DNA of 64,000 nucleotides from Bacteroidales bacterium (GTDB lineage Bacteria > Bacteroidota > Bacteroidia > Bacteroidales > UBA932): assembly GCA_017519865.1 (NCBI GenBank), contig JAFWRQ010000003.1, forward strand, positions 96,393-160,392. Reading direction: 5' to 3'. Made by a program: the position numbers and the translations under genes. This document shows positions 1 through 64,000 of the stretch, one piece after another (positions within the stretch are counted from its first letter, which is position 1; each line of letters opens with the position of its first letter). Under the pieces are notes generated by a model, which had not been told where the DNA came from, did not search any database, and saw nothing but the letters and a program-made list of their open reading frames with translations.

Positions 1-1
1 C

Positions 2-295
2 TCCTCCGATGCCAACAACTGGCGTCCCGGTATGTACGATGCCCCGTCCGACTTTACCCAGCTGGACGCCACGTACTTCCGCCTGAAGAGTTTCGAACTG
101 GGCTACACCCTTCCCAGGAACCTGCTTTCCAAGGTCGGCATGCGTTCCCTCCGCGTTTATGTCGGCGGTACCAACTGGCTGACCTTCACCAACAAGAAGA
201 TCGCAGCCTACGATCCCGAGTCTGCGGCCGCCATGCAGTCCAACACCATGCCCGTCATGCGTACAGTCACGATGGGTGTCAACGTCAACTTTTAA
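2..295 (+). CDS. SusC-like TonB-dependent receptor, C-terminal fragment
   Basis: This is the last 97 codons of a gene that begins before the window; the reading frame is open from base 2. The protein ends in a typical outer-membrane barrel terminus: an aromatic-rich NWRPG motif, a YFRLKSFELGY strand as in SusC/RagA proteins, alternating hydrophobic strands and a final Phe (VNVNF). SusC proteins are outer-membrane transporters that import glycans or peptides with TonB energy and a SusD lid. The SusD gene starts 12 bases downstream, so the pair is evidently co-transcribed. The plug and N-terminal domains are not visible, so the substrate cannot be inferred from this piece. Confidence 0.93.
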   Translation, partial: SSDANNWRPGMYDAPSDFTQLDATYFRLKSFELGYTLPRNLLSKVGMRSLRVYVGGTNWLTFTNKKIAAYDPESAAAMQSNTMPVMRTVTMGVNVNF

Positions 296-307
296 TCCGG
301 CGATACC

Positions 308-2269
308 ATGAAAAAGTTATTATACATACTTTCCGCATTTGCAGCCCTCACCCTGACGTTGTCCTCCTGCGAGAAACTCTTTGACAGTCTCGAGGGTGAC
401 CTGACCAAGATGACCGGCGAGGACATGGCTTCCTCCGAAGCCGGCATCCAGATGCTCCTTGCGCAGGTGTACTCCTATATCCCCATGAACGCTTGCGGAT
501 ATGAGGACCAGTACACGCTGAATGCGGCCGACAGCCACGGTGGTGACTACGGCTTCAACTCTAACCCTTATTATGGAATGTACGGCATCCAGACCTTCTG
601 GAACTGGGGTGCCATCCGTACCATCAACAACTTCATAGAAATCGCGGGCACTGCGGCAGAGAAGGGGACCATCACTGCCGAGGCGAAGAAGACCTATGTC
701 GCCGAGGCCCGTTTCGTCCGTGCATACTGCTATTTCGTGATGGTCCGCAATCTCGGCGGCGTTCCCATCATCACTGAGCCCCTGGACAAGTACTATGACG
801 GTGCCGGCAACGAGCAACTGTTCGCTTTCGCCCAGCGCGCTACCGAGAAGGAGACCTGGGATTTCGTTCTCAGTGAGTTCCAGGCTGCCGCCGACGACCT
901 CGGTCCCGACCCGGTCGCCCCTTATCGCGCCGACAAGTATGCCGCTCTCGGCATGAAGGCCCGCGCCGCTCTCTACGCTGCATCCGTCAGCAAGTACTGG
1001 AATGCTCAGGGCGGTATCGAGAGTTCGTATAAGGCAGTTGCCGCGAAGAAGACCTACATGGAGGCCAGTTATGCCAACGAATATTATAGCCAGTGCATCA
1101 AGGCCTGTGAGGATATCATCGGCAGCGGCAGGTTCAAACTCCACGGTGCCAATCCGTCGGGCGTCGACGAGGCTGTCAAGAACCTCGGTGAAATGTTCGT
1201 TACCGTCGCTCCTGAGGAGTTCATCTTCGGCAAGAGCCTTGACAACGGCGTCGCCTCTTCCGGAAGCGACTTCGACGTGTACAACAGCCCCGCCCAGACC
1301 GTGACCGGTAACTCCAGCTGTGGCAAGTACTCCGTCACCATCGACTTCGTGGACAAGTTCGACAACTACGATGATGCATTCGGAGCCGTTGACGGCACCG
1401 TCAAGACCCGTGCAGACGGAAAGGAAGGCGTTTTCTTCAATGCGGTCCTCTCCCGCTTCCCCAACGAGTACAAGGACATCCCTTACATCGAGTATGACAA
1501 CATCAAAGATCCGTTCCTCAAGAAGGACGCCCGCTTCCAGGCCTGGATCCTCTATCCCGACTCTCAGTTCCGCGGCCAGACCATCAAGATCCAGGGAGGC
1601 ATGATCCACCCGGACGGCAAGGCTACGCTCTGGGTTGAGGACAGCGAAACCATCGACGGCAAGAAGTACTATTCTTTCGGTGCTCCCACCGGCAACGTCT
1701 CAGGTTTCTTCAACTACGAGAACAAGATGGCGGGCAACACCGTCACCACGGGATTCAGCATACGCAAGTTCCTGGACCCTTCCTCCTTCCAGCTGTACCA
1801 CAAGACCTTCTGGTATGACATACGCTACGCCGAGATCCTTCTCTCCTACGCCGAGGCTGTGGTGGAAAGCGGTCAGGGCGACAAGGCCAGGGCCAAGCAG
1901 TACCTCAACGATATCCGTCACCGCGCCGCTTTCAAGGACGATGTGGAACTGACGCTCGAGAATGTCCTGCACCAGCGCGAACTCGAGTTCGCTTTCGAAG
2001 GCGACCAGCTCTACACCCTGCACCGTCGCCGCGCCTTCTACAACAAGCTCACCGATAACGATGTACAGGGCCAGAAGCATGCCCTCACTCCGGTCATCGA
2101 CCTCCGCGGCGGTACTCCGAAGTACATCTTCGTACGTTCGATCCACTACGCAGAGGATCCCCTTACCGGTGGAAAGGCCTCGGACTACCACACCGCTCCG
2201 AAGAGTTATTACGGGCGTATCAGCGACTTCGGTGTGAACAAGTATGAACCCAACCCTGCTGACGAATAA
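308..2269 (+). CDS. SusD/RagB-like surface lipoprotein
   Basis: A 653-residue nutrient-binding lipoprotein that caps the SusC pore at the cell surface. It has an N-terminal signal peptide with a lipobox ending LSSC (Cys21). The family's helical TPR-like body is visible in ARFVRAYCYFVMVRNLGGVP near residue 135. The C-terminal RagB/SusD region has YAEILLSYAEAV and LNDIRHRA (about residues 512-540), followed by the ELEFAFEGDQLYTLHRR helix found in most family members. It sits 12 bases after the SusC stop. Length is at the upper end for the family. The ligand is unknown; the downstream ceramidase-like genes suggest something other than a plain glycan. Confidence 0.95.
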   Translation: MKKLLYILSAFAALTLTLSSCEKLFDSLEGDLTKMTGEDMASSEAGIQMLLAQVYSYIPMNACGYEDQYTLNAADSHGGDYGFNSNPYYGMYGIQTFWNWGAIRTINNFIEIAGTAAEKGTITAEAKKTYVAEARFVRAYCYFVMVRNLGGVPIITEPLDKYYDGAGNEQLFAFAQRATEKETWDFVLSEFQAAADDLGPDPVAPYRADKYAALGMKARAALYAASVSKYWNAQGGIESSYKAVAAKKTYMEASYANEYYSQCIKACEDIIGSGRFKLHGANPSGVDEAVKNLGEMFVTVAPEEFIFGKSLDNGVASSGSDFDVYNSPAQTVTGNSSCGKYSVTIDFVDKFDNYDDAFGAVDGTVKTRADGKEGVFFNAVLSRFPNEYKDIPYIEYDNIKDPFLKKDARFQAWILYPDSQFRGQTIKIQGGMIHPDGKATLWVEDSETIDGKKYYSFGAPTGNVSGFFNYENKMAGNTVTTGFSIRKFLDPSSFQLYHKTFWYDIRYAEILLSYAEAVVESGQGDKARAKQYLNDIRHRAAFKDDVELTLENVLHQRELEFAFEGDQLYTLHRRRAFYNKLTDNDVQGQKHALTPVIDLRGGTPKYIFVRSIHYAEDPLTGGKASDYHTAPKSYYGRISDFGVNKYEPNPADE

Positions 2270-2282
2270 AAATCACACGATC

Positions 2283-3113
2283 ATGAAAAAGATATTCTTA
2301 TTGCTCCCTCTTGCGTTGCTCGTCAATTCGTGCGTATTCTTCGAAATGGACAACTATGACGGACCGAATGCATCCATTTCGGGCAGGATCATAGACAGCA
2401 AGACCAAAGAGAACGTTCCGACCGAGTGCAAGTTCGGAAACTTCTTCGGCGGGGCCTATTTCGGATCTCCTACCACCGGTTATTTCTCCGTGTTCGAGAA
2501 AGGCCGTTCCGAGGTCTATGACATTCCCATCGACTACGAAAAAGCCCAGTACTGGCACATCAAATATGATGGAACTTATGTCAACACCAAGGTGTTCTCC
2601 GGTACATACCGAATTGCCGCCACCGCAGACAACTTCTATCCTGTTACGAAGGATGACGTGAAGATCAATAAGGGCGAGAATACCCTCGACTGGGAGGTGG
2701 TCCCTTATTGCCGTGTCGTAAACCCGAAGATAGAGCTGGTAGGTGACAAGTTCGTCGCCACCTTCGCCGTTGAGTTCGGCGACCCTACGAAGGCCAACAC
2801 CGTCTATGACGCCAAGTTGCTCTGTTATCCCGACGCTTTCGTAGGAATGTACTGCAACTACTGCAACATGGACCAGGGCGCTTCGTCGAGGAGCCTTGTC
2901 GACAATAAGGTTGTCGTGACCCCCATCGTAGCCGACGGCAAGACCCTCAATACACTGACCATAGATCCGAAGAATTCCCTCAACCAGGCCGAGTTCAAAT
3001 ATGCCGGCAAGGGCAAGGAGCACTTCTTCCGTATCGCGGTGTGTGCACAGGGCAACGGAGCCAATGCCAGCCGTTACTACAACTATAGTCCTACCGTGGT
3101 CATCAAATACTAA
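2283..3113 (+). CDS. DUF3823-family lipoprotein
   Basis: A 276-residue lipoprotein; the lipobox ends VNSC (Cys17). ATG at 2283 is chosen over an in-frame ATG at 2244 because it begins the signal peptide MKKIFLLLPLALLV. After the Cys comes the DNYDGPNASISGRIID segment typical of DUF3823 proteins, a carboxypeptidase-regulatory-like beta-sandwich followed by a second all-beta domain. DUF3823 proteins are usually encoded directly after SusD and are thought to be accessory surface proteins of the SusCD complex, but no biochemical role is established. The gene follows SusD by 13 bases and is followed by a strong hairpin, so it may end the first transcript segment. Confidence 0.85.
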   Translation: MKKIFLLLPLALLVNSCVFFEMDNYDGPNASISGRIIDSKTKENVPTECKFGNFFGGAYFGSPTTGYFSVFEKGRSEVYDIPIDYEKAQYWHIKYDGTYVNTKVFSGTYRIAATADNFYPVTKDDVKINKGENTLDWEVVPYCRVVNPKIELVGDKFVATFAVEFGDPTKANTVYDAKLLCYPDAFVGMYCNYCNMDQGASSRSLVDNKVVVTPIVADGKTLNTLTIDPKNSLNQAEFKYAGKGKEHFFRIAVCAQGNGANASRYYNYSPTVVIKY

Positions 3114-3137
3114 TTTTTCGTATATTTAATGCGTGAT

Positions 3138-3163
3138 TCCTACCCGACTCCGGTCGGGTAGGA
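3138..3163 (+). terminator. Hairpin after DUF3823 gene
   Basis: An 11-bp perfect inverted repeat, TCCTACCCGAC / GTCGGGTAGGA, with a TCCG loop, lies 24 bases after the DUF3823 stop. It has no run of T after it (ACTTAAAAC follows), so it could be a weak terminator, an attenuator that lowers expression of the two downstream enzymes, or an mRNA-stabilising stem. Confidence 0.55.
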
Positions 3164-3190
3164 CTTAAAACAACAGTATTGATTAAAGAT

Positions 3191-4546
3191 ATGAAAGTCA
3201 AACATTTGATTATTGCGTGCGCCGCGCTGGTCCTGTGTGGCCAGGCTTTTGCGGCGGACCATGCCCGCGGCCAGTTGAAAGTCGGTATCGCCAGGATCGA
3301 CGTCACTCCCGCCGAGGACCAGTTGGGCAGGAATTCGTATGGCATCCTTGACCATACGCATTTCCGTGTGATCCTTTTTTCCAATGGCAAGACCATCGCC
3401 GGACTGGCCAATATCGACGGCAACCCCAACCAGCGTTGTGTCGATGCGGTCAACGAGCGCATCGAGAAGGAATTCGGCATCCCTCAGGGCAACATCATCT
3501 ACAACGGCACCCACTGCCACTCGACAGGAACCGTTCCGATGGACGAACTGACCGAGAGGATGTACCAGGGCATCAAGAAGGCCTATGAAAGCATGGTTCC
3601 GGCCAAGGTCGGTACCGGCAAGGGTGTCTGCTACCTCAATGTCAAGCGCGACCTCTTCGACCCGGAGCGCGGAACTTGGTGGGAGGGCCCCGATTATGAC
3701 GGCAAGTCCGACAAGACCGTCGGTGTCATCTATTTCGAGAGCCTCGACGGCAAGCCCCTCGGCGTCTATTACAACTACGCCATGCACGCCGTCATCACCG
3801 GCCAGCTCGACATGATCACCGGTGACTTCCCCGGCAAGTCCGAGGAGTACATCGAGAGCCGTTACGGCGATGACTTCGTCGCCATCTTCTCATCCGGTGC
3901 CGCCGGCGACCAGAACCCGCTCTACTTCCAGCAGACCTTCGACCTGCGCGACATCCGCATCGCGGATTACGCCAAGCGCGGTGAGGACATCTCCAACTCC
4001 ATGCCTCCGGGAGGCACCGGACTGGACCGCAACGACCCTGAGACCCACCGTCTCATGGAGGAGCAGAAGCGGATGGCCGAGAGTTATGGTCAGATCCTGG
4101 GCGAGGAAGTGAAGTACGTCGTCATGATGATGCGCCGCTTCGAGACCGACGTGACCCTCGAGGCTGCACGTACGCACATAACCTGTGCGGCGCGCCGCCA
4201 GACCAATGGAGGCGGACGCGCCGGCTATGCCGGTACTTATGAGGATGCCCCCGACATCGTCCTCGAACTCGGACTGGTGATGCTTGACGACATCCCCGTC
4301 TGCGCGGTTTCCGGCGAGGTCTACAACCAGATCGCCGTCGACCTGAAGAACGCTTCACCTTACTCCTTCACCATCATGACCACCGTCACCGACGGCCATA
4401 ACCAGGGCCGCGGCGGTTATATCCCCGATGACGAGGCGTATGGTGCAGAAGTGTTCGAGGTTCTCACTTCCGGTTACAAACAGGGAACGGCACATATGGG
4501 CATCGTAAACGGCCTCCTGGACCTGATCCACGACGCCACCCACTGA
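3191..4546 (+). CDS. Neutral/alkaline ceramidase-like secreted hydrolase (copy A)
   Basis: A 451-residue exported protein of the neutral/alkaline non-lysosomal ceramidase N-terminal family (PF04734-like). ATG at 3191 begins a clear signal peptide (MKVKHLIIACAALVLCGQAFA); an in-frame TTG at 3179 is less likely. Family features seen are VGIARIDVTPAE near the mature start, the metal-site segment NGTHCHS (about residue 110), NYAMHAV (a second conserved His) and SSGAAGDQNPLY, the region holding the catalytic Ser in characterised ceramidases. At about 450 residues it is shorter than classical ceramidases (about 650) and appears to lack their C-terminal Ig-like domain. Actual ceramide hydrolysis is an inference; amide or ester substrates are also possible. 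A close paralogue follows. Confidence 0.8.
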   Translation: MKVKHLIIACAALVLCGQAFAADHARGQLKVGIARIDVTPAEDQLGRNSYGILDHTHFRVILFSNGKTIAGLANIDGNPNQRCVDAVNERIEKEFGIPQGNIIYNGTHCHSTGTVPMDELTERMYQGIKKAYESMVPAKVGTGKGVCYLNVKRDLFDPERGTWWEGPDYDGKSDKTVGVIYFESLDGKPLGVYYNYAMHAVITGQLDMITGDFPGKSEEYIESRYGDDFVAIFSSGAAGDQNPLYFQQTFDLRDIRIADYAKRGEDISNSMPPGGTGLDRNDPETHRLMEEQKRMAESYGQILGEEVKYVVMMMRRFETDVTLEAARTHITCAARRQTNGGGRAGYAGTYEDAPDIVLELGLVMLDDIPVCAVSGEVYNQIAVDLKNASPYSFTIMTTVTDGHNQGRGGYIPDDEAYGAEVFEVLTSGYKQGTAHMGIVNGLLDLIHDATH

Positions 4547-4599
4547 TGCACGCAGCAGTCTTTGCATTGAGAATGAGGATACTGTATTAACGACTCAAA

Positions 4600-5943
4600 A
4601 TGATGAGAAAGATAATGTTGACCCTGCTCGGAGCGCTGGTGCTCGCGACGGGGATCTGCAATGCACAGCGCGGCCAGTTGTATGCAGGGGCGTCCAAGTC
4701 CGACATCACTCCGGACGAGGCGTCGCTGCCCAAGACTTCGCAGGGTATACTCGACCACTGTTTTGCCCGTGCGATCGTATTTACGAACGGCATCACCAAG
4801 GCCGCATTCGTAACCATGGATGCTGCGATGAGCAATAATCGGATGGTCGCAGCCGTAAACGAGCGTGCAGCCAAGGAACTCGGTATTCCTGAAGGGAATA
4901 TCCTGTATAACTGGACTCACACCCACTCCGGTTCATCCGTTTTCGGCGACGAACTCAACGAACGTGTCTTCCAGGCGTTGAAGGAGGCCAACGGCCGCCT
5001 GGTGCCCGCCAAGGTGGGCTACGGCAACGGCGTCTGCTACCTCAATGTCAAGCGCGACCTCTTCGACCCCGAGCGCGGGACATGGTGGGAAGGCCCCGAC
5101 TATGACGGCAAGTCCGACAAGACCGTGGCCGTCATCTATTTCGAAAGCCTTGAAGGCAAGCCCATAGCGACTTATTTCAACTATGCGATGCATGCCGTCA
5201 TCACCGGCAATACAGACAAGGTGAGCGCCGACTTCCCGGGTGAGGCCGAGACCTATGTCGAGAGCCGTTACGGCGACGATTTCGTGGCTTGCTTCGCTTC
5301 CGGCGCCGCCGGCGACCAGAACCCGCTCTATTTCCAGCAGACCTTCGATCTTCGCGATATCCGTATCAAGGATTATGCGGAGCGCGGAGAGGACATCTCC
5401 AACGCGATGCCTCCGGGGGGCCAGGGTCTGGACCGCACTAAGCCCGAGGTGCAGAGACTTCTCGGCGAACAGGAGCGTATGATCCGCAGTTACGGACAGA
5501 TCCTCGGCGAGGAGGTGAAGTACGTCATCATGATGATGCGCCGCTTCGAGACGGACGTTACGCTGAAGTGCCTGCACAAGACAGTCACTTGCCCTGCCCG
5601 CCGTCAGCTCAACGGAGGCGGACGCGCCGGTTACGAAGGACAGTACGAGGATGCAGGCGAGGCCACGATAGACCTCCACCTTACCATGCTGGACGACATC
5701 CCGGTCGTGGGAACGAGCGGCGAACCGTACAATCCTATAGCGGTGGAACTGAAGCAAAAGTCCCCGTATGCCCGCACGATGTTGACAACGCTCTGCCAGG
5801 GTACCTTCACGGGCTACATTCCCGACGATGAATCCTATGGAGCCCAGTCCTTCGAGGTGTTGGGATCCCGCTTCAAACAGGGATATGCGCAGAAGGCCAT
5901 CGTGGACGGGGCGCTGGACCTGATCCACGAGGCGACTCACTGA
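4600..5943 (+). CDS. Neutral/alkaline ceramidase-like secreted hydrolase (copy B)
   Basis: A 447-residue paralogue of the preceding gene, 53 bases downstream, with a signal peptide (MMRKIMLTLLGALVLATGICNA; ATG at 4600 or 4603). It keeps the canonical metal-site form THTHSGS, where copy A has THCHSTG, plus NYAMHAV and ASGAAGDQNPLY. The middle and C-terminal parts are nearly identical to copy A, while the first 100 residues differ much more. The pair looks like a tandem duplication followed by partial homogenisation or selective divergence of the N-terminal half. It ends at a strong terminator and so closes the SusCD locus. The substrate is not determined. Confidence 0.8.
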   Translation: MMRKIMLTLLGALVLATGICNAQRGQLYAGASKSDITPDEASLPKTSQGILDHCFARAIVFTNGITKAAFVTMDAAMSNNRMVAAVNERAAKELGIPEGNILYNWTHTHSGSSVFGDELNERVFQALKEANGRLVPAKVGYGNGVCYLNVKRDLFDPERGTWWEGPDYDGKSDKTVAVIYFESLEGKPIATYFNYAMHAVITGNTDKVSADFPGEAETYVESRYGDDFVACFASGAAGDQNPLYFQQTFDLRDIRIKDYAERGEDISNAMPPGGQGLDRTKPEVQRLLGEQERMIRSYGQILGEEVKYVIMMMRRFETDVTLKCLHKTVTCPARRQLNGGGRAGYEGQYEDAGEATIDLHLTMLDDIPVVGTSGEPYNPIAVELKQKSPYARTMLTTLCQGTFTGYIPDDESYGAQSFEVLGSRFKQGYAQKAIVDGALDLIHEATH

Positions 5944-5950
5944 TAAGGTG

Positions 5951-5992
5951 GCACCCCGCGGGCATTTACCCGCGGGGTGCTGCTTTTTTTTT
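5951..5992 (+). terminator. Rho-independent terminator of the SusCD/ceramidase locus
   Basis: A 12-bp perfect stem GCACCCCGCGGG / CCCGCGGGGTGC (5951-5962 with 5969-5980) with a 6-base loop, followed by a run of nine T (5984-5992). It lies 7 bases after the second ceramidase-like gene. Confidence 0.93.
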
Positions 5993-6014
5993 CGGAGAAA
6001 CCGGAAAACGTTCG

Positions 6015-6022
6015 TATCTTTG
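6015..6022 (+). promoter_or_regulatory. Bacteroidota -7 promoter box for the DUF2723 gene
   Basis: TATCTTTG matches the Bacteroidota -7 consensus TAnnTTTG and lies just after the preceding terminator and 26 bases before the chosen ATG (6049). No clear -33 TTG is visible. Confidence 0.7.
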
Positions 6023-6048
6023 TCATTTGTCGGATAATGACAGAGATT

Positions 6049-9000
6049 ATGGACAACAAGAAATTCAAACTGTGGAACAGGATCGGCGCGGCCGCCGTTT
6101 TCGTGGTCTCGCTGGTCACTTACCTGTCCACCATAGAGCCCACCGCTTCCTTTTGGGACTGCGGTGAATTCGTCGCATCGTCATACAAACTCGAGGTCGG
6201 CCACCCTCCGGGGAACCCCGTATTCCAGCTTATAGCCCGCGTCTTCACGATGTTCGGGGACAATATGCATGCAGCGGTGCTCGTCAATGCCATGAGCGGC
6301 CTGTGCTCGGCCCTGACCATCTTCTTCCTGTACCTGACCATCGTCTTCTTCGCCAAGAGGATCATCCGTCCCGGTGAGGATGGCCGCTACACGACGGGCG
6401 GCGCGCTGGCCGTGATCGGCAGCGCCGCCGTCGGCGCCCTGGTCTACTGCTTCTCCGACACATTCTGGTTTTCTGCGGTCGAGGGCGAAGTATATGCGAT
6501 GTCGTCGCTTTTCACTGCCCTGGTCTTCTGGTCAATGACAAAGTGGTACGAGCAGGCCGACAGGCCCCATGCCAACCGTTGGATAGTACTGATCTCCTTC
6601 CTGATGGGCCTGTCCATCGGCATCCACCTGCTGAACCTCCTGGCCATCCCTGCCCTGGTCTTCATGTTCTATTACAAGAGACGCGAAGACAAGCCCTATA
6701 CGTTCTGGGAGTTGGTGAAGGTCTTTGCGGTTTCCGTCGTGATCCTCGCTTTCATCCTCTTCCTGATCATTCCCTGGCTGCCCAAGGCTGCGGCCTATAT
6801 GGACCTGCTGTTCGTGAACGTCTTCGGCCTGCCGTACAACACCGGCGCCGCGTTCTTCATGGTGGCGCTCCTCGCCCTTTGCTTTTGGGGCCTCTTCCGC
6901 ACCCTCAAGACCAAAAAGGTCTTCTGGAACACCGCCCTGCTGTGCTGCACGACCATCATCATTGGATTCTCGATCTTCAGCATCGACATCATACGCTCCA
7001 GCGCAAAGACCCCGACCAACGAGTATCAGCCCGACAATGCATTCACGCTCGTCCGCTATCTTTCGCGCGAGCAGTACGGCTCCACGCCCATCGTCTACGG
7101 CCAGTACTTCGATGCTCCGTACGAACTGTACACGACCAAGTACTGGGCTCCCCTGAACGGTAAATACATCCACGCCGAAGGCCCTGTCGACGCCAAATAC
7201 GATTCCTCCGGCAAGATGCTGTTCCCCCGCATGTGGAGCGGCCTGGACCAGCGCAGCATCGATTTCTACGAGACCTACATGAACGGCAAGGGCAAGCGCA
7301 TCGCCGGTCGCGATCACAGGAAGCCCACCATGGGCGCCAACCTTGCGTTCTTCTTCGACTACCAGTTGAACTGGATGTACTGGCGCTACTTCATGTGGAA
7401 CTTCGTAGGCCGACAGAACGAGATCCACGGGCAGGTCCCGGGCGACATCTTCTACGGCAACTGGGAGAGCGGCATAGGCTTCATCGACAGGGCGAGGCTC
7501 GGTGACCAGTCCGACGCCCCCGCCATACTTCTGGACAACAAGGGCAAGAACCACTATTATTTCCTGCCCCTGCTGCTCGGTCTCCTTGGCTTGTTCTTCC
7601 AGTTCGAGCGCGACAGGCGCGGCAACTGGCTGGTCTTCCTGATGTTCTTCATGACCGGTATCGCCGTTGTTGTATACCTCAACCAGCCTCCGTTCCAGGT
7701 CCGCGAGCGCGATTACGCCTACGCCGGTTCGTTCTATTCGTTCTCCATCTGGGTCGGCCTGGGAATGGCCGCGGTCTGGTCGTGGCTGAACGATGCGCTG
7801 AAGGGCAAGCATTCCACCGCGGTGGCGGCCGTCGTGGCCGTAGCCTGCCTGTGCGTTCCGGCCCTTATGGCCGCCGAGAACTGGGATGACCACGACCGTT
7901 CCAACCGCCGTACCTCGACCGAGATGGCCTCCAACTATCTCAACTCGGTGGGCAAGGACGGCATAATCATCACGCACGGCGACAACGATACTTTCCCTCT
8001 GTGGTATGCCCAGGAGGTCGAAGGTGTCCGGACCGACGTGCGCGTGGTGAACACCTCGCTGCTGGGTACCGACTGGCACATCGACCAGATGAAATATGCC
8101 GTCAACGAGTCCGCCCCGCTGCCGCTCACCGTCGGCCCTGAGCAGTATCTGTACGGCACCAACGAGTATATCTTCATATACGACACGCGCGAGCAGCCTA
8201 TGCTCCTTTCCGATGTCATGACCGTATTCAAGCACCCCGACGTCAAGGTGCAGGTGAGCAGCGGAAAGAAGGTCGACTACATCATCTCCCGCAAGCTCAT
8301 CGTACCGGTCAACAAGGAGAACGCCCTCAGGAGCGGCATTGTGAGCCCGAAGTTCGCGGATGCGGTCCCGGACAGCATCGTGCTGGAGATTCCCAAGGAC
8401 AAGGATTACCTGACCAAACCCGAACTGTTCATGCTTGACCTGCTCTCCAACTATCAGTGGGACAGGCCCCTGCACATGCTCAACCAGGGTGGTGACCTGA
8501 ACATCGGCATCAAGGATTACCTTATGTTCGAGGGCTATTCCTCCAAGTTCGTTCCCTTCAAGAACAAGATCACCACGACGGATCCCGGCATTGTCGACAC
8601 GGACCATCTCTATGACCTGATGACCAATGTCTTCAAGTGGGATGCCGTCTCGCGTGACGACTATTTCGTGGATTACCAGAACCTCTATACCCACCTTGGC
8701 GTCATGTCCCTGCGCGGACTCTTCGTCAACGCCGCCGAGGCTTTCCTCAAGGCGGGCGAGAAGAGCCGGGCCATCGAGATGCTCGACAAATGCCAGAGCG
8801 TGCTGGACCAGAAGTCCTATCCCCTTGAGACGATTCCTATCGGATTCTCGGGCAACGACTATATGGTCTGCGAGATGATCAACCAGTATTATCGTTTAGG
8901 CGAGTTGGACAAGGCCCGCTCGCTTGCCGTCGACCTGTTCAACGAGCTTCTTGTCTCTGCAAGGTTCTATATGGAATACTACGATTACGCCCAGTCCGAG

Positions 9001-9171
9001 TTCGAACTGTGCGGACAGTATGTGTATTTCCTGCAGGATATCCTTGAGACCGCCGGCGACAAGGAACTCGCCAAGCGTATCGGAGATAATTTCGAGTCGT
9101 TGATGAACTACATCACCGGTGATTCCGGCGAGGTTCCTGAGAATGGCGCGCCAGCCGTATCGGGTGATTAG
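6049..9171 (+). CDS. DUF2723 multi-pass membrane protein (GT117-type)
   Basis: A 1040-residue integral membrane protein. ATG at 6049 (MDNKKFKLWNRIG) is preferred; ATG at 6037 is possible, but in-frame codons further upstream run into the terminator. The N-terminal third holds many hydrophobic helices and the family signature FWDCGEFVASSYKLEVGHPPG near residue 35, an acidic/Pro-Gly loop resembling GT-C glycosyltransferases. The soluble C-terminal part has helical repeats. DUF2723 is classed as GT117 in CAZy and is thought to act in Bacteroidota protein O-glycosylation; that role is family knowledge, not shown here. It has its own promoter and overlaps the convergent methyltransferase gene by 3 bases. 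Confidence 0.88.
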   Translation: MDNKKFKLWNRIGAAAVFVVSLVTYLSTIEPTASFWDCGEFVASSYKLEVGHPPGNPVFQLIARVFTMFGDNMHAAVLVNAMSGLCSALTIFFLYLTIVFFAKRIIRPGEDGRYTTGGALAVIGSAAVGALVYCFSDTFWFSAVEGEVYAMSSLFTALVFWSMTKWYEQADRPHANRWIVLISFLMGLSIGIHLLNLLAIPALVFMFYYKRREDKPYTFWELVKVFAVSVVILAFILFLIIPWLPKAAAYMDLLFVNVFGLPYNTGAAFFMVALLALCFWGLFRTLKTKKVFWNTALLCCTTIIIGFSIFSIDIIRSSAKTPTNEYQPDNAFTLVRYLSREQYGSTPIVYGQYFDAPYELYTTKYWAPLNGKYIHAEGPVDAKYDSSGKMLFPRMWSGLDQRSIDFYETYMNGKGKRIAGRDHRKPTMGANLAFFFDYQLNWMYWRYFMWNFVGRQNEIHGQVPGDIFYGNWESGIGFIDRARLGDQSDAPAILLDNKGKNHYYFLPLLLGLLGLFFQFERDRRGNWLVFLMFFMTGIAVVVYLNQPPFQVRERDYAYAGSFYSFSIWVGLGMAAVWSWLNDALKGKHSTAVAAVVAVACLCVPALMAAENWDDHDRSNRRTSTEMASNYLNSVGKDGIIITHGDNDTFPLWYAQEVEGVRTDVRVVNTSLLGTDWHIDQMKYAVNESAPLPLTVGPEQYLYGTNEYIFIYDTREQPMLLSDVMTVFKHPDVKVQVSSGKKVDYIISRKLIVPVNKENALRSGIVSPKFADAVPDSIVLEIPKDKDYLTKPELFMLDLLSNYQWDRPLHMLNQGGDLNIGIKDYLMFEGYSSKFVPFKNKITTTDPGIVDTDHLYDLMTNVFKWDAVSRDDYFVDYQNLYTHLGVMSLRGLFVNAAEAFLKAGEKSRAIEMLDKCQSVLDQKSYPLETIPIGFSGNDYMVCEMINQYYRLGELDKARSLAVDLFNELLVSARFYMEYYDYAQSEFELCGQYVYFLQDILETAGDKELAKRIGDNFESLMNYITGDSGEVPENGAPAVSGD

Positions 9172-10103
9172 CGCCTGAGGCGCACGAAGATTGAAAGCGG
9201 GAGGGCTTTGCCGAAGCTGTCAAGCAGGGCGAGCTCTCCGCTTTCCATTTCATACCCTTCCTTGCCGTCAAGGCGGAACGCCTCCTTCACCACTGTCTCT
9301 CCCAGAAGGGCGGAATATCCGTTGGAGTAGAGGTTGAGGACCATGAAGGAGTCTTTCGGCGCGAGGATCCCGGCGACGGTCTTCAGCATGTCGAAGAGGC
9401 ATTCGTCGAGTTTCCAGCGCTCGCCGTCAGGGCCATGCCCGTAGGCGGGCGGGTCGAGGATGATGCCCTGGTAGGAATTGCCCCTGCGGGCCTCCCTGCG
9501 GGCGAATTTCATTGCATCTTCAACAACCCATCTGATGCCGTCCAGTCCGCTGGCCTCCATGTTTTCCTTGGCCCATGTGACGACCTGACGGACGGAGTCC
9601 AGGTGCGTGACGTCGGCGCCGGCGGCCTTGGCCGCGAGCGACGCGGCACCCGTGTAGGCGAAGAGGTTCAGCACTTTCGGCCTCGGTTTCCCTTCCGCCT
9701 CCGCGTTCTGCACTAGCCGGAGAGTATTGGCATAGATGTACTCCCAGTTCGGAGCCTGCTCCGGGAATACGCCGACATGCTTGAAGGAAGTGAGGCCAAG
9801 GCGCAGGCGCAGGCTGAGGCCAGGCTGCAGCCCTCTGTATCCGATGTACCACTGGTCGTCCATCTTCTTCTGACGCTCCCAGGTGCCGCTGTCTTCCTTG
9901 CCGGCCTTGCCGAATCCGGCGCCGGGAGCGAAGCGCGTGTGCATGAGGCGCGCCCACTCCGCCTCGTCCAGGGACTTGTCCCACAGGGCCTTGGGCTCCG
10001 GGCGCGCCATCACGTAGCGGCCGTAGCGCTCGAGTTTCTCGCCCCTGCCGGAGTCGATGATTTCATAGTCCTTCCAGGACGGTGCCGGATATTCGATTTT
10101 CAT
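9168..10103 (-). CDS. Class I SAM-dependent rRNA methyltransferase (RlmI-like)
   Basis: A 311-residue methyltransferase of the RlmI/RlmK family, which modifies cytosine or guanine in large-subunit rRNA. The SAM-binding core is visible: VLNLFAYTGAASLAAKAAGA (motif I), then THLDSVRQVVTWAKEN, and the catalytic-loop segment ILDPPAYGHGP. The N-terminal PUA domain of full-length RlmI is absent, as in many Bacteroidota homologues. Its stop codon overlaps that of the DUF2723 gene (3 bases, convergent). It is transcribed divergently from pgk out of a shared 96-base region with a promoter box on each strand. The exact target base cannot be assigned. Confidence 0.85.
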   Translation of the reverse strand: MKIEYPAPSWKDYEIIDSGRGEKLERYGRYVMARPEPKALWDKSLDEAEWARLMHTRFAPGAGFGKAGKEDSGTWERQKKMDDQWYIGYRGLQPGLSLRLRLGLTSFKHVGVFPEQAPNWEYIYANTLRLVQNAEAEGKPRPKVLNLFAYTGAASLAAKAAGADVTHLDSVRQVVTWAKENMEASGLDGIRWVVEDAMKFARREARRGNSYQGIILDPPAYGHGPDGERWKLDECLFDMLKTVAGILAPKDSFMVLNLYSNGYSALLGETVVKEAFRLDGKEGYEMESGELALLDSFGKALPLSIFVRLRR

Positions 10104-10123
10104 GGTGTTTCCGATTATTGATA

Positions 10124-10131
10124 CAAAGATA
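10124..10131 (-). promoter_or_regulatory. -7 promoter box for the methyltransferase gene
   Basis: On the minus strand this reads TATCTTTG (plus-strand CAAAGATA), 20 bases before the methyltransferase ATG. Confidence 0.75.
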
Positions 10132-10153
10132 GTGGTTATTCACTTAAAATTGT

Positions 10154-10161
10154 TATTTTTG
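10154..10161 (+). promoter_or_regulatory. -7 promoter box for pgk
   Basis: TATTTTTG matches TAnnTTTG and lies 38 bases before the pgk ATG, back to back with the minus-strand box at 10124-10131. Confidence 0.7.
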
Positions 10162-10199
10162 TAGTTACCATCCTTTGAAATAACTTTAATTCCATACTT

Positions 10200-11453
10200 A
10201 TGCAACAGCACATTGACTCTTACGATTTTACCGGCAAGAAAGCCATCGTCCGCGTAGATTTCAACGTCCCCCTCAACGAGAACTTCGAGATCACCGACGA
10301 TACCCGCATCCGCGCTTCCATCCCCACTCTCAAGAAAGTCCTAGAGAAGGGCGGCTCGCTCATCATCATGTCGCACCTCGGACGTCCCAAGAAGGTGGAT
10401 CCCAAGTTCTCCCTCAAGCATATCGTTGCCCGCGTGTCCGAGCGTCTCGGCGCTCCGGTGCAGTTCGCCGACGATTGCATGAAGGCCGACGCGCAGGCTG
10501 CCGCGCTCAAGCCGGGCGAAGTCCTGCTGCTCGAGAATCTCCGTTACTATGCTGAGGAGGAAGGCAAGCCCCGCGGACTCGCCGAGGATGCAACCGACGA
10601 GGAAAAGGCTGCCGCCAAGGCCGCAGTCAAGGCCAGCCAGAAGGAGTTCGTCAAGAAACTCGCTTCCTACGCTGACTGCTACATCAACGACGCTTTCGGT
10701 ACCGCCCACAGGGCCCACGCCTCCACCGCCCTCATCGCCAAGTACTTCCCGAACGACAAGATGTTCGGCTACCTCATGGAGGGTGAGATCAAGGCCATCG
10801 ACCACGTCCTGCACGAGGCCGAGCGTCCGTTGACCGCCATCGTAGGCGGCTCCAAGGTTTCCTCCAAGCTCGCTGTCCTTAAGAACCTCGTGGGCAAGGT
10901 CGACAACCTCATCATCGGAGGCGGCATGGGCTATACCTTCATCAAGGCCCAGGGTGGCCGTATCGGCAATTCCCTGCACGAGGACGACCTCATGCCTGAT
11001 GCACTCGCCATCCTCGAGGAGGCCAAGGCCAAGGGCGTGAAGGTTTATCTCTCCACCGAGGCCGTCGGCACCCAGGAGTTCTCCAACGAGGCCGAGACCC
11101 AGATCTTCTCCTCCTGCGACATTCCTGATGGATGGGAAGGCGTCGATGCCGGTCCTCATACGCTCGCTGCCTGGAAGAAGGTCATCGATAACTCCAGGAC
11201 GGTCCTTTGGAACGGTCCTGTCGGTGTCTTCGAGATCCCTCTGTTCGCCAAGGGGACCCTGCGCATCGCCGAGGACCTCGCCGAGGTCACTGCAAAGGGT
11301 GCGTTCACGCTTGTCGGCGGCGGCGACTCCGTAGCGGCCGTCACCCAGATGGGCTTCGCCGACAAGGTCAGCTACGTCTCCACCGGCGGCGGCGCCATGC
11401 TCGAAGCCATCGAGGGCAAGGAACTCCCCGGCATCGCAGCCATCAGGGAGTAG
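10200..11453 (+). CDS. pgk: Phosphoglycerate kinase
   Basis: A 417-residue glycolytic enzyme that transfers phosphate from 1,3-bisphosphoglycerate to ADP. The N-terminal substrate-binding domain has [10 protein letters not shown] and the SHLGRPKK loop. The hinge region has the basic residues of [17 protein letters not shown], and the nucleotide-binding domain has the GGGDSVAAV and STGGGAMLE glycine motifs near the C-terminus. Length is normal for bacterial Pgk. The gene is monocistronic in appearance: it has its own promoter, and a hairpin follows within 40-70 bases. Assignment is secure. Confidence 0.98.
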
Positions 11454-11492
11454 CCTCCGGAATCAGTGCGGGCGCACTGTTGACATTTCTCT

Positions 11493-11522
11493 CCAGAGGT
11501 CACATCGGAATGTGGCCTCTGG
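11493..11522 (+). repeat. Imperfect hairpin between pgk and the ECF sigma gene
   Basis: CCAGAGGTCACAT and ATGTGGCCTCTGG form a 13-bp stem (one G-U pair) around a CGGA loop. It may terminate pgk, although no T run follows. The apex (CACATCnnAATGTGGC) and the TTTATGGCC at 11528-11536 recur in the hairpin at 16949-16984 at the other end of the ECF/TonB island. Confidence 0.7.
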
Positions 11523-11578
11523 ATTGTTTATGGCCAGTGGCATAGGATTTGCCCGAATTGTCCAAAACGGACTTGACG

Positions 11579-12073
11579 ATGACTTCCTCCGAAATTGAAA
11601 GCCTTTATAAGCAGTATTTCAGGCAACTCTGCCTGTATGCGCTGCATTATCTGGAGGATTTAGACGAGTCCAAGGATATCGTTCAGGAGTGTTTCTCAGC
11701 CCTGATCAAGGGTAATCCTGAAATTTCAAATCCAAAGGCATATCTCTACAATTCTGTCAGGAACCGTTGCATCGATCTGTTGAGGTCCAAGAAGAAGGAA
11801 CGGATGGCCCCGATGGATGACTTGTCGTATATCAGCGATGAAGAGGCGCAGTTGCGTTCCGAGATGGAAGTCCAGCTCTGGGAGGCGGTGGACTCCCTTC
11901 CGCCCAAGCGTCGTGAACTGTTGCTTCTCAACAAAAGGGATGGATTGAAATACAGTGAGATAGCCCAACTGAAGGGACTTTCTGAAAATACCGTCCGCAA
12001 CCAGATCTTCAGGGCGGTTGAATCCCTTCGCAAGAATGCGAAAAAGCTTTTCAGCTTCTTGTTCTGCCTGTAA
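11579..12073 (+). CDS. ECF-type RNA polymerase sigma factor
   Basis: A 164-residue sigma-70 family protein containing only regions 2 and 4. The start is ATG 11579; an in-frame TTG at 11549 gives no extra conserved sequence. Region 2 is seen in IESLYKQYFRQLCLYALHYL, the DIVQECF helix and PKAYLYNSVRNRCIDLLR. Region 4 is SLPPKRRELLLLNKRDGLKY followed by a helix-turn-helix, EIAQLKGLSENTVRNQIFRA. Such factors in Bacteroidota usually pair with a FecR anti-sigma factor and a TonB receptor, exactly the genes that follow. It probably drives the downstream receptor operon in response to ligand binding. Codon usage is visibly less GC-rich than in neighbouring housekeeping genes. Confidence 0.93.
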   Translation: MTSSEIESLYKQYFRQLCLYALHYLEDLDESKDIVQECFSALIKGNPEISNPKAYLYNSVRNRCIDLLRSKKKERMAPMDDLSYISDEEAQLRSEMEVQLWEAVDSLPPKRRELLLLNKRDGLKYSEIAQLKGLSENTVRNQIFRAVESLRKNAKKLFSFLFCL

Positions 12074-12137
12074 TCACTTTTTTTCGTAGGTGAGTGGTAT
12101 ATTCTGCCGCTTTTTCCGTCTTGTGAGAAAAAAGATT

Positions 12138-12917
12138 ATGCAGGAGAATATGGATCGTATGCTGGGCTTCGTGCTCAAGCACTACCGTCAAGGAGCCTTC
12201 GACGATGTGAAAAAGACGGAATCTAAGAATGTCCGTCGTTTCCCTGTATGGAAATATGCCGCCGCTGTTACTGCCGCCGCAGCTGCAGTGATTCTTTTCG
12301 TGTTTCTTCTCCGTCCGGGCCCGTCCGTGTCGGAGTATCTGGCGGCCAATTCGCCCATACAGGTCGAGCTTCCTGACGGCAGCTCCGTAACCCTTAGCCC
12401 GGGTGCCAGGATCAGTTACTCTGATTCGAAGGCAGGGAGAGACGTCGAAATGGAAGGAACGGCTTTGTTCAAGGTGGCCAGGGACGAGAGCCGTCCGTTC
12501 AGGGTTGATGCCGGCGAATCAGCGGTCGAGGTTCTTGGAACCGTCTTTCAGGTAAAGCAGTCTGACGGGGACGTTTTTGTGGATGTCCTTGAAGGCAAGG
12601 TCCTTTTTTCCGGCAGCGAAGATGGTGTTGTGCTTACTCCGGGCATGGAATCAGTCCTTCAGAAAGGAGCTGCTTCCCCAGAAATCATAGATAATCCTTT
12701 CCCCAACCCAATAGCATGGGTGACAGGGGTTTTCAAGTATGAATCTACCCCGTTGAAAACCGTGCTTGGTGAACTTTCGGATTATTTCGGAAAGGAGTTC
12801 ACGGCATCTTCAGATGCAGGTGGAAGGTCCTTGACAGGATCTTTCTCCACGGAAGATCCGGAAAGCATTGCCGAGGCCATCTCGGCTGCCCTTGAGATCA
12901 GAGTAACGGTAAAATAG
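12138..12917 (+). CDS. FecR-family anti-sigma factor
   Basis: A 259-residue inner-membrane regulator. ATG 12138 (MQENMDRMLGF) is chosen because the longer frame from 12090 adds an arginine-rich, unconserved start. The N-terminal cytoplasmic part (residues 1-35) would bind the sigma factor; a single transmembrane helix follows (KYAAAVTAAAAAVILFVFLL, about 38-57). The periplasmic FecR domain contains IQVELPDGSSVTLSPGARIS and the DVLEGKV segment, and a C-terminal DUF4974-like domain is seen in FKYESTPLKTVLGELSDYFG. The N-terminal anti-sigma segment is short compared with many FecR proteins. It relays a signal from the receptor's STN domain. Confidence 0.92.
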   Translation: MQENMDRMLGFVLKHYRQGAFDDVKKTESKNVRRFPVWKYAAAVTAAAAAVILFVFLLRPGPSVSEYLAANSPIQVELPDGSSVTLSPGARISYSDSKAGRDVEMEGTALFKVARDESRPFRVDAGESAVEVLGTVFQVKQSDGDVFVDVLEGKVLFSGSEDGVVLTPGMESVLQKGAASPEIIDNPFPNPIAWVTGVFKYESTPLKTVLGELSDYFGKEFTASSDAGGRSLTGSFSTEDPESIAEAISAALEIRVTVK

Positions 12918-12933
12918 CTTGAACGTTCATCTT

Positions 12934-15459
12934 ATGAAGAAGTTGTTGAAACTGCTTGTTCCGGTACTTTTGATAACTGTTCTTACCGGAGGGGAGGCTT
13001 TCGCCCAGGAAGCCTCCCGGACAAGCCTGAAGGAACGAATGGCCTGGATCGAAGAGGCATACGGAGTGAGTTTCATCTATGACTCCAACATCAATCTGAA
13101 TGTCCCGTATAACGGGTCAGGCAGCAAGGATGCATCAGTCAAGCTGAAGGATGCGCTGCGGGACCTGTTCAAGGGGACCGGAATGGAGTGGGATGTAAAG
13201 CGTAAATACATCGCCGTACGTGCGTACAAGCCTTCCATAGAAAACATCCACTCTGTCATAGATCCCGAGTCCTTGCTGGATACCCTGACTGCCTCAAGGA
13301 TCACGTCATATATCGACCGGGATCTCAATACCACCCAGACGGGCCTCACGAAAATAGACGGCAAAGCCTTCAACAGGGGTTTCGCCGTGCTGAGCTCCCC
13401 GGATGTCATCAAGACCCTGCAGATCCTTCCGGGAGTAGCATCAGGCACTGAACTTTTGTCGAGCCTGTATGTACACGGCGGGGACGGCAGTGACAACCTT
13501 TTCCTCCTTGACGGCGTTCCGGTATATCAGGTCAGTCACCTTGCCGGCATTTACTCGGCATTCAACACCGATGCCGTCGAGAGCCTTGATTTCTTCAAGA
13601 GCGGCTTCCCTGCAAGATTCGGCGGACGGACATCTTCCGTCGTGGATATGGCCACGAAACAAGGCAGCTTCGATACATATTCGGGTACGTTCTCTATAGG
13701 GCTGATAAATGCCCAGATGCAGTATGGCGGTCCGATCCTCAAAGGGAAGACTTCGTTCAGCGTAGCTCTAAGACGTAGCTGGTTGGATACGTTCAGCTGG
13801 CCGATATTCAAGTTCATCGTATCCACGGACAATGATAAATACTCCGGCAACTACCAGCTTTATGACGTTAACCTCAATCTTACGCACAAGTTCAGCGAAA
13901 AGAGTATTCTTTCCCTGAATTTTTACGATGGCAAGGACATCCTGAATTATGGGAATCACTCCTGGGGAAGCGAGACAAATGACTACGGCTCATTTGAGCT
14001 GTTGCGGGACGAGGATGAGAAGATGGATGTCCGTCTCAAGTGGGGAAATATGACAGGCAGCATAGTATGGAAAGTGGATTTATCCCCCAAACTCGCAATG
14101 AGACTGATGGCATATCATACCGGTACGATGGGGCTCGTCCACTATGGTGAAGAGTATTACGGCAAGCAGATATCTACTTATCGTGAAGGAAGCGGGAGGG
14201 ACAATACGATGGAAAATGAGAACACTTACAGTACGTCCAATTATTCCAGGATAAGGGATTATGCCGTCAAGGCAGATTTCGACATCGTTCCTTCAATGGT
14301 GCACCACATAAGGGCTGGAACGGGTTACCAGCTGCACCGTTTCCATCCTGAAAGGATTTCGGACAGTTATTTCAAAGACGTGTTCTATCAGGTGGACACC
14401 TCTTATACTGATGGTTACCAGTACGAATACATCGCCCACGAGGCGTCCCTCTATGCTGAGGATGAAATGACCCTGTCGAGAAGGCTCAAGGTCAATGCCG
14501 GCCTTCGTTATACTCTTTATGCCATTGGCGGGAAGGCTTCGAACCACATCGAACCAAGGCTTGCGCTGAAATACCTGTTTTCCGATTTCGGGTCGCTCAA
14601 ACTGTCCTATACGCAGATGAACCAGTTCGTCCATCAGGTTACCACATTCTATGTGGAGTCGCCTACGTCGCTTTGGATGCCTTCCACGCGCAAAGTGGCC
14701 CCGATGCATTCCTCGCAAATAGCCGGCGGCATATATACCGATCTCCCGGGAGGGTTCCACGTCGATCTGGAGGGATGGTACAAGACTATGTCACATCTCT
14801 TGGAATACTCTGGAAAAATTTCCCTGTTTCCTCCGGTTGACAGCTGGGAAAAGTCCTTTTGCGAAGGTATCGGGAAGTCTTATGGAATAGAGGCGACAGT
14901 GTCTTATACGAAAGGGAAGATGGAGACGACTGCCGGATACTCCCTTTCCTGGAATAGAAGGAAGTTCGATGATATAGCGATAGACTGGTTTGCCGACAGG
15001 AATGACAATCGACACAAGCTGAACCTGACTCTGACGTACCGGCCTTCCAGGAAGGTAGATCTATATGCGGGGTGGCTGTTTCATTCTGGAAACAGGATTA
15101 CGATTGCTACCCACAGGGTTGAAAGACAATTCTACCGCGAGGATATTCCGGAAGGAGAGTGGCGTCCAGAAAGGACCTTCTATTCTGATGAGTTTGTCGG
15201 CCCTTATAATATGAGGATGGTCCCATACCACAGGCTTGACCTGGGTGCAAACTTCCGGCACGTGACAAGGAGAGGTAATGAGGGGATATGGAACATCAGC
15301 ATCTACAATGCCTACTGCAGGATGAATCCCATCACGGCAGCCGTATATGACAGGGTTGAGATAACATTCCCCAAGGAAGTTACCTATTTCGGAGAATCAT
15401 TTGAAGGTATATCCGTCATACCGATTATTCCTACGATCAGTTACACCGTCAAGTTCTAG
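12934..15459 (+). CDS. TonB-dependent receptor with N-terminal STN signalling domain
   Basis: An 841-residue outer-membrane receptor. ATG 12934 starts the signal peptide (MKKLLKLLVPVLLITVLTGGEAFA). Residues about 30-105 form an STN (secretin/TonB short N-terminal) domain with SLKERMAWIEEAYGVSFIYD. A plug domain follows (SSPDVIKTLQILPGV, YVHGGDGSDNLFLLDGVPVY, FKSGFPARFGGRTSSVVD), then a 22-strand-type barrel ending ISYTVKF. Most Bacteroidota STN receptors carry a carboxypeptidase-regulatory-like domain between STN and plug; none is recognisable here. It lies 16 bases after the FecR gene, so ECF-FecR-receptor should form a trans-envelope signalling cascade. The ligand is unknown. Confidence 0.9.
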   Translation: MKKLLKLLVPVLLITVLTGGEAFAQEASRTSLKERMAWIEEAYGVSFIYDSNINLNVPYNGSGSKDASVKLKDALRDLFKGTGMEWDVKRKYIAVRAYKPSIENIHSVIDPESLLDTLTASRITSYIDRDLNTTQTGLTKIDGKAFNRGFAVLSSPDVIKTLQILPGVASGTELLSSLYVHGGDGSDNLFLLDGVPVYQVSHLAGIYSAFNTDAVESLDFFKSGFPARFGGRTSSVVDMATKQGSFDTYSGTFSIGLINAQMQYGGPILKGKTSFSVALRRSWLDTFSWPIFKFIVSTDNDKYSGNYQLYDVNLNLTHKFSEKSILSLNFYDGKDILNYGNHSWGSETNDYGSFELLRDEDEKMDVRLKWGNMTGSIVWKVDLSPKLAMRLMAYHTGTMGLVHYGEEYYGKQISTYREGSGRDNTMENENTYSTSNYSRIRDYAVKADFDIVPSMVHHIRAGTGYQLHRFHPERISDSYFKDVFYQVDTSYTDGYQYEYIAHEASLYAEDEMTLSRRLKVNAGLRYTLYAIGGKASNHIEPRLALKYLFSDFGSLKLSYTQMNQFVHQVTTFYVESPTSLWMPSTRKVAPMHSSQIAGGIYTDLPGGFHVDLEGWYKTMSHLLEYSGKISLFPPVDSWEKSFCEGIGKSYGIEATVSYTKGKMETTAGYSLSWNRRKFDDIAIDWFADRNDNRHKLNLTLTYRPSRKVDLYAGWLFHSGNRITIATHRVERQFYREDIPEGEWRPERTFYSDEFVGPYNMRMVPYHRLDLGANFRHVTRRGNEGIWNISIYNAYCRMNPITAAVYDRVEITFPKEVTYFGESFEGISVIPIIPTISYTVKF

Positions 15460-15464
15460 CCAGG

Positions 15465-16454
15465 ATGAAGAGAATCAATCATATATTTCTAGGTATTACC
15501 GTCGCGACGTTTATCCTTATTATCCTACCGTCCTGCGTGATGATAATGGAGAGCGGAGAAGACGGCAGGAGCATAATCTATTTGGAATGTCTGCAGGGGA
15601 TGAGTGACACTACTGCGATATCCGTAATCGCGGCGTCGTCGAAGTTCGGATACGAAGACAGCAGGGTACTGTCCGACGTGAATGTAACCTTGAGGGCCGG
15701 GGGGCGGGATATCCCTCTCAGCAATGCCGAAGTGGCGAAGGAAATGTTCCCGAAGGGAGCATACTATACCACAGAGAAAATCGAGGGAGGGCATACCCTG
15801 GAAATCACCGTGTCGGGTGGTGGTTTCGATCCTGTCGTAGCTACTACCTACAAACCCAGGGACCTCAAGCCATTCGGCGTGAGAATGGAGAAGGCGGTCA
15901 TCTACACGGATGATGCCGAGAAGAGGGTAATAAAAGTCGAAGTAACCCCGGACGACCCGGACATAGCGGACCATTATTATGCTTTGGTTTTCGACGGGAA
16001 GATGTATGACTATACTAGGGGAGAGTATTTCTATTCCAATCTTACACCCATCTTACGGTCAGACGGTTTCATCTATTCATCCGATTTTGGAGACGACTTG
16101 GTCGCAAGGGTGGGTTGTTCCCCCTGGTCGCTATTCGATTTCAATCAAACTTTTTATTCAGTCAAGATCGTACCTGTCTATCTATGGAGGGGCGCGTCAT
16201 TGATGAAGGATGGTACGATAACGGTTTATTTCGACGAGAGAATGACGTTCGACACTTGGATAAGGGTCCGCCTGATGGAAGTGTCCCCGGAGTTCTACCG
16301 GTACGCCAAGAACATCGAATACAGTGAAGACTTAACGGAGGCACTCATCCCCTTCGTGCCTTCTTCATATTCCTATTCCAACGTCAAGGGCGGCTGCGGC
16401 ATCTTCGGTGCGGTGAGCGGCATTGATGGGGAATGGATGAAACTGCCTGAATGA
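15465..16454 (+). CDS. DUF4249-like outer-membrane lipoprotein
   Basis: A 329-residue lipoprotein with lipobox ILPSC (Cys24), 5 bases after the receptor stop. The body is mostly beta structure. VNVTLRAGGRDIPLS and EGGHTLEITVSGGGFDPVVATT resemble DUF4249 proteins, which are commonly encoded directly after TonB receptors of this type and may act as surface partners, loosely analogous to SusD. The match is by pattern and context, not by alignment. Base composition is AT-richer than most of the window, like its operon neighbours. Confidence 0.7.
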   Translation: MKRINHIFLGITVATFILIILPSCVMIMESGEDGRSIIYLECLQGMSDTTAISVIAASSKFGYEDSRVLSDVNVTLRAGGRDIPLSNAEVAKEMFPKGAYYTTEKIEGGHTLEITVSGGGFDPVVATTYKPRDLKPFGVRMEKAVIYTDDAEKRVIKVEVTPDDPDIADHYYALVFDGKMYDYTRGEYFYSNLTPILRSDGFIYSSDFGDDLVARVGCSPWSLFDFNQTFYSVKIVPVYLWRGASLMKDGTITVYFDERMTFDTWIRVRLMEVSPEFYRYAKNIEYSEDLTEALIPFVPSSYSYSNVKGGCGIFGAVSGIDGEWMKLPE

Positions 16455-16461
16455 CAAAGAT

Positions 16462-16914
16462 ATGGAAGCTAATATCAAACTTATCTTTCTGGTTCTGATG
16501 ATCCTGCTTCTGCCTTCCTGCTCGAAAGAGAAGGCCGAGATAACAGTACACTATTATCTGACCAATGCATCGGACTACGACCTCAGGATACGTACCTCCA
16601 AATCATATACGCTAGACCTCCCCAGACAGGCCACGGACAGCTTGACAGATGTCTCCGAAGGTGTCGACTACCACGGCTCCTGCAGTTTCAGGTCGGTGTT
16701 CGAAGAAGGCAGCGTCCTCACCATATCATACAAAGACGAGGAGTATGATTACGATCTGTCTCGAAGCAGATTTTGGGGATTCAAGGATATACGTTCCTAT
16801 GAAGTCCGTAAAATTGCTCCGAGGGAATTCACGGCAAAATACTCGATTGGCCGCAGAGAAGTCGTTGATTATCTGGTAGACCTGGGAGTCATCGGGAATT
16901 CAGGCGGATATTAA
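16462..16914 (+). CDS. Small lipoprotein of unknown function
   Basis: A 150-residue protein with a signal peptide and lipobox LLPSC (Cys20), then SKEKAEITVHYYLTNASDYD. I do not recognise a family. The mature part has alternating hydrophobic residues, suggesting a single beta-sandwich domain. It lies 7 bases after the DUF4249-like gene and ends 3 bases before a large compound palindrome, so it is the last gene of the ECF/TonB operon. A role as an accessory ligand-binding protein is only an inference from position. Confidence 0.7.
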   Translation: MEANIKLIFLVLMILLLPSCSKEKAEITVHYYLTNASDYDLRIRTSKSYTLDLPRQATDSLTDVSEGVDYHGSCSFRSVFEEGSVLTISYKDEEYDYDLSRSRFWGFKDIRSYEVRKIAPREFTAKYSIGRREVVDYLVDLGVIGNSGGY

Positions 16915-16917
16915 GCG

Positions 16918-17015
16918 GGAACAAAAACGCCCTCTCAGATAGTTTTCTGCTCCTAAAGCCACATCACAATGTGGCTTTAGGAGCATTTATGGCCTTGAGA
17001 GGGCGTTTTTGTTCC
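16918..17015 (+). repeat. Compound nested palindrome, probable terminator
   Basis: A perfect 20-bp outer inverted repeat (16918-16937 with 16996-17015, starting GGAACAAAAACGCCC) encloses a second perfect 16-bp inverted repeat (16949-16964 with 16969-16984, GCTCCTAAAGCCACAT) with a CACA loop. The right outer arm includes a T5 run. It can serve as the terminator of the ECF/TonB operon, but the two-tier architecture is more elaborate than a terminator needs and suggests a repeated intergenic element. Confidence 0.85.
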
Positions 17016-17025
17016 TGCCTTTTGC

Positions 17026-17033
17026 TAACTTTG
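17026..17033 (+). promoter_or_regulatory. -7 promoter box for the GH95 gene
   Basis: TAACTTTG matches TAnnTTTG, 20 bases before ATG 17054 and just downstream of the compound palindrome. Confidence 0.7.
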
Positions 17034-17053
17034 CGAAAGTCGGAAGAATGTGA

Positions 17054-19528
17054 ATGATGAAGAGTCTGCTTTATAAAAGTATATTGTTGAATGTGCTTCT
17101 GTCGGTCGTGATGGCCATTACGCCGGAGATGTCATCGGCGCAAATCATGCGTTACGACCGGGAAGCGGCGAACTTCAACGAAGCGCTGCCGCTTGGCAAC
17201 GGTCACATCGGTGCGATGGTGTACGGCGGCGTGACCGATGACCTGATCAACCTCAACGAAGCCACCCTTTGGGGCGGCAGTCACGTCGACAACAATCCCC
17301 AGCCCGACGGACCGGACCTGCTGCGTCAGGTCCGCGAGGCGCTGTTCGCCGAGGACTGGGAGGGCGCGCGCAAGCTGCTGGTGCCCCTCCAGGGCCCGAA
17401 CGCATCGGCTTTCCTGCCGATGGGCAATCTCCATATACGCCAGACCTATCCTGCGCCGCGCGGGCCGGTTGATGACAGTGGAAACAGTTACCTCCGTACG
17501 CTGGATCTCGGGACGGCAGTGGCCATGACCGAGATCGTCCGTGACGGCGTCAAGTATACCCGTGAGTATTTCGTCTCCTATCCCGACCGCGTGATGGTCA
17601 TACGCCTGACGGCTTCGCGCCGCGGAGCGCTGAACTTCTCGCTCGACGGGGATTCTCCGTGGAGGGGAGTGAAGGTGGAGGGCGTGTCGGATAACGAATT
17701 CACGGTCAGCGGACAGTTGGGATACATAATGGGCACCGACGGGCAGTATCCGTATGTCTGGGAAGGCCCTTATGGCGAGAAGGGCATGCGCTACCAGTAT
17801 CGCGTCAAGGCGGTTCAGTGCGACGGTGAAGTCTATACCGCTCCCGGACTGAGGGTGAGCCGTGCGACTTCCGCCACGATCCTGATCAGCGCGGCGACGA
17901 GTTTCGCGGGCTTCGACCGCGACCCGGACTTCCACGGCCTGGACGAGAAAGCCCTGGCGGCCGGTATGATGGAGGCTGCAGAGTCAATGGATGCAGAAGC
18001 GTTGCTCGAGGCACATATTGCTGATTATAAGTCAATTGCCGACAGACTGGAGCTGAAACTCGCAGGCGCTGACGACCCGGAACTCGCGGAGATGACCACC
18101 GACAGGCGGCTGGCCCGCTATGCCGAAGGTGCCGCGGACCCGGGCCTGGAGATGATGTATTTCCGTTTCGGGCGCTATCTGCTGATCAGCAGTTCGCGCG
18201 CCGACGGAGTGCCGGCGAACCTCCAGGGCATCTGGTGCGCCGACCGTTTCCCCGCCTGGGGATCGGATTACACCACCAACATCAACCTCCAGATGAACTA
18301 CTGGCCGGCCGAGCCGCTCGCGATGAGCGACCTCACGGCCCCGCTCCTGCGCTTCATCAAGGATGCTTCCGTTAACGGTGCACAGATTGCCCGCAACCTC
18401 TATGGCATGCGGGGATGGACCGTCCATCACAACTCCGACATCTGGGGTGCGGCCAATCCCGTAGGGGAGAAGGAGGGTGACCCGATGTGGGCCAACTGGT
18501 CGATGGGCGGAGCCTGGCTGAGTCAGCATCTGTTTGAGCATTACCGCTTTACGCTGGACGAGGACTATTTGAGGAATACTGCCTATCCCCTTATGAAGGG
18601 GGCTGCGGAGTTCCTGCTGGACTGGCTGATCGAGAAGGACGGCGAATTCATCACCGCTCCCTCCACTTCGCCCGAGAACGCTTTCATTGACGAGAACGGG
18701 CACAAGGGAGTCGTGACCATAGGCTCGGCCATGGACCTCGAAATAGCCTGGGACCTGCTCACCAATTGTATCGAGGCCAGTGAGATCCTGGGCGTGGACG
18801 AGCGCCAGCGCGGGATATGGAAGGATGTGCGGGCGAGGCTCCACCCTCTGCAGATAGGGGCCAAGGGCAATCTTGTGGAGTGGTACAAGGACTGGGAGGA
18901 CGAGGATCCCCAGCACCGGCACGTCTCGCATCTCTTCGCCCTGTACCCTGGCCGGCAGATATCCCCGATGACCACTCCCGAACTGGCTGCCGCCGCGCGT
19001 AAGACCCTGGAAATCAGAGGAGACGGCGGCACAGGCTGGAGCAAGGCCTGGAAGGTCAATTTCTGGGCGCGTCTGCTGGACGGCGACCATTCCTACCTGA
19101 TGTTCCGCGAGTTGCTGAGCAAGTCTACGCTGCCCAATCTGTTCGACAGCCATCCGCCTTTCCAGATCGACGGCAATTTCGGCGGTATCGCCGGTGTGGC
19201 CGAGATGCTGCTGCAGAGCCAGAACGGCGAACTGCATCTGCTGCCCGCCCTGCCCTCGGCCTGGGCCGAAGGCAGAGTCAGGGGAATGCAGGCCCGCGGC
19301 GCCTTCACTGTGGACCTGTCCTGGAAGGACGGGCGACTTAAGAGCGCCACCGTGCTGTCGCGCAGCGGCGGCACCTGCCGGGTCCGCACCGCGGCCCCGG
19401 TCGTGGTGACGCGCGCCGGCGGCGCCCGCGGACGCATGGTCTCCAGCCGGACTGAACGCGATGGCTCGTCTTTTGTTACTACGTTCAGGACTACTGCGGG
19501 CACGGAGTATTCCCTGATCGCGAATTAA
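17054..19528 (+). CDS. GH95 alpha-L-fucosidase-like glycoside hydrolase
   Basis: An 824-residue exported enzyme with a signal peptide (start ATG 17054 or 17057). The N-terminal super-sandwich domain has [17 protein letters not shown] and LNEATLWGG. The (alpha/alpha)6 catalytic barrel has [13 protein letters not shown] (about residue 410-420), the SPEN motif holding the presumed general acid Glu (about 540), and [12 protein letters not shown] (about 703), matching catalytic positions known in GH95. It ends in a beta-sandwich. GH95 enzymes act mostly on alpha-1,2-linked fucose, and some on galactose, in host or plant glycans. It is a free-standing gene with its own promoter and no SusCD partner adjacent. 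Confidence 0.93.
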
Positions 19529-19532
19529 TACT

Positions 19533-19540
19533 TATCTTTG
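19533..19540 (+). promoter_or_regulatory. -7 promoter box touching the lgt start codon
   Basis: TATCTTTG ends only 4 bases before the lgt ATG (19545), so transcription from it would begin at or inside the start codon, implying a leaderless or nearly leaderless mRNA. Confidence 0.65.
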
Positions 19541-19544
19541 TGGT

Positions 19545-20432
19545 ATGTTAGATCTTTTGTTCGTCCACTGGAACGTGGACCCCGTCATATTCCACATCGG
19601 CAGACTCGGCATCAGGTGGTATTCCCTCCTGTTCATCTCGGGTTTCATTCTCGGGTGGTACATCTTCAAATGGTTCTTCAAGCGGGAAGGCGTCTCTGAA
19701 AAACTCCTTGACCCGCTTCTGTACACGCTGCTCATCGCAACGATCGTCGGAGCCCGCCTGGGCCATTGCCTTTTCTACCAGCCGGACTACTATCTCGGCA
19801 GCTGGAAGGGTTTCTGGGAGATTTTCCAGCCTTGGAAGGGCGGTCTCGCCAGCCATGGCGGCGCCATCGCCCTGCTTCTGGCCATGTGGTGGTTCGCCCG
19901 CCGTTACGGCCGCAAGGAGGGTTTCGACTACCTCTGGATCATGGACCATCTCTGCATCGCCGTGGCGTTCGCCGGATGTTTCATCAGGCTTGGAAACCTC
20001 TTCAATTCAGAGATATACGGCGACGTTACGTCCCTGCCTTGGGGTTTCATCTTCGAGCGCAACGGCGAGACCGACCCCAAGCATCCCACGCAGTTGTACG
20101 AAGCAGGCTCATATCTGGTCCTAGGCCTGTTCCTCATCGGAATGTACTGGAAGAAACTCGACCGCATTCCTCGCGGATTCTTTTTCGGGGCGTTCCTGGT
20201 CGGATGCTTCGGCATGCGTTTCCTCATCGAGTTCATCAAGGAGCCCCAGGTCGGTTTCGAAGAGGGCATGGCCCTCAACATGGGACAACTCCTCTCGATT
20301 CCGTTCGTAGTGGCCGGTATCCTGATCCTTATCTATGCCTATTCCAAGAGGACACCTGCCAGGGCGGTTCGTCCCGAACCTGCCAGGCCTGCCAAGAAGG
20401 AGCCCACGCATTACGCTAAACCGATTAAATAG
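19545..20432 (+). CDS. lgt: Prolipoprotein diacylglyceryl transferase
   Basis: A 295-residue inner-membrane enzyme that adds diacylglycerol to the lipobox Cys of prolipoproteins, the first step of lipoprotein maturation. Typical features are WNVDPVIFHIGRLGIRWYSL at the N-terminus, GARLGHCLFYQPDYYL with the essential His region, the Lgt signature GCFIRLGNLFNSEIYGD, and HPTQLYEAGSYLVLGLF. Seven transmembrane segments are expected. The C-terminus has a short basic, Pro/Ala-rich tail. The start is well fixed because the family N-terminus aligns from the first residues. The many lipoproteins in this window are its likely clients. Confidence 0.97.
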   Translation: MLDLLFVHWNVDPVIFHIGRLGIRWYSLLFISGFILGWYIFKWFFKREGVSEKLLDPLLYTLLIATIVGARLGHCLFYQPDYYLGSWKGFWEIFQPWKGGLASHGGAIALLLAMWWFARRYGRKEGFDYLWIMDHLCIAVAFAGCFIRLGNLFNSEIYGDVTSLPWGFIFERNGETDPKHPTQLYEAGSYLVLGLFLIGMYWKKLDRIPRGFFFGAFLVGCFGMRFLIEFIKEPQVGFEEGMALNMGQLLSIPFVVAGILILIYAYSKRTPARAVRPEPARPAKKEPTHYAKPIK

Positions 20433-20468
20433 AAAGATTATTTAAAATTTTTAAAAATATCTTTTGAA

Positions 20469-20500
20469 AGTGCCGCGAATGGAATGATATTTGCGGCACT
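20469..20500 (+). terminator. Hairpin between lgt and the efflux operon
   Basis: An 11-bp stem AGTGCCGCGAA / TTTGCGGCACT (one G-U pair) with a 10-base loop, in an AT-rich intergenic region 36 bases after lgt. There is no T run immediately after, so termination strength is uncertain; the next promoter box starts 5 bases downstream. Confidence 0.6.
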
Positions 20501-20504
20501 TTCG

Positions 20505-20512
20505 TATCTTTG
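20505..20512 (+). promoter_or_regulatory. -7 promoter box for the RND efflux operon
   Basis: TATCTTTG, 27 bases before the outer-membrane factor ATG at 20540 and immediately after the intergenic hairpin. Confidence 0.75.
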
Positions 20513-20539
20513 TATGTATTGACAATCAATCTACTGTAT

Positions 20540-21982
20540 ATGAAAAAACTCATAATCTCAGTGGTTCTGGCGGGGGTTCTCCCTCTGTCACGGATCTGTG
20601 CCCAGGAGCCCGATGCGTCTCCTACAGTCCTGACCCTTGACCAGGCCATCCAGATAGCTTTGAGCGAAAACATCGCCGTTCGCGTGGCGGACAAGGATAT
20701 CGAGAGGGCAGAGTATGCCCGCAAGGGTACCTATGCCTCCCTTTTCCCCCAGATCGACGGTTCGGCTTCCTATTCGCGTACCATCAAGAAACAGGTTATG
20801 TACATGGACTTCGACATGGGTTCCATAGGCGGGTTCGGCAGCCCCGAGACCGGCACGGATGAAACCCCGTCCGATGCAGAGACCAAAGCCGGAGGCAGTG
20901 GAGGCAGCGGAGGCGGCAGGACTGCCGGAGGCGGTATCGAAGTCGGCCGCTGGAATACCTATTCCGCCGGCATCCAGGCCTCGATGCCGCTGGTCAACGC
21001 CCAGTTGTGGAAGAGCCTGAAGATCTCTGGCCAGGACGTCGAACTCGCCGTTGAAAAGGCCCGTTCCTCGCGTCTCGAGACCGTAACCCAGGTCAAGCAG
21101 GCCTTCTACGGCGTCCTGCTGGCCAAGGAGGCCTTCAACGTATACAAGGAAGTTTACGAAAACGCCCTGGAGAATTTCACCCAGACGGAACAGAGATACA
21201 ATGTCGACAAGGCATCCGAACTGGAGTATCAGCGGGCCAAATCTGCCGTTCAGAACGCTATCCCCAATGTCTACGATTCGGAGAATTCCGTGGTCCTCGG
21301 CCTCTGGCAGCTCAAGGCCGTGATGGGAATCGACCTAGATGAGGAGATAGACGTCGCCGGATCGCTGATGGATTTTTCCGAGACGATGTTCCGCGGGATA
21401 GTAGAGAATGAAGGCGTTGGCCTGGAGCGCAACTCCACCCTCCGCCAGCTTGCCATCCAGGCCGAGGAACTCGCCAATACCGTCAAGATGCAGCAGTATG
21501 CATCCCTCCCTTCGCTGGCCCTCTCGTTCTCGTACAGTATCAATGCAATGACAAACGACTTCAAGTTCAGTACTTACAACTGGTCACCTTATTCGGCCGT
21601 GGGCCTGAGCCTCTCCATCCCGATCTTCGCGGGCGGCAGGCGCAGCAACGCCGTCAAGCAGACGCGCAACCAGCAGGAGCAGCTTCTCCTCCAGAAGGAG
21701 AATACCGAGCGCCAGCTCAAGGTTGCCATCCGCCAGTACCTGAACCAGATGGAGACCGCGATGAAGAATTTCAACGCCGCAGAGTCCGGCGTTGAAACCG
21801 CCCGCAAGGCCTATGACATCGCGACAAGGTCGTACAACCTCGGCCGCAGCACCATCACCGACCTCAACGACGCCCAGCTGGCCCTCACCCAGGCCCTTCT
21901 GGCCCAGTCACAGTCGGTCTACAACTACGTCATAGCCAAGGCCAACCTCGAGCAGACGCTCGGCAAGGATATCGAATCATAA
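20540..21982 (+). CDS. TolC-family outer-membrane efflux channel
   Basis: A 480-residue outer-membrane factor. ATG 20540 begins the signal peptide (MKKLIISVVLAGVLPLSRICA); the longer frame from 20510 starts inside the promoter. It shows the two-repeat OEP architecture with long helices: LTLDQAIQIALSENIAVRVA near the N-terminus and the second-repeat segment SYNLGRSTITDLNDAQLAL near the C-terminus. An unusual Gly/Ser/Thr-rich loop (GGSGGSGGGRTAGGG, about residues 114-130) sits between the first strands, probably at the cell surface. It is the first gene of a four-gene operon with spacings of 10-20 bases and supplies the exit duct for the RND pump. Confidence 0.93.
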   Translation: MKKLIISVVLAGVLPLSRICAQEPDASPTVLTLDQAIQIALSENIAVRVADKDIERAEYARKGTYASLFPQIDGSASYSRTIKKQVMYMDFDMGSIGGFGSPETGTDETPSDAETKAGGSGGSGGGRTAGGGIEVGRWNTYSAGIQASMPLVNAQLWKSLKISGQDVELAVEKARSSRLETVTQVKQAFYGVLLAKEAFNVYKEVYENALENFTQTEQRYNVDKASELEYQRAKSAVQNAIPNVYDSENSVVLGLWQLKAVMGIDLDEEIDVAGSLMDFSETMFRGIVENEGVGLERNSTLRQLAIQAEELANTVKMQQYASLPSLALSFSYSINAMTNDFKFSTYNWSPYSAVGLSLSIPIFAGGRRSNAVKQTRNQQEQLLLQKENTERQLKVAIRQYLNQMETAMKNFNAAESGVETARKAYDIATRSYNLGRSTITDLNDAQLALTQALLAQSQSVYNYVIAKANLEQTLGKDIES

Positions 21983-22004
21983 CCCGGAAACAAGAATGAT
22001 ATAT

Positions 22005-23048
22005 ATGAAAGCTAATGTGAAATTCTTCCTCTGCGCCGCGACGGCGCTGCTGGCAGTCTCCTGCGGCAGCAGGAAAAGCGGTGCTTCCGCTCCTGCCGGC
22101 CCTATGATGATGGCCGATCCCAACGCTCCCACCAATGTCGAGATTGCCGTCACGGAGTACAGGGACGTCCCGCAGGACGAGACTTATACCACTTCGGTCC
22201 AGGCTTACGCGGTCAATAACGTCGTGCCCCAGACAGGTTCCAGGATCAAGAGGATCCTTGTCGAGGTCGGCGACTTCGTTGCCAAGGGCCAGGTCCTGGC
22301 CGAGATGGACCAGACCAGTCTCGAGCAGACCAAGCTCAAGCTCGACAACGATGCGCTCGAACTCTCCAGGCTCAAGGAACTCTACGAAGCCGGCGCCCTT
22401 TCCAAGTCCGACTACGAAGCGATGCAGCTCTCTTACAACGTCAGCAACTCGCAGTACCAGAACCTGGTCGAGAACACCATCCTTCGTTCGCCCCTGACCG
22501 GCGTCGTGACTGCCCGCAACTACGATGTGGGCGATATGTACGCGATGTCCTCGCCGATCTTCGTCGTCCAGCAGATATCTCCGGTCAAGCTCCTGGTCGG
22601 CATCTCCGAGACCGACTACACCAAGGTCAAGAAGGGTGACAGCGTGGACATCACTGCCGACGCCATCCCCGGCCGCACCTTCGTGGGCAAGGTCAACCGC
22701 ATCTATCCCGTCATCGACCCGGCTTCGCATACTTTCACCGCTGAAGTGGTGGTCCCCAACAACGACAGGGTCCTCCGCCCGGGCATGTTCGCCCGTGCCA
22801 AGGTCACGTTTGCGATCAACCACAGCATCGTGGTCCCCGACATAGCCATAGTCAAGCAGCAGGGCTCCGGCCAGAAGTCCGTGTTCGTGCTCAACGCCGA
22901 CAACACGGTATCCAGCCGCATCGTCACGCTCGGCCGCCATACCGGCTCCGACTATGAGATACTCGAAGGCCTCTCCGAGGGAGAGAAAGTCGTGACGAAG
23001 GGTCATACGAACCTGCGCAACGGCGCCGAAGTCAACGTCATCAACTAG
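22005..23048 (+). CDS. RND efflux periplasmic adaptor (membrane fusion protein)
   Basis: A 347-residue lipoprotein adaptor; lipobox AVSC followed by GSRKSG. ATG 22005 is chosen (ATG 21996 adds MIY). Domain order is membrane-proximal strand, biotinyl-lipoyl half (GSRIKRILVEVGDFVAKGQV), a short alpha-hairpin, second lipoyl half (TILRSPLTGVVTARNYDVGD), a beta-barrel (PVKLLVGISETDYTKVKKGD) and a C-terminal segment with VLRPGMFARAKV. A Met-rich run (MMMADP) follows the anchor, which could hint at metal contact but is weak evidence. It links the TolC channel to the pump encoded 13 bases downstream. Confidence 0.93.
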   Translation: MKANVKFFLCAATALLAVSCGSRKSGASAPAGPMMMADPNAPTNVEIAVTEYRDVPQDETYTTSVQAYAVNNVVPQTGSRIKRILVEVGDFVAKGQVLAEMDQTSLEQTKLKLDNDALELSRLKELYEAGALSKSDYEAMQLSYNVSNSQYQNLVENTILRSPLTGVVTARNYDVGDMYAMSSPIFVVQQISPVKLLVGISETDYTKVKKGDSVDITADAIPGRTFVGKVNRIYPVIDPASHTFTAEVVVPNNDRVLRPGMFARAKVTFAINHSIVVPDIAIVKQQGSGQKSVFVLNADNTVSSRIVTLGRHTGSDYEILEGLSEGEKVVTKGHTNLRNGAEVNVIN

Positions 23049-23061
23049 GGAGGACGCGTAT

Positions 23062-26000
23062 ATGAGCATCTACAGGTCAGCGGTGAGTCATCCCGTTACG
23101 ACGGCGCTGATATTCATCGCATTCATGATATTCGGCATCTTCTCGCTGGTGAAGACGTCGATTGCGCAACTCCCCGAGTTCGACGCCAACACCATCATGG
23201 TGATGTCCTCGTATCCGGGCGCCAGCGCGGCCGACATCGAGAACAACCTCACCAAGGTGCTGGAGAACTCCCTCAACGGTGTCAGCGACCTCAAGAGCCT
23301 GACATCGACCTCCCGCGAGAACACCTCGCTCCTCCAGTTGGAGTTCCGCTACGGCATAGACATCGACGAGGCCACCAATGACGTCCGCGACAAGCTGGAC
23401 ATGGTGAACTCTACACTTCCTGACGGCGCCACCGTCCCGGTGATCTTCAAGTTCAGCGCGGACGATATGCCCATCATGATCCTGTCCGCGACCGCGGACG
23501 AGAGCCTTCCCGGCCTGGACAAGATCCTCGACGACAGGCTCGCGACGCCGCTCGCGCGCGTCTCCGGCGTGGGTACCATCTCGGTGTCCGGCGCTCCTAC
23601 CCGCGAGATCCAGGTCTATTGCGATCCCCAGAAACTCCAGGCTTACGGCCTGAGCGTCAGCACCATATCGTCCATTATCGCAGCCGAGAACCGCAACCTC
23701 CCTTCGGGAAGCATCGATATAGGTTCCGACGTGTATTCGCTCCGCGTGCAGAAGGAGTTCACCAACCCGAACGAACTCCTGGACATCGTCCTCGGTTCGT
23801 CCAACGGCCGTGTGGTGTACCTGCGCGACGTCGCCACTATCCGTGACGGCAATCAGGAGAAGGAGATGGAGTCGTACACCAACGGCGTGCGTTCCGCACA
23901 GATCGTGATCCAGAAGCAGTCGGGCGCCAATACCGTCAACGTCATCAAGAACATCAAGAAGCAGTTGGTCGAGATCAGCAAGGACCTTCCTTCTGACATC
24001 GAGATCACCACTGTCGTCGACTCATCGGACAATATCATCAACACCATCAACACCTTGAAGGAGACCATCCTGATCACCTTCCTGGTGGTCATGCTGGTGG
24101 TGTTCCTGTTCCTCGGCCGCTGGAGGGCCACATTCATCATCGTGCTCTCCATCCCTATCGCCCTCCTGGCGTCGCTGGTGTACCTCTTCGCCACCGGCAA
24201 TACCCTGAACATCATCTCGATGTCCGCCTTGTCGATAGCGATAGGAATGGTCGTGGACGACGCCATCGTGGTCCTGGAGAACGTATCCACGCATCTGGAA
24301 CGCGGTGCCAAGCCCAAGGAGGCGGCCGTCCACGCGACATCCGAGGTGGCCATCTCGGTCATCGCTTCGACCCTTACGATGCTCTGCGTGTTCCTCCCGC
24401 TCACGATGATGACCGGAATGGCCGGCATCATGTTCAAGCAGCTCGGCTGGATCGTCAGCATCATCATGATCGTCTCGACGACCGCTGCCCTGACGCTCGT
24501 ACCGATGATGTGTTCGCGTATGCTCAAGGCCGGCCCCAAGACCGGCAAGCTTCACAACGCGATCTTCGGACCCGTCAACAAGGCCCTTGACGCCATTGCC
24601 CGCGGCTACGCCAAACTGATCGGCTGGGCGACTTCGCACCGCAAGACCGTCATCTTCGGAGCGCTCGGCATCTTCGCCCTCGCTCTCGTCCTGTTCGTGC
24701 CCGGACTCGAGACCGAGTTCTTCCCGCAGTCCGACCAGGGACGTCTGACCGTCAATGTCGAACTCCCTGCCGGAACCTCGCAGGAGGTTACCGGCGAATT
24801 CGCCCGCAGGCTCTACAACCAGATAGTCGAGCAGGTTCCTGAGATCCAGCGCCTCAGCTACAACTACGGTCAGGCTGACGCCAGCAATACCTTTGCAAGC
24901 ATGCGCTCCAACGGCGCCAACGTGATGTCGATGAACATCAACCTCGGCAGCATGGAGGACCGCGACCGCAGCACTTCGGAGATCGCCGACATCATCCGCG
25001 CCGACCTCGCCATGTATCCCGAAGTCAAGAAGGGAATGGTGAGCGAGGGAATGGGCGGAATGGGAGGCGCATCCATCATCGAGGTCGAGATCTACGGATT
25101 CGACTTCGACGCCACCGACAAGGCCGCCCAGGCGGTCAAGGAGGGTATGCTCGCAGATCCCGCATTCTCGCAGGTGACTGTGAGCCGCGACGAGTATACG
25201 CCTGAGTATCAGACGGATTTCGACAGGACGAAGCTTGCCCTCAACGGTTTGAATTCTACCACCGCCGGTTCCGCCTTCAGCGCCGCTATCAGCGGCTCGA
25301 CGGGCTCCTACTACCGCGAGGATGGCGAGGAATACGGCATCCGCGTGAGGTACGCCCCTCAGTTCCGCACCAGCATCGAGGATTTGGAGAACATCGTGGT
25401 GTACAATGCCGCCGGCCGCCCCGTACGCATGAAGGACCTCGGCACCGTGGTCGAAGCTAAAGTGCCTCCGACCATCGAACGCAAGGACCGCGAGCGCGTG
25501 ATCACCGTCAGGGGCATCGTCGCCCGCAAGACTCCTCTCAGCCGCGCCGTCGACGTCGCCCAGAGGGTCATCGACACTACGGATATACCCCCGGAACTTA
25601 CTACCGTCATCGCCGGAGACTATGAGGACCAGCAGGAGATGTTCGGGGACATGCTCCTCCTCATCGTCCTGATCATCATTCTCGTGTATATGGTGATGGC
25701 CTCGCAGTTCGAGTCGTTCATGAGCCCGTTCGTGATCATGTTCTCGGTGCCGTTCGCCTTCGTGGGCGTGCTGCTCGGACTCTGGGTCACTGGCCATGCA
25801 CTCGGAGTGATGTCGATGATAGGCATCATAATCCTGCTCGGTATCGTGGTGAAGAACGGTATCGTGCTGATTGACTATACGATACTTTGCCGCGAGCGTG
25901 GAATGAGCGCCATCGAAGCGTCGGTAACCGCCGCCAGGAGCCGTCTGCGCCCGATCCTGATGACCACCCTCACCACCGTGCTCGGTATGCTCCCGATGGC

Positions 26001-26166
26001 CCTGGGCAGGGGAGAGGGCTCGGAGATGTGGAACTCTCTCGGCGTGACGGTCTGCTGGGGTCTGTCCATCTCGACCCTCGTGACACTCGTGCTCATCCCC
26101 ACGGTCTATTGCGTATTCGCCGTAAGGCAGGAGAACCGTAAGAGGAAGAAACTTGCAAAATCATGA
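23062..26166 (+). CDS. RND-family inner-membrane efflux permease (AcrB/HAE1-like)
   Basis: A 1034-residue proton-driven pump subunit with the standard duplicated layout: TM1, a large periplasmic porter/docking loop, TM2-7, a second loop, TM8-12. The proton-relay pair is visible as GMVVDDAIVVLENV (Asp399-Asp400), which fits the hydrophobe/drug-exporting subfamily rather than the CusA metal pumps, which carry a different TM4 pattern. VKTSIAQLPEFDANTIMVMS near the N-terminus and MLPMALGRGEGSEMWNSLG near the C-terminus are also typical. Exported compounds are unknown. The last bases overlap the small PII-like gene (ATGA), indicating tight translational coupling. Confidence 0.95.
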   Translation: MSIYRSAVSHPVTTALIFIAFMIFGIFSLVKTSIAQLPEFDANTIMVMSSYPGASAADIENNLTKVLENSLNGVSDLKSLTSTSRENTSLLQLEFRYGIDIDEATNDVRDKLDMVNSTLPDGATVPVIFKFSADDMPIMILSATADESLPGLDKILDDRLATPLARVSGVGTISVSGAPTREIQVYCDPQKLQAYGLSVSTISSIIAAENRNLPSGSIDIGSDVYSLRVQKEFTNPNELLDIVLGSSNGRVVYLRDVATIRDGNQEKEMESYTNGVRSAQIVIQKQSGANTVNVIKNIKKQLVEISKDLPSDIEITTVVDSSDNIINTINTLKETILITFLVVMLVVFLFLGRWRATFIIVLSIPIALLASLVYLFATGNTLNIISMSALSIAIGMVVDDAIVVLENVSTHLERGAKPKEAAVHATSEVAISVIASTLTMLCVFLPLTMMTGMAGIMFKQLGWIVSIIMIVSTTAALTLVPMMCSRMLKAGPKTGKLHNAIFGPVNKALDAIARGYAKLIGWATSHRKTVIFGALGIFALALVLFVPGLETEFFPQSDQGRLTVNVELPAGTSQEVTGEFARRLYNQIVEQVPEIQRLSYNYGQADASNTFASMRSNGANVMSMNINLGSMEDRDRSTSEIADIIRADLAMYPEVKKGMVSEGMGGMGGASIIEVEIYGFDFDATDKAAQAVKEGMLADPAFSQVTVSRDEYTPEYQTDFDRTKLALNGLNSTTAGSAFSAAISGSTGSYYREDGEEYGIRVRYAPQFRTSIEDLENIVVYNAAGRPVRMKDLGTVVEAKVPPTIERKDRERVITVRGIVARKTPLSRAVDVAQRVIDTTDIPPELTTVIAGDYEDQQEMFGDMLLLIVLIIILVYMVMASQFESFMSPFVIMFSVPFAFVGVLLGLWVTGHALGVMSMIGIIILLGIVVKNGIVLIDYTILCRERGMSAIEASVTAARSRLRPILMTTLTTVLGMLPMALGRGEGSEMWNSLGVTVCWGLSISTLVTLVLIPTVYCVFAVRQENRKRKKLAKS

Positions 26167-26456
26167 AAGCGATATTCATAGCATACAACCAGGCCTACAA
26201 CGAGGAGATCGTCGACCTCCTCGAGGCCAACGGCCAGCGGGGATTTACCGCTTGGCAGGACATTCAGGGCAGGGGCAGCGTCGACGGCATCCCTCATCTC
26301 GGCAACCACGCGTGGCCGGAGATGAACTATGCCGTCCTCACGGTTGTCGACGATGACCTTGTCGACGGTATCCTCGAAGACCTCCGGGCCAAGGACTCCG
26401 TCTATCACGACCTCGGTCTCAGGGCTTTCGTCTGGAACGTTGAGAAGGTACTCTGA
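26163..26456 (+). CDS. PII-like small regulatory protein
   Basis: A 97-residue cytosolic protein overlapping the RND permease stop by 4 bases. The alternating strand/helix pattern (MKAIFIAYNQAYNEEIVDLL, then GRGSVDGIPHLG, NYAVLTVVDDDLVDGILEDL and GLRAFVWNVEKVL) fits a ferredoxin-like PII fold. PII-like proteins lacking the canonical PII signatures are known to be encoded next to RND efflux genes (the group called PII-NG), where their ligand and target are unclear. The assignment rests on pattern and context. It could sense a nucleotide or metal and regulate the pump. A terminator follows about 25 bases later, so it closes the operon. Confidence 0.72.
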   Translation: MKAIFIAYNQAYNEEIVDLLEANGQRGFTAWQDIQGRGSVDGIPHLGNHAWPEMNYAVLTVVDDDLVDGILEDLRAKDSVYHDLGLRAFVWNVEKVL

Positions 26457-26481
26457 CCTTCGCAGGAAATATCTGTTTGGA

Positions 26482-26522
26482 ATACAACCATAAATTGTTA
26501 TATTTGTGGTTGTATCTTTTTT
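26482..26522 (+). terminator. Terminator of the efflux operon
   Basis: ATACAACCATAAAT (26482-26495) pairs with ATTTGTGGTTGTAT (26502-26515; one G-U pair), followed by C and a run of T (26517-26522). A TATATTTG promoter-like box (26499-26506) lies within the hairpin and could drive trxA, but part of it is dictated by the stem. Confidence 0.8.
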
Positions 26523-26563
26523 ATTGTATAATTCCGGGCCTTTGTCCGGTCAAAATTTGAGTT

Positions 26564-26878
26564 ATGGCAAAAGTAGTAACCAATACCAACATTTCCGAGA
26601 TCCTGGCTTCCGAGCAGCCGGTGATGATCGATTTCTGGGCTTCGTGGTGCGGCCCCTGCCGCATGCTCGCCCCCACCGTCGAGGCCATCGCCGAGGAGTA
26701 TGACGGCCGCGTCGTAGTCGCGAAGTGCGACGTCGACGACGCCGACGAGGTGGCAATGCAATTCCGCATCCGCAACATCCCCACCCTCCTGTTCTTCAAG
26801 GGCGGCGAGATGGTCAACCGCCTTGTGGGTGCCGTCCCCAAGCAGGAGATCACCGCAATCCTCGATTCCCTTATCTGA
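26564..26878 (+). CDS. trxA: Thioredoxin
   Basis: A 104-residue cytoplasmic thioredoxin with the active site WCGPC (Trp28-Cys32), preceded by VMIDFWAS, and the cis-Pro segment RNIPTLLFFKGG. Length and motif order are standard. It reduces disulfides in cytosolic proteins using thioredoxin reductase. It is followed after 29 bases by an outer-membrane protein gene, which starts the long housekeeping run; whether trxA is part of that transcript is not clear. Confidence 0.97.
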   Translation: MAKVVTNTNISEILASEQPVMIDFWASWCGPCRMLAPTVEAIAEEYDGRVVVAKCDVDDADEVAMQFRIRNIPTLLFFKGGEMVNRLVGAVPKQEITAILDSLI

Positions 26879-26907
26879 CAACTACATTATTATTAACTTG
26901 ATAAATC

Positions 26908-27501
26908 ATGAAGAGATTATTCCTTGCATTCGTTGTCGCACTCTTTGCGTTCAGCGCTTCCGCACAGCAGATCGGTATCGTCGCCGGTATTACCGGCCCC
27001 AACAGCACCCTTAAGGACAGCAAGATCGGTGCATTCGACCAGTATCACGCAGGTTTCGTGGCCAACTTCCCCGTGATGGAAGGCTTCCGCCTCCAGCCTG
27101 AGCTAATCTACAAGGTCAAGGGAACGTCCGTCAGCCAGATAGGTTCCGGCAATGACAAATACGACATGACCGTCGGTTTCATCGAGTTCGGTCTCGAGGG
27201 ACAGATTGGCATCGGCCGCGAGTTCATGCGCATCTACGGCCTCGCAGAGCCCTTCATCGGATACAACCTCAAGGACCAGGGCTGGGACAAGGAGAAGGAT
27301 CCCATCGAGAACCTCTCCTGGGACAAGACCGAGTACGGCCTCGCAATCGGTGGCGGCATCGAACTCTTCCAGCACCTTCAGGCTTCCGTGAAGTATTTCT
27401 GGAACATGGGCTCCGTCAAGGGCGACTTCAACAAGATCGTCGACGAAGACAAGGTCCGCAACTTCAACGGTATCACCCTTTCGCTGGCATTCCTCTTCTA
27501 A
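26908..27501 (+). CDS. Outer-membrane beta-barrel protein, PF13568-like
   Basis: A 197-residue protein with a cleavable signal peptide (MKRLFLAFVVALFAFSASAQ). The mature part shows repeated amphipathic strands (FRLQPELIYKVKG, GFIEFGLEGQIGIG, GLAIGGGIELFQHLQASVKY) and ends with Phe (ITLSLAFLF), the pattern of small 8-stranded porin-like barrels common in Bacteroidota. Its function is unknown. It is the first gene of a closely spaced series that continues into the LOG-family gene 6 bases downstream. Confidence 0.85.
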   Translation: MKRLFLAFVVALFAFSASAQQIGIVAGITGPNSTLKDSKIGAFDQYHAGFVANFPVMEGFRLQPELIYKVKGTSVSQIGSGNDKYDMTVGFIEFGLEGQIGIGREFMRIYGLAEPFIGYNLKDQGWDKEKDPIENLSWDKTEYGLAIGGGIELFQHLQASVKYFWNMGSVKGDFNKIVDEDKVRNFNGITLSLAFLF

Positions 27502-27507
27502 GGAGCC

Positions 27508-28041
27508 ATGTCGGGCAGGAACGCGGTCGTTTTCTGTTCTGCGAGCTTCGACATTGACGAAAAGTACAACGACCTCGCCCGGGATGTCGTCCGCACCCTG
27601 CACGGGTGCGGCTACGGCATGGTGTCGGGCGGTACGGTCAAGGGTACCATGAAAGTCATAGCCGACGAGGCCCGCAGTCTGGGCATGGAGCACGTGGGCA
27701 TCATCCCGGTGTTCATGAAGGGTATGGAGTACAGCGATGCTTCCAGACTTGTCTGGACGGATACCATGTCCGAGCGTAAGGAAGCCATGAGGGCCGGGAC
27801 CTGCCTGGCCGTTGCGCTTCCCGGAGGCATCGGTACCTTGGACGAACTGATAGAGACCCTGACGCTGGCCAAGATCGGCCGGTATCCCGGCAAGATCGTC
27901 GCGTTCAATCTCGACGGCTTCTACGATCCTCTCAAGGCCCTTCTGGACCATTATGTGGCCACCGGAATGCTCGACGCCCGTTCCAGGGGTCTGGTATCTT
28001 TCCCCACGACGCTCGAAGAGTTCGCCGCCTGTATACAGTGA
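27508..28041 (+). CDS. LOG-family (TIGR00730-like) nucleotide phosphoribohydrolase
   Basis: A 177-residue cytosolic protein with a Rossmann-type fold: VVFCSASFDIDEKYNDLA at the N-terminus, the YGMVSGGTVKGTMK loop and the PGGIGTLDELIETLTLAKIG signature of LOG proteins (the PGGxGTxxE motif). Family members are often annotated as lysine decarboxylase, but characterised ones cleave cytokinin-type or simple nucleoside 5'-monophosphates to free base and ribose phosphate. The in-vivo substrate in this organism is unknown. It ends 1 base before the next gene, so translation is likely coupled. Confidence 0.9.
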   Translation: MSGRNAVVFCSASFDIDEKYNDLARDVVRTLHGCGYGMVSGGTVKGTMKVIADEARSLGMEHVGIIPVFMKGMEYSDASRLVWTDTMSERKEAMRAGTCLAVALPGGIGTLDELIETLTLAKIGRYPGKIVAFNLDGFYDPLKALLDHYVATGMLDARSRGLVSFPTTLEEFAACIQ

Positions 28042-28042
28042 C

Positions 28043-29023
28043 ATGGAAAGGAAAACCATTCTTGAGTTTCTCGGAGACGACTGGATCCGGACGGGGGACC
28101 TCATACGCTCCTCGCTCGACAGCGATATCGAACTCCTTAACTGGACGAACGGTTACATCCTGGAGCATGCCGGCAAGCAGCTCCGGCCCATGCTCTCGCT
28201 GCTCATGGCGCGCGCCTGCGGGACCGGGACGCTGACCGGCGACACAGTCCGCTATGCTGCGGCGGTGGAGTTGCTCCACAATGCTACGCTCCTGCACGAC
28301 GACGTCGCGGACGGGAGCAAGACGCGGCGCGGAGTACCTACTGTCGCATCCATCCTTGATCCGACACATTCGGTCCTGCTTGGCGACTACTGGCTGGTCA
28401 AGGCGGTGGGCCTCGTGCTGGATGCGGACGACAATGTCATGGAGGTCGTACGGCTTTTCGCCGATACCCTTACCCGCCTGGCCGAGGGGGAGATGTTCCA
28501 GTTGCAGAAAGCCTCGAGCGGTGACACTTCCGAGGAGGACTATCTCCGTATCATAGGGGATAAGACCGGCTCGCTCTTCGAGACAGCATGTCTTTCGGCT
28601 GCCATCTCCGTAGGGGCTTCCGCCGGGATCAGGCAGGTGGCCCGCGAGTATGCCAGGAATCTCGGCCTGGCTTTCCAGATCAAGGATGACATACTGGACT
28701 ATGACGGAGGAGACATTGGGAAGCCCGCAGGAGTGGATGTACGCGAGCGCAAGATCACGCTGCCACTCCTGGGCGCGTTGAGGAGGGCCGACGACGCTTT
28801 GCAGGCGGAGATCCGCGAGAAGGTCCGGCAGGTAGGTGAGCATCCCGGGTTTGCGGAGGATGTCATCGAGTTCGTCAGGGATTACGGCGGGACCGCCTAT
28901 GCGCAGGAGCGCCTCCTGGAGTTCTCGCAACATGCGAAGGATTCGCTTGCTCCGCTTCCGGACACTCCGGCAAAGGATTATCTGGTGGCGCTAGCCACTT
29001 TTACTGAAGAGAGAAAGAGATGA
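28043..29023 (+). CDS. Polyprenyl diphosphate synthase (all-trans)
   Basis: A 326-residue prenyltransferase. ATG 28043 (MERKTILEFLG) is used because the frame upstream lies inside the preceding gene. It has GKQLRPMLSLLMARACG, the first Asp-rich motif DDVAD (Asp86-Asp90) followed by GSKTRRG, and the second Asp-rich motif QIKDDILDYDGG. These bind the allylic substrate and IPP through magnesium. It elongates farnesyl or geranyl diphosphate to a long chain, probably for the menaquinone side chain; the exact chain length cannot be read. It overlaps holB by 4 bases (ATGA). Confidence 0.94.
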   Translation: MERKTILEFLGDDWIRTGDLIRSSLDSDIELLNWTNGYILEHAGKQLRPMLSLLMARACGTGTLTGDTVRYAAAVELLHNATLLHDDVADGSKTRRGVPTVASILDPTHSVLLGDYWLVKAVGLVLDADDNVMEVVRLFADTLTRLAEGEMFQLQKASSGDTSEEDYLRIIGDKTGSLFETACLSAAISVGASAGIRQVAREYARNLGLAFQIKDDILDYDGGDIGKPAGVDVRERKITLPLLGALRRADDALQAEIREKVRQVGEHPGFAEDVIEFVRDYGGTAYAQERLLEFSQHAKDSLAPLPDTPAKDYLVALATFTEERKR

Positions 29024-30105
29024 TTTTCGACGGGACAGCAGGGAATGCAGACGTGAAAAGGGCACTTGCCGGCATGGCCGGCAGCGGCCGGGTCCCGCAC
29101 GCCCTGATGTTCTACGAGAACGACGGCTGTGGGGCGCTGCTCCTTGCGCTCGGATTCCTTGAGTGCCTTATCGGTTCGCAGAAGGTCCACAAGCTGATCC
29201 ATCCCGACGTACATTTCATCTTTCCCGTTACGAAGGGCTCGAAAGTCTCCTCCGATAAACCCACTTCCGAGTCCTACCTGAAGTATTGGCGGGAACTGGT
29301 GGAAAGTAACCCTTATTTTCTTGAGAATGAACTGAATGAAGCTCTCGGTATCGAGGGCAAGTCCTCAGTGATAGCAATAAACGAGGCGAAGTTCATCATC
29401 GACAAGCTTTCGTTCCATTCCCTGGAGGGGGGCTGGCGGGCAATTGTCGTCTATCTGCCCGAAAAGATGAACAAGGATACTGCCAACCGCCTGCTGAAGA
29501 GCATAGAGGAACCTCCGGAGCAGTCGCTTTTCATCTTTGTGACCCATGCTCCTGAAAAGGTCCTGAGCACCATATCTTCCCGCTGCCAGGGCATCAGGGT
29601 ACTGCCCCTGTCCAAGGAGGAGGTGGCCGGCGTGCTCGAAGAGCGTTTCGGCCGGCCGGAGGCGGAGGCGCGGGCAGCCGCCGAGGTGGCAGGCGGCAGC
29701 GTTGGCCGCGCGCTCGCCTATCTCTCCGAGAGCGGCGAAGCCGGCGCCGAGGCTGCGCTTTTCGCTTCCCTGATGGACGCACTGCTGGCCAAGGACCTGA
29801 TGGCTGCGCAGGATGTCGGCGACCAGCTGGCGGCGCTGCCGTCGCGCGAGCGCGCCAAGGCCTTCTGCCGCTACGCCGCCGAAGGCCTGCGCAAGATATT
29901 CATGCTCCAGCAGGGGCTGGAGCAGATTGCGGGAACGGCGCCAGCGGAGGCCGAAGCCTTCGCCCGGTATGCCGCCCGCTGCCGCAAGAGCTTTTCACGT
30001 AAGGCGCTTCCGCTGCTGGACAATGCCTTGATGCTGATCGAACGGAACATCAATCTTAAAATCCTGTTCTGCGACCTGGTCGACAGACTTTATATACTGA
30101 TTTGA
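29020..30105 (+). CDS. holB: DNA polymerase III subunit delta' (HolB-like)
   Basis: A 361-residue clamp-loader subunit. The AAA+ core is partly degenerate: the P-loop region reads HALMFYENDGCGALLLALGF rather than a true Walker A, normal for delta'. NRLLKSIEEPPEQSLFIFVT and the SRCQG motif (sensor 1/arginine-finger SRC) identify the clamp-loader family. The C-terminal helical collar domain is present. Together with delta and the tau/gamma subunits it opens the beta clamp. Its start overlaps the preceding stop, and ricT follows after a single base, so all are co-transcribed. Confidence 0.92.
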   Translation: MIFDGTAGNADVKRALAGMAGSGRVPHALMFYENDGCGALLLALGFLECLIGSQKVHKLIHPDVHFIFPVTKGSKVSSDKPTSESYLKYWRELVESNPYFLENELNEALGIEGKSSVIAINEAKFIIDKLSFHSLEGGWRAIVVYLPEKMNKDTANRLLKSIEEPPEQSLFIFVTHAPEKVLSTISSRCQGIRVLPLSKEEVAGVLEERFGRPEAEARAAAEVAGGSVGRALAYLSESGEAGAEAALFASLMDALLAKDLMAAQDVGDQLAALPSRERAKAFCRYAAEGLRKIFMLQQGLEQIAGTAPAEAEAFARYAARCRKSFSRKALPLLDNALMLIERNINLKILFCDLVDRLYILI

Positions 30106-30106
30106 A

Positions 30107-31324
30107 ATGGATACCAATACCACTAACGAAGCGCTGTATTTCGACTGCAACCGCGGCTGCACCACGTCTTCCGATTCGGATACCGGTGAGTTGTCGGTGA
30201 ACTACCGGCAGGGATGCTGCAAGCTGAAGGACTACAACTGGCTTGGGGGAGTCTCCCAGTCCGAATACAACGGCTATTTCGAGGTGCGCTTCAAGAATAC
30301 GCGCAAAGGCATCTATGTCAATGCCTCCGGACAGAACGTCAAGATTGGGGACATGGTGATAGTCGAGGCGGCCAATGGCCACGACCTGGGCATTGTTACC
30401 CTGGAAGGTCCTGTCGTGGGAAGGCAGATGAAGTGCAAGGGCATCAATCCCGAGACGACCGAGTTCAAGAAAATCTACCGCAAGGCCCGGCAGTCCGACA
30501 TCGTGAAATGGCAGGAAGCCATTGCACGTGAGGAAGATACGATGATAAAGGCCCGCCGCATCGCGGCCGAGATGGGCCTGGAGATGAAGATTGGCGACGT
30601 GGAGTTCCAAGGGGATGGGACCAAGGCTATTTTCTACTATATAGCCGATGGGCGCGTCGACTTCCGTCAGCTCATCAAGGTCTTTGCGGAGGAGTTCCGC
30701 ATCCGCATCGAGATGAAGCAGATCGGCGCGCGGCAGGAGGCCGGCCTCATCGGAGGCCTGGGCGTCTGCGGCCGCGAGCTCTGCTGCGCCAACTATATCA
30801 CCAATTTCCAGTCCATCACCACTTCCGCGGCGCGCTGCCAGGACCTTTCGCTCAATCCCCAGAAGCTCGCGGGACAGTGCGGCAAACTCAAGTGCTGCCT
30901 TAACTATGAGGTGGCCACCTATCTCGACGCCCAGTCCCGCATCCCTCGCGTGACCGAGCCTCTGGAATTCGAGGACGGCCTCGCCTGGCTGGTGAAGACA
31001 GACATACTCAAGGAGATAATGTATTTCTCCTACGAGAAGGGCTCCCTGGCGAATGTCTATGCCCTGGATGCCTACGAGGTGCAGGAGATTATCAAAATGA
31101 ACCGCAACGGCATCAAGCCCGAGTCCCTCAAGACCGAGCCGGAGCCGTATATGCCCGAGTTCATCACCGCCGTCGGAGACGACAGTATAACCCGCTTCGA
31201 CAATCCGGAGCGCAAGCGCTCCAAGTCCCGCCGCCGCGGCGGACAGAAGAAAGGCGGCGGCGATCGCCGTGGCCGCGGCCATCGCGGACCGGACAACCGT
31301 AAACCTTCTGAAGGCGGAAAGTAG
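30107..31324 (+). CDS. ricT: PSP1-domain protein, RicT-like
   Basis: A 405-residue cytosolic protein with the PSP1 domain: CKLKDYNWLG, GDMVIVEAANGHDLGIVTL and EFRIRIEMKQIGARQEAGLI. A Cys-rich centre (GVCGRELCCANYI, then GQCGKLKCCLNYE) would ligate an iron-sulfur cluster, as proposed for RicT/YaaT. In Bacillus this protein is part of a complex affecting RNase Y; the Bacteroidota function is unknown. The C-terminal about 40 residues are a strongly basic Arg/Gly/Lys tail that may bind RNA. The adjacent gldH, 3 bases downstream, is a conserved Bacteroidota pairing. Confidence 0.93.
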   Translation: MDTNTTNEALYFDCNRGCTTSSDSDTGELSVNYRQGCCKLKDYNWLGGVSQSEYNGYFEVRFKNTRKGIYVNASGQNVKIGDMVIVEAANGHDLGIVTLEGPVVGRQMKCKGINPETTEFKKIYRKARQSDIVKWQEAIAREEDTMIKARRIAAEMGLEMKIGDVEFQGDGTKAIFYYIADGRVDFRQLIKVFAEEFRIRIEMKQIGARQEAGLIGGLGVCGRELCCANYITNFQSITTSAARCQDLSLNPQKLAGQCGKLKCCLNYEVATYLDAQSRIPRVTEPLEFEDGLAWLVKTDILKEIMYFSYEKGSLANVYALDAYEVQEIIKMNRNGIKPESLKTEPEPYMPEFITAVGDDSITRFDNPERKRSKSRRRGGQKKGGGDRRGRGHRGPDNRKPSEGGK

Positions 31325-31327
31325 TGT

Positions 31328-31810
31328 ATGGGCAGGTTCTCCAAAGCATGGACTTTTGTGCTCGCGGTCCTAGTGGCCGCGGCCTGGTCGTGTGTCCGTC
31401 CCGACTCCGTCGAGTTATATGTCGGGGAGGAGGACAGGGAGACGAATGGCCTGTACCGCTATTCCATAGATATGTCCGACACGCTTGCGACCTATGACAT
31501 CATCCTTTATTCGCGCATCGACGCGGGAAGGCAGAAGATGGTGGCAGCCAGGGATTTCCCGCTTACAATCACTTGGACAGCCCCTTCGGGACAGCGCTTC
31601 AGGGAGACCGTCTATTTCGGGATCCACGATGGGTCAAAGGGATCGGACTTCTATTCCAATCAGTACCGGAAACCGTACCGCACGGGCCTGGTTCCCGTGG
31701 AAGCGGGTATTTGGGACATGGCCGTGCAGGTAAACTCCGGAAACGACGTTCCGGGTTTCCGCGGCCTGGGTGTCATCTGCAAGAAAAACACTTCGGATGG
31801 GACACGGTAA
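31328..31810 (+). CDS. gldH: Gliding-motility-type lipoprotein GldH
   Basis: A 160-residue lipoprotein; lipobox AAWSC (Cys22). DMSDTLATYDIILYSRID and the C-terminal MAVQVNSGNDVPGFRGLGV resemble GldH, a lipoprotein needed for gliding in Flavobacterium but widespread in non-gliding Bacteroidota, where its role is unclear. It is typically found after the ricT gene, as here, and no other gliding genes are in the window. Its 3' end overlaps the trmB start by 14 bases. Confidence 0.85.
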   Translation: MGRFSKAWTFVLAVLVAAAWSCVRPDSVELYVGEEDRETNGLYRYSIDMSDTLATYDIILYSRIDAGRQKMVAARDFPLTITWTAPSGQRFRETVYFGIHDGSKGSDFYSNQYRKPYRTGLVPVEAGIWDMAVQVNSGNDVPGFRGLGVICKKNTSDGTR

Positions 31811-32648
31811 ACTCAGGAAATTCGCAGAGAACGAGACGTTCAAGTGCCTTCTGCAGCCGTCGGCTGCAGAGGTGCTGGCCGACGGGTTCTTCAATCTCAG
31901 GGACCACGAGGTAAAGGGGCATTGGAACGAGCGGATGTTCGATGCACCGCGCCCCATAGTGCTGGAACTCGGCTGTGGGAAAGGGGAGTACACGATAGAC
32001 CTTGCCGAGCGCAATCCATCGTGCAATTACATCGGGGTGGACATCAAGGGCGCCCGTTTGTGGAAAGGCGCCAAATATGCCACCGAACGCCATTTGGGCA
32101 ATGTCGCTTTCCTCCGTACGAGGATAGAGTTCATCACTGCATACTTCGCTCCCAGAGAGGTTTCGGAGATCTGGCTGACTTTCTCGGACCCCCAGTTCCG
32201 CAGCGAGAACAGCAGGCTTACGTCGCCGCTTTTCCTCGAGCGGTACCGCTCCTTCCTGAAGCCCGGCGGCATAGTCCATCTCAAGACGGACAGTATGTTC
32301 CTTCATCAGTACTCGCGCGCCGTGGCGGCGTGCAACGGCCTGCGGGTCCTCGGCTGTACCGAGGACCTCTACGCCACGCCCCCCGAGGCGCTTGCTCCGT
32401 CTCTTTCCATCCCTTCCGAGACCGTCGGGGCACTGTATGAGGTTCAGACCTTCTACGAGAAGATGTTCCTGGAGCAGGGTTACAGGATCACTTATCTGTC
32501 GTTCATAATTGACCACGACGGCCCCTACGCGCACCCCACCGACTTCGACGAGGACTACTGGCGTTCAGTCGAAGGCCCCCGCCTCCTCTTCGGCCACGAC
32601 TCCGCCGAAACCCGCCGCCAGAAACTCCACGACACCGACACCATTTGA
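31797..32648 (+). CDS. trmB: tRNA (guanine-N7)-methyltransferase
   Basis: A 283-residue enzyme that makes m7G at tRNA position 46. ATG 31797 (MGHGKLRKFAENETFKCL) matches the family's start, and the GTG at 31770 is less likely. It has the SAM-binding motif VLELGCGKGEYTIDLAERN, YIGVDIKGARLWKGA, and the catalytic segment EIWLTFSDPQFRSENSRLTS, here with FSDPQ in place of the usual FPDPW. The FSDPQ form recurs in Bacteroidota. The C-terminus extends beyond the catalytic core. It is the last gene of the run and ends at the start of a polypyrimidine tract. Confidence 0.93.
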   Translation: MGHGKLRKFAENETFKCLLQPSAAEVLADGFFNLRDHEVKGHWNERMFDAPRPIVLELGCGKGEYTIDLAERNPSCNYIGVDIKGARLWKGAKYATERHLGNVAFLRTRIEFITAYFAPREVSEIWLTFSDPQFRSENSRLTSPLFLERYRSFLKPGGIVHLKTDSMFLHQYSRAVAACNGLRVLGCTEDLYATPPEALAPSLSIPSETVGALYEVQTFYEKMFLEQGYRITYLSFIIDHDGPYAHPTDFDEDYWRSVEGPRLLFGHDSAETRRQKLHDTDTI

Positions 32649-32912
32649 TTGATTTCCCAGCCTCATCTCGTCCCTCTCCTCCGCGCCAAGCTTTTTCCCC
32701 ACTTTCCTTTTCTCCCTTCCGCCCTATCTTTCATCTATCCCTCATGATATCTTTCTACGTCTCCACCCCTCCCTCTCTGCTCCTATCTCTCCTCCCTTCC
32801 TTCCTCCTCTCTCTCTCCCTCTCCACGCCAAGCCCTTTCTCTCTCCCTTTTTCTCCGTTTCTTTTCCCTCTCTTCTCCGCCTCCGTCCCTCTGTTTCTTA
32901 CGCCGTTTTTTT
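32649..32912 (+). repeat. Polypyrimidine tract after trmB
   Basis: About 260 bases whose plus strand is almost entirely C and T, with few purines, ending in a T7 run (32906-32912). CGCCAAG occurs at 32684 and 32826, each followed by similar CT-rich stretches, hinting at a diverged duplication of about 142 bases. An open frame across it (32645-32914) encodes only low-complexity Ser/Pro/Leu/Phe sequence and is not accepted as a gene. It may act as a Rho-type or triplex-forming termination zone between convergent genes. Confidence 0.75.
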
Positions 32913-33091
32913 GAGAGTTTAATGATTCCCGGCAAATCGTCGCGAACGGGGATGTTGTTCTGATGGCCCTGTAGGCTGGATTGGTGTTCTAGTCCTAAGG
33001 AAAATCGTTGGGTCTCGAACAGGACATTGCCCTACATGTGCCCCGGAGGCATACGTTTGTTCTCAACGTTTTGTCGGGAGGGAAGAGTGGG
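32913..33091. other. Intergenic sequence with no recognised gene
   Basis: About 180 bases of ordinary composition between the polypyrimidine tract and the 3' end of miaA. I see no tRNA, hairpin terminator or plausible gene. Open frames here belong to antisense readings of miaA. Confidence 0.5.
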
Positions 33092-33874
33092 TCAGACCTC
33101 GGTCCAGTGGATGACGATGCCGTCACGTTCCATGCCACGGAACCAGGTCATCTGGCGTTTGGCGAACTGGTGGATGGCGTTGCCCAGAAGGGTTCGCATT
33201 TCTTCGTAGGAGAGGATGCCGAGGACGTGTTGGGTGACGAATTTGTACTCAAGACCGTAGTAGATCAGGGTTTCGGCGGGGACGCCGGCGTCGAGAAGGC
33301 CGCGGACTTCGTCCACGAGGCCTTCCGCCAGGCGGGCGTCGAGGCGCGCGTCGATGCGCGCGTTCCGCGTCTCGCGGTCGACCAATGTGCCGATATAGAA
33401 AGTGTTGTGGGGAAAGAGCGATGGGTCGACTGTCGGATAGCGTTTGTCGAAATCGTAACCGCAGGTGGCGGCCTCGATGTAGAGGCCGGTGCCGCCGCAT
33501 AGCAGGGGCACCCGGCCGCGGCCGCGGATGTCCTGGTAGGCCTTCACGAAGTCTTTCTGGTATTCGTAGACGTTATACCTTGCTCCTGCGGGCTGGATAT
33601 CTATGAGGTGGTAGGGGACGTCGCCGTATTCTGACAGGTCCTTCCCGGTGCCGATGTCCATCCCTCGGTAGACCTGGCGGGAGTCGGCCGAGATGATCTC
33701 GGCGCCGAGCCGACGGGCAAGCGACACCGCGTAGCGGGTCTTGCCCGAGGCCGTCGGCCCGAGTACGCAGACGAGGTCGACGCTGCCCTCGCGCAGCGCT
33801 GCGGCCAGCGCATCGACGTCGATCGTCTCGGGAGCCGGAAGCTCCACTATCATCGGTATCCTTTTCTTGGGCAT
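33092..33874 (-). CDS. miaA: tRNA dimethylallyltransferase, short form
   Basis: A 260-residue enzyme that adds a dimethylallyl group to A37 of tRNAs reading UNN codons. The start is set at ATG 33874 (MPKKRIPMIVE), because upstream codons lie inside smpB. The P-loop is VLGPTASGKTRYA; EIISADSRQVYRGMDIGTGK and VPLLCGGTGLYIEA are family signatures, and HQFAKRQMTWFRGM is the C-terminal RQ-TWFR motif. At 260 residues it is shorter than typical MiaA (about 300), apparently through a reduced helical insertion domain. It lies 4 bases after smpB, third in the metK operon. Confidence 0.93.
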   Translation of the reverse strand: MPKKRIPMIVELPAPETIDVDALAAALREGSVDLVCVLGPTASGKTRYAVSLARRLGAEIISADSRQVYRGMDIGTGKDLSEYGDVPYHLIDIQPAGARYNVYEYQKDFVKAYQDIRGRGRVPLLCGGTGLYIEAATCGYDFDKRYPTVDPSLFPHNTFYIGTLVDRETRNARIDARLDARLAEGLVDEVRGLLDAGVPAETLIYYGLEYKFVTQHVLGILSYEEMRTLLGNAIHQFAKRQMTWFRGMERDGIVIHWTEV

Positions 33875-33878
33875 ATGA

Positions 33879-34328
33879 TTATCCGCGGTCCATTTCGCGG
33901 CGAATGTCTTTCTCCTTGATGGTCTGTCGTTTATCGAACTCTTTCTTACCCTTTGCCAGGGCGATGCGGAGCTTGGCGTAACCGTTCTCCGCAATATACG
34001 CCCGGACGGCGACAATTGTCAGTCCTTTCTGCTTGACAGCCTGCTGGAGGTGCCGCAACTCGCGCTTGGTGAGCAGGAGTTTACGGTCACGGGCGGGCTC
34101 GTGGCCGTTCCATGAGCCCCAGAAATAGGTGGAGATATTCATTCCCTTGACGTAGAGCTCCCCGTTGACGAAGTAGCAGAAAGCGTCGGCGAGGGAGGCC
34201 TTGCCGAGGCGCAGCGATTTGATCTCGGTGCCCACGAGGACGATGCCTGCGTCGTACGTCTCGAGAAACTCGTAGTCGTACGACGCGCGGCGGTTCGTAA
34301 TCTGTATCTTGCTCTTGGCTTTAGGCAT
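33879..34328 (-). CDS. smpB: SsrA-binding protein SmpB
   Basis: A 149-residue RNA-binding protein that delivers tmRNA to stalled ribosomes (trans-translation). The features are standard: [59 protein letters not shown] and the basic C-terminal tail [20 protein letters not shown], which inserts into the decoding centre. It lies 6 bases after metK and 4 before miaA, so expression should share the SAM-responsive leader. No tmRNA gene is seen in the window. Confidence 0.98.
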
Positions 34329-34334
34329 GGCTGG

Positions 34335-35615
<1,281 letters not shown>

Positions 35616-35619
35616 AAAC

Positions 35620-35650
35620 AAAAAACTCCAACGTAAAACAATACGCGGAG
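35620..35650 (-). terminator. Leader terminator of metK
   Basis: On the minus strand, CTCCGCGTA pairs with TACGTTGGAG (4 bp, a G-U pair, one bulged U, then 4 bp) around a 6-base loop, followed by T6. The T run ends 4 bases before the metK ATG, so this is a textbook attenuator position. Its 5' arm is also complementary to the aptamer strand at 35714-35721. Confidence 0.8.
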
Positions 35651-35672
35651 AGTCACTAAACGAAGCTATTAT

Positions 35673-35722
35673 GGAATTTTAGCATTTTTTAGTGTGGTTG
35701 CAAGCAATCAAATCTCTCCACA
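35673..35722 (-). ncRNA. Candidate SAM-II riboswitch (metK leader)
   Basis: The minus-strand RNA contains UGUGG (35722-35718) pairing with CCACA (35697-35693) as P1. Between them are GAUUUG (35714-35709) and UUGCAA (35703-35698), and after P1 the run AAAAAAUGCUAAAA (to 35677). This order (stem, GAUUU loop, UUGCAA, closing stem strand, AAAU able to pair with AUUU as a pseudoknot, GCUAAA) is that of the SAM-II (metA) aptamer. The promoter box lies just 5' at 35733-35740, and the gene controlled makes SAM. Identified by eye; a covariance-model search would settle it. Confidence 0.8.
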
Positions 35723-35732
35723 ATTCGGTTTG

Positions 35733-35740
35733 CAAAGATA
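35733..35740 (-). promoter_or_regulatory. -7 promoter box for the metK operon
   Basis: Minus-strand TATCTTTG, placed so that transcription would begin within a few bases of the SAM-II aptamer's first stem strand. Confidence 0.8.
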
Positions 35741-35789
35741 CGGCAAAAAAATAGATATGCAAAACATCAGTGAATTCGAAAAAAACGTG

Positions 35790-35797
35790 TAAATTTG
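35790..35797 (+). promoter_or_regulatory. -7 promoter box for the Oar-like receptor operon
   Basis: TAAATTTG matches TAnnTTTG, 45 bases before the receptor ATG (35843) and divergent from the metK promoter. Confidence 0.55.
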
Positions 35798-35842
35798 TAC
35801 TTTGTTTTAAGAGTGAAATTTTAATTATCTCATAAATCAGTT

Positions 35843-38800
35843 ATGTACCAAGCATTCAAAAGACTTTTGACCGTTGTCGCGGTCATGCTGGTGGGAATTT
35901 CGGCATTCGCCCAGGTTACCACCTCTTCCCTTAACGGCAAGGTTGCCGACAGAGATGGCGAGCCCGTCGTGGGCGCCGCCGTTATCGCTGTCCATACCCC
36001 TTCCGGTACGCAGTACTATGCTGTCGCCAATGCGGAAGGCCGTTTCGCCATCAACGGTATGCGCTCCGGCGGCCCTTACTCCGTAGAGGTCAGCTGTCTC
36101 GGATACCAGACGGTCACTTACACCGACATCACCCTTCAGCTCGGTGAAGCCTATTCGCTCAACGCAGAGATGCCTGATGACACCCAGATGCTTTCCGAGG
36201 CCATCATCATCTCCACGGCCAACACCAAGTTCGCCACCGAGAAGACCGGTGCCGCCACCAACATCAACAACAGCCAGATCGTCTCCCTCCCTACCGTCAG
36301 CCGCAACCTCACCGACGTGACCAGGCTTTCGCCTTACGGCGGTAACGGCATGACCTTCATGGGAGCTGATGACCGTACCTCCAACTTCACCATCGACGGT
36401 GCCAACTTCAACAACAACTTCGGTCTTTCCGGCAGCCTCCCGGGCGGCGGCAACCCCGTCTCCCTCGACGCCATCGAGGAAATGCAGGTCGTCATCTCTC
36501 CTTATGACGTCCGCCAGACCAACTTCATCGGCGGTGGTGTCAACGCCATCACCAAGTCCGGTACCAACACCGTCAAGGGTACTGCCTACGCCTACCACAG
36601 GAATGAGTTCATGCGCGGTAATACCGTCGACGGACTCGAGCTCGGCAACCGCGACCCTGAGCGTACCACCACCTACGGCATGACGCTCGGCGGCCCCATT
36701 ATCAAGAACAAGCTCTTCTACTTCGTCAACTTCGAGTACATCCCGCACCCGGAGGAGACTTCCCGCTGGAAGCCTTCCACCAACGGCGTGGCCGATCCTT
36801 CCCTCTTCATCTCCCGCACCACCGTGGCCGATATGCAGAGAGTCAAGGATTTCGTCATGAACAAGTACGGCTATGACACCGGTTCCTACGACAACTTCAA
36901 CGGAAACGAGTCCAACATGAAAGCCCTCGTCCGTCTCGACTGGAACATCAACGACAACCACAAGCTCGCATTCCGCTACAACTATACCATCTCGCGCGAG
37001 TGCATGTACACCAACGCCTCGTCCTCCGACGCCGGACAGCGTACGACCGAGGCCCGTCTGTCGCAGTATTCCATGGCTTTCGCCAACTCCTTCTACACGA
37101 TGGACAACCTCGCCCAGGGTTTCTCGCTCGACCTGAACAGCAGGATCTCCGCCAATATGGTCAACCAGTTCCTGGCTACCTACTCCAAGCTCGACACTTC
37201 CCGCGGCACCCCTTCGGCCTACTTCCCGTTCATCGACATCCTCGACGGCTCCGGAACCATCACTCCGTACATGTCTCTCGGATATGAGCTCTTCACCTGG
37301 CAGAACGGTTACCACAACAACGTCATCAACGTCAAGGACGATTTCACCGTCTATGCCGGCAACCACAAATTCATGAGCGGTCTCGCTTACGAGTATCAGA
37401 TGGCCGACAACGCCTACCTCAGGAACGGTACCGGTTACTACCGTTACAACTCCCTCGACGACTTCCTGAACGGCGCCACCCCTGAGACCGTCAACTTCAC
37501 CTATGGTTACGAGAACCTCATGCGTGACAATCCGGCCAGCCGCGTCGCCTACCATAAGGTCAGTGCATACGTCCAGGATGACTGGGACGTGACCGACCGC
37601 CTCAAGCTCACCGCCGGCGTCCGTCTCGACTCCTATGTCTTCGACAACAGCAACATCATCACCAACAAGGCCGTCTACGACCTTGAGTATCCCGATGCAG
37701 AAGGCAACATCCGCCATATCGACACCGGCAAGTGGCCTGTCGCCACTCCTATCATCTCCCCCCGCGTAGGTTTCACCTGGGATGTCTTCGGTGACAAGAG
37801 CTTCAAGCTCCGTGGCGGTACCGGTCTCTTCTCCGGCCACGTTCCGCTCGTCTTCCTCACCAACATGCCTTCCAACTCTTCGATGAACCAGTACAACGGT
37901 ATCATCACCACCAAGTACAAGGACGGTGTCGCCACTCCCGACCCGCTCCTCGAGCAGTTCAAGGGTGACCTGATCATCGACCGCGAGCAGATGAGGGAGA
38001 AGTGGTACAGCCTCGGCTTCCCTAAGGAGATCTCCGCCGAGGACGGCAAGATCCCTTCCAAGCTTGCTGCCGTCGATCCTCATTTCAAGATGCCTCAGGT
38101 CTGGAAGACTTCCCTGGCACTCGACTATGCCATTCCGGTTTCCTTCCCGTTCACCGTCACCCTGGAGGGTATCTTCAACCAGAACATCAACGCCTCCACC
38201 ATGGAGGACTGGAACATGATCCCTGCTGACGGATTCGCACGCTTCAAGGGCGCCGACAACCGTCCGGTCTATCCTACCAACTACACCTATACCAAGTCTC
38301 CTGCATACGTGCTGACCAATACCCATCTTGGTTACACCTATTCCGGAAACATCACGGTCAACATGGCCCCGACCGAGGGTCTCAGCATCATGGCCGCATA
38401 TACCCACACCGTCAACAAGGAGCTCACCTCCCTGCCCGGTTCCGACCCTGCTTCGATCTTCAACTACGTTCCTACCGTAGCAGGCCCGAACTACACGACC
38501 CTGCACTCCGCTGCGAACCTCACTCCCGACCGCGCCGTGGTCTCCCTCACCCATAATGACAAGAGCCACAACCACTACGGCTTCATCTATGAGACCTGGA
38601 GGGGCGGTTACAACTATTCCTACATGCTCACCAACGACATGAACGGTGACAACTACAAGTACGACTCCCTCTACATCCCCACCGAGGATGAGGTGTCCGG
38701 CCGCGAGTTCCGCTTCGTCTCCCAGGACGATGCCGACCGCTTCATGGCTTTCGTGAACAACGATCCTTACCTCAGCACCCACAAGGGACAGTATGCCGAG

Positions 38801-39136
38801 GGCTACTCCGTGTACAATCCTTGGGTCCACAGGCTCGACTTCAGCTACAAGCATGACTTCCAGGTCAAGGTCGCCAACACCCTCAACACCCTGCAGCTCA
38901 GCCTCGACATCAAGAACCTCCTCAACCTCTTCAACTCCAGCTGGGGAGTCAGCAAGTACATGAATCCCGACCTCAACTCCGGACGTATCCTCCAGTACGA
39001 GGGCATCGACGCCCAGGGTTATCCTACCTTCTCCACTCCTGCTGCCGTCAGCGGTTCCACCCAGACCTGGATGTATAACACCGCCATCGGACAGTGCTGG
39101 TATGCTTCCGTCGGTATCAAGTATATGTTCAACTAA
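35843..39136 (+). CDS. Oar-like TonB-dependent outer-membrane receptor
   Basis: A 1097-residue outer-membrane protein with a signal peptide (MYQAFKRLLTVVAVMLVGISAFA). It has an N-terminal carboxypeptidase-regulatory-like domain (SSLNGKVADRDGEPVVGAAV to SCLGYQTVTYTDI), a plug domain with DRTSNFTIDGANFNNNFGLS and AIEEMQVVISPYDVRQTNFI, then a very large barrel. The plug wording (PTVSRNLTDVTRLSP, GGVNAITKSGTN) is that of the Oar/OmpA-related TonB receptors rather than SusC. No SusD gene follows; instead a BACON lipoprotein and a small barrel are encoded 17 and 24 bases after successive stops. The transported or exported ligand is unknown. Confidence 0.9.
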   Translation: MYQAFKRLLTVVAVMLVGISAFAQVTTSSLNGKVADRDGEPVVGAAVIAVHTPSGTQYYAVANAEGRFAINGMRSGGPYSVEVSCLGYQTVTYTDITLQLGEAYSLNAEMPDDTQMLSEAIIISTANTKFATEKTGAATNINNSQIVSLPTVSRNLTDVTRLSPYGGNGMTFMGADDRTSNFTIDGANFNNNFGLSGSLPGGGNPVSLDAIEEMQVVISPYDVRQTNFIGGGVNAITKSGTNTVKGTAYAYHRNEFMRGNTVDGLELGNRDPERTTTYGMTLGGPIIKNKLFYFVNFEYIPHPEETSRWKPSTNGVADPSLFISRTTVADMQRVKDFVMNKYGYDTGSYDNFNGNESNMKALVRLDWNINDNHKLAFRYNYTISRECMYTNASSSDAGQRTTEARLSQYSMAFANSFYTMDNLAQGFSLDLNSRISANMVNQFLATYSKLDTSRGTPSAYFPFIDILDGSGTITPYMSLGYELFTWQNGYHNNVINVKDDFTVYAGNHKFMSGLAYEYQMADNAYLRNGTGYYRYNSLDDFLNGATPETVNFTYGYENLMRDNPASRVAYHKVSAYVQDDWDVTDRLKLTAGVRLDSYVFDNSNIITNKAVYDLEYPDAEGNIRHIDTGKWPVATPIISPRVGFTWDVFGDKSFKLRGGTGLFSGHVPLVFLTNMPSNSSMNQYNGIITTKYKDGVATPDPLLEQFKGDLIIDREQMREKWYSLGFPKEISAEDGKIPSKLAAVDPHFKMPQVWKTSLALDYAIPVSFPFTVTLEGIFNQNINASTMEDWNMIPADGFARFKGADNRPVYPTNYTYTKSPAYVLTNTHLGYTYSGNITVNMAPTEGLSIMAAYTHTVNKELTSLPGSDPASIFNYVPTVAGPNYTTLHSAANLTPDRAVVSLTHNDKSHNHYGFIYETWRGGYNYSYMLTNDMNGDNYKYDSLYIPTEDEVSGREFRFVSQDDADRFMAFVNNDPYLSTHKGQYAEGYSVYNPWVHRLDFSYKHDFQVKVANTLNTLQLSLDIKNLLNLFNSSWGVSKYMNPDLNSGRILQYEGIDAQGYPTFSTPAAVSGSTQTWMYNTAIGQCWYASVGIKYMFN

Positions 39137-39153
39137 TCAGAAGCCTTACGAAT

Positions 39154-41169
39154 ATGAAATTCAGATATATTTTAGCAGCGTTGTTCCTCTCTCTCGCAGT
39201 CGGTTGCGTACAGGAGGAGTTGGGCACACTTTCTGAGATCCAGGTCTCTGAGTCTTATCTCGCCATCGACGTCAACGGAGGCTCCGCTTCCCTGACCGTC
39301 AATTCCACCGGGGCCTGGCAGGTCGATCCGGCTTCCGTTCCGGACTGGCTTACCGTTTCCCCCATGTCCGGCAATGCCGGGTCTTCCCAGGTCACTTTCT
39401 CCGCTGGTGGTACCAAGGCTACCAACAACGCCGAGGTTAAGTTCAAATGCGCCGACCAGACGCAGTTCGTCAATGTCATCCAGTATGCCGTCAAGGGCGA
39501 ACCCAAGATCCTCACGGTCCCCGAGGTCGTAGAGCTCATCAGGTCCGGAGATTATGCCGGCGAGTACTTTGTCAAGGGTATCGTCTGCAAGATCGACGAG
39601 ATCAGCCCCAGCTATGGCAACGCCACGTTCTATCTCTCCCCGGACGGTACCTTCAAGGGTTCCTACGAGGCTGACGGCTCCGGCGATGCCAACTGGTTCG
39701 AGGTCTACAGGGCTTACTGGCTCAACAATACCAAGTTCACTACCGGTGAAGAGTTCGCCATCGGTGACGAGATCACCATCTTCGGTGAGCTTACCAGCTA
39801 CAAGGGCATTCCTGAGACCAACCAGAATGCCTCTTACGTCTACGCCATCAAGAAATCCCTCGTTTCCGTGACTCCTTCCGCCTTCGAGGTCGGCAAGGAC
39901 GAGACCACGGTCGTGGCCAAGGTCCTCTATTCCGGCGATGCCCTCGAGTTCTCCACTGACGCCGACTGGCTCAGCGTCACCGAGATGTCCAGGGTCAAGG
40001 ATACCACCATGGTGAGCATCCACGTCGCTGCCAACGATGCCGACGCCCGCACCGGTGTCATCACCCTTGCTTCTTCCAAGGGCAAGGATTCCTCCAAGGT
40101 CACCGTGACCGTCAACCAGGCTCCTGGCTTCAGCGCATTCGCTCTTCCTTTCGAGCAGTCCTTCCTTGACGGAAAGGGCGCTTGGGAGACCGTCGACGTC
40201 GTTCCTATGGACGGTGTCGCCAGCATCTGGACCAACGATTCCAAGTACGGCATGAAAGCCACTTCCACCAAGAAGGGAGATTCCCAGGCCGAACTCATCA
40301 GCCCTAACATCGACCTTTCCGGAGTGTCTTCCGCAGTCCTGACATTCCAGCACGTACAGCGCTTCGCCGGCAATGTCAACGACGAACTCAAGCTCTTCGG
40401 CAGCATCGACAACGGCGAGACCTGGCAGGAGATCCTCATCCCCGTCTATTCTTCCGGCGCCAACTGGACCTATGTCGATTCCGGCGAGATCAGCCTCAAG
40501 AAGTTCGCGGGCAACCTCCTCATCCTGAAGTTCGTCTACAAGTCCACGCCTGACTACTACGCCACCTGGGAGATCAAGAACCTCAAGATCGTCGAGGGCG
40601 AGGCCGCCATCACCAGCATCGCACAGCTGAACGGCGCCACCGTCGCGGCTGAGACCGAGTTCACCGCCACCCTCACCGACGCCGTCGTGACCTATGTCAA
40701 CGGAGGCAATGCCTTCATCGAGGACGCCACCGGTGGCATCCAGCTCTATCTCAGGGACCACGGCCTCGTGGCCGGCCAGAAGATCAACGGCACCGTTACC
40801 GGCAAGACTAAACTTTATAACGGCTATGCCGAGGCTACCGCTTGGGACATCTCCGCCGCTACCGTCGAGGAAGGCGCCGAGATCCCTTGCACCACGCTGA
40901 CCGTTTCCCAGCTGCTTGCCAGCTACCTCCGCTACCAGAACTGCATGGTCAAGCTCGAGGGAGTAACCGTCACTGACGCCCTTGTCGCCGAAACCAACGA
41001 CAGGAACGGCAAGATCGCCCAGGACGGCGCCGAACTCGCGCTCTACGCCCAGCTCAAGAACTCCATCGACGTTCCCGAGGCAACAGGTACGCTCATCGGC
41101 TTCCCGACCCGCTACAACGCCAATCTCCAGATCGGCGTCTGGGAGAGCGGACACTTCACTGCTGAATAA
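39154..41169 (+). CDS. BACON-domain surface lipoprotein
   Basis: A 671-residue lipoprotein. ATG 39154 begins MKFRYILAALFLSLAVGC (lipobox Cys18); the frame open from 39094 overlaps the receptor gene. Domains read in order are a first BACON-like domain (about 25-110, SASLTVNSTGAWQVDPASVP), an OB-fold-like segment (about 115-230), a second BACON domain (about 235-325, FSTDADWLSVTEMS), a choice-of-anchor or jelly-roll domain (about 330-490) and a C-terminal OB-fold-like domain (IEDATGGIQLYL). BACON domains are Bacteroidota adhesion or carbohydrate-associated modules. It probably partners the upstream receptor at the surface. Confidence 0.82.
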   Translation: MKFRYILAALFLSLAVGCVQEELGTLSEIQVSESYLAIDVNGGSASLTVNSTGAWQVDPASVPDWLTVSPMSGNAGSSQVTFSAGGTKATNNAEVKFKCADQTQFVNVIQYAVKGEPKILTVPEVVELIRSGDYAGEYFVKGIVCKIDEISPSYGNATFYLSPDGTFKGSYEADGSGDANWFEVYRAYWLNNTKFTTGEEFAIGDEITIFGELTSYKGIPETNQNASYVYAIKKSLVSVTPSAFEVGKDETTVVAKVLYSGDALEFSTDADWLSVTEMSRVKDTTMVSIHVAANDADARTGVITLASSKGKDSSKVTVTVNQAPGFSAFALPFEQSFLDGKGAWETVDVVPMDGVASIWTNDSKYGMKATSTKKGDSQAELISPNIDLSGVSSAVLTFQHVQRFAGNVNDELKLFGSIDNGETWQEILIPVYSSGANWTYVDSGEISLKKFAGNLLILKFVYKSTPDYYATWEIKNLKIVEGEAAITSIAQLNGATVAAETEFTATLTDAVVTYVNGGNAFIEDATGGIQLYLRDHGLVAGQKINGTVTGKTKLYNGYAEATAWDISAATVEEGAEIPCTTLTVSQLLASYLRYQNCMVKLEGVTVTDALVAETNDRNGKIAQDGAELALYAQLKNSIDVPEATGTLIGFPTRYNANLQIGVWESGHFTAE

Positions 41170-41193
41170 TCTTTTAATAAATTACTGATAATT

Positions 41194-41628
41194 ATGAAAA
41201 AGATCCTTTCCATCCTGATTGCAGTCCTCTGCTTCGCAGCGGTTGCAAACGCCCAGCCCAAGGCTTTGGGTCTGCGTGCCACCTATGGCGCGGAACTCTC
41301 CTACCAGCACTATGCCGGCGGACAGAACTTCTGGGAGTTCGATGCAGGTGTTTTCGACAATCTCCTCGACCTTGTGGCGATCTACGACTTCAGCATCGCC
41401 CCTATAGGACCGTTCAACTTCTATGCTGGCCCCGGCGCTTTCATCGCAATGTGGCCCGGACATAACGAGACCCATATGAACGTCGGTCTCGCCGGACAGG
41501 TCGGTCTGGAGTATACTTTCGACTTCCCTCTCCAGATCTCTCTGGACTGGCGTCCCTGCTTCAACTTCATGAACGGCTTCGCCTGGGCACCTTATGGCGC
41601 CGCCCTCGGCATCCGTTACGCCTTCTAA
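41194..41628 (+). CDS. Small outer-membrane beta-barrel-like protein
   Basis: A 144-residue protein with a signal peptide (MKKILSILIAVLCFAAVANA). The mature part has amphipathic strands (GLRATYGAELSYQHYAG, FNFYAGPGAFIAMW, VGLAGQVGLEYTFD) and ends in Phe (AALGIRYAF), as expected for an 8-stranded outer-membrane barrel. I do not recognise a named family. It is the third gene of the Oar-like receptor operon, 24 bases after the BACON lipoprotein, and a terminator follows 15 bases later. Confidence 0.8.
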   Translation: MKKILSILIAVLCFAAVANAQPKALGLRATYGAELSYQHYAGGQNFWEFDAGVFDNLLDLVAIYDFSIAPIGPFNFYAGPGAFIAMWPGHNETHMNVGLAGQVGLEYTFDFPLQISLDWRPCFNFMNGFAWAPYGAALGIRYAF

Positions 41629-41643
41629 GGAAGAGTCCGAATG

Positions 41644-41680
41644 AAAAAAGGCTGACCGGTTTTACCGGCCAGCCTTTTTT
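41644..41680. terminator. Bidirectional terminator between convergent operons
   Basis: AAAAAAGGCTGACCGGT pairs with ACCGGCCAGCCTTTTTT (one mismatch) around a short TTTT loop. T runs on both strands serve the receptor operon (plus) and the esterase operon (minus). Confidence 0.92.
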
Positions 41681-41701
41681 GTTTAGCGGGGGAGTGCCGC
41701 T

Positions 41702-43255
41702 TTATCGGCTTTTGAATTCGTCCAACTGCTTGAAGCAGCATTCGTTGAGTATTTTCTGAAGAGGCCTGTCGAAGTTGTTGCGTACGTAGCATTCGTGGTC
41801 GAAGATGAAACAGTCGCCGCCCTCAGGGGTATAGGGTTTCCATTCGGGGAGACCGTCCACATTGGGGTCGCCAGTGATGGCGAAGTTGGCCCAGCTGCGG
41901 CTCATGTTCTCCGCCAACTGCCAGTCTGCGTCTGTCACTTCGGGCAGCACGCGGCCGTGGAGGTTGGGGGTGTTGAAGCAGAAGTTCAGTTCGTACCCGT
42001 GTACAGACCCCTGATCCGCCGGGGATTTCCAGGTGAACATGTACATATAGGTCGGGGCCTTGCGTGTCTTGGCCACGGCATCTGCGGTGATGAGGGTCTT
42101 TGGACGGAACATCATGTCGATGGACAGGAGGTCCTGCGGAGTATAGTCCGGCCAGGCTTCGGCAAAGGCGGAGACATATTCGTCGACCCTGTCGCCGAAG
42201 GTGGGCTTCAACTGCTCCTTCGCCTCGTCGAGCGTCATCGGAGTGCCGTAGACCCTGCGCTGGAGTTCGTTGAAGGTCGTGCCTATCATCAGCGGCACGT
42301 CGGAGGAAACGTCGGCGAAATCTGGTTGGAAAGGCTGCTGGAGCAGGTCTTCGCCGTCCGGCGCGGGGCCGAAACCCCACATCATCGGCGTACCCGGGGT
42401 CCGGGTGCCGATGCTGGCGGCCATGGCCCTCTGGCCGGCCGCGACGAGATCGCCATACGGCACGTCCGCTAGCCGGTCGAGTTCGCCGGGGCCGAGCCCC
42501 AGCTGCTCGACGACGGCGCGGCCGAGCTCCTCGGCCATAGCCTTGGTGTTGACGTTGAGGATGGTGCCGCTCATGATGATGGCCTTGTGGAACAGGCCTT
42601 TGGCTGCGGGCATGCACATCAGCGTGCCGACCTTGCCGCCGCCTCCGGACTCTCCGAAGATGGTTACGTTGCCGGGGTCGCCGCCGAATGCCTTGATGTT
42701 GTCGCGTATCCATTCGAGCGCCTGTACGATGTCGAGCATCCCGACCATCCCTGAGTGCCTGTATTTCTCACCGAAACTGGAGAGGTCCAGGAACCCGAGG
42801 ATGTTGAGCCTGTGGTTGAGGCTCACCACGACCACATCCTGCTTGGCCAGACCCATTCCGGGATTGCCGGCGGCGGAGCCCGAGTCGAAGCCTCCGCCGT
42901 GGATCCACAGCATTACGGGCTTGCAGGCCTTTGTGTCTGTGGTCCAGACGTTCAGCACGCAGGAATTCTTCTCGGACATCACGTCCTCGGGCATTTCCCT
43001 CCGGCCGTTACCCTGCATGACCTGCGGCCCGAAGTGGTCGCATACCATGACGGTATCCCATTTGTCGACCGGAAGGGGAGGCATGAAGCGCTCGACCTTG
43101 GCATAGGGGATGCCCTTGAAGGCGAGCGTACCCTCCTCTTCGATGCCCTTGACCAACCCGTCCCTGGTGCGTACGACCAGCGGGTCGGAAGGGCCGCAGG
43201 CGCAGGCTGCCGCCATGGCGGCAACTGCAACGATCAGTATCCTTAAGGTTCTCAT
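41702..43255 (-). CDS. Type-B carboxylesterase lipoprotein (copy 2)
   Basis: A 517-residue alpha/beta hydrolase of the carboxylesterase family. The N-terminus has a lipobox-like AAACAC. The family core is present: oxyanion-hole segment PVMLWIHGGGFDSGSA, SLNHRLNILGFLDL and the nucleophile elbow FGESGGGGKVGTL (Ser in GESGG, where canonical members have GESAG). A His near the C-terminus (SVHGYELNFCF) completes the likely triad. Probably anchored in the outer membrane or periplasm and acting on an acylated or aromatic-ester substrate such as plant-derived esters, which is an inference. It overlaps the upstream esterase gene by 4 bases, suggesting coupled synthesis. Confidence 0.88.
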   Translation of the reverse strand: MRTLRILIVAVAAMAAACACGPSDPLVVRTRDGLVKGIEEEGTLAFKGIPYAKVERFMPPLPVDKWDTVMVCDHFGPQVMQGNGRREMPEDVMSEKNSCVLNVWTTDTKACKPVMLWIHGGGFDSGSAAGNPGMGLAKQDVVVVSLNHRLNILGFLDLSSFGEKYRHSGMVGMLDIVQALEWIRDNIKAFGGDPGNVTIFGESGGGGKVGTLMCMPAAKGLFHKAIIMSGTILNVNTKAMAEELGRAVVEQLGLGPGELDRLADVPYGDLVAAGQRAMAASIGTRTPGTPMMWGFGPAPDGEDLLQQPFQPDFADVSSDVPLMIGTTFNELQRRVYGTPMTLDEAKEQLKPTFGDRVDEYVSAFAEAWPDYTPQDLLSIDMMFRPKTLITADAVAKTRKAPTYMYMFTWKSPADQGSVHGYELNFCFNTPNLHGRVLPEVTDADWQLAENMSRSWANFAITGDPNVDGLPEWKPYTPEGGDCFIFDHECYVRNNFDRPLQKILNECCFKQLDEFKSR

Positions 43256-44706
43256 GGCCTGGAGGGACTGAGGGGTTCGCCGAAGAAGGACGCTTCGTTG
43301 TCGTTCTCGTCCAGGCGGAAGACCATGAAGCCGGGATCCTCAGCAGTGCAAGGCTTCCAATCTCCCTGCGGATCGCTGTATTTCGCGAAATTGGTCCAGG
43401 CGGTGACCATCTTCTCGGAGAGGTCCCAGTCGCCCTGGGTCCAGGGACGCCAGCAGTTCCTGAGCGTTTTGAAGACGAACCAGAGGTCGGACGAGTGGAA
43501 AGCGCCGCGCAGGCGGCCGGTGATCTCCGGATGCTTGCCGTCATCCGGCAGCGGCCGGGCGAACTGGTATGCGTAAGCCTTGCCGCCCTTCTGCTCCCTG
43601 TCCTTGCAGAACTCTATGATGCCCGGAGGCATGTTGCCGGCGTCATTGAGCGTGCATCCGATCATATACGGGACATTGGCGAGATTGCCTTCCTTTGCGG
43701 CCGTGTCGAAATCCTGCTTGCAGACATATCCGTCGATGATGGGGGAGAACATGCCCATTCCGCCGCGCACTTCGTTGACGCGGTTGTAGATGTTGACAAG
43801 GCTGAAAATCTCTTCCGTGGAGGCTGCCCTCATCTTCTCGAGATTGTCGAGTTTCGCCCAGTCCATTATCTCTTTGTAGTAGTTCGCCTGATCCTCAAGG
43901 GTCTGGGCGGGCGCAGCCGCGCGTGCCGGCATCCCGGGGATGGCCGGCATGGGCATTGCGAAGCCCTGGGCGCTCATGATCACTGCCTTGTGGAAGAGCC
44001 CGCGGGCGAGCGGAGACTCGCTCAGCGTGCGGACGCTGCGGCCTCCGCCGCTCTGGCCGAAGATCATGACGTTGTCGGGATCGCCGCCGAACTGCTCGAT
44101 GTTGGCCCGGATCCATTTAAGTGCCTGGATCTGGTCCATGATGCCGTAGTTGCCGGAAGATCCGTGTGCGTTTTCGGCGATGAGGTCAGGATGCGACCTG
44201 AATCCGAACATGCCGAGGCGGTAGTTGATGGAGACCAGGACGACGTCCCTGGAGGCGAACTCCTCGCCGTCGAACTCAGGCTCGAAGGCCCAGCCTTCGC
44301 GCAGGCCGCCGCCGTGTATCCACATGGCCACCGGGAGTTTCCTGCCGGTCTGTCCGGGTGCCGTCGTATAGACGTTGAGGTACAGGCAGTCCTCGCTGTA
44401 GGCGGGCTCGTCGCCATAGCCCCACTCGTCGGTATATCCTCCGGGATAATGGGTCACCTGGAAGCCGGGATGGCCGAACCTGTCGCACATGCGCACGCCC
44501 TCCCAGGGGACGACGGGTTGGGGTTCCTTCCAGCGCAGGTCGCCGATCGGCGGGGCGGCATACGGGATGCCCTTGTACACATACAGACCTTTCTTTTCAG
44601 CTTTTACTCCCTGTATCTGACCCCCTTCGACGGTCAGCACGGGGACATCCTCCGCGCATCCCATGAGCAGGAGGGCGGAGAACAGGCAGAAGATTATTCT
44701 TTTCAT
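43252..44706 (-). CDS. Type-B carboxylesterase lipoprotein (copy 1)
   Basis: A 484-residue paralogue of the next gene, first in the two-gene operon. Its lipobox is LLLMGC (Cys17). Core motifs are YKGIPYAAPPIGDLRW, SEDCLYLNVYT (the EDCLYLN signature), VAMWIHGGGLREG (oxyanion hole) and the elbow FGQSGGGRSVRTL. Gln replaces the usual Glu before the nucleophile Ser, and GG replaces AG after it. The substrate is unknown. The two esterases are distantly related to each other, so they may act on different bonds of the same polymer or side chain. Confidence 0.88.
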   Translation of the reverse strand: MKRIIFCLFSALLLMGCAEDVPVLTVEGGQIQGVKAEKKGLYVYKGIPYAAPPIGDLRWKEPQPVVPWEGVRMCDRFGHPGFQVTHYPGGYTDEWGYGDEPAYSEDCLYLNVYTTAPGQTGRKLPVAMWIHGGGLREGWAFEPEFDGEEFASRDVVLVSINYRLGMFGFRSHPDLIAENAHGSSGNYGIMDQIQALKWIRANIEQFGGDPDNVMIFGQSGGGRSVRTLSESPLARGLFHKAVIMSAQGFAMPMPAIPGMPARAAAPAQTLEDQANYYKEIMDWAKLDNLEKMRAASTEEIFSLVNIYNRVNEVRGGMGMFSPIIDGYVCKQDFDTAAKEGNLANVPYMIGCTLNDAGNMPPGIIEFCKDREQKGGKAYAYQFARPLPDDGKHPEITGRLRGAFHSSDLWFVFKTLRNCWRPWTQGDWDLSEKMVTAWTNFAKYSDPQGDWKPCTAEDPGFMVFRLDENDNEASFFGEPLSPSRP

Positions 44707-44731
44707 GATGGAATGTGGATGATTGTTTTCA

Positions 44732-44739
44732 CAAAAATA
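44732..44739 (-). promoter_or_regulatory. -7 promoter box for the esterase operon
   Basis: Minus-strand TATTTTTG (plus-strand CAAAAATA), 25 bases before the esterase ATG at 44706. Confidence 0.6.
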
Positions 44740-44842
44740 GCCAATAATATCTTAAGAAAATGTCCCGCTTCGGTCATCTTCTTTCAGATTTATTCCGTAT
44801 ATTTATCGCTTTGAGAGCAATTCATAATAAGATACCGTGATT

Positions 44843-45733
44843 ATGGACATCAAACACTTTATAATCTTTTTGACCATTGCGTCCGCAGCCCTTTGCAGCT
44901 GCCACGAGAAGGTTACGCCGGATGACCCCGAGCCGGATGACAAGTACGGCTACGGTCTTGACGTCGCAACGCCCCACTGGCTTGAACTCCCGGCCACCAA
45001 GGCTGGAGACGGAAAGGAATGGTTCGCCCACGACATGGGCGGCGGCGACTATTTCGCTAACCGCGATGCGACCCGTAACTGGTCCTTCTATTATGACTAC
45101 AAGTCTTTCATATCCTTATGGGTTGCCTATCCGCTCAACGCCGGCCTGATGGGCAGCGGTTCACGTACCGATGCCTGGGGATATGACCCCCTGCTCCCTA
45201 TGGGCCTGCAGCAGAACATCATTACGTCAGCGTATGGCACTGGCCATTCCCGCGGGCATCAGATCCCTTCAGCTGACAGGCTCGACCGTGCGGCCAACGT
45301 GTCGACTTTCTATGCAACCAATATGACTCCGCAGGATCCCGATTTCAACGGAGGGGTATGGGAGAAACTCGAGAGCAAGGTCCGCACCTACGCAAGGGCC
45401 TGCGACACCCTCTATGTGGTGACCGGCAGCGTGCTGTCTTCCACTACGGTCCCTGACAAGATGCACCATCTGGTAAACGTCCCCGCCGGCTATTACAAGG
45501 CGCTTCTCCGTTATAAGAAGGGCGATTCTGCCGGCGAGTACATCGCCTGCGGCTTCTATCTTCCGCACGATCCTTCCATCGCTTCCAAATCGTTCATGGA
45601 CTACATCATGTCCGTAGATGAACTGAAGACCCAGACCGGGATTGATTTCTTCAAGTATCTCCCCGAGGTCGTGGGAGCCGACAAGGCCCGCGAAATCCTC
45701 GCGCAGAAGCCCGGAACATGGTGGAACCGTTAA
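44843..45733 (+). CDS. DNA/RNA non-specific endonuclease-family lipoprotein
   Basis: A 296-residue lipoprotein; ATG 44843 starts MDIKHFIIFLTIASAALCSC (lipobox Cys20). The His-Me-finger nuclease core reads GHSRGHQIPSADRLDRA (catalytic His in RGH), then STFYATNMTPQDPDFNGGVW with the metal-binding Asn region. VPAGYYKALLRYKKG follows. Family members such as NucA and Serratia nuclease have DRGH; Ser replaces the Asp here, a form I believe is common in Bacteroidota. As a lipoprotein it could degrade extracellular DNA or RNA for nutrition, which is an inference. It stands alone, 27 bases before the peptidase gene. Confidence 0.87.
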   Translation: MDIKHFIIFLTIASAALCSCHEKVTPDDPEPDDKYGYGLDVATPHWLELPATKAGDGKEWFAHDMGGGDYFANRDATRNWSFYYDYKSFISLWVAYPLNAGLMGSGSRTDAWGYDPLLPMGLQQNIITSAYGTGHSRGHQIPSADRLDRAANVSTFYATNMTPQDPDFNGGVWEKLESKVRTYARACDTLYVVTGSVLSSTTVPDKMHHLVNVPAGYYKALLRYKKGDSAGEYIACGFYLPHDPSIASKSFMDYIMSVDELKTQTGIDFFKYLPEVVGADKAREILAQKPGTWWNR

Positions 45734-45760
45734 TTATTTTGAGTATTTATTTTATTGAAA

Positions 45761-47800
45761 ATGAACCGTTTGATAAATTCGGCCGGCATTGTCGGCCTGA
45801 CCCTCATGACCCTGTTTACCGCCTGTACAGGCAATACCCGTGTTAATCCCTTCCTCGAGGAGTGGGACACCCCTTACGGCATCCCGCCGTTCGACAAGAT
45901 TGAATATGCCGACTATGTCCCCGCCTTCAAGGCGGGCATCGAGCAGCAGCAGAAGGAGATCGACGCCATCATCGCCAATACCGCCGCTCCCACTTTCGAC
46001 AATGTCATCGGAGCGCTGGAGCTCTCAGGCAGCATCCTGAGCAAGGTCCAGGGCGTGTTCTACAACGTCAGCGAGACCGAGAATTGCCCCGAACTCGTGG
46101 CCATCGAAGAGGAGATCACCCCGCTCGTGTCCGAGCACAGCGACAATATTTACATGAACAAGGACCTCTACAAGAAGGTTGCTGCGGTGTACAACGCCGA
46201 CCAGAGCGGCCTGACCCGTGAGCAGCAGATGGTCCTCAAGAACACCTACGAGGCCTTCGAGCGCAACGGCATCGGCCTGGACGAGGCCAAGCAGGCCCGC
46301 CTGCGCGAGATCAACACCGAGATGTCCGCCAAGACCAACAAGATAGGCAACAATAACCTCGCCGAGAACAATGCTTTCAAGGAGCGTTTCGGCATTTCCG
46401 TATCGGCCTATCCCACCGCCATGACCACCACCGAGGACCGCTCGCTGCGCGAGGAGATGTTCAAGGCTTATTCTTCCCGCGGCCACAATGGCAACGAGAA
46501 TGACAACCGCCAGCTCGTGCTCGACGTGATGCGCCTGCGTATCGAGAAGGCGAAACTCATGGGCTATGACAATCCCGCCGCCTTCATCCTCGAGCCCAAG
46601 ATGGCTCACGATCCCCAGACCGTGGACGAGTTCCTCGACGGCATCATGAAGGCCGCCGTGGCGAAGGCGAAGGAGGAAGTGGCCGAGATGCAGGAGGTGA
46701 TGAACCAGGACATCAAGGCCGGTTTGCTCCCGGCCGGCACCAAGATCAAACCTTGGGACTGGTGGTATTACTCCGAGAGAGTCCGCAAAGCCAAGTATGA
46801 CCTTGACGAGGAACTGACCAAGCCCTATTTCGAGATGAAGAACGTGCAGAAGGGCGTCTTCGAGGCCGCCCACACGCTCTATGGCGTCAATTTCGAGCGC
46901 CTCGAGGGAGTGACGCTTTACAACGACGCCGCCGAGGCGTGGAAACTCACCGATGCCGACGGCTCGCTGCTGGGCATCTTCTTCTGTGACTATTTCCCGC
47001 GCTCGACCAAGCGCAGCGGCGCCTGGATGAACAATTTCCGCGACCAGTATTTCGATGCCTCCGGCAAGGAGGTGCGCCCCATTATCGTCAATGTCTGCAA
47101 CTTCTCATCGCCCGATGAGGACGGCACGGCCCTGCTGACCGTCGACGAGGTCGAGACCGCCTTCCATGAGTTCGGTCACGCCCTGCACGGCTTCCTGACC
47201 AAGTGCCACTATCGTTCGGTGAGCGGCACGTCTGTCGCCCGCGACTTCGTCGAGACCTTCTCGCAGTTCAACGAGAACTGGGCTTTCCAGCCTGAACTCC
47301 TCGCCAAATATGCCGTACACTACCAGACCGGCGAGGTCATCCCCAAGGAACTGGTCGACAAGATCGAGGCCGCCTCGAAGTTCAACCAAGGCTTCATGAC
47401 CACAGAACTCTGCGCCGCCTCCATCCTCGATATGAAATGGCACGAACTCTCCAGCATCGAGGGCATCGACATCGACGAGTTTGAGGCAAAGGTCTGCAAG
47501 GAGATGGGCCTGATCGACGAGATCATCCCGCGTTATCGTACGACCTACTTCAACCACATCTTCTCCAGCGGCTACAGCGCCGGCTACTACGGCTACCTGT
47601 GGTCTGAAGTCCTCGACAAGGACGCCTTCTCGGTCTTCGAGAAGAGCCCGAACGGCGTCTGGGACCTTGACCTTGCCAGGAAGTTCCGTCAGACCTTCCT
47701 CGAGAAGGGCGGCAGCGAAGAGCCGATGGTGCTCTACGAGCAGTTCACCGGGCGTCAGCCCGACTCCGAGGCCTTCCTCCGCGGCCGCGGCCTGAAATAG
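45761..47800 (+). CDS. M3-family zinc metallopeptidase (peptidyl-dipeptidase Dcp-like)
   Basis: A 679-residue peptidase. ATG 45761 begins MNRLINSAGIVGLTLMTLFTAC, a lipoprotein signal with lipobox FTAC (Cys22). The zinc-binding motif is FHEFGHALHG (HEFGH at residues 469-473), with the third ligand Glu expected in SRDFVETFSQFNENW-type sequence, seen here as ARDFVETFSQFNENW. The N-terminal helical domain and the C-terminal GYYGYLWSEVLDKDAF segment are typical of Dcp/oligopeptidase A. It trims short peptides, here probably in the periplasm. Proximity to the nuclease gene suggests a shared nutrient-scavenging theme but may be chance. Confidence 0.94.
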   Translation: MNRLINSAGIVGLTLMTLFTACTGNTRVNPFLEEWDTPYGIPPFDKIEYADYVPAFKAGIEQQQKEIDAIIANTAAPTFDNVIGALELSGSILSKVQGVFYNVSETENCPELVAIEEEITPLVSEHSDNIYMNKDLYKKVAAVYNADQSGLTREQQMVLKNTYEAFERNGIGLDEAKQARLREINTEMSAKTNKIGNNNLAENNAFKERFGISVSAYPTAMTTTEDRSLREEMFKAYSSRGHNGNENDNRQLVLDVMRLRIEKAKLMGYDNPAAFILEPKMAHDPQTVDEFLDGIMKAAVAKAKEEVAEMQEVMNQDIKAGLLPAGTKIKPWDWWYYSERVRKAKYDLDEELTKPYFEMKNVQKGVFEAAHTLYGVNFERLEGVTLYNDAAEAWKLTDADGSLLGIFFCDYFPRSTKRSGAWMNNFRDQYFDASGKEVRPIIVNVCNFSSPDEDGTALLTVDEVETAFHEFGHALHGFLTKCHYRSVSGTSVARDFVETFSQFNENWAFQPELLAKYAVHYQTGEVIPKELVDKIEAASKFNQGFMTTELCAASILDMKWHELSSIEGIDIDEFEAKVCKEMGLIDEIIPRYRTTYFNHIFSSGYSAGYYGYLWSEVLDKDAFSVFEKSPNGVWDLDLARKFRQTFLEKGGSEEPMVLYEQFTGRQPDSEAFLRGRGLK

Positions 47801-47818
47801 AACGGCAGCTTTTTGGCT

Positions 47819-49129
47819 ATGAGAAAGCTTCTAGGAACAATCTCGATGCTCCTCCTTCTGGTATGTGCATGCCAGAAGGAGGAGCCTTCGATAACCCTTT
47901 CGGAGACGGAGATCGACGCGGTCTATACGGCCGGAGAGGTGTCCATCACCATCGAGCCCAATGTTTCCTGGACGGCAGAGGTCCATTACAATGACTGGAG
48001 GGAGGAAAAGTGGATCGAGCTTCCGGTCACTTCCGGATTGGAAGGCCCTCAGAGATTCGTGATACGTCTTCCCGAGAATCCTACTCGCATCCGCGAGGCG
48101 AAAGTGTATTTCCATCTTGCCGGCACCCAGGAGCTTACGATACTCCTTGTAAAGCAGATAGGGAAGCTTGACAGGGACATGACCGACCAGCTTGACATAT
48201 ATACGGCAGCCGCGATGATGCTTGCCCATCCTCCTCTGGGATACATCTCCTACGAGGATATAGTCAAGTGCAAGTCGTTGACTTATGAGAACATCAATGA
48301 AAGCATGGACTGCTGGGGACTTGCCCTGTTGGAGAACCTGGTCAGCATCGGTGTACGGAACAGCAATATACCTTCGCTGGGATTCAAGGCCGCTCCCTGG
48401 TTGAAGAACCTCAGCATAAAGGACAGCACCCTGGGAGATATGGACATTTCCGGGAACCCGGAGCTGGAGAATCTCCATTTCAAGGAAGTATCCCTCCGCT
48501 CGTTGGAAGCCACACATAATCCACGCTTGAGTAGCATTGAATTCGAGTATTCCGACATGACTCCCGACCTGGAAAGCGTTGTACTGGGGCCGGGGGTGAA
48601 AGGTTTCGGTATTATGAATGCCAAGTCACTGGAGATCCTGGACTGCTCGGATGCCACCAGCCTGGCCTACCTGTCTTTCCCGAACTGCAGCGTCCGACGC
48701 CTGGACCTCAGCCGTACGCAGGTCGGGCATCTGGAGATAAGGCAGAATCCGATAGATGAACTGTTGCTGCCGGATGGCCTGGAAACCCTTTTCTTCAATA
48801 TGTGTTCGGGAGCGATCTCTTACCTGAAGATAGGCTCCAGAACGAGAACGGTTACTGTCAGCGGCTTGACCTTGGAGGAACTGGACCTCGACGAGGCCGT
48901 CAACCTGTCCAGCCTGTACTGCTGCAACAATATGCTCAAGGGATTGGACATCAGTCACATCCAGATGCCGTCATACTTTCTTTTCGGCGGCAATCCCGGC
49001 GTGGACGGTGTCTTCGAAATCAAAGTGTCATCCTCCGATTTCGAGACCGCAAGGACGCTTTATGAAGGTCTGCAATGGGATATGGAAGACTATGGCATCA
49101 TAGTCACACATATAGTATCCGGAGAATAA
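47819..49129 (+). CDS. BACON-like and leucine-rich-repeat lipoprotein
   Basis: A 436-residue lipoprotein; ATG 47819 starts MRKLLGTISMLLLLVCAC (lipobox Cys18). Residues about 25-110 look like a BACON domain (TAGEVSITIEPNVSWTAEVH). From about 140 to 410 there are irregular leucine-rich repeats (LENLHFKEVSLRSLEATHNP, SLEILDCSDATSLAYLSFPN, LTLEELDLDEAVNLSSLYCC), the kind found in Bacteroidota surface proteins. The function is probably binding or adhesion. It follows the M3 peptidase gene by 18 bases and may be co-transcribed. Codon usage is less GC-rich than in its neighbours. Confidence 0.82.
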   Translation: MRKLLGTISMLLLLVCACQKEEPSITLSETEIDAVYTAGEVSITIEPNVSWTAEVHYNDWREEKWIELPVTSGLEGPQRFVIRLPENPTRIREAKVYFHLAGTQELTILLVKQIGKLDRDMTDQLDIYTAAAMMLAHPPLGYISYEDIVKCKSLTYENINESMDCWGLALLENLVSIGVRNSNIPSLGFKAAPWLKNLSIKDSTLGDMDISGNPELENLHFKEVSLRSLEATHNPRLSSIEFEYSDMTPDLESVVLGPGVKGFGIMNAKSLEILDCSDATSLAYLSFPNCSVRRLDLSRTQVGHLEIRQNPIDELLLPDGLETLFFNMCSGAISYLKIGSRTRTVTVSGLTLEELDLDEAVNLSSLYCCNNMLKGLDISHIQMPSYFLFGGNPGVDGVFEIKVSSSDFETARTLYEGLQWDMEDYGIIVTHIVSGE

Positions 49130-49131
49130 TT

Positions 49132-49168
49132 CCCGCAGGGTAGCCCATTTTTGGCTATACCCTGCGGG
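49132..49168. terminator. Convergent terminator hairpin
   Basis: CCCGCAGGGTA (49132-49142) pairs with TACCCTGCGGG (49158-49168), with an inner TAGCC/GGCTA pairing around a T5-containing loop. It sits 3 bases after the lipoprotein stop and overlaps the last codons of the convergent BASS transporter gene. Confidence 0.8.
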
Positions 49169-50150
49169 TCTTGCGGCGGCGGTAGAGCTGCCAGGTGTTG
49201 AAGCAGTTGTGCCAGATGCTGTAGAAGCCGCCGGCGACGGAAGTGACGGGGTCCATGAAGGTGTAGCCCATCCAGATCTCGAAGACGGTATTCTTCTGGC
49301 CGAGGGCCTGGCCGGCGCTGATGCGGCAGCCGTAGTGCGAGCCTATCGCCTTGCCGGCCCAGAACTGGAAGATGCAGCACGCCAGCGAGACGACGGCTAT
49401 CCATAAGAGCAGGCTCGCGGCCCCCTCGTTATGCACGACGGCGCGCGTACTCATTGCGATGGCCAGGGTGAGGGAAAAGGACCAGATATGGAAGGAGAGG
49501 TCCGTGTATGAAAGCAGCTTGGCGTGCAGTTTCGGGAAGAGGTAACGTACTATCCAGGCACTGACGCTGGGCATTATGAGCAGTGGGAAAACCTTCGCCA
49601 GGATCTTGCTGAAGGCCATGCCGAAAGTCATTCCGCCCATCGGATAGAGGAGAGGGACGGTCAGAGGCACGAGGACAGCCACTACGATGTTGATGAGGAT
49701 CGTATAGGTGACGACGCCGGCCATGTTGCCGCCGAGTTTGCCGGTGACCACGGCGCAGGCAGTGCCCGTCGGGCAGATGAGGCACAGCATGGCCGACTCC
49801 AGCGGGATGCGGGCTTGCGCGATCCAGCGGCCTGCGGCCGTGTCGGACCGAAGGGCCCACACCAGCAGGGCCGCCAGCCCGAGGAAGCTGACCGCCTGGA
49901 TGAACAGCAGCCAGGCCTGCCAGCGGTGCGGCCGCATCTGGTGCGGCTCTATCTTGCAGAAACTCAGGAAAAGCATTATGAACAGCAGGACCGGCTGGAG
50001 ATGCGTGCAGATGGCTTCCAGCACCGGGCAGGCTCCGTGCAGCGCCGGAATCGCGTGATACGCGAGATAGGCGCCTGCGCCGACCAGCATGCCAACGATG
50101 AGCATCCAGTCGCGGATGAATTTCTTGAAGGTATAGATATATCCTGCCAT
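49155..50150 (-). CDS. Bile acid:sodium symporter-family (BASS) transporter
   Basis: A 331-residue inner-membrane protein with about nine or ten hydrophobic helices. ATG 50150 (MAGYIYTFKKFIRDW) is chosen over an in-frame TTG at 50159, which lies in the promoter. ICPTGTACAVVTGKLGGNMA resembles the conserved crossover region of BASS proteins, and ISAGQALGQKNTVFEIWMGY their second motif. Family members carry bile acids, organic anions, pyruvate or arsenite-like ions with sodium; the substrate here cannot be deduced. It is a single gene, convergent with the preceding lipoprotein gene and divergent from gpmI. Confidence 0.8.
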   Translation of the reverse strand: MAGYIYTFKKFIRDWMLIVGMLVGAGAYLAYHAIPALHGACPVLEAICTHLQPVLLFIMLFLSFCKIEPHQMRPHRWQAWLLFIQAVSFLGLAALLVWALRSDTAAGRWIAQARIPLESAMLCLICPTGTACAVVTGKLGGNMAGVVTYTILINIVVAVLVPLTVPLLYPMGGMTFGMAFSKILAKVFPLLIMPSVSAWIVRYLFPKLHAKLLSYTDLSFHIWSFSLTLAIAMSTRAVVHNEGAASLLLWIAVVSLACCIFQFWAGKAIGSHYGCRISAGQALGQKNTVFEIWMGYTFMDPVTSVAGGFYSIWHNCFNTWQLYRRRKTRRV

Positions 50151-50156
50151 GGGCTG

Positions 50157-50164
50157 CAAAGATA
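50157..50164 (-). promoter_or_regulatory. -7 promoter box for the BASS transporter
   Basis: Minus-strand TATCTTTG ends 6 bases before the ATG at 50150, giving a very short or absent leader. Confidence 0.65.
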
Positions 50165-50200
50165 GTCATAACTAATGAAAGGGAAGTGCTCTTTTTTTGT

Positions 50201-50208
50201 TATCTTTG
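50201..50208 (+). promoter_or_regulatory. -7 promoter box for gpmI
   Basis: TATCTTTG, 40 bases before the gpmI ATG and back to back with the BASS transporter promoter. Confidence 0.8.
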
Positions 50209-50248
50209 CAGACTGCAAACAAATAGATAATCAAAAGCATTCTATACA

Positions 50249-51772
<1,524 letters not shown>

Positions 51773-51782
51773 TCTCACGTCG

Positions 51783-51891
51783 CGGGGATTGTCCCTGAAA
51801 ACGTCCTGCTCTGCAGGACCCCTCCCAAGCCAGCTTGGGCCCCTCCCTCTTATGTTGCCGAGGGTGGCACAGTTTTCAGGGACAATCCCCG
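51783..51891. repeat. Compound palindrome with multi-hairpin interior
   Basis: A perfect 20-bp inverted repeat (51783-51802 with 51872-51891, starting CGGGGATTGTCCCTG) encloses a 7-bp hairpin (51803-51819, GTCCTGC/GCAGGAC), a second 7-bp hairpin (51824-51839, CCCAAGC/GCTTGGG) and a shorter CCCTC/GAGGG pairing (51845-51849 with 51860-51864). It fills almost the whole gpmI-manA gap. It could terminate gpmI or belong to a family of mobile or REP-like intergenic elements. Confidence 0.88.
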
Positions 51892-51910
51892 ACTCCGCCC
51901 GACATCCGCC

Positions 51911-52819
51911 GTGTATAAGTTCAAGCCGATACTCAAGACCCTGGTGTGGGGGACTGAGAACTGGGTGCTCTCCGGAGTGCCCGGTTCGGAGTCCGTCGTG
52001 GCCGAGGGTCCGGAGGCCGGCAGGACCCTCAGCGAGGTTTACGGCGGAGAGTTCCCTTTACTGATCAAGTTCATAGACGCGCATCAGGACCTGAGCATCC
52101 AGGTGCATCCTGACGATGCCCTGGCTGCCGTGCGCCACCACTGCAAGGGCAAGACCGAGATGTGGTACATCATCGGCGCCTCGGAGGGCGCGCACCTCTA
52201 CTCCGGCCTGGCCAAGGCCATCACGCCGGAGGAGTACGCGCGTCGCGTCGCCGACGGGACCATCACGGACGTCCTGGCAGACCACAAGGTCGCGCCCGGC
52301 GACGTGTTCTTCATCCCCGCCGGCCGCATCCACGCCATCTGCGGGGGCTGTTACCTCGCTGAGATCCAGGAGACTTCAGACATCACCTACCGCATCTATG
52401 ACTACAATCGCCCGGGGCTGGACGGCAAACCGCGGCAACTCCATACCGAGCAGGCCAAGGACGCCATCGACTTCAAGGTCTACGACGACTATAAGACCCA
52501 CTATGAACGCCGCGCCGGTGAACCCGTCCAGATCGTGAAGTGTGAGCAGTTTACCACCACGCTTTTCGAACTCAACGAGCCTTATGAAGGCCCGGTCCCG
52601 GGAATGATGGAAATGCAGTCCGTTCGGGGCATAGGAGGCCATCACTGCGGTGTCGCCGGAAGCGGCCGCTGGTGCACGGTCATCTGCGCCGGAGGCGCCG
52701 GGACCGTGAACGGCGCCGCCGTCCAGGAAGGCGAGGCCGTCCTTCTGACGCCCGCCGAAACAGAACTGAGGCTCGTCCCCTCCGCCCCGTCCCTCCGCCT
52801 TCTCGTCAGCTACTGCTAA
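51911..52819 (+). CDS. manA: Mannose-6-phosphate isomerase, class I short form
   Basis: A 302-residue cupin enzyme interconverting mannose-6-phosphate and fructose-6-phosphate. The start is GTG 51911 (VYKFKPILKTLVWG), which matches the family N-terminus; no ATG is available. The metal-site segments are SIQVHPDDALA, KTEMWYIIGA and PAGRIHAICGGCYLAEIQET. The C-terminal half is a second cupin-like domain. It lies 20 bases after the compound palindrome and has no clear promoter, so it may depend on readthrough from gpmI. It supplies mannose or GDP-mannose precursors, or channels mannose into glycolysis. Confidence 0.94.
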   Translation: MYKFKPILKTLVWGTENWVLSGVPGSESVVAEGPEAGRTLSEVYGGEFPLLIKFIDAHQDLSIQVHPDDALAAVRHHCKGKTEMWYIIGASEGAHLYSGLAKAITPEEYARRVADGTITDVLADHKVAPGDVFFIPAGRIHAICGGCYLAEIQETSDITYRIYDYNRPGLDGKPRQLHTEQAKDAIDFKVYDDYKTHYERRAGEPVQIVKCEQFTTTLFELNEPYEGPVPGMMEMQSVRGIGGHHCGVAGSGRWCTVICAGGAGTVNGAAVQEGEAVLLTPAETELRLVPSAPSLRLLVSYC

Positions 52820-52923
52820 TCGGCCCTCTCCTTCGGCCCGGCCCTCTCCTTCGCCTTTTCCTTCGGCCCTTCTGTTACTGGTCAACCTCCTCGACCGTTC
52901 GGGAATCCTCCTCCACCGACCTG
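52820..52923. other. Intergenic C/T-rich spacer
   Basis: About 100 bases after manA with repeated CCTTCGGCCC and CTCTCCTTCG-like phrases, no gene and no clear hairpin. It leads into the tandem repeat block. Confidence 0.5.
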
Positions 52924-53104
52924 GAGCGAAAACGGCCTTTTCACTCCCGTTTGCCGAGAAAAGTGTCGGTTGGGAGCGGAATAACCTCTTTCGCTCCCGT
53001 TTTTCGAGAAAAGTGTCGATTGGGACCAGAATAGCCTCTTTCGCTCCCGTTTGGTGGGAGATAGTGGTAGTTGGGAACAGAAACGCCGTTTTTGTTCCCG
53101 AATT
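52924..53104. repeat. Tandem repeat block, about 50-bp units
   Basis: Units begin at 52924, 52974, 53024 and 53075 (50, 50, 51 and a partial about 30 bases). The shared core is GAGCGGAATA, then CCTCTTTCGCTCCCGTTT and GAGAAAAGTGTCG. Junctions fold as hairpins (GGGAGCG with CGCTCCC). In the last unit the stem changes on both sides to GGGAACAGAAACG / CGTTTTTGTTCCC, keeping its pairing. No gene is accepted here. Confidence 0.85.
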
Positions 53105-53121
53105 TTTTTTTGGGGGGGGGG
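53103..53121. other. T9-G10 homopolymer junction
   Basis: Nine T (53103-53111) directly followed by ten G (53112-53121). It may be length-variable or a sequencing weak point; it is intergenic, so a phase-variation role has no visible target. Confidence 0.7.
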
Positions 53122-53154
53122 AGCGACGGTGGGAGGGTATGGGAATGGGCCTGA

Positions 53155-53280
53155 GAAAGGTGTTTTGGGACCGAAAAGGTGGGGGAAACAGGCAAACGGG
53201 CCTGGGAAAGGCGGTTTCGGGCCGAAAGGGTGGGGGAAACATGCAAACGGGCCCGGGAAGATGATTTCCGGGCCCGTTTG
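53155..53280. repeat. Second tandem repeat (51-bp units) with terminal hairpin
   Basis: Two 51-bp units (53155-53205 and 53206-53256) share GAAAGG, GGG.CCGAAA, GGTGGGGGAAACA and GCAAACGGGCC. A third partial unit turns into a 13-bp hairpin: CAAACGGGCCCGG (53244-53256) with CCGGGCCCGTTTG (53268-53280), followed on the plus strand by T5 at 53286-53290. The hairpin can terminate manA and, reading the other way, frr. Confidence 0.8.
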
Positions 53281-53306
53281 GCGGATTTTTCGGGGGGAGG
53301 GGACGG

Positions 53307-53876
53307 TTACACCGTCATGATGTCCTTTTCCTTGGCGGCGACGATGTCGTCGATCTTCTTGATGTTCTTGTCGGTGACCTTCTGGACTTCCTCCTCGGCC
53401 TCCTTCTCGGTGTCCTCGGACATGCCTTCGTTCTTCTGGGCCTTCTTCAGCAGGTCCACCGCGTCGCGGCGGGCATTGCGGACGACGACCTTGGAGTTCT
53501 CGCCAGTAGCCTTGGCTTTCTTGATGAGTTCCTTCCTGCGCTCCTCGGTGAGGGCGGGGACGATGCAGCGGATGATCTCGCCGTTGTTGGCCGGGGTGAG
53601 GCCGACGTTGGCGTCGAGGATGGCTTTCTCGATCTTCTGGATCATGTTGCGCTCCCAGGGCTGGATGGCGATGGTCTTGGCATCAGGGGTGTTGATCGAG
53701 GCCACCTGGAAGAGCGGAGTGGGAGTTCCGTAGTAATCCACCATGACGTTGTTGAAGATGGCGGGAGTCGCCTTGCCGAGACGATAGGACTTGAGATCTT
53801 CCTCGAGGAAGGATACGGCGTCCTGCATCTTCTCTTCTGCAAGTGCGAGGATTTCTTTTGCTCTGTCTGTCAGCAT
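53307..53876 (-). CDS. frr: Ribosome recycling factor
   Basis: A 189-residue factor that, with EF-G, splits ribosomes after termination. The start is ATG 53876 (MLTDRAKEILALAEEKM); the longer open frame enters pyrH. Family motifs are LEEDLKSYRLGKATPAIFNN, VDYYGTPTPLFQVASINTPD, EIIRCIVPALTEERRKELIK and ENSKVVVRNARRDAVDLLKK. Length is normal. It lies 23 bases downstream of pyrH on the same strand, the common pyrH-frr pair, and ends at the repeat-rich gap. Confidence 0.98.
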   Translation of the reverse strand: MLTDRAKEILALAEEKMQDAVSFLEEDLKSYRLGKATPAIFNNVMVDYYGTPTPLFQVASINTPDAKTIAIQPWERNMIQKIEKAILDANVGLTPANNGEIIRCIVPALTEERRKELIKKAKATGENSKVVVRNARRDAVDLLKKAQKNEGMSEDTEKEAEEEVQKVTDKNIKKIDDIVAAKEKDIMTV

Positions 53877-53899
53877 AGTCGTTATCTTTTTAATACATA

Positions 53900-54607
53900 T
53901 TATACGTGTACCAGGGTGCCTACCTTTTCGCCGAGAAGGAGCTTGGTGAGGTTGCCGGATTCGTTCATGTTGAACACGATGATCGGCATGTTGCCTTGCT
54001 CGCACAGGGCGAATGCTGTGGCGTCCATGACCTTAAGACGGTCTGCGAGGGCTTTTGTAAAAGTCAGTTCGTCATATTTTACGGCGGAAGGGTCCTTTTC
54101 GGGGTCGGCGGTGTAGACTCCGTCCACGCGCGTGCCCTTCAGGAGAGCGTCCGCGCCGATCTCGAGCGCGCGGAGCGCTGCTCCGGAGTCGGTCGTGAAG
54201 AAAGGATTGCCGGTGCCGCCGGCAATCAGCGCCACGCCGCCCTCCTCGAGCACCTTGACCGCGTGCTCGCGGACGTAGTAGCGGGCCACCGGCTCCATCG
54301 GGGTGGCGGTGAAGACCTCCGCCTTCACTCCCTGCGAGCGGATGGCCATGGCCAGGCCGAGGGAGTTGATGACTGTGGCGAGCATTCCCATCTTGTCGCC
54401 GTTGACGCGGTCGAAACCCTTTCCGACGCCCTGCAGGCCGCGGAAGATATTGCCTCCGCCGATCACGATGGCGACCTGAAGGCCTTCGCGTGCGGCTGCG
54501 GCAATCTCCTTGGCATAAGCGTTGAGGCTGTTTTCGTCGATACCCTTGCCGGAGGGGCCTCCAAGGCTCTCTCCGCTAAGTTTCAACAAGACTCTTCTGT
54601 AGATCAT
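53900..54607 (-). CDS. pyrH: Uridylate kinase
   Basis: A 235-residue UMP kinase of the amino-acid-kinase fold, catalysing UMP + ATP to UDP + ADP. It has RVLLKLSGESLGGPSGKGID, VAIVIGGGNIFRGLQGVGKG, DKMGMLATVINSLGLAMAI and the DPEKDPSAVKYDELTFTKAL segment. Length is typical. In many bacteria pyrH-frr follows rpsB-tsf on the same strand; here the pair is on the opposite strand to the nearby rpsB-tsf cluster and separated from it by sdhC, rplM and rpsI. A promoter box lies 23 bases upstream. Confidence 0.98.
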   Translation of the reverse strand: MIYRRVLLKLSGESLGGPSGKGIDENSLNAYAKEIAAAAREGLQVAIVIGGGNIFRGLQGVGKGFDRVNGDKMGMLATVINSLGLAMAIRSQGVKAEVFTATPMEPVARYYVREHAVKVLEEGGVALIAGGTGNPFFTTDSGAALRALEIGADALLKGTRVDGVYTADPEKDPSAVKYDELTFTKALADRLKVMDATAFALCEQGNMPIIVFNMNESGNLTKLLLGEKVGTLVHV

Positions 54608-54630
54608 TTTTGTGGTAGTTTGAGGGAAAC

Positions 54631-54638
54631 AAAATTAT
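54631..54638 (-). promoter_or_regulatory. -7 promoter box for pyrH-frr
   Basis: Minus-strand TAATTTTG (plus-strand CAAAATTA), 23 bases before the pyrH ATG. Confidence 0.6.
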
Positions 54639-54669
54639 CTGAAAATTATGAAACTTGCAAGAAAGAGCC

Positions 54670-54677
54670 TATATTTG
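54670..54677 (+). promoter_or_regulatory. -7 promoter box for sdhC
   Basis: TATATTTG, 40 bases before the sdhC ATG (54718), divergent from pyrH. Confidence 0.65.
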
Positions 54678-54717
54678 CAAATGCGATAGTACGAAAAATG
54701 AATTAAATCCTTAAGAA

Positions 54718-55443
54718 ATGTTCATATTCAACTCCTCCATCGGAAAGAAATTCATCCAGAGCATCAGTGGTGCTTTCCTTGTTATCTTCCTTCTGCTGCA
54801 CGGTACCATCAATTTCTTCTCTGTCATCGACTCCTTCACCGGAAAGTATGGCATTGCGGCCAATGATGACAAGCTCTTCTCGGCAGGCGACGGCCTGTTC
54901 AAGCTCGGATGCGACTTCATGAGCACGGGATTCATCTCCATCATGGTTCCCATCCTTGCCCTCGGTTTCCTCGTCCACATCATCTACGGCTGCTGGCTTT
55001 CTTACCAGAACATCAAGGCCCGCGGCGGAATGAAGCGTTACGAAGTGCCCAGCAAGGCAGCCGCCGATTCCTGGTCCGCCAAGAATATGTTCGTACTTGG
55101 TATCATCATTCTCGGCTTCATCTGCTTCCACCTCACCCACTTCTGGGCCAAGATGCAGCTCCCCGAGATGTTCGGCATCGGCAACTATGAGAACAATCCC
55201 TACCTCCTGCTGAACGCCACTTTCGGACATTGGTGGGTCCTCGTCCTCTACATCATCTGGTTCGGGGCGATCTGGCTTCACCTCGTGCACGGTTTCTGGA
55301 GCATGTTCCAGACCGTCGGCTGGAGCGGACAGACCTGGTTCAAGAGGCTCAAGGTCATCGGCGTCATCGTCGCGACCCTCATCGTCCTCCTCTTCGTCGC
55401 CACCGCGGTCAACGCCTTCATCCAGGCCAACTTCATCGCCTAG
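54718..55443 (+). CDS. sdhC: Succinate dehydrogenase/fumarate reductase cytochrome b subunit
   Basis: A 241-residue integral membrane subunit of the di-haem cytochrome b558 type. Five hydrophobic helices are visible, with His residues suited to haem ligation (LLLHGTINFF, LVHIIYGCWLS, FICFHLTHFWAK, IWLHLVHGFWS). It anchors the flavoprotein and iron-sulfur subunits and passes electrons between menaquinone and fumarate/succinate. In Bacteroidota the A and B subunit genes normally follow directly; here the next gene is rplM, so this subunit is separated from its partners, which must be encoded elsewhere if the complex functions. Confidence 0.93.
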   Translation: MFIFNSSIGKKFIQSISGAFLVIFLLLHGTINFFSVIDSFTGKYGIAANDDKLFSAGDGLFKLGCDFMSTGFISIMVPILALGFLVHIIYGCWLSYQNIKARGGMKRYEVPSKAAADSWSAKNMFVLGIIILGFICFHLTHFWAKMQLPEMFGIGNYENNPYLLLNATFGHWWVLVLYIIWFGAIWLHLVHGFWSMFQTVGWSGQTWFKRLKVIGVIVATLIVLLFVATAVNAFIQANFIA

Positions 55444-55454
55444 TCGGATAAAAT

Positions 55455-55485
55455 TTGTCCAATACATATTTTTTGTGTACCTTTG
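55455..55485 (+). promoter_or_regulatory. Full -33/-7 promoter for rplM
   Basis: TTG at 55455-55457 and TACCTTTG at 55478-55485 are separated by 20 bases, matching the Bacteroidota -33 (TTG) and -7 (TAnnTTTG) consensus. About 60 bases of AU-rich leader follow before rplM. Confidence 0.8.
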
Positions 55486-55545
55486 CGGTCCCTATTTTGT
55501 GTAGGGATCGCAATTTTTATTATTAACTAATTAAAGATCAAGACA

Positions 55546-55998
55546 GTGGACACACTAAGTTACAAGACAGTATCGCTGAACAAAGCGACTGTGAACAAGG
55601 AGTGGGTCGTCATTGATGCTACAGATCTTCCGCTTGGCCGCCTCGCTGCCCGCGTCGCTCTTGTCCTTCGTGGCAAGAACAAGCCCGGCTTCACTCCCAA
55701 CGTCGACTGCGGTGACAATGTCATCGTCGTCAACGCCGAGAAAGTCGCCCTCAAGGGTAACAAGATGACCAACCGCGTGTACACCCGCTACACCGGATAT
55801 CCCGGTGGCCAGCGTTTCACCACGCCCAAGGAGATCCTCGCCACGAGACCCGCTGAATTGGTCCGGAGAGCAGTCAAGGGTATGCTCCCGAAGACCCGTC
55901 TTGGCAACAAGATCCTCGGCAACCTCCATGTGTATGCAGGCCCCGAGCATCCGCACCAGGCACAGAACCCTAGAGTTATTAAGTTGGACGAAATTTAA
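55546..55998 (+). CDS. rplM: Ribosomal protein L13 (uL13)
   Basis: A 150-residue large-subunit protein. The start is GTG 55546 (VDTLSYKTVSLNKATVNKEW), which matches Bacteroidota L13 N-termini. Family motifs are VIDATDLPLGRLAARVALVL, FTPNVDCGDNVIVVNAEKVA and VKGMLPKTRLGNKILGNLHV, plus the C-terminal PEHPHQAQNP. It is first in the rplM-rpsI-rpsB-tsf cluster, with rpsI 9 bases downstream. Confidence 0.98.
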   Translation: MDTLSYKTVSLNKATVNKEWVVIDATDLPLGRLAARVALVLRGKNKPGFTPNVDCGDNVIVVNAEKVALKGNKMTNRVYTRYTGYPGGQRFTTPKEILATRPAELVRRAVKGMLPKTRLGNKILGNLHVYAGPEHPHQAQNPRVIKLDEI

Positions 55999-56007
55999 AC
56001 AGAGCAA

Positions 56008-56397
56008 ATGGAACAGATTCACGCCCTTGGAAGACGCAAGGCAGCTGTAGCTCGCGTTTATCTCGTAGCCGGAACCGGTGAGATCCTCATCAACGGCCGT
56101 AGCCTTGACAGCTACTTCGCCGAGGATGCCCTCCGTTACATCGTGAACCAGCCTTTCTCGGTCACCAAGACCGAGGGTCAGTTCGACCTCAAGGTCACCG
56201 TCGTCGGCGGTGGTATCAAGGGTCAGGCCGAGGCCATCAGGCTGGGTATCGCCCGCGCCCTCTGCGAGGTTGACAAGGAAGCTTACCGTTCTACGCTCAA
56301 GGCCGCCGGATTCCTCACCCGCGACGCCCGCGAGGTCGAAAGGAAGAAGCCCGGACAGCCCGGTGCACGTAGACGCTTCCAGTTCAGCAAACGTTAG
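56008..56397 (+). CDS. rpsI: Ribosomal protein S9 (uS9)
   Basis: A 129-residue small-subunit protein with IHALGRRKAAVARVYLVAGT, GGGIKGQAEAIRLGIARALC and the C-terminal signature GARRRFQFSKR, whose last residues reach the P-site tRNA. It is co-transcribed with rplM. A 177-base leader with strong secondary structure separates it from rpsB. Confidence 0.98.
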   Translation: MEQIHALGRRKAAVARVYLVAGTGEILINGRSLDSYFAEDALRYIVNQPFSVTKTEGQFDLKVTVVGGGIKGQAEAIRLGIARALCEVDKEAYRSTLKAAGFLTRDAREVERKKPGQPGARRRFQFSKR

Positions 56398-56424
56398 TAT
56401 TACAAAGCTGTTTTACAGATTGCA

Positions 56425-56499
56425 CAGTCCGGTTGCGAAATCTCCGGATCCATGGATGGATGCGAATCCGGCCTGGCTGCCGGGAGATTGCCGGGACTG
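56425..56499 (+). promoter_or_regulatory. Structured leader before rpsB
   Basis: CAGTCC (56425-56430) pairs with GGACTG (56494-56499), then GG with CC. AATCTCC (56439-56445) pairs with GGAGATT (56483-56489), and GGAT (56446-56449) with ATCC (56466-56469) inside. The result is a long irregular stem with internal loops, 75 bases upstream of rpsB. It resembles an autoregulatory ribosomal-protein leader in position, but I do not recognise a named motif. Confidence 0.6.
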
Positions 56500-56574
56500 C
56501 GGAAAAGACAGGAGACTGACAAGGTCACTACTCCGGTCTTGATGAAAAGAGAACAAAAAAACAAAAACAAAACA

Positions 56575-57429
56575 ATGTCTAGAACAAATTTCCAGGAATT
56601 GCTTGATGCAGGCGTTCACTTCGGCCATCTCGCCAGGAAGTGGAACCCTAAAATGGCTCCGTATATCTTCGACCAGAAGAACGGCATCCATATCATCGAC
56701 CTGCACAAGACCGTCGTCAAGATTGACGAGGCTGCCGAAGTGATGAAGGACCTGGCCAAGTCCGGCCGCAAGATCCTCTTCGTAGCCACCAAGAAACAGG
56801 CCAAGGACATCGTCTCGGAGAAGGCTGCAGAAGTCAACATGCCTTCCATCACCGAGCGCTGGGCCGGCGGCATGCTCACCAATTTCCCTACCATCCGCAA
56901 GGCCATCAAGAAGATGAGCACCATCGACAAGATGAAGGAGGATGGCACTTTCGAGAAACTCGCCAAGAGAGAGCGTCTCCAGGTCGACCGCCAGAGGGCT
57001 AAGCTGGAGAAGAACCTCGGTTCTATCCGTGATATGAGCCGTCTCCCTTCGGCCGTCTTCGTAGTTGATGTACAGAAAGAGGCCAACGCCGTCAAGGAGG
57101 CCAACCGTCTGAACATCCCGGTATTCGCTATGGTTGATACTTGTTGCGATCCCACCCCGATTGATTATGTGATTCCGGCCAACGATGACGCCACGAAGTC
57201 CATCGAGTGCATCATGAATGTACTCTGCAAGGCCATCCAGGAAGGACTCGAGGAGAGGAAGCTCGAAAAGGACAAGGAAGCCGCCGAAGAGGAGGCTGCC
57301 GTGAAGCCCACCGCCAAGAAGCTTCGCGCCCGCAAGGGTGCCAAGCCCGTCGACATCGAGGCCGAGGCCGCCGAAGAGGCCGCCGAGGCTCCTGCCGAAA
57401 CTGCCGCTCCCGCCGAGGATGCGGAGTAA
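56575..57429 (+). CDS. rpsB: Ribosomal protein S2 (uS2)
   Basis: A 284-residue small-subunit protein. ATG 56575 (MSRTNFQELLDAGVHFGHLA) is the family start; the frame open from 56452 runs through the structured leader. It has HFGHLARKWNPKMAPYIF, TERWAGGMLTNFPTIRKAIK and VVDVQKEANAVKEANRLNIP with DTCCDPTPIDYVIPANDDA. The last about 50 residues are an Ala/Glu-rich tail (EAEAAEEAAEAPAETAAPAE) beyond the conserved domain. The next gene, tsf, starts 31 bases downstream. Confidence 0.98.
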   Translation: MSRTNFQELLDAGVHFGHLARKWNPKMAPYIFDQKNGIHIIDLHKTVVKIDEAAEVMKDLAKSGRKILFVATKKQAKDIVSEKAAEVNMPSITERWAGGMLTNFPTIRKAIKKMSTIDKMKEDGTFEKLAKRERLQVDRQRAKLEKNLGSIRDMSRLPSAVFVVDVQKEANAVKEANRLNIPVFAMVDTCCDPTPIDYVIPANDDATKSIECIMNVLCKAIQEGLEERKLEKDKEAAEEEAAVKPTAKKLRARKGAKPVDIEAEAAEEAAEAPAETAAPAEDAE

Positions 57430-57460
57430 CCGCTCTGTTTAACATTAATATTTTACGAAT

Positions 57461-58456
57461 ATGCAGATTACCGCAGCAGACGTAATGAAATTACGCAAGA
57501 TGACCAGCGCCGGCATGATGGATTGCAAGAAGGCCCTCATGGAGGCCGAAGGCGACTTCAACAAGGCTATGGACATCATCCGCGAGAAGGGTAAGCTCGT
57601 CGCCGCCAAGCGCGCTGACCGCGAGACCTCCGAAGGCGCCGTCAAGGCCCGCATCAACGGCAACAAGGGTATCCTCGTGTGCCTTGGCTGCGAGACCGAC
57701 TTCGTCTCCCGCAACGAGGCCTTCCAGGCCCTCGCAGAGGCTATCGCCGACGTCGCCATCGCCAACTGCCCTGCCGACCTCGAGGCCCTCAAGGCCTGCA
57801 AGATGGCTGACGGCCTGACCGTCGCCGAGGCAGTCGAGGAGCAGACCGGCAAGACCGGTGAGAAGCACGTCCTCGCATACTACGCCCTCGTGGAGGCTCC
57901 TTTCGTGAAGGAGTACATCCACAAGGTCAACGGCAAGCTCGGCGCCCTCGTCGGCTTCAACAAGGTCGTCCCCGAGGATGTCGCCAAGGGTATGGCCATG
58001 CAGGTCGCTTCCATGAACCCCGTCGCCGTCTCCGCAGCCGAGTGCCCGCAGGAGGTGATCGACAACGAGCTCAAGGTCGCGACTGAGAAGACCAAGGAAG
58101 AACTCGTCAAGAAGGCAGTCGACGCCGCCCTTTCCAAGGCCGGCATCAACCCTGCCCACGTCGACAGCGAGGCTCACATCGAGTCCAACACCGCAAAGGG
58201 CTGGCTCACTCCCGAGCAGGCAGACAAGGCTCGCGAGATCATCAAGACCGTCGGTGAGGAGAAGGCTGCAAACCTTCCCGCCCAGATGGTTGACAACATC
58301 GCCAAGGGTCGTCTGAACAAGTTCTTCAAGGAGAGCACCCTCGAGGAGCAGGAGTACACCATGAGCGACGACAAGAAGAGCTGCAAGCAGGTCCTCGCCG
58401 AGGCCGACAAGGAGGCCAAGGTCGTCTGCTTCAAGAGGTTCTCCCTCAACGACTAA
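57461..58456 (+). CDS. tsf: Elongation factor Ts
   Basis: A 331-residue guanine-nucleotide exchange factor for EF-Tu. The N-terminal UBA-like region is VMKLRKMTSAGMMDCKKALM, followed by the core with ARINGNKGILVCLGCETDFV and VASMNPVAVSAAECPQEVID. Length fits the Bacteroidota form, which carries an insertion relative to E. coli Ts. It is last in the ribosomal cluster; a strong terminator lies 23 bases after the stop. Confidence 0.98.
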   Translation: MQITAADVMKLRKMTSAGMMDCKKALMEAEGDFNKAMDIIREKGKLVAAKRADRETSEGAVKARINGNKGILVCLGCETDFVSRNEAFQALAEAIADVAIANCPADLEALKACKMADGLTVAEAVEEQTGKTGEKHVLAYYALVEAPFVKEYIHKVNGKLGALVGFNKVVPEDVAKGMAMQVASMNPVAVSAAECPQEVIDNELKVATEKTKEELVKKAVDAALSKAGINPAHVDSEAHIESNTAKGWLTPEQADKAREIIKTVGEEKAANLPAQMVDNIAKGRLNKFFKESTLEEQEYTMSDDKKSCKQVLAEADKEAKVVCFKRFSLND

Positions 58457-58478
58457 TCGACAATCCAAATATTGCGAG

Positions 58479-58507
58479 AATGGCCTGCCAATTGCAGGCC
58501 ATTTTTG
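58479..58507 (+). terminator. Terminator of the rplM-tsf cluster
   Basis: AATGGCCTGC pairs with GCAGGCCATT around a CAATT loop and is followed by further T (to 58507). The next gene's promoter box begins 2 bases later. Confidence 0.9.
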
Positions 58508-58508
58508 T

Positions 58509-58516
58509 TATATTTG
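58509..58516 (+). promoter_or_regulatory. -7 promoter box for the flippase gene
   Basis: TATATTTG ends 7 bases before the ATG at 58524, leaving essentially no leader. Confidence 0.65.
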
Positions 58517-58523
58517 CACCGTT

Positions 58524-59981
58524 ATGAATCTGAAGAGTCTTGCAAAGGATACCGCCGTATACGGCCTGGTGAGCATCGTTGGCAGGTTCCTGAACTACCT
58601 GCTGGTCATCCTGTACACATACAAGATACCGGCAGAAAGCGGCGGTTACGGCATCGTGACCAACCTTTATGCATATACCGCACTCTTCTTCGCCCTCCTT
58701 ACCTTCGGCATGGAGACCACCCTTTTCCGCTTCGCCAACAAGCCAGAAGCGGACGAGAAGATGGTCACCAGCAACGCTTTGAGGATGGTTGGCCTCGTGG
58801 GTGTCGTTTTCCTCGCGGCGGTGTTCCTCCTGCTACGCCCGATTTCCGGGGCATTGGGATACGAAGCGCATCCGGAGTATATCGGCATCTTCGCGCTGAT
58901 AACCGCCCAGGACGCCTTCCAGGCCGTGATGTTCAGCCGCCTGCGTCAGCAGCGTAAGGCCATGCGCTTCGTGGCGCTGAAGTTCGCCTTCATCATACCG
59001 AGCATCCTCCTCAACCTCTTCGTCTTCCTGGTGATGGTCAATATGGCCTCGCTGCGCGACGTTTTCGTTCGTTTCGACTACGGTGTGGGCCTCATCTTCT
59101 TCATCAACCTGTTCTGCACGACGCTGGTCTCGCTCCTGTTCATTCCCGAGATCAAGGAGATCGCCTATGGATTCGACAGGAAACTTGCGAAGCAGATGCT
59201 GATATACTCCTGGCCATTGCTCCTGCTCAGTCTTGTGGGGGTGCTCAACCAGGTGGCGGACAAGATCCTCCTCCCGCGCCTGATGCCCGGAGCGGACGGA
59301 ATGGTCCAGCTCGGCATCTACGGCGCCTGCGTAAAGATTGCGATGATAATGTCCCTGCTCACGCAGGCATTCCGCTATGCATACGAGCCTATAGTCTTTG
59401 CGGACAACAAGGACAGGAACAGTCCGGCGACGCTTGCCGACGGCACTCTGTACTTCATTGTCTTCACCTTGCTCGCTTTCCTTGGAGTGATGGTCTTCAT
59501 GCCTGTCCTTCAGCACTTTGTGGGTGCGGGCTACCGCTCTGGCCTCGGTGTCATCCCCGTCGTGATGATGGCCGAGATCTTCATGGGAGTCTACTTCAAC
59601 CTCTCGTTCTGGTACAAACTCACTGACCAGAACTGGTGGGGTGCGATCATCAGTGCCATCGCCGTGGTGGTGATGGTCGCCATCAATGTCGTATTCGTCC
59701 CGAAGGTTGGCTATTGGGCGTGTGCCTGGGGAGGCTTTGCCGGCTACGGCATCGCCATGCTCCTGAGTTATTTCATCGGCCAGAAGAAGTATCCCATCCG
59801 CTATGACCTCCGGGGCATAGGCCTGGCGGCCCTGGTGGCGGGTGGCGCCTACGCCGCCCACGCCGCCATCGTCCGCGCAGGCGTCGGCCCCGTCCTCAGC
59901 ATCCTCCTCGGCTGCCTCCTCATCGCCGTCTACGGCGCCGTGATGTTCCTTTACCTTCGCCGCCGTATCTCCCGGGCATAG
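58524..59981 (+). CDS. Polysaccharide flippase (Wzx/MOP superfamily)
   Basis: A 485-residue inner-membrane protein with about 12-14 hydrophobic helices. The N-terminus MNLKSLAKDTAVYGLVSIVG and FLNYLLVILYTYKIPAESGG are typical of the O-antigen or lipid-II flippase-like MOP family. LLSLVGVLNQVADKILLPRL and AFRYAYEPIVFADNKDRN are further conserved parts. Such proteins flip lipid-linked glycans to the periplasmic side. No glycosyltransferases are adjacent, so this is a stand-alone Bacteroidota member whose cargo is unknown, possibly a cell-wall or O-glycan precursor. Confidence 0.9.
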   Translation: MNLKSLAKDTAVYGLVSIVGRFLNYLLVILYTYKIPAESGGYGIVTNLYAYTALFFALLTFGMETTLFRFANKPEADEKMVTSNALRMVGLVGVVFLAAVFLLLRPISGALGYEAHPEYIGIFALITAQDAFQAVMFSRLRQQRKAMRFVALKFAFIIPSILLNLFVFLVMVNMASLRDVFVRFDYGVGLIFFINLFCTTLVSLLFIPEIKEIAYGFDRKLAKQMLIYSWPLLLLSLVGVLNQVADKILLPRLMPGADGMVQLGIYGACVKIAMIMSLLTQAFRYAYEPIVFADNKDRNSPATLADGTLYFIVFTLLAFLGVMVFMPVLQHFVGAGYRSGLGVIPVVMMAEIFMGVYFNLSFWYKLTDQNWWGAIISAIAVVVMVAINVVFVPKVGYWACAWGGFAGYGIAMLLSYFIGQKKYPIRYDLRGIGLAALVAGGAYAAHAAIVRAGVGPVLSILLGCLLIAVYGAVMFLYLRRRISRA

Positions 59982-60000
59982 ATCCCATTCCGAACGGATA

Positions 60001-60035
60001 AAAAAATAACACCCCGCGCATCTCTGCGCAGGGTG
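60001..60035 (-). terminator. Terminator for the minus-strand cyclophilin operon
   Basis: CACCC and GCGCA pair with TGCGC and GGGTG (60010-60035) around a TCTC loop. On the minus strand the stem is followed by a T6 run (plus-strand A at 60001-60006). It can also hinder readthrough from the convergent flippase gene. Confidence 0.75.
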
Positions 60036-60062
60036 CCTGCAATTCTAACCAAAATTTAACCT

Positions 60063-60125
60063 ATGAAAAAACTATTCGTCTTTAGATATAGCAATGTCCA
60101 TGCCAAGTTAGACGTACAGTCTTAA
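60063..60125 (+). CDS. Possible 20-codon small ORF
   Basis: ATG to TAA encodes MKKLFVFRYSNVHAKLDVQS, preceded by AT-rich sequence (CAAAATTTAACCT) typical of Bacteroidota translation starts. It lies between the flippase and cyclophilin genes. I recognise no family. It could be a real small protein, a leader peptide without a target, or chance. Confidence 0.3.
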   Translation: MKKLFVFRYSNVHAKLDVQS

Positions 60126-60138
60126 CATTTGTTAAAAA

Positions 60139-60849
60139 TTATTCGCTTTTAGGAAGCGAGTCTTTGTCCAGACGGACCGAAACGATCTTGACTTCGCTCA
60201 GCGGAAGGTCGTTCTCATTGGTCTGCACCGCGGCGATGCGGTCGATGACGTCGAAGCCGGAGATGGTCTCGCCGAACACCGTATACTCTCCGTTGAGGGA
60301 TGCGCAAGCTGCCTCATCCTGAACGATATAGAACTGAGAACCGGACGACTCCTTCATAGGGTTGGCGCGGTCGCCGCGGCGTGCTGCGGCCAGCGCGCCC
60401 TTCTTGTGCGTGTACTCGGGAACGAATTCGGCGGGGATGGTATAGCCGGGGCCGCCAGTGCCGAACTTGTCGGCATTTGCAGGATCCTTGGTCAGCGGGT
60501 CGCCGCCCTGGATCATGAAACCGTTGATGACCCTGTGGAACAGCAGTCCGTTGTAGTAGCCCGAGAGGGCGAGTTTCGCGAAGTTCTCGCGATGCTTGGG
60601 AGTCTGCGAGTAGAGCTTGATCTTGATCGTTCCGAGGTTGGTGACGATGTCGAATACCGGCTCGTCCGGCAGTGTAGCGATAGTTGCCATTGCTTCCTTC
60701 TGTTTCTGTTCCATTTCTACCTGTGCGAGCGAATCGAGGCGTGCCTTCTCAGCGGCTTCCTGTTCGGCTTTTTTCTGGGAGTTGCCGCAACCTGCGGCGA
60801 GGATGATGGCGCCCGAAATGCACAGGGCGCCGATAAGGATTCTTTTCAT
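60139..60849 (-). CDS. Cyclophilin-type peptidyl-prolyl isomerase lipoprotein
   Basis: A 236-residue lipoprotein (lipobox AAGC, Cys21) with a charged coiled-coil-like stretch (KKAEQEAAEKARLDSLAQVE) before the cyclophilin domain. Motifs are FHRVINGFMIQGGDP, SSGSQFYIVQD and YTVFGETISGFDVIDRI. The catalytic Arg is in FHRV. It assists folding of envelope proteins at proline bonds. It starts 11 bases after the GH20 gene, so the two are likely co-transcribed. Confidence 0.94.
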   Translation of the reverse strand: MKRILIGALCISGAIILAAGCGNSQKKAEQEAAEKARLDSLAQVEMEQKQKEAMATIATLPDEPVFDIVTNLGTIKIKLYSQTPKHRENFAKLALSGYYNGLLFHRVINGFMIQGGDPLTKDPANADKFGTGGPGYTIPAEFVPEYTHKKGALAAARRGDRANPMKESSGSQFYIVQDEAACASLNGEYTVFGETISGFDVIDRIAAVQTNENDLPLSEVKIVSVRLDKDSLPKSE

Positions 60850-60860
60850 ATATAATTAAA

Positions 60861-62513
60861 TTAATCGAGTCTGCGATAGTTGTATCCCATGATGTCCAGG
60901 ATCTTCAGTTGATGCTCCGCAAGTTTCGTCCTGAACGATTCGAAATCCTTGTTCTCCGGACGGCACCACTGTACCTCGCTGAGGGCGAGCATTCGCGGTA
61001 GCAGCATGTACTGCAGATGCTCCTCGGTGGCGATGTACTCCGTCCAGAGGTTGGCCTGGACGCCGAGGATATGCTTCTCGGAGCCGGCCGGAATGCCCTC
61101 CAGCGGCTCGAAGGAGTAGATCTTCTCGAGCGGGACGAAGCCTCCGATGCCGACGGGCTCCTTCGCCGTGTCACGGCTCTGCATATAGTCGAAATAGCAG
61201 TGCGAAGTGGGCGTCATGATGGCGTCGAAGCCGTGCGAAGCCGCTTCGATGCCGCCCTCGATGCCGCGCCAGGACATCACCGTGGCGCCTTCGGCCAGTT
61301 CGCCTTCGAGGATCTCGTCCCATCCGATGATCTTCTTGCCCAGCGTGGCCAGGAACGACTGCATGCGGGCGGTGACGTAGCACTGGAGGTACTGCTCGGC
61401 GCTGAAGCGCCCGTCGCCCTTCAGCCCCAGTTCTGCGATCTTTGCCTGGCAGTCAGGGCATTTCTCCCACTCGGTCTTGGGACATTCGTCGCCTCCGATA
61501 TGGATATACTCGCCGGGGAACAGTTCAGCGACTTCGGCGAGGACGTTCTCGAGAAACTCGTAGGTCGTCTCCTTGCCGGCGCAGAGCACCTCGTCGGCCA
61601 CGCCCCATTTGTGCCAGGCCTCGTACGGGCCTCCGCTGCAGCCGAGCCAGGGATACGCCGAAAGCGCGGCCAGCATGTGCCCGGGCAGGTCTATCTCGGG
61701 AACGACGGTGATGCCGAGCCTTTCGGCATAGGCCACCACCTCGCGGATCTGGTCCTGGGTGTAGTAGCCGCCGTAGCGGATGCCGTCGTCAGAGTTGAAG
61801 TCGCGCCCCACCATCGTGCCGCTGCGGTAGCCGCCGACGAGGGTGAGTTCGGGATAACGCCTGATCTCGACCCTCCAGCCCTGGTCGTCGGAGAGATGCC
61901 AGTGGAAGCGGTTGAGTTTGTACACCGCCATGATGTCGAGGTAGCGCTTGACCGCGTCGACGCTGAAGAAATGGCGCGAGCAGTCCAGATGCATCCCGCG
62001 GTAGGCGAAGCGCGGCATGTCGGCGATGATGGCGCAGGGCAGATGCCAGTCGGCATCGACCGCAGGCGTCGTGCCGAAGATGGCCTCCGGCAGCATGTGC
62101 TTCAGCGTGGTGATGGCGTAGAGCACGCCGTTGTATGCGGCGGCATATATCTTGACCGCTTTCCTGCCTATCTCTATGCGGTACTCCTCGTCATCCATGT
62201 TTGTGTCGCGGATGAACACGAATCCCTTGATCGCGCCGGCCTCGGCCGAGGCGGCGATGCCGATCGGGACGGCGAACGAACTGACCTTGCCGCTCACGAG
62301 CGACATCCTGGCGGCGAAGTCCTGGACCGCCGCCCTGGACATCGCGTCGAAGGCCGCGTCGCAGTTGACGCTGGCTCCGATGGCCTTGAACGACCCTTTC
62401 TGCAGTACGACGCGTACCGGCTGGGGAACGATGTCTATGACCGGATCCTTGGCGGAGCCGACGACCGGCACGAGGAGCAGTGCCGCCGAAAGTATGATGT
62501 GGGAAAGTTTCAT
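60861..62513 (-). CDS. GH20 beta-N-acetylhexosaminidase
   Basis: A 550-residue exported enzyme with a signal peptide (MKLSHIILSAALLLVPVVGSA). The N-terminal GH20b domain (about 25-160) precedes the catalytic TIM barrel with GMHLDCSRHFFSVDAVKRYL, FHWHLSDDQGWRVEI, EIDLPGHMLAALSAYPWLGC and the catalytic pair in IHIGGDECPK (Asp342-Glu343). It releases terminal GlcNAc or GalNAc with substrate-assisted catalysis, from host glycans, chitin or peptidoglycan. No PUL genes surround it. It lies between the split chromate transporter and the cyclophilin gene, all in one direction. Confidence 0.96.
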   Translation of the reverse strand: MKLSHIILSAALLLVPVVGSAKDPVIDIVPQPVRVVLQKGSFKAIGASVNCDAAFDAMSRAAVQDFAARMSLVSGKVSSFAVPIGIAASAEAGAIKGFVFIRDTNMDDEEYRIEIGRKAVKIYAAAYNGVLYAITTLKHMLPEAIFGTTPAVDADWHLPCAIIADMPRFAYRGMHLDCSRHFFSVDAVKRYLDIMAVYKLNRFHWHLSDDQGWRVEIRRYPELTLVGGYRSGTMVGRDFNSDDGIRYGGYYTQDQIREVVAYAERLGITVVPEIDLPGHMLAALSAYPWLGCSGGPYEAWHKWGVADEVLCAGKETTYEFLENVLAEVAELFPGEYIHIGGDECPKTEWEKCPDCQAKIAELGLKGDGRFSAEQYLQCYVTARMQSFLATLGKKIIGWDEILEGELAEGATVMSWRGIEGGIEAASHGFDAIMTPTSHCYFDYMQSRDTAKEPVGIGGFVPLEKIYSFEPLEGIPAGSEKHILGVQANLWTEYIATEEHLQYMLLPRMLALSEVQWCRPENKDFESFRTKLAEHQLKILDIMGYNYRRLD

Positions 62514-62552
62514 ATTCCTGTTTGTTAGAACACGCTAATATAGTAAAAAAAC

Positions 62553-63149
62553 CTAATAAAGCAGCAGCCCGAGGACTCCCGCCACCAATATGATGAGGAT
62601 GGGATTGACCTTGAACCTGAACGCTGCGACGAATGCCGCCGCGGCCAGGCACCAGCTCTTCCAGTCGGGGAAATTCTCCTCGACTATGCCCAGTGAGGGG
62701 ACGAGCCCGTTCCAATCCACCTTCAGGCACAGGATGACCGCCGCGGCGCCGATCAGGCCGACGACCGCCGGGCGGATGACGCTCATCACGCTCTCGAAGA
62801 CGGGGCTGCCCTTGACGCGGGTGTAGAACCTGACCAGCATCAGCACGATGAGGAAGGAGGGCAGCGTGATGGCGAGCGTCGCGGTCAGCGAGCCGATGAC
62901 GCCCATCAGATGCCCGGCCCCGGCCGAAGTCAGCACGTCGTAGCCCACGTAAGTGGCGCAGTTGATGCCCACGGGGCCGGGCGTCATCTGCGAGATGGCT
63001 ACGATGTCGGCGAAGGTGCTCTCCGTCAGCCACGCATGCTCGATCACCACCTCGGCCTGGATGAGCGACAGCATGGCATAGCCGCCCCCGAAGGTGAACA
63101 TCCCGATTAGGAAGAAGGTCCAGAACAGTTGCAGGAGCAGCGCTATCAT
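62553..63149 (-). CDS. Chromate transporter half (ChrA family, second half)
   Basis: A 198-residue membrane protein of the CHR family with about six hydrophobic segments. The CHR signature is FLIGMFTFGGGYAMLSLIQA near the N-terminus, then ISQMTPGPVGINCATYVGYD. Short CHR proteins work as pairs of half transporters; the partner is encoded immediately upstream with a 4-base overlap. The family exports chromate in some species, but in anaerobic gut-type bacteria the natural substrate is unclear. Confidence 0.92.
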   Translation of the reverse strand: MIALLLQLFWTFFLIGMFTFGGGYAMLSLIQAEVVIEHAWLTESTFADIVAISQMTPGPVGINCATYVGYDVLTSAGAGHLMGVIGSLTATLAITLPSFLIVLMLVRFYTRVKGSPVFESVMSVIRPAVVGLIGAAAVILCLKVDWNGLVPSLGIVEENFPDWKSWCLAAAAFVAAFRFKVNPILIILVAGVLGLLLY

Positions 63150-63709
63150 CTCCGTCCCTCCTTCTCTTTACGCTGGCGGAACATGGCGTAGGCCAGGGCC
63201 AGCACGATGAGTACGAGCAGGATGTAGATGGGCGAGAACTTCAGGAAGGCTACGGCCGCGAGGGTCGCGGCGGATATGGCCCACGCCCACCAGGTGTGGT
63301 TGCTGCTCATCGCCATCTTTATCATCGGCACGGCGATGAGCGATGCCACGACGGGTCGAATGCCCTTGAAGATCCGTATCACGACGGGGGAGTCCTTGAA
63401 GGACGAGAATACTATGGCGATGAGGAGGATGGCGACGAACGAAGGGAGCACGGCGCCGAGCGTCGCGGCAATGCTGCCCTTGACGCCGCGGAGCCTGTAG
63501 CCCGCGAAGATCGACATGTTCACCGCGAGCACGCCCGGGGCGCTCTGCGCCAGCGCGATGATGTCCGGCAGTTCGTCGTCGCCTATCCATCCGCGCGAAC
63601 TCAGTTCGCGCTGGATGATGGGGATCATGGCGTAGCCTCCGCCGATGGTGAAGGCTCCGACCTTGGCGAAAACGCCGAATATTTCGAGCAGCGAAGCGTA
63701 CTCTTTCAT
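63146..63709 (-). CDS. Chromate transporter half (ChrA family, first half)
   Basis: A 187-residue CHR-family half transporter with FAKVGAFTIGGGYAMIPIIQ and LAQSAPGVLAVNMSIFAGYR, the same fold as its partner. The last bases overlap the next gene (ATGA). It has its own promoter box 22 bases upstream and starts a minus-strand run that continues through GH20 and cyclophilin. It is divergent from the rRNA operon. Confidence 0.92.
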   Translation of the reverse strand: MKEYASLLEIFGVFAKVGAFTIGGGYAMIPIIQRELSSRGWIGDDELPDIIALAQSAPGVLAVNMSIFAGYRLRGVKGSIAATLGAVLPSFVAILLIAIVFSSFKDSPVVIRIFKGIRPVVASLIAVPMIKMAMSSNHTWWAWAISAATLAAVAFLKFSPIYILLVLIVLALAYAMFRQRKEKEGRR

Positions 63710-63731
63710 CCTAGTCCGTCGATATGGATGA

Positions 63732-63739
63732 CAAAGATA
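63732..63739 (-). promoter_or_regulatory. -7 promoter box for the chromate transporter operon
   Basis: Minus-strand TATCTTTG (plus-strand CAAAGATA), 22 bases before the ATG at 63709. Confidence 0.75.
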
Positions 63740-63801
63740 CTCAATAGGATTCGAATGATATCGGCAAACGGACTTTTTTTGGTCATTTTGTCAAAAAAAA
63801 T

Positions 63802-63831
63802 TTGCTGGGAAAGAAAAAGTAGTTATCTTTG
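63802..63831 (+). promoter_or_regulatory. rRNA operon promoter
   Basis: TTG (63802-63804) and TATCTTTG (63824-63831) with a 19-base spacer give a near-perfect Bacteroidota -33/-7 promoter, preceded by an A/T-rich upstream segment (A8 at 63793-63800). About 140 bases of leader separate it from the 16S gene. Confidence 0.88.
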
Positions 63832-63973
63832 CAGCCCGTTTCAATGAAAGCGGCAGTTATTTGACAATATTGAAAGATAAGTACAAGCAAGTACCGAGAA
63901 AAAATTAGAGAATCGAGAGCGTTGATTTCTTTGAATAGAAGCGTCAGGACAGACTAGAGTTATAAAGATTTAT
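63832..63973 (+). other. 16S rRNA leader
   Basis: AU-rich transcribed spacer between the rRNA promoter and the 16S 5' end. It presumably contains the 5' half of the RNase III processing stem and antitermination signals, whose partner sequences lie beyond the window. No ORF or tRNA is present. Confidence 0.6.
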
Positions 63974-64000
63974 ACAAAGAAGAGTTTGATCCTGGCTCAG
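63974..64000 (+). rRNA. rrs: 16S ribosomal RNA, 5' end only
   Basis: The last 20 bases are the universal 27F primer site AGAGTTTGATCCTGGCTCAG. Counting back by the E. coli numbering places the mature 5' end at about 63974. The rest of the gene is outside the window. Confidence 0.97.

Follow-up and report, generated by a model that had tools for sequence, protein, structure and literature searches.

Does the SAM-sensing leader in front of the gene for SAM synthetase act on transcription, on the start of translation, or on both? The question is raised by metK on the minus strand of the window, by which we mean the whole stretch of 64,000 nucleotides analyzed here, from an assembly that is 75% complete and belongs to what we take to be the GTDB genus Cryptobacteroides. 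An earlier note had read in this leader a promoter box, a SAM-II-like aptamer and a hairpin with a T-run, and had proposed that the P1 helix of the aptamer and an 8-bp antiterminator exclude each other. The observation is correct as a whole, with every element at its place, and as a mechanism it is most likely correct. Judged by its sequence, the leader is very probably a SAM-II (RF01726) transcription attenuator, with predicted feedback on metK. The locus contains the following features.

35843-39136, plus strand: outer membrane protein resembling TonB-dependent receptors, CarboxypepD_reg domain included (Pfam), divergent from metK
35733-35763, minus strand: promoter-like element, presumably of the Bacteroidetes type (TTTG 35763-35760, 19-nt spacer, TATCTTTG 35740-35733)
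35669-35727, minus strand: SAM-II aptamer, RF01726 (cmscan 60.9 bits, E 3e-9, gathering 44, model positions 1-60 of 60)
35714-35722, minus strand: antiterminator strand a, UGUGGAGAG, which overlaps the P1 5' strand and is complementary to 35652-35644; the counterpart helix covaries in relatives
35688-35694, minus strand: possible inner antiterminator strand b, CACUAAA, the end of the P1 3' strand plus an A-rich joiner; pairs with 35660-35654 in the MFE structure
35654-35660, minus strand: possible inner antiterminator strand b', UUUAGUG; pairs with 35694-35688 in the MFE structure
35644-35652, minus strand: antiterminator strand a', CUCUCCGCG, which overlaps the terminator 5' arm; the antiterminator is the MFE structure of RNA ended at 35644 (z -3.38)
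35620-35652, minus strand: intrinsic terminator (hairpin core 35650-35626, -9.6 kcal/mol; T6 35625-35620)
34335-35615, minus strand: metK, SAM synthetase, 426 aa (Pfam S-AdoMet_synt_N, _M and _C)
33879-34328, minus strand: smpB, 6 nt after metK (Pfam SmpB, 1.2e-54)
33092-33853, minus strand: miaA (Pfam IPPT, 1.4e-47); the stretch is the one searched, and the start codon is uncertain, an ATG at 33874 also being in frame

The Rfam covariance search that the note had called for returns RF01726 as the sole gathering-level match in the window. P1 pairs UGUGG (35722-35718) with CCACA (35697-35693), and the GAUUU, UUGCAA, AAAU and GCUAAA motifs are all present. The proteobacterial SAM-II model, RF00521, gave no match in this genome and was likewise silent in all 14 control genomes. 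The aptamer adjoins a SAM gene, the context expected of SAM-II, and Pfam bears out the earlier naming of metK, smpB and miaA, whose small gaps suggest that they would form one transcript. The promoter box is where it had been read, and in 156 of 162 leaders of the genus TAnnTTTG precedes GATTTG by no more than 60 nt. As claimed, the hairpin ends in a T6 run (to 35620) that stops 4 nt before the metK ATG (35615-35613). The neighboring upstream gene is transcribed divergently, which assigns the hairpin to the leader of metK and rules out its reading as the end of an upstream transcript. A simple terminator scan of the window did not list it, probably because the stem is interrupted.

The model that we propose from these elements has two states. 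Transcription would start just upstream of P1. At low SAM, the P1 5' strand would pair with the terminator 5' arm (a-a'), probably assisted by a nested pairing of the aptamer 3' side (b-b'), so that the terminator would be blocked and metK, smpB and miaA read. Once SAM is bound, both strands would stay in P1 and the pseudoknot, the terminator would form, and transcription would halt 4 nt before the metK ATG. In this model, the binding of SAM, the sense in which the switch works and the part played by b-b' are inferred from the sequence. The 8-bp complementarity between GUGGAGAG (35721-35714) and CUCUCCGC (35652-35645) consists of seven Watson-Crick pairs and one G-U pair, and it extends to a ninth, wobble pair of U35722 with G35644. 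Mutual exclusion of P1 and this helix is supported by the Rfam match, by folding and by related leaders.

Folding of the window leader bears on both states. The folding energy of the terminator (35655-35620) is -10.6 kcal/mol (z -3.70, 0/200 shuffles), and that of the antiterminator intermediate, RNA from 35727 ended just past a' at 35644, is -21.3 (z -3.38, 0/200 shuffles). In the window, as in six relatives, RNA ended after a' folds as the antiterminator. The leader taken as far as the U-run reaches z -1.35 (21/200 shuffles); with P1 enforced it forms the terminator at -19.6, versus -22.9 when free, in a fold that includes neither SAM nor the pseudoknot. Two predictions count against the model: when 30 nt of metK are included, the MFE structure of the leader (-29.3) contains the terminator hairpin and lacks the antiterminator, and in one relative, L030, the full leader also folds with the terminator.

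In addition, helix length in the window, with G-U allowed, is at chance level both for a-a' (2418 of 5000 shuffles as long) and for the aptamer 3' side in b-b' (2511 of 5000). The earlier reader's eye was right, yet the window alone would not have proved the switch. The a-a' length being at chance, support for this helix is comparative.

For the comparison we searched 400 genomes of the genus, a sample of a larger number. RF01726 matched at E ≤ 0.001 in 366 of them (356 over the cut-off), in 102/119 genomes of a family sample and in 51/61 of a mixed sample. The named records closest to the genus are MAGs assigned to Bacteroidales or Bacteroidia, among them several of ruminant-gut origin. Two genomes of the genus, 88 and 95% complete (G018 and G022), had no RF01726 match under stricter filters. 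The 162 genus metK leaders with a start codon fall into 52 ‘direct’ leaders, with AUG 1-7 nt after GCUAA, and 110 ‘long’ leaders, with at least 40 nt. This set is biased, 128 of its loci coming from the best-scoring part of the genus matches listed; a first sample, which included every match in the genus, had matches in 35 of 37 genomes and yielded 17 direct leaders, 17 long leaders and one cut by a contig end. Removal of identical leaders and of those with less than 30 nt upstream left 108 long leaders. The antiterminator was anchored in 107 of them (L033 being the exception), of which 99 are in the tree; an earlier anchoring, used for an 82-leader test, had covered 100 of the 108 and dropped eight, the window's among them. 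The best-energy hairpin was judged wrong in 11 leaders of the alignment, and the hairpin was later anchored at the antiterminator.

A terminator-like hairpin is a near-constant feature of the long leaders, found in 107 of the 108 (L176 not by the same scan). At dG ≤ -7, a hairpin with a U-run is present in 106/107 anchored long leaders versus 28/321 dinucleotide shuffles, and anchored at the antiterminator it is present in 105/107 at dG ≤ -6. In these 105 leaders, the distance from hairpin to AUG ranges from 7 to 379 nt with a median of 21, and it is at least 40 nt in 40 leaders and at least 100 nt in 15. Four leaders (L187, L188, L013 and L162) have tandem or dispersed repeats between terminator and metK, and that of L187 runs for 459 nt after the aptamer.

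These distances bear on whether the hairpin acts on the ribosome. If the aptamer acted on translation, the SAM-bound hairpin beside the AUG would block ribosome entry and the U-run would be incidental. The U-run of the window does end 4 nt before the AUG, and elsewhere the AUG lies within 7 nt of GCUAA, in 52/162 leaders of the genus and 7/35 of sister genera, so close that translational versions probably exist in the family. Occlusion, however, needs no U-run directly 3' of the stem, and the hairpin with its U-run is kept at least 40 nt before the AUG in 40/105 leaders. The hairpin is retained despite widely varying distance, which makes a terminator more likely than a ribosome block; we consider translational action of the window leader improbable and have set ribosome occlusion aside as the main reading. 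A combination of the two, in which the hairpin would terminate transcription and also affect initiation on read-through transcripts, deserves somewhat more credit and is still unlikely. Such dual control is suggested by the short hairpin-AUG distance in the window and by a reported S. meliloti metA SAM-II leader with a translational switch plus a terminator (in a passage of Scheuer 2022), but the wide spread of that distance across the related leaders, given above, speaks against it.

Attenuation further requires that a-a' be more than the chance complement of a constitutive terminator, as the helix length in the window would by itself allow. Since P1 draws on the same strand, the core of a-a' (UGUGGA with UCCGCA) is almost constant. 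The upper end of the helix, by contrast, lies upstream of P1 and opposite terminator-loop bases; we number its positions from GGA, with -5 to -7 upstream of P1. Among 82 unique leaders, 151 of 246 cells at -5 to -7 are Watson-Crick pairs versus 100 ± 6.6 with shuffled partners (0/2000). To allow for shared ancestry, evolution of both columns was also simulated on the metK tree, the number of changes being kept as observed. Under this tree-aware null, 176 of 297 cells pair versus 118 ± 18.7 (99 leaders, p 0.0014), or 201 versus 150 with G-U allowed (p 0.0044), and thus the covariation check proposed in the note came out positive for three positions upstream of P1. Taken one by one, -5, -6 and -7 give p 0.051, 0.11 and 0.0066, and -8 and -9 give no tree-aware signal (p 0.35 and 0.63). 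Phylogenetically independent pairs favor pairing by 1.4 versus 0.1 at -5, 3.7 versus 1.6 at -6 and 2.4 versus 0.0 at -7 (A/G), numbers too few for significance, and do not favor it at -8 (0.5 versus 1.1) or -9 (0.5 versus 0.7).

A check with a standard tool used 43 of the 107 leaders, after 27 segments longer than 125 nt were left out and near-copies thinned. In a-a', 84.7% of cells are paired, versus at most 57.1% when the strands are slid; the covariation score is 0.176 versus 0.113 ± 0.012 (0/500 shuffles), and 26 cells are changed on both sides versus 11.7 (0/500). Two of the five measures are less clear, namely pairs changed on both sides (5 versus 3.6, 79/500 shuffles) and further pair types (16 versus 13.1, 21/500). 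RNAalifold on the same 43 leaders predicts P1 and three inner pairs and omits a-a', a point in favor of chance complementarity. In these leaders four P1 pairs are present in 43/43 and the outermost in 37. Against chance stand the covariation upstream of P1, the near-invariance of P1 in long leaders only and comparable elements in sister genera, and we regard a constitutive terminator with a fortuitous complement as very improbable.

The covariation is a property of the genus; the window's own small lineage has no informative a-a' variation. In that lineage (L024, L203 and L212) there is no pairing at -5, and at -4 only L212 pairs, the window leader being unpaired there; the helix instead runs further down, GAGAG with CUCUC. 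Four other leaders (L012, L189, L209 and L219) likewise extend downward, GUGGAAAG with CUUUCCGC or UUUUCCAC.

The inner helix, CACUAAA (35694-35688) with UUUAGUG (35660-35654), is a possible part of the SAM-free fold that the earlier reader overlooked. Its duplex energy in the window is -12.0 kcal/mol versus -4.5 shuffled, and in many relatives AAAAAAUGCUAAAA faces a conserved UUUUGUGUUUUU. Over 104 leaders the mean is -6.95 versus -4.93 shuffled, with 88 leaders beating their own shuffles. The aptamer-swap test for b-b' was negative (better than swapped in 46/104), and there was no covariation: one partner in this complementarity hardly changes at all. Should the helix be real, the SAM-free fold would open both halves of the aptamer.

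The direct leaders of the genus point to a second output. In L040, L041 and L043 the AUG follows directly 3' of the aptamer (GCUAAAAUG). With the AUG in this place, SAM binding would cover the start region, and by their anatomy the 52 direct leaders fit what Barrick and Breaker 2007 class as ‘direct translation attenuation’. The window leader is unlike them: its AUG lies 63 nt after GCUAA, and neither start codon nor ribosome site is in or next to the aptamer.

The two states are scattered over the metK tree, requiring at least 11 changes on the protein tree, 9 on the DNA tree and 10 on the DNA tree without outgroup. These large trees hold 166 rows, 150 of them from the genus (48 direct, 102 long), 12 of the 162 leaders being excluded for short metK. 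A careful tree of 49 rows (19 direct, 26 long, 4 outgroup), picked to span clades after the large tree had been seen, needs 8 changes for the direct state (bootstrap range 8-10), and its starred branches alone force 4. A single clade of direct rows is rejected (p-AU 5.5e-75), so the pattern on the metK tree is polyphyletic. All of these trees are single-gene and the change counts do not separate gain from loss; metK may have moved between species.

Output and P1 sequence go together. UGU precedes GG in 100/105 long leaders versus 5/52 direct leaders, and near-fixation in the long leaders is what a second pairing partner would lead one to expect. In direct leaders P1 changes with compensation, one pair being A-U in 25, U-A in 22 and G-C in 5. 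On the tree, an average of 3.8 of 6 independent pairs agree with this association and 0.0 oppose it, which is not significant (median p 0.125).

Beyond the genus, 40 family loci from 24 further genera gave 35 metK leaders, five giving none. Seven of the 35 are direct, with AUG within 7 nt of GCUAA (g39, g46, g47 and g49), and one has it at 12 nt (g42). Seven leaders from four genera (g29, g30, g36 and g43) carry GUCAAAUC, which reads as the aptamer core GAUUUGAC in reverse complement, either within a hairpin with a U-run or immediately ahead of one; in the scan, this hairpin reaches dG ≤ -8 only in g29 and g30. The element tracks changes in the aptamer, with GUUCAAAUC accompanying GAUUUGAAC in L261 and CAUACAAAU accompanying AUUUGUAUG in L291, and in L266 (g30) it covers both registers. 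A helix reached by at most 10 of 200 shuffles is present in 12 of 27 leaders, counted as single tests with two from one genome, and not in the other 15. Sister genera thus appear, by sequence, to use shifted antiterminators. In eight leaders (L261, L264, L267, L276, L277, L288, L289 and L291) the element is complementary to the core around GAUUUGAC and not to P1.

Further out, other families of the order gave 16 leaders, of which none is direct and one, L051, has a hairpin with a U-run at dG ≤ -8. Named contigs gave a leader in 59 of 80 cases, and 6 of these are direct. Among the 53 long ones, the hairpin and U-run at dG ≤ -8 are present in 13, namely L082-L088, which resemble the genus in sequence, and six others. 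Long complements of the aptamer 5' half, without hairpin and U-run at dG ≤ -8, occur in L018, L125, L008, L141 and L106 of other Bacteroidales, with 11 perfect pairs in L125. Over 60 leaders, a leader's own pairings with the aptamer 5' half exceed permuted ones (27/5000 as high), and a translational switch may use the same complement trick.

Taken together, these comparisons lead us to favor, with some reserve, a model in which metK SAM-II in this Bacteroidales family has been exchanged several times, in either direction, between an attenuator and a start-codon blocker. Attenuators would copy parts of the aptamer 5' strand as reverse complement, CUCCGCAU against AUGUGGAG in the genus and GUCAAAUC against GAUUUGAC in sister genera. 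P1 would be frozen by its double role where an attenuator is present and would drift with compensation where it is not.

The SAM-II class and its termination mechanism are already known. The note had set a terminating version against the action on translation often described for SAM-II, a contrast that is not new, SAM-II with terminators having been in print since 2005. Passages of Corbino 2005 describe putative terminators after many SAM-II aptamers, with instances in the Bacteroides group; a passage of Barrick and Breaker 2007 links SAM-II with terminators, and one of Scheuer 2022 holds SAM-dependent termination at S. meliloti metZ to be most probable and reports a test of the metA terminator. 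The long-loop SAM-II of Bacteroidetes, as a passage of Weinberg 2010 presents it, is RF01726; the window leader shares its aptamer sequence, P1 and phylum, with no aptamer difference seen, and has in addition the terminator, before which the 60 positions of the Rfam model end. With proteobacterial SAM-II it shares an aptamer followed by an intrinsic terminator and the proposed OFF logic, whereas the phylum differs and the gene is metK rather than S. meliloti metA or metZ; here, moreover, there is comparative support for the antiterminator and a terminator-less state of the same gene in the genus. The relevant passages of PMC4239095 concern Proteobacteria. For other riboswitch classes, covariation models that take in the complete switch are available, according to passages of PMC13273304, whose main text names SAM-II once and has no word beginning ‘Bacteroid’; the main text of PMC12121620 has neither ‘SAM-II’ nor ‘RF01726’. 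In the open-access literature we found no paper on the RF01726 platform or on exchange of outputs within one genus, no comparative model of a complete Bacteroidota SAM-II attenuator, and no account of the attenuator-less direct leaders (52/162), their polyphyly or the shifted antiterminators of sister genera. What the present comparison appears to add to the print found, on sequence evidence, is comparative support for a complete Bacteroidota SAM-II switch and repeated exchange of its predicted output.

Expression platforms change quickly in evolution, and comparing them is difficult; here the same aptamer and the same gene come with two predicted outputs within one genus. For the Bacteroidota, the leaders let a complete SAM-II attenuator be modeled by comparison. 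They also offer a natural series for how a transcriptional riboswitch may become translational, or the reverse, and for what a second pairing would cost the aptamer.
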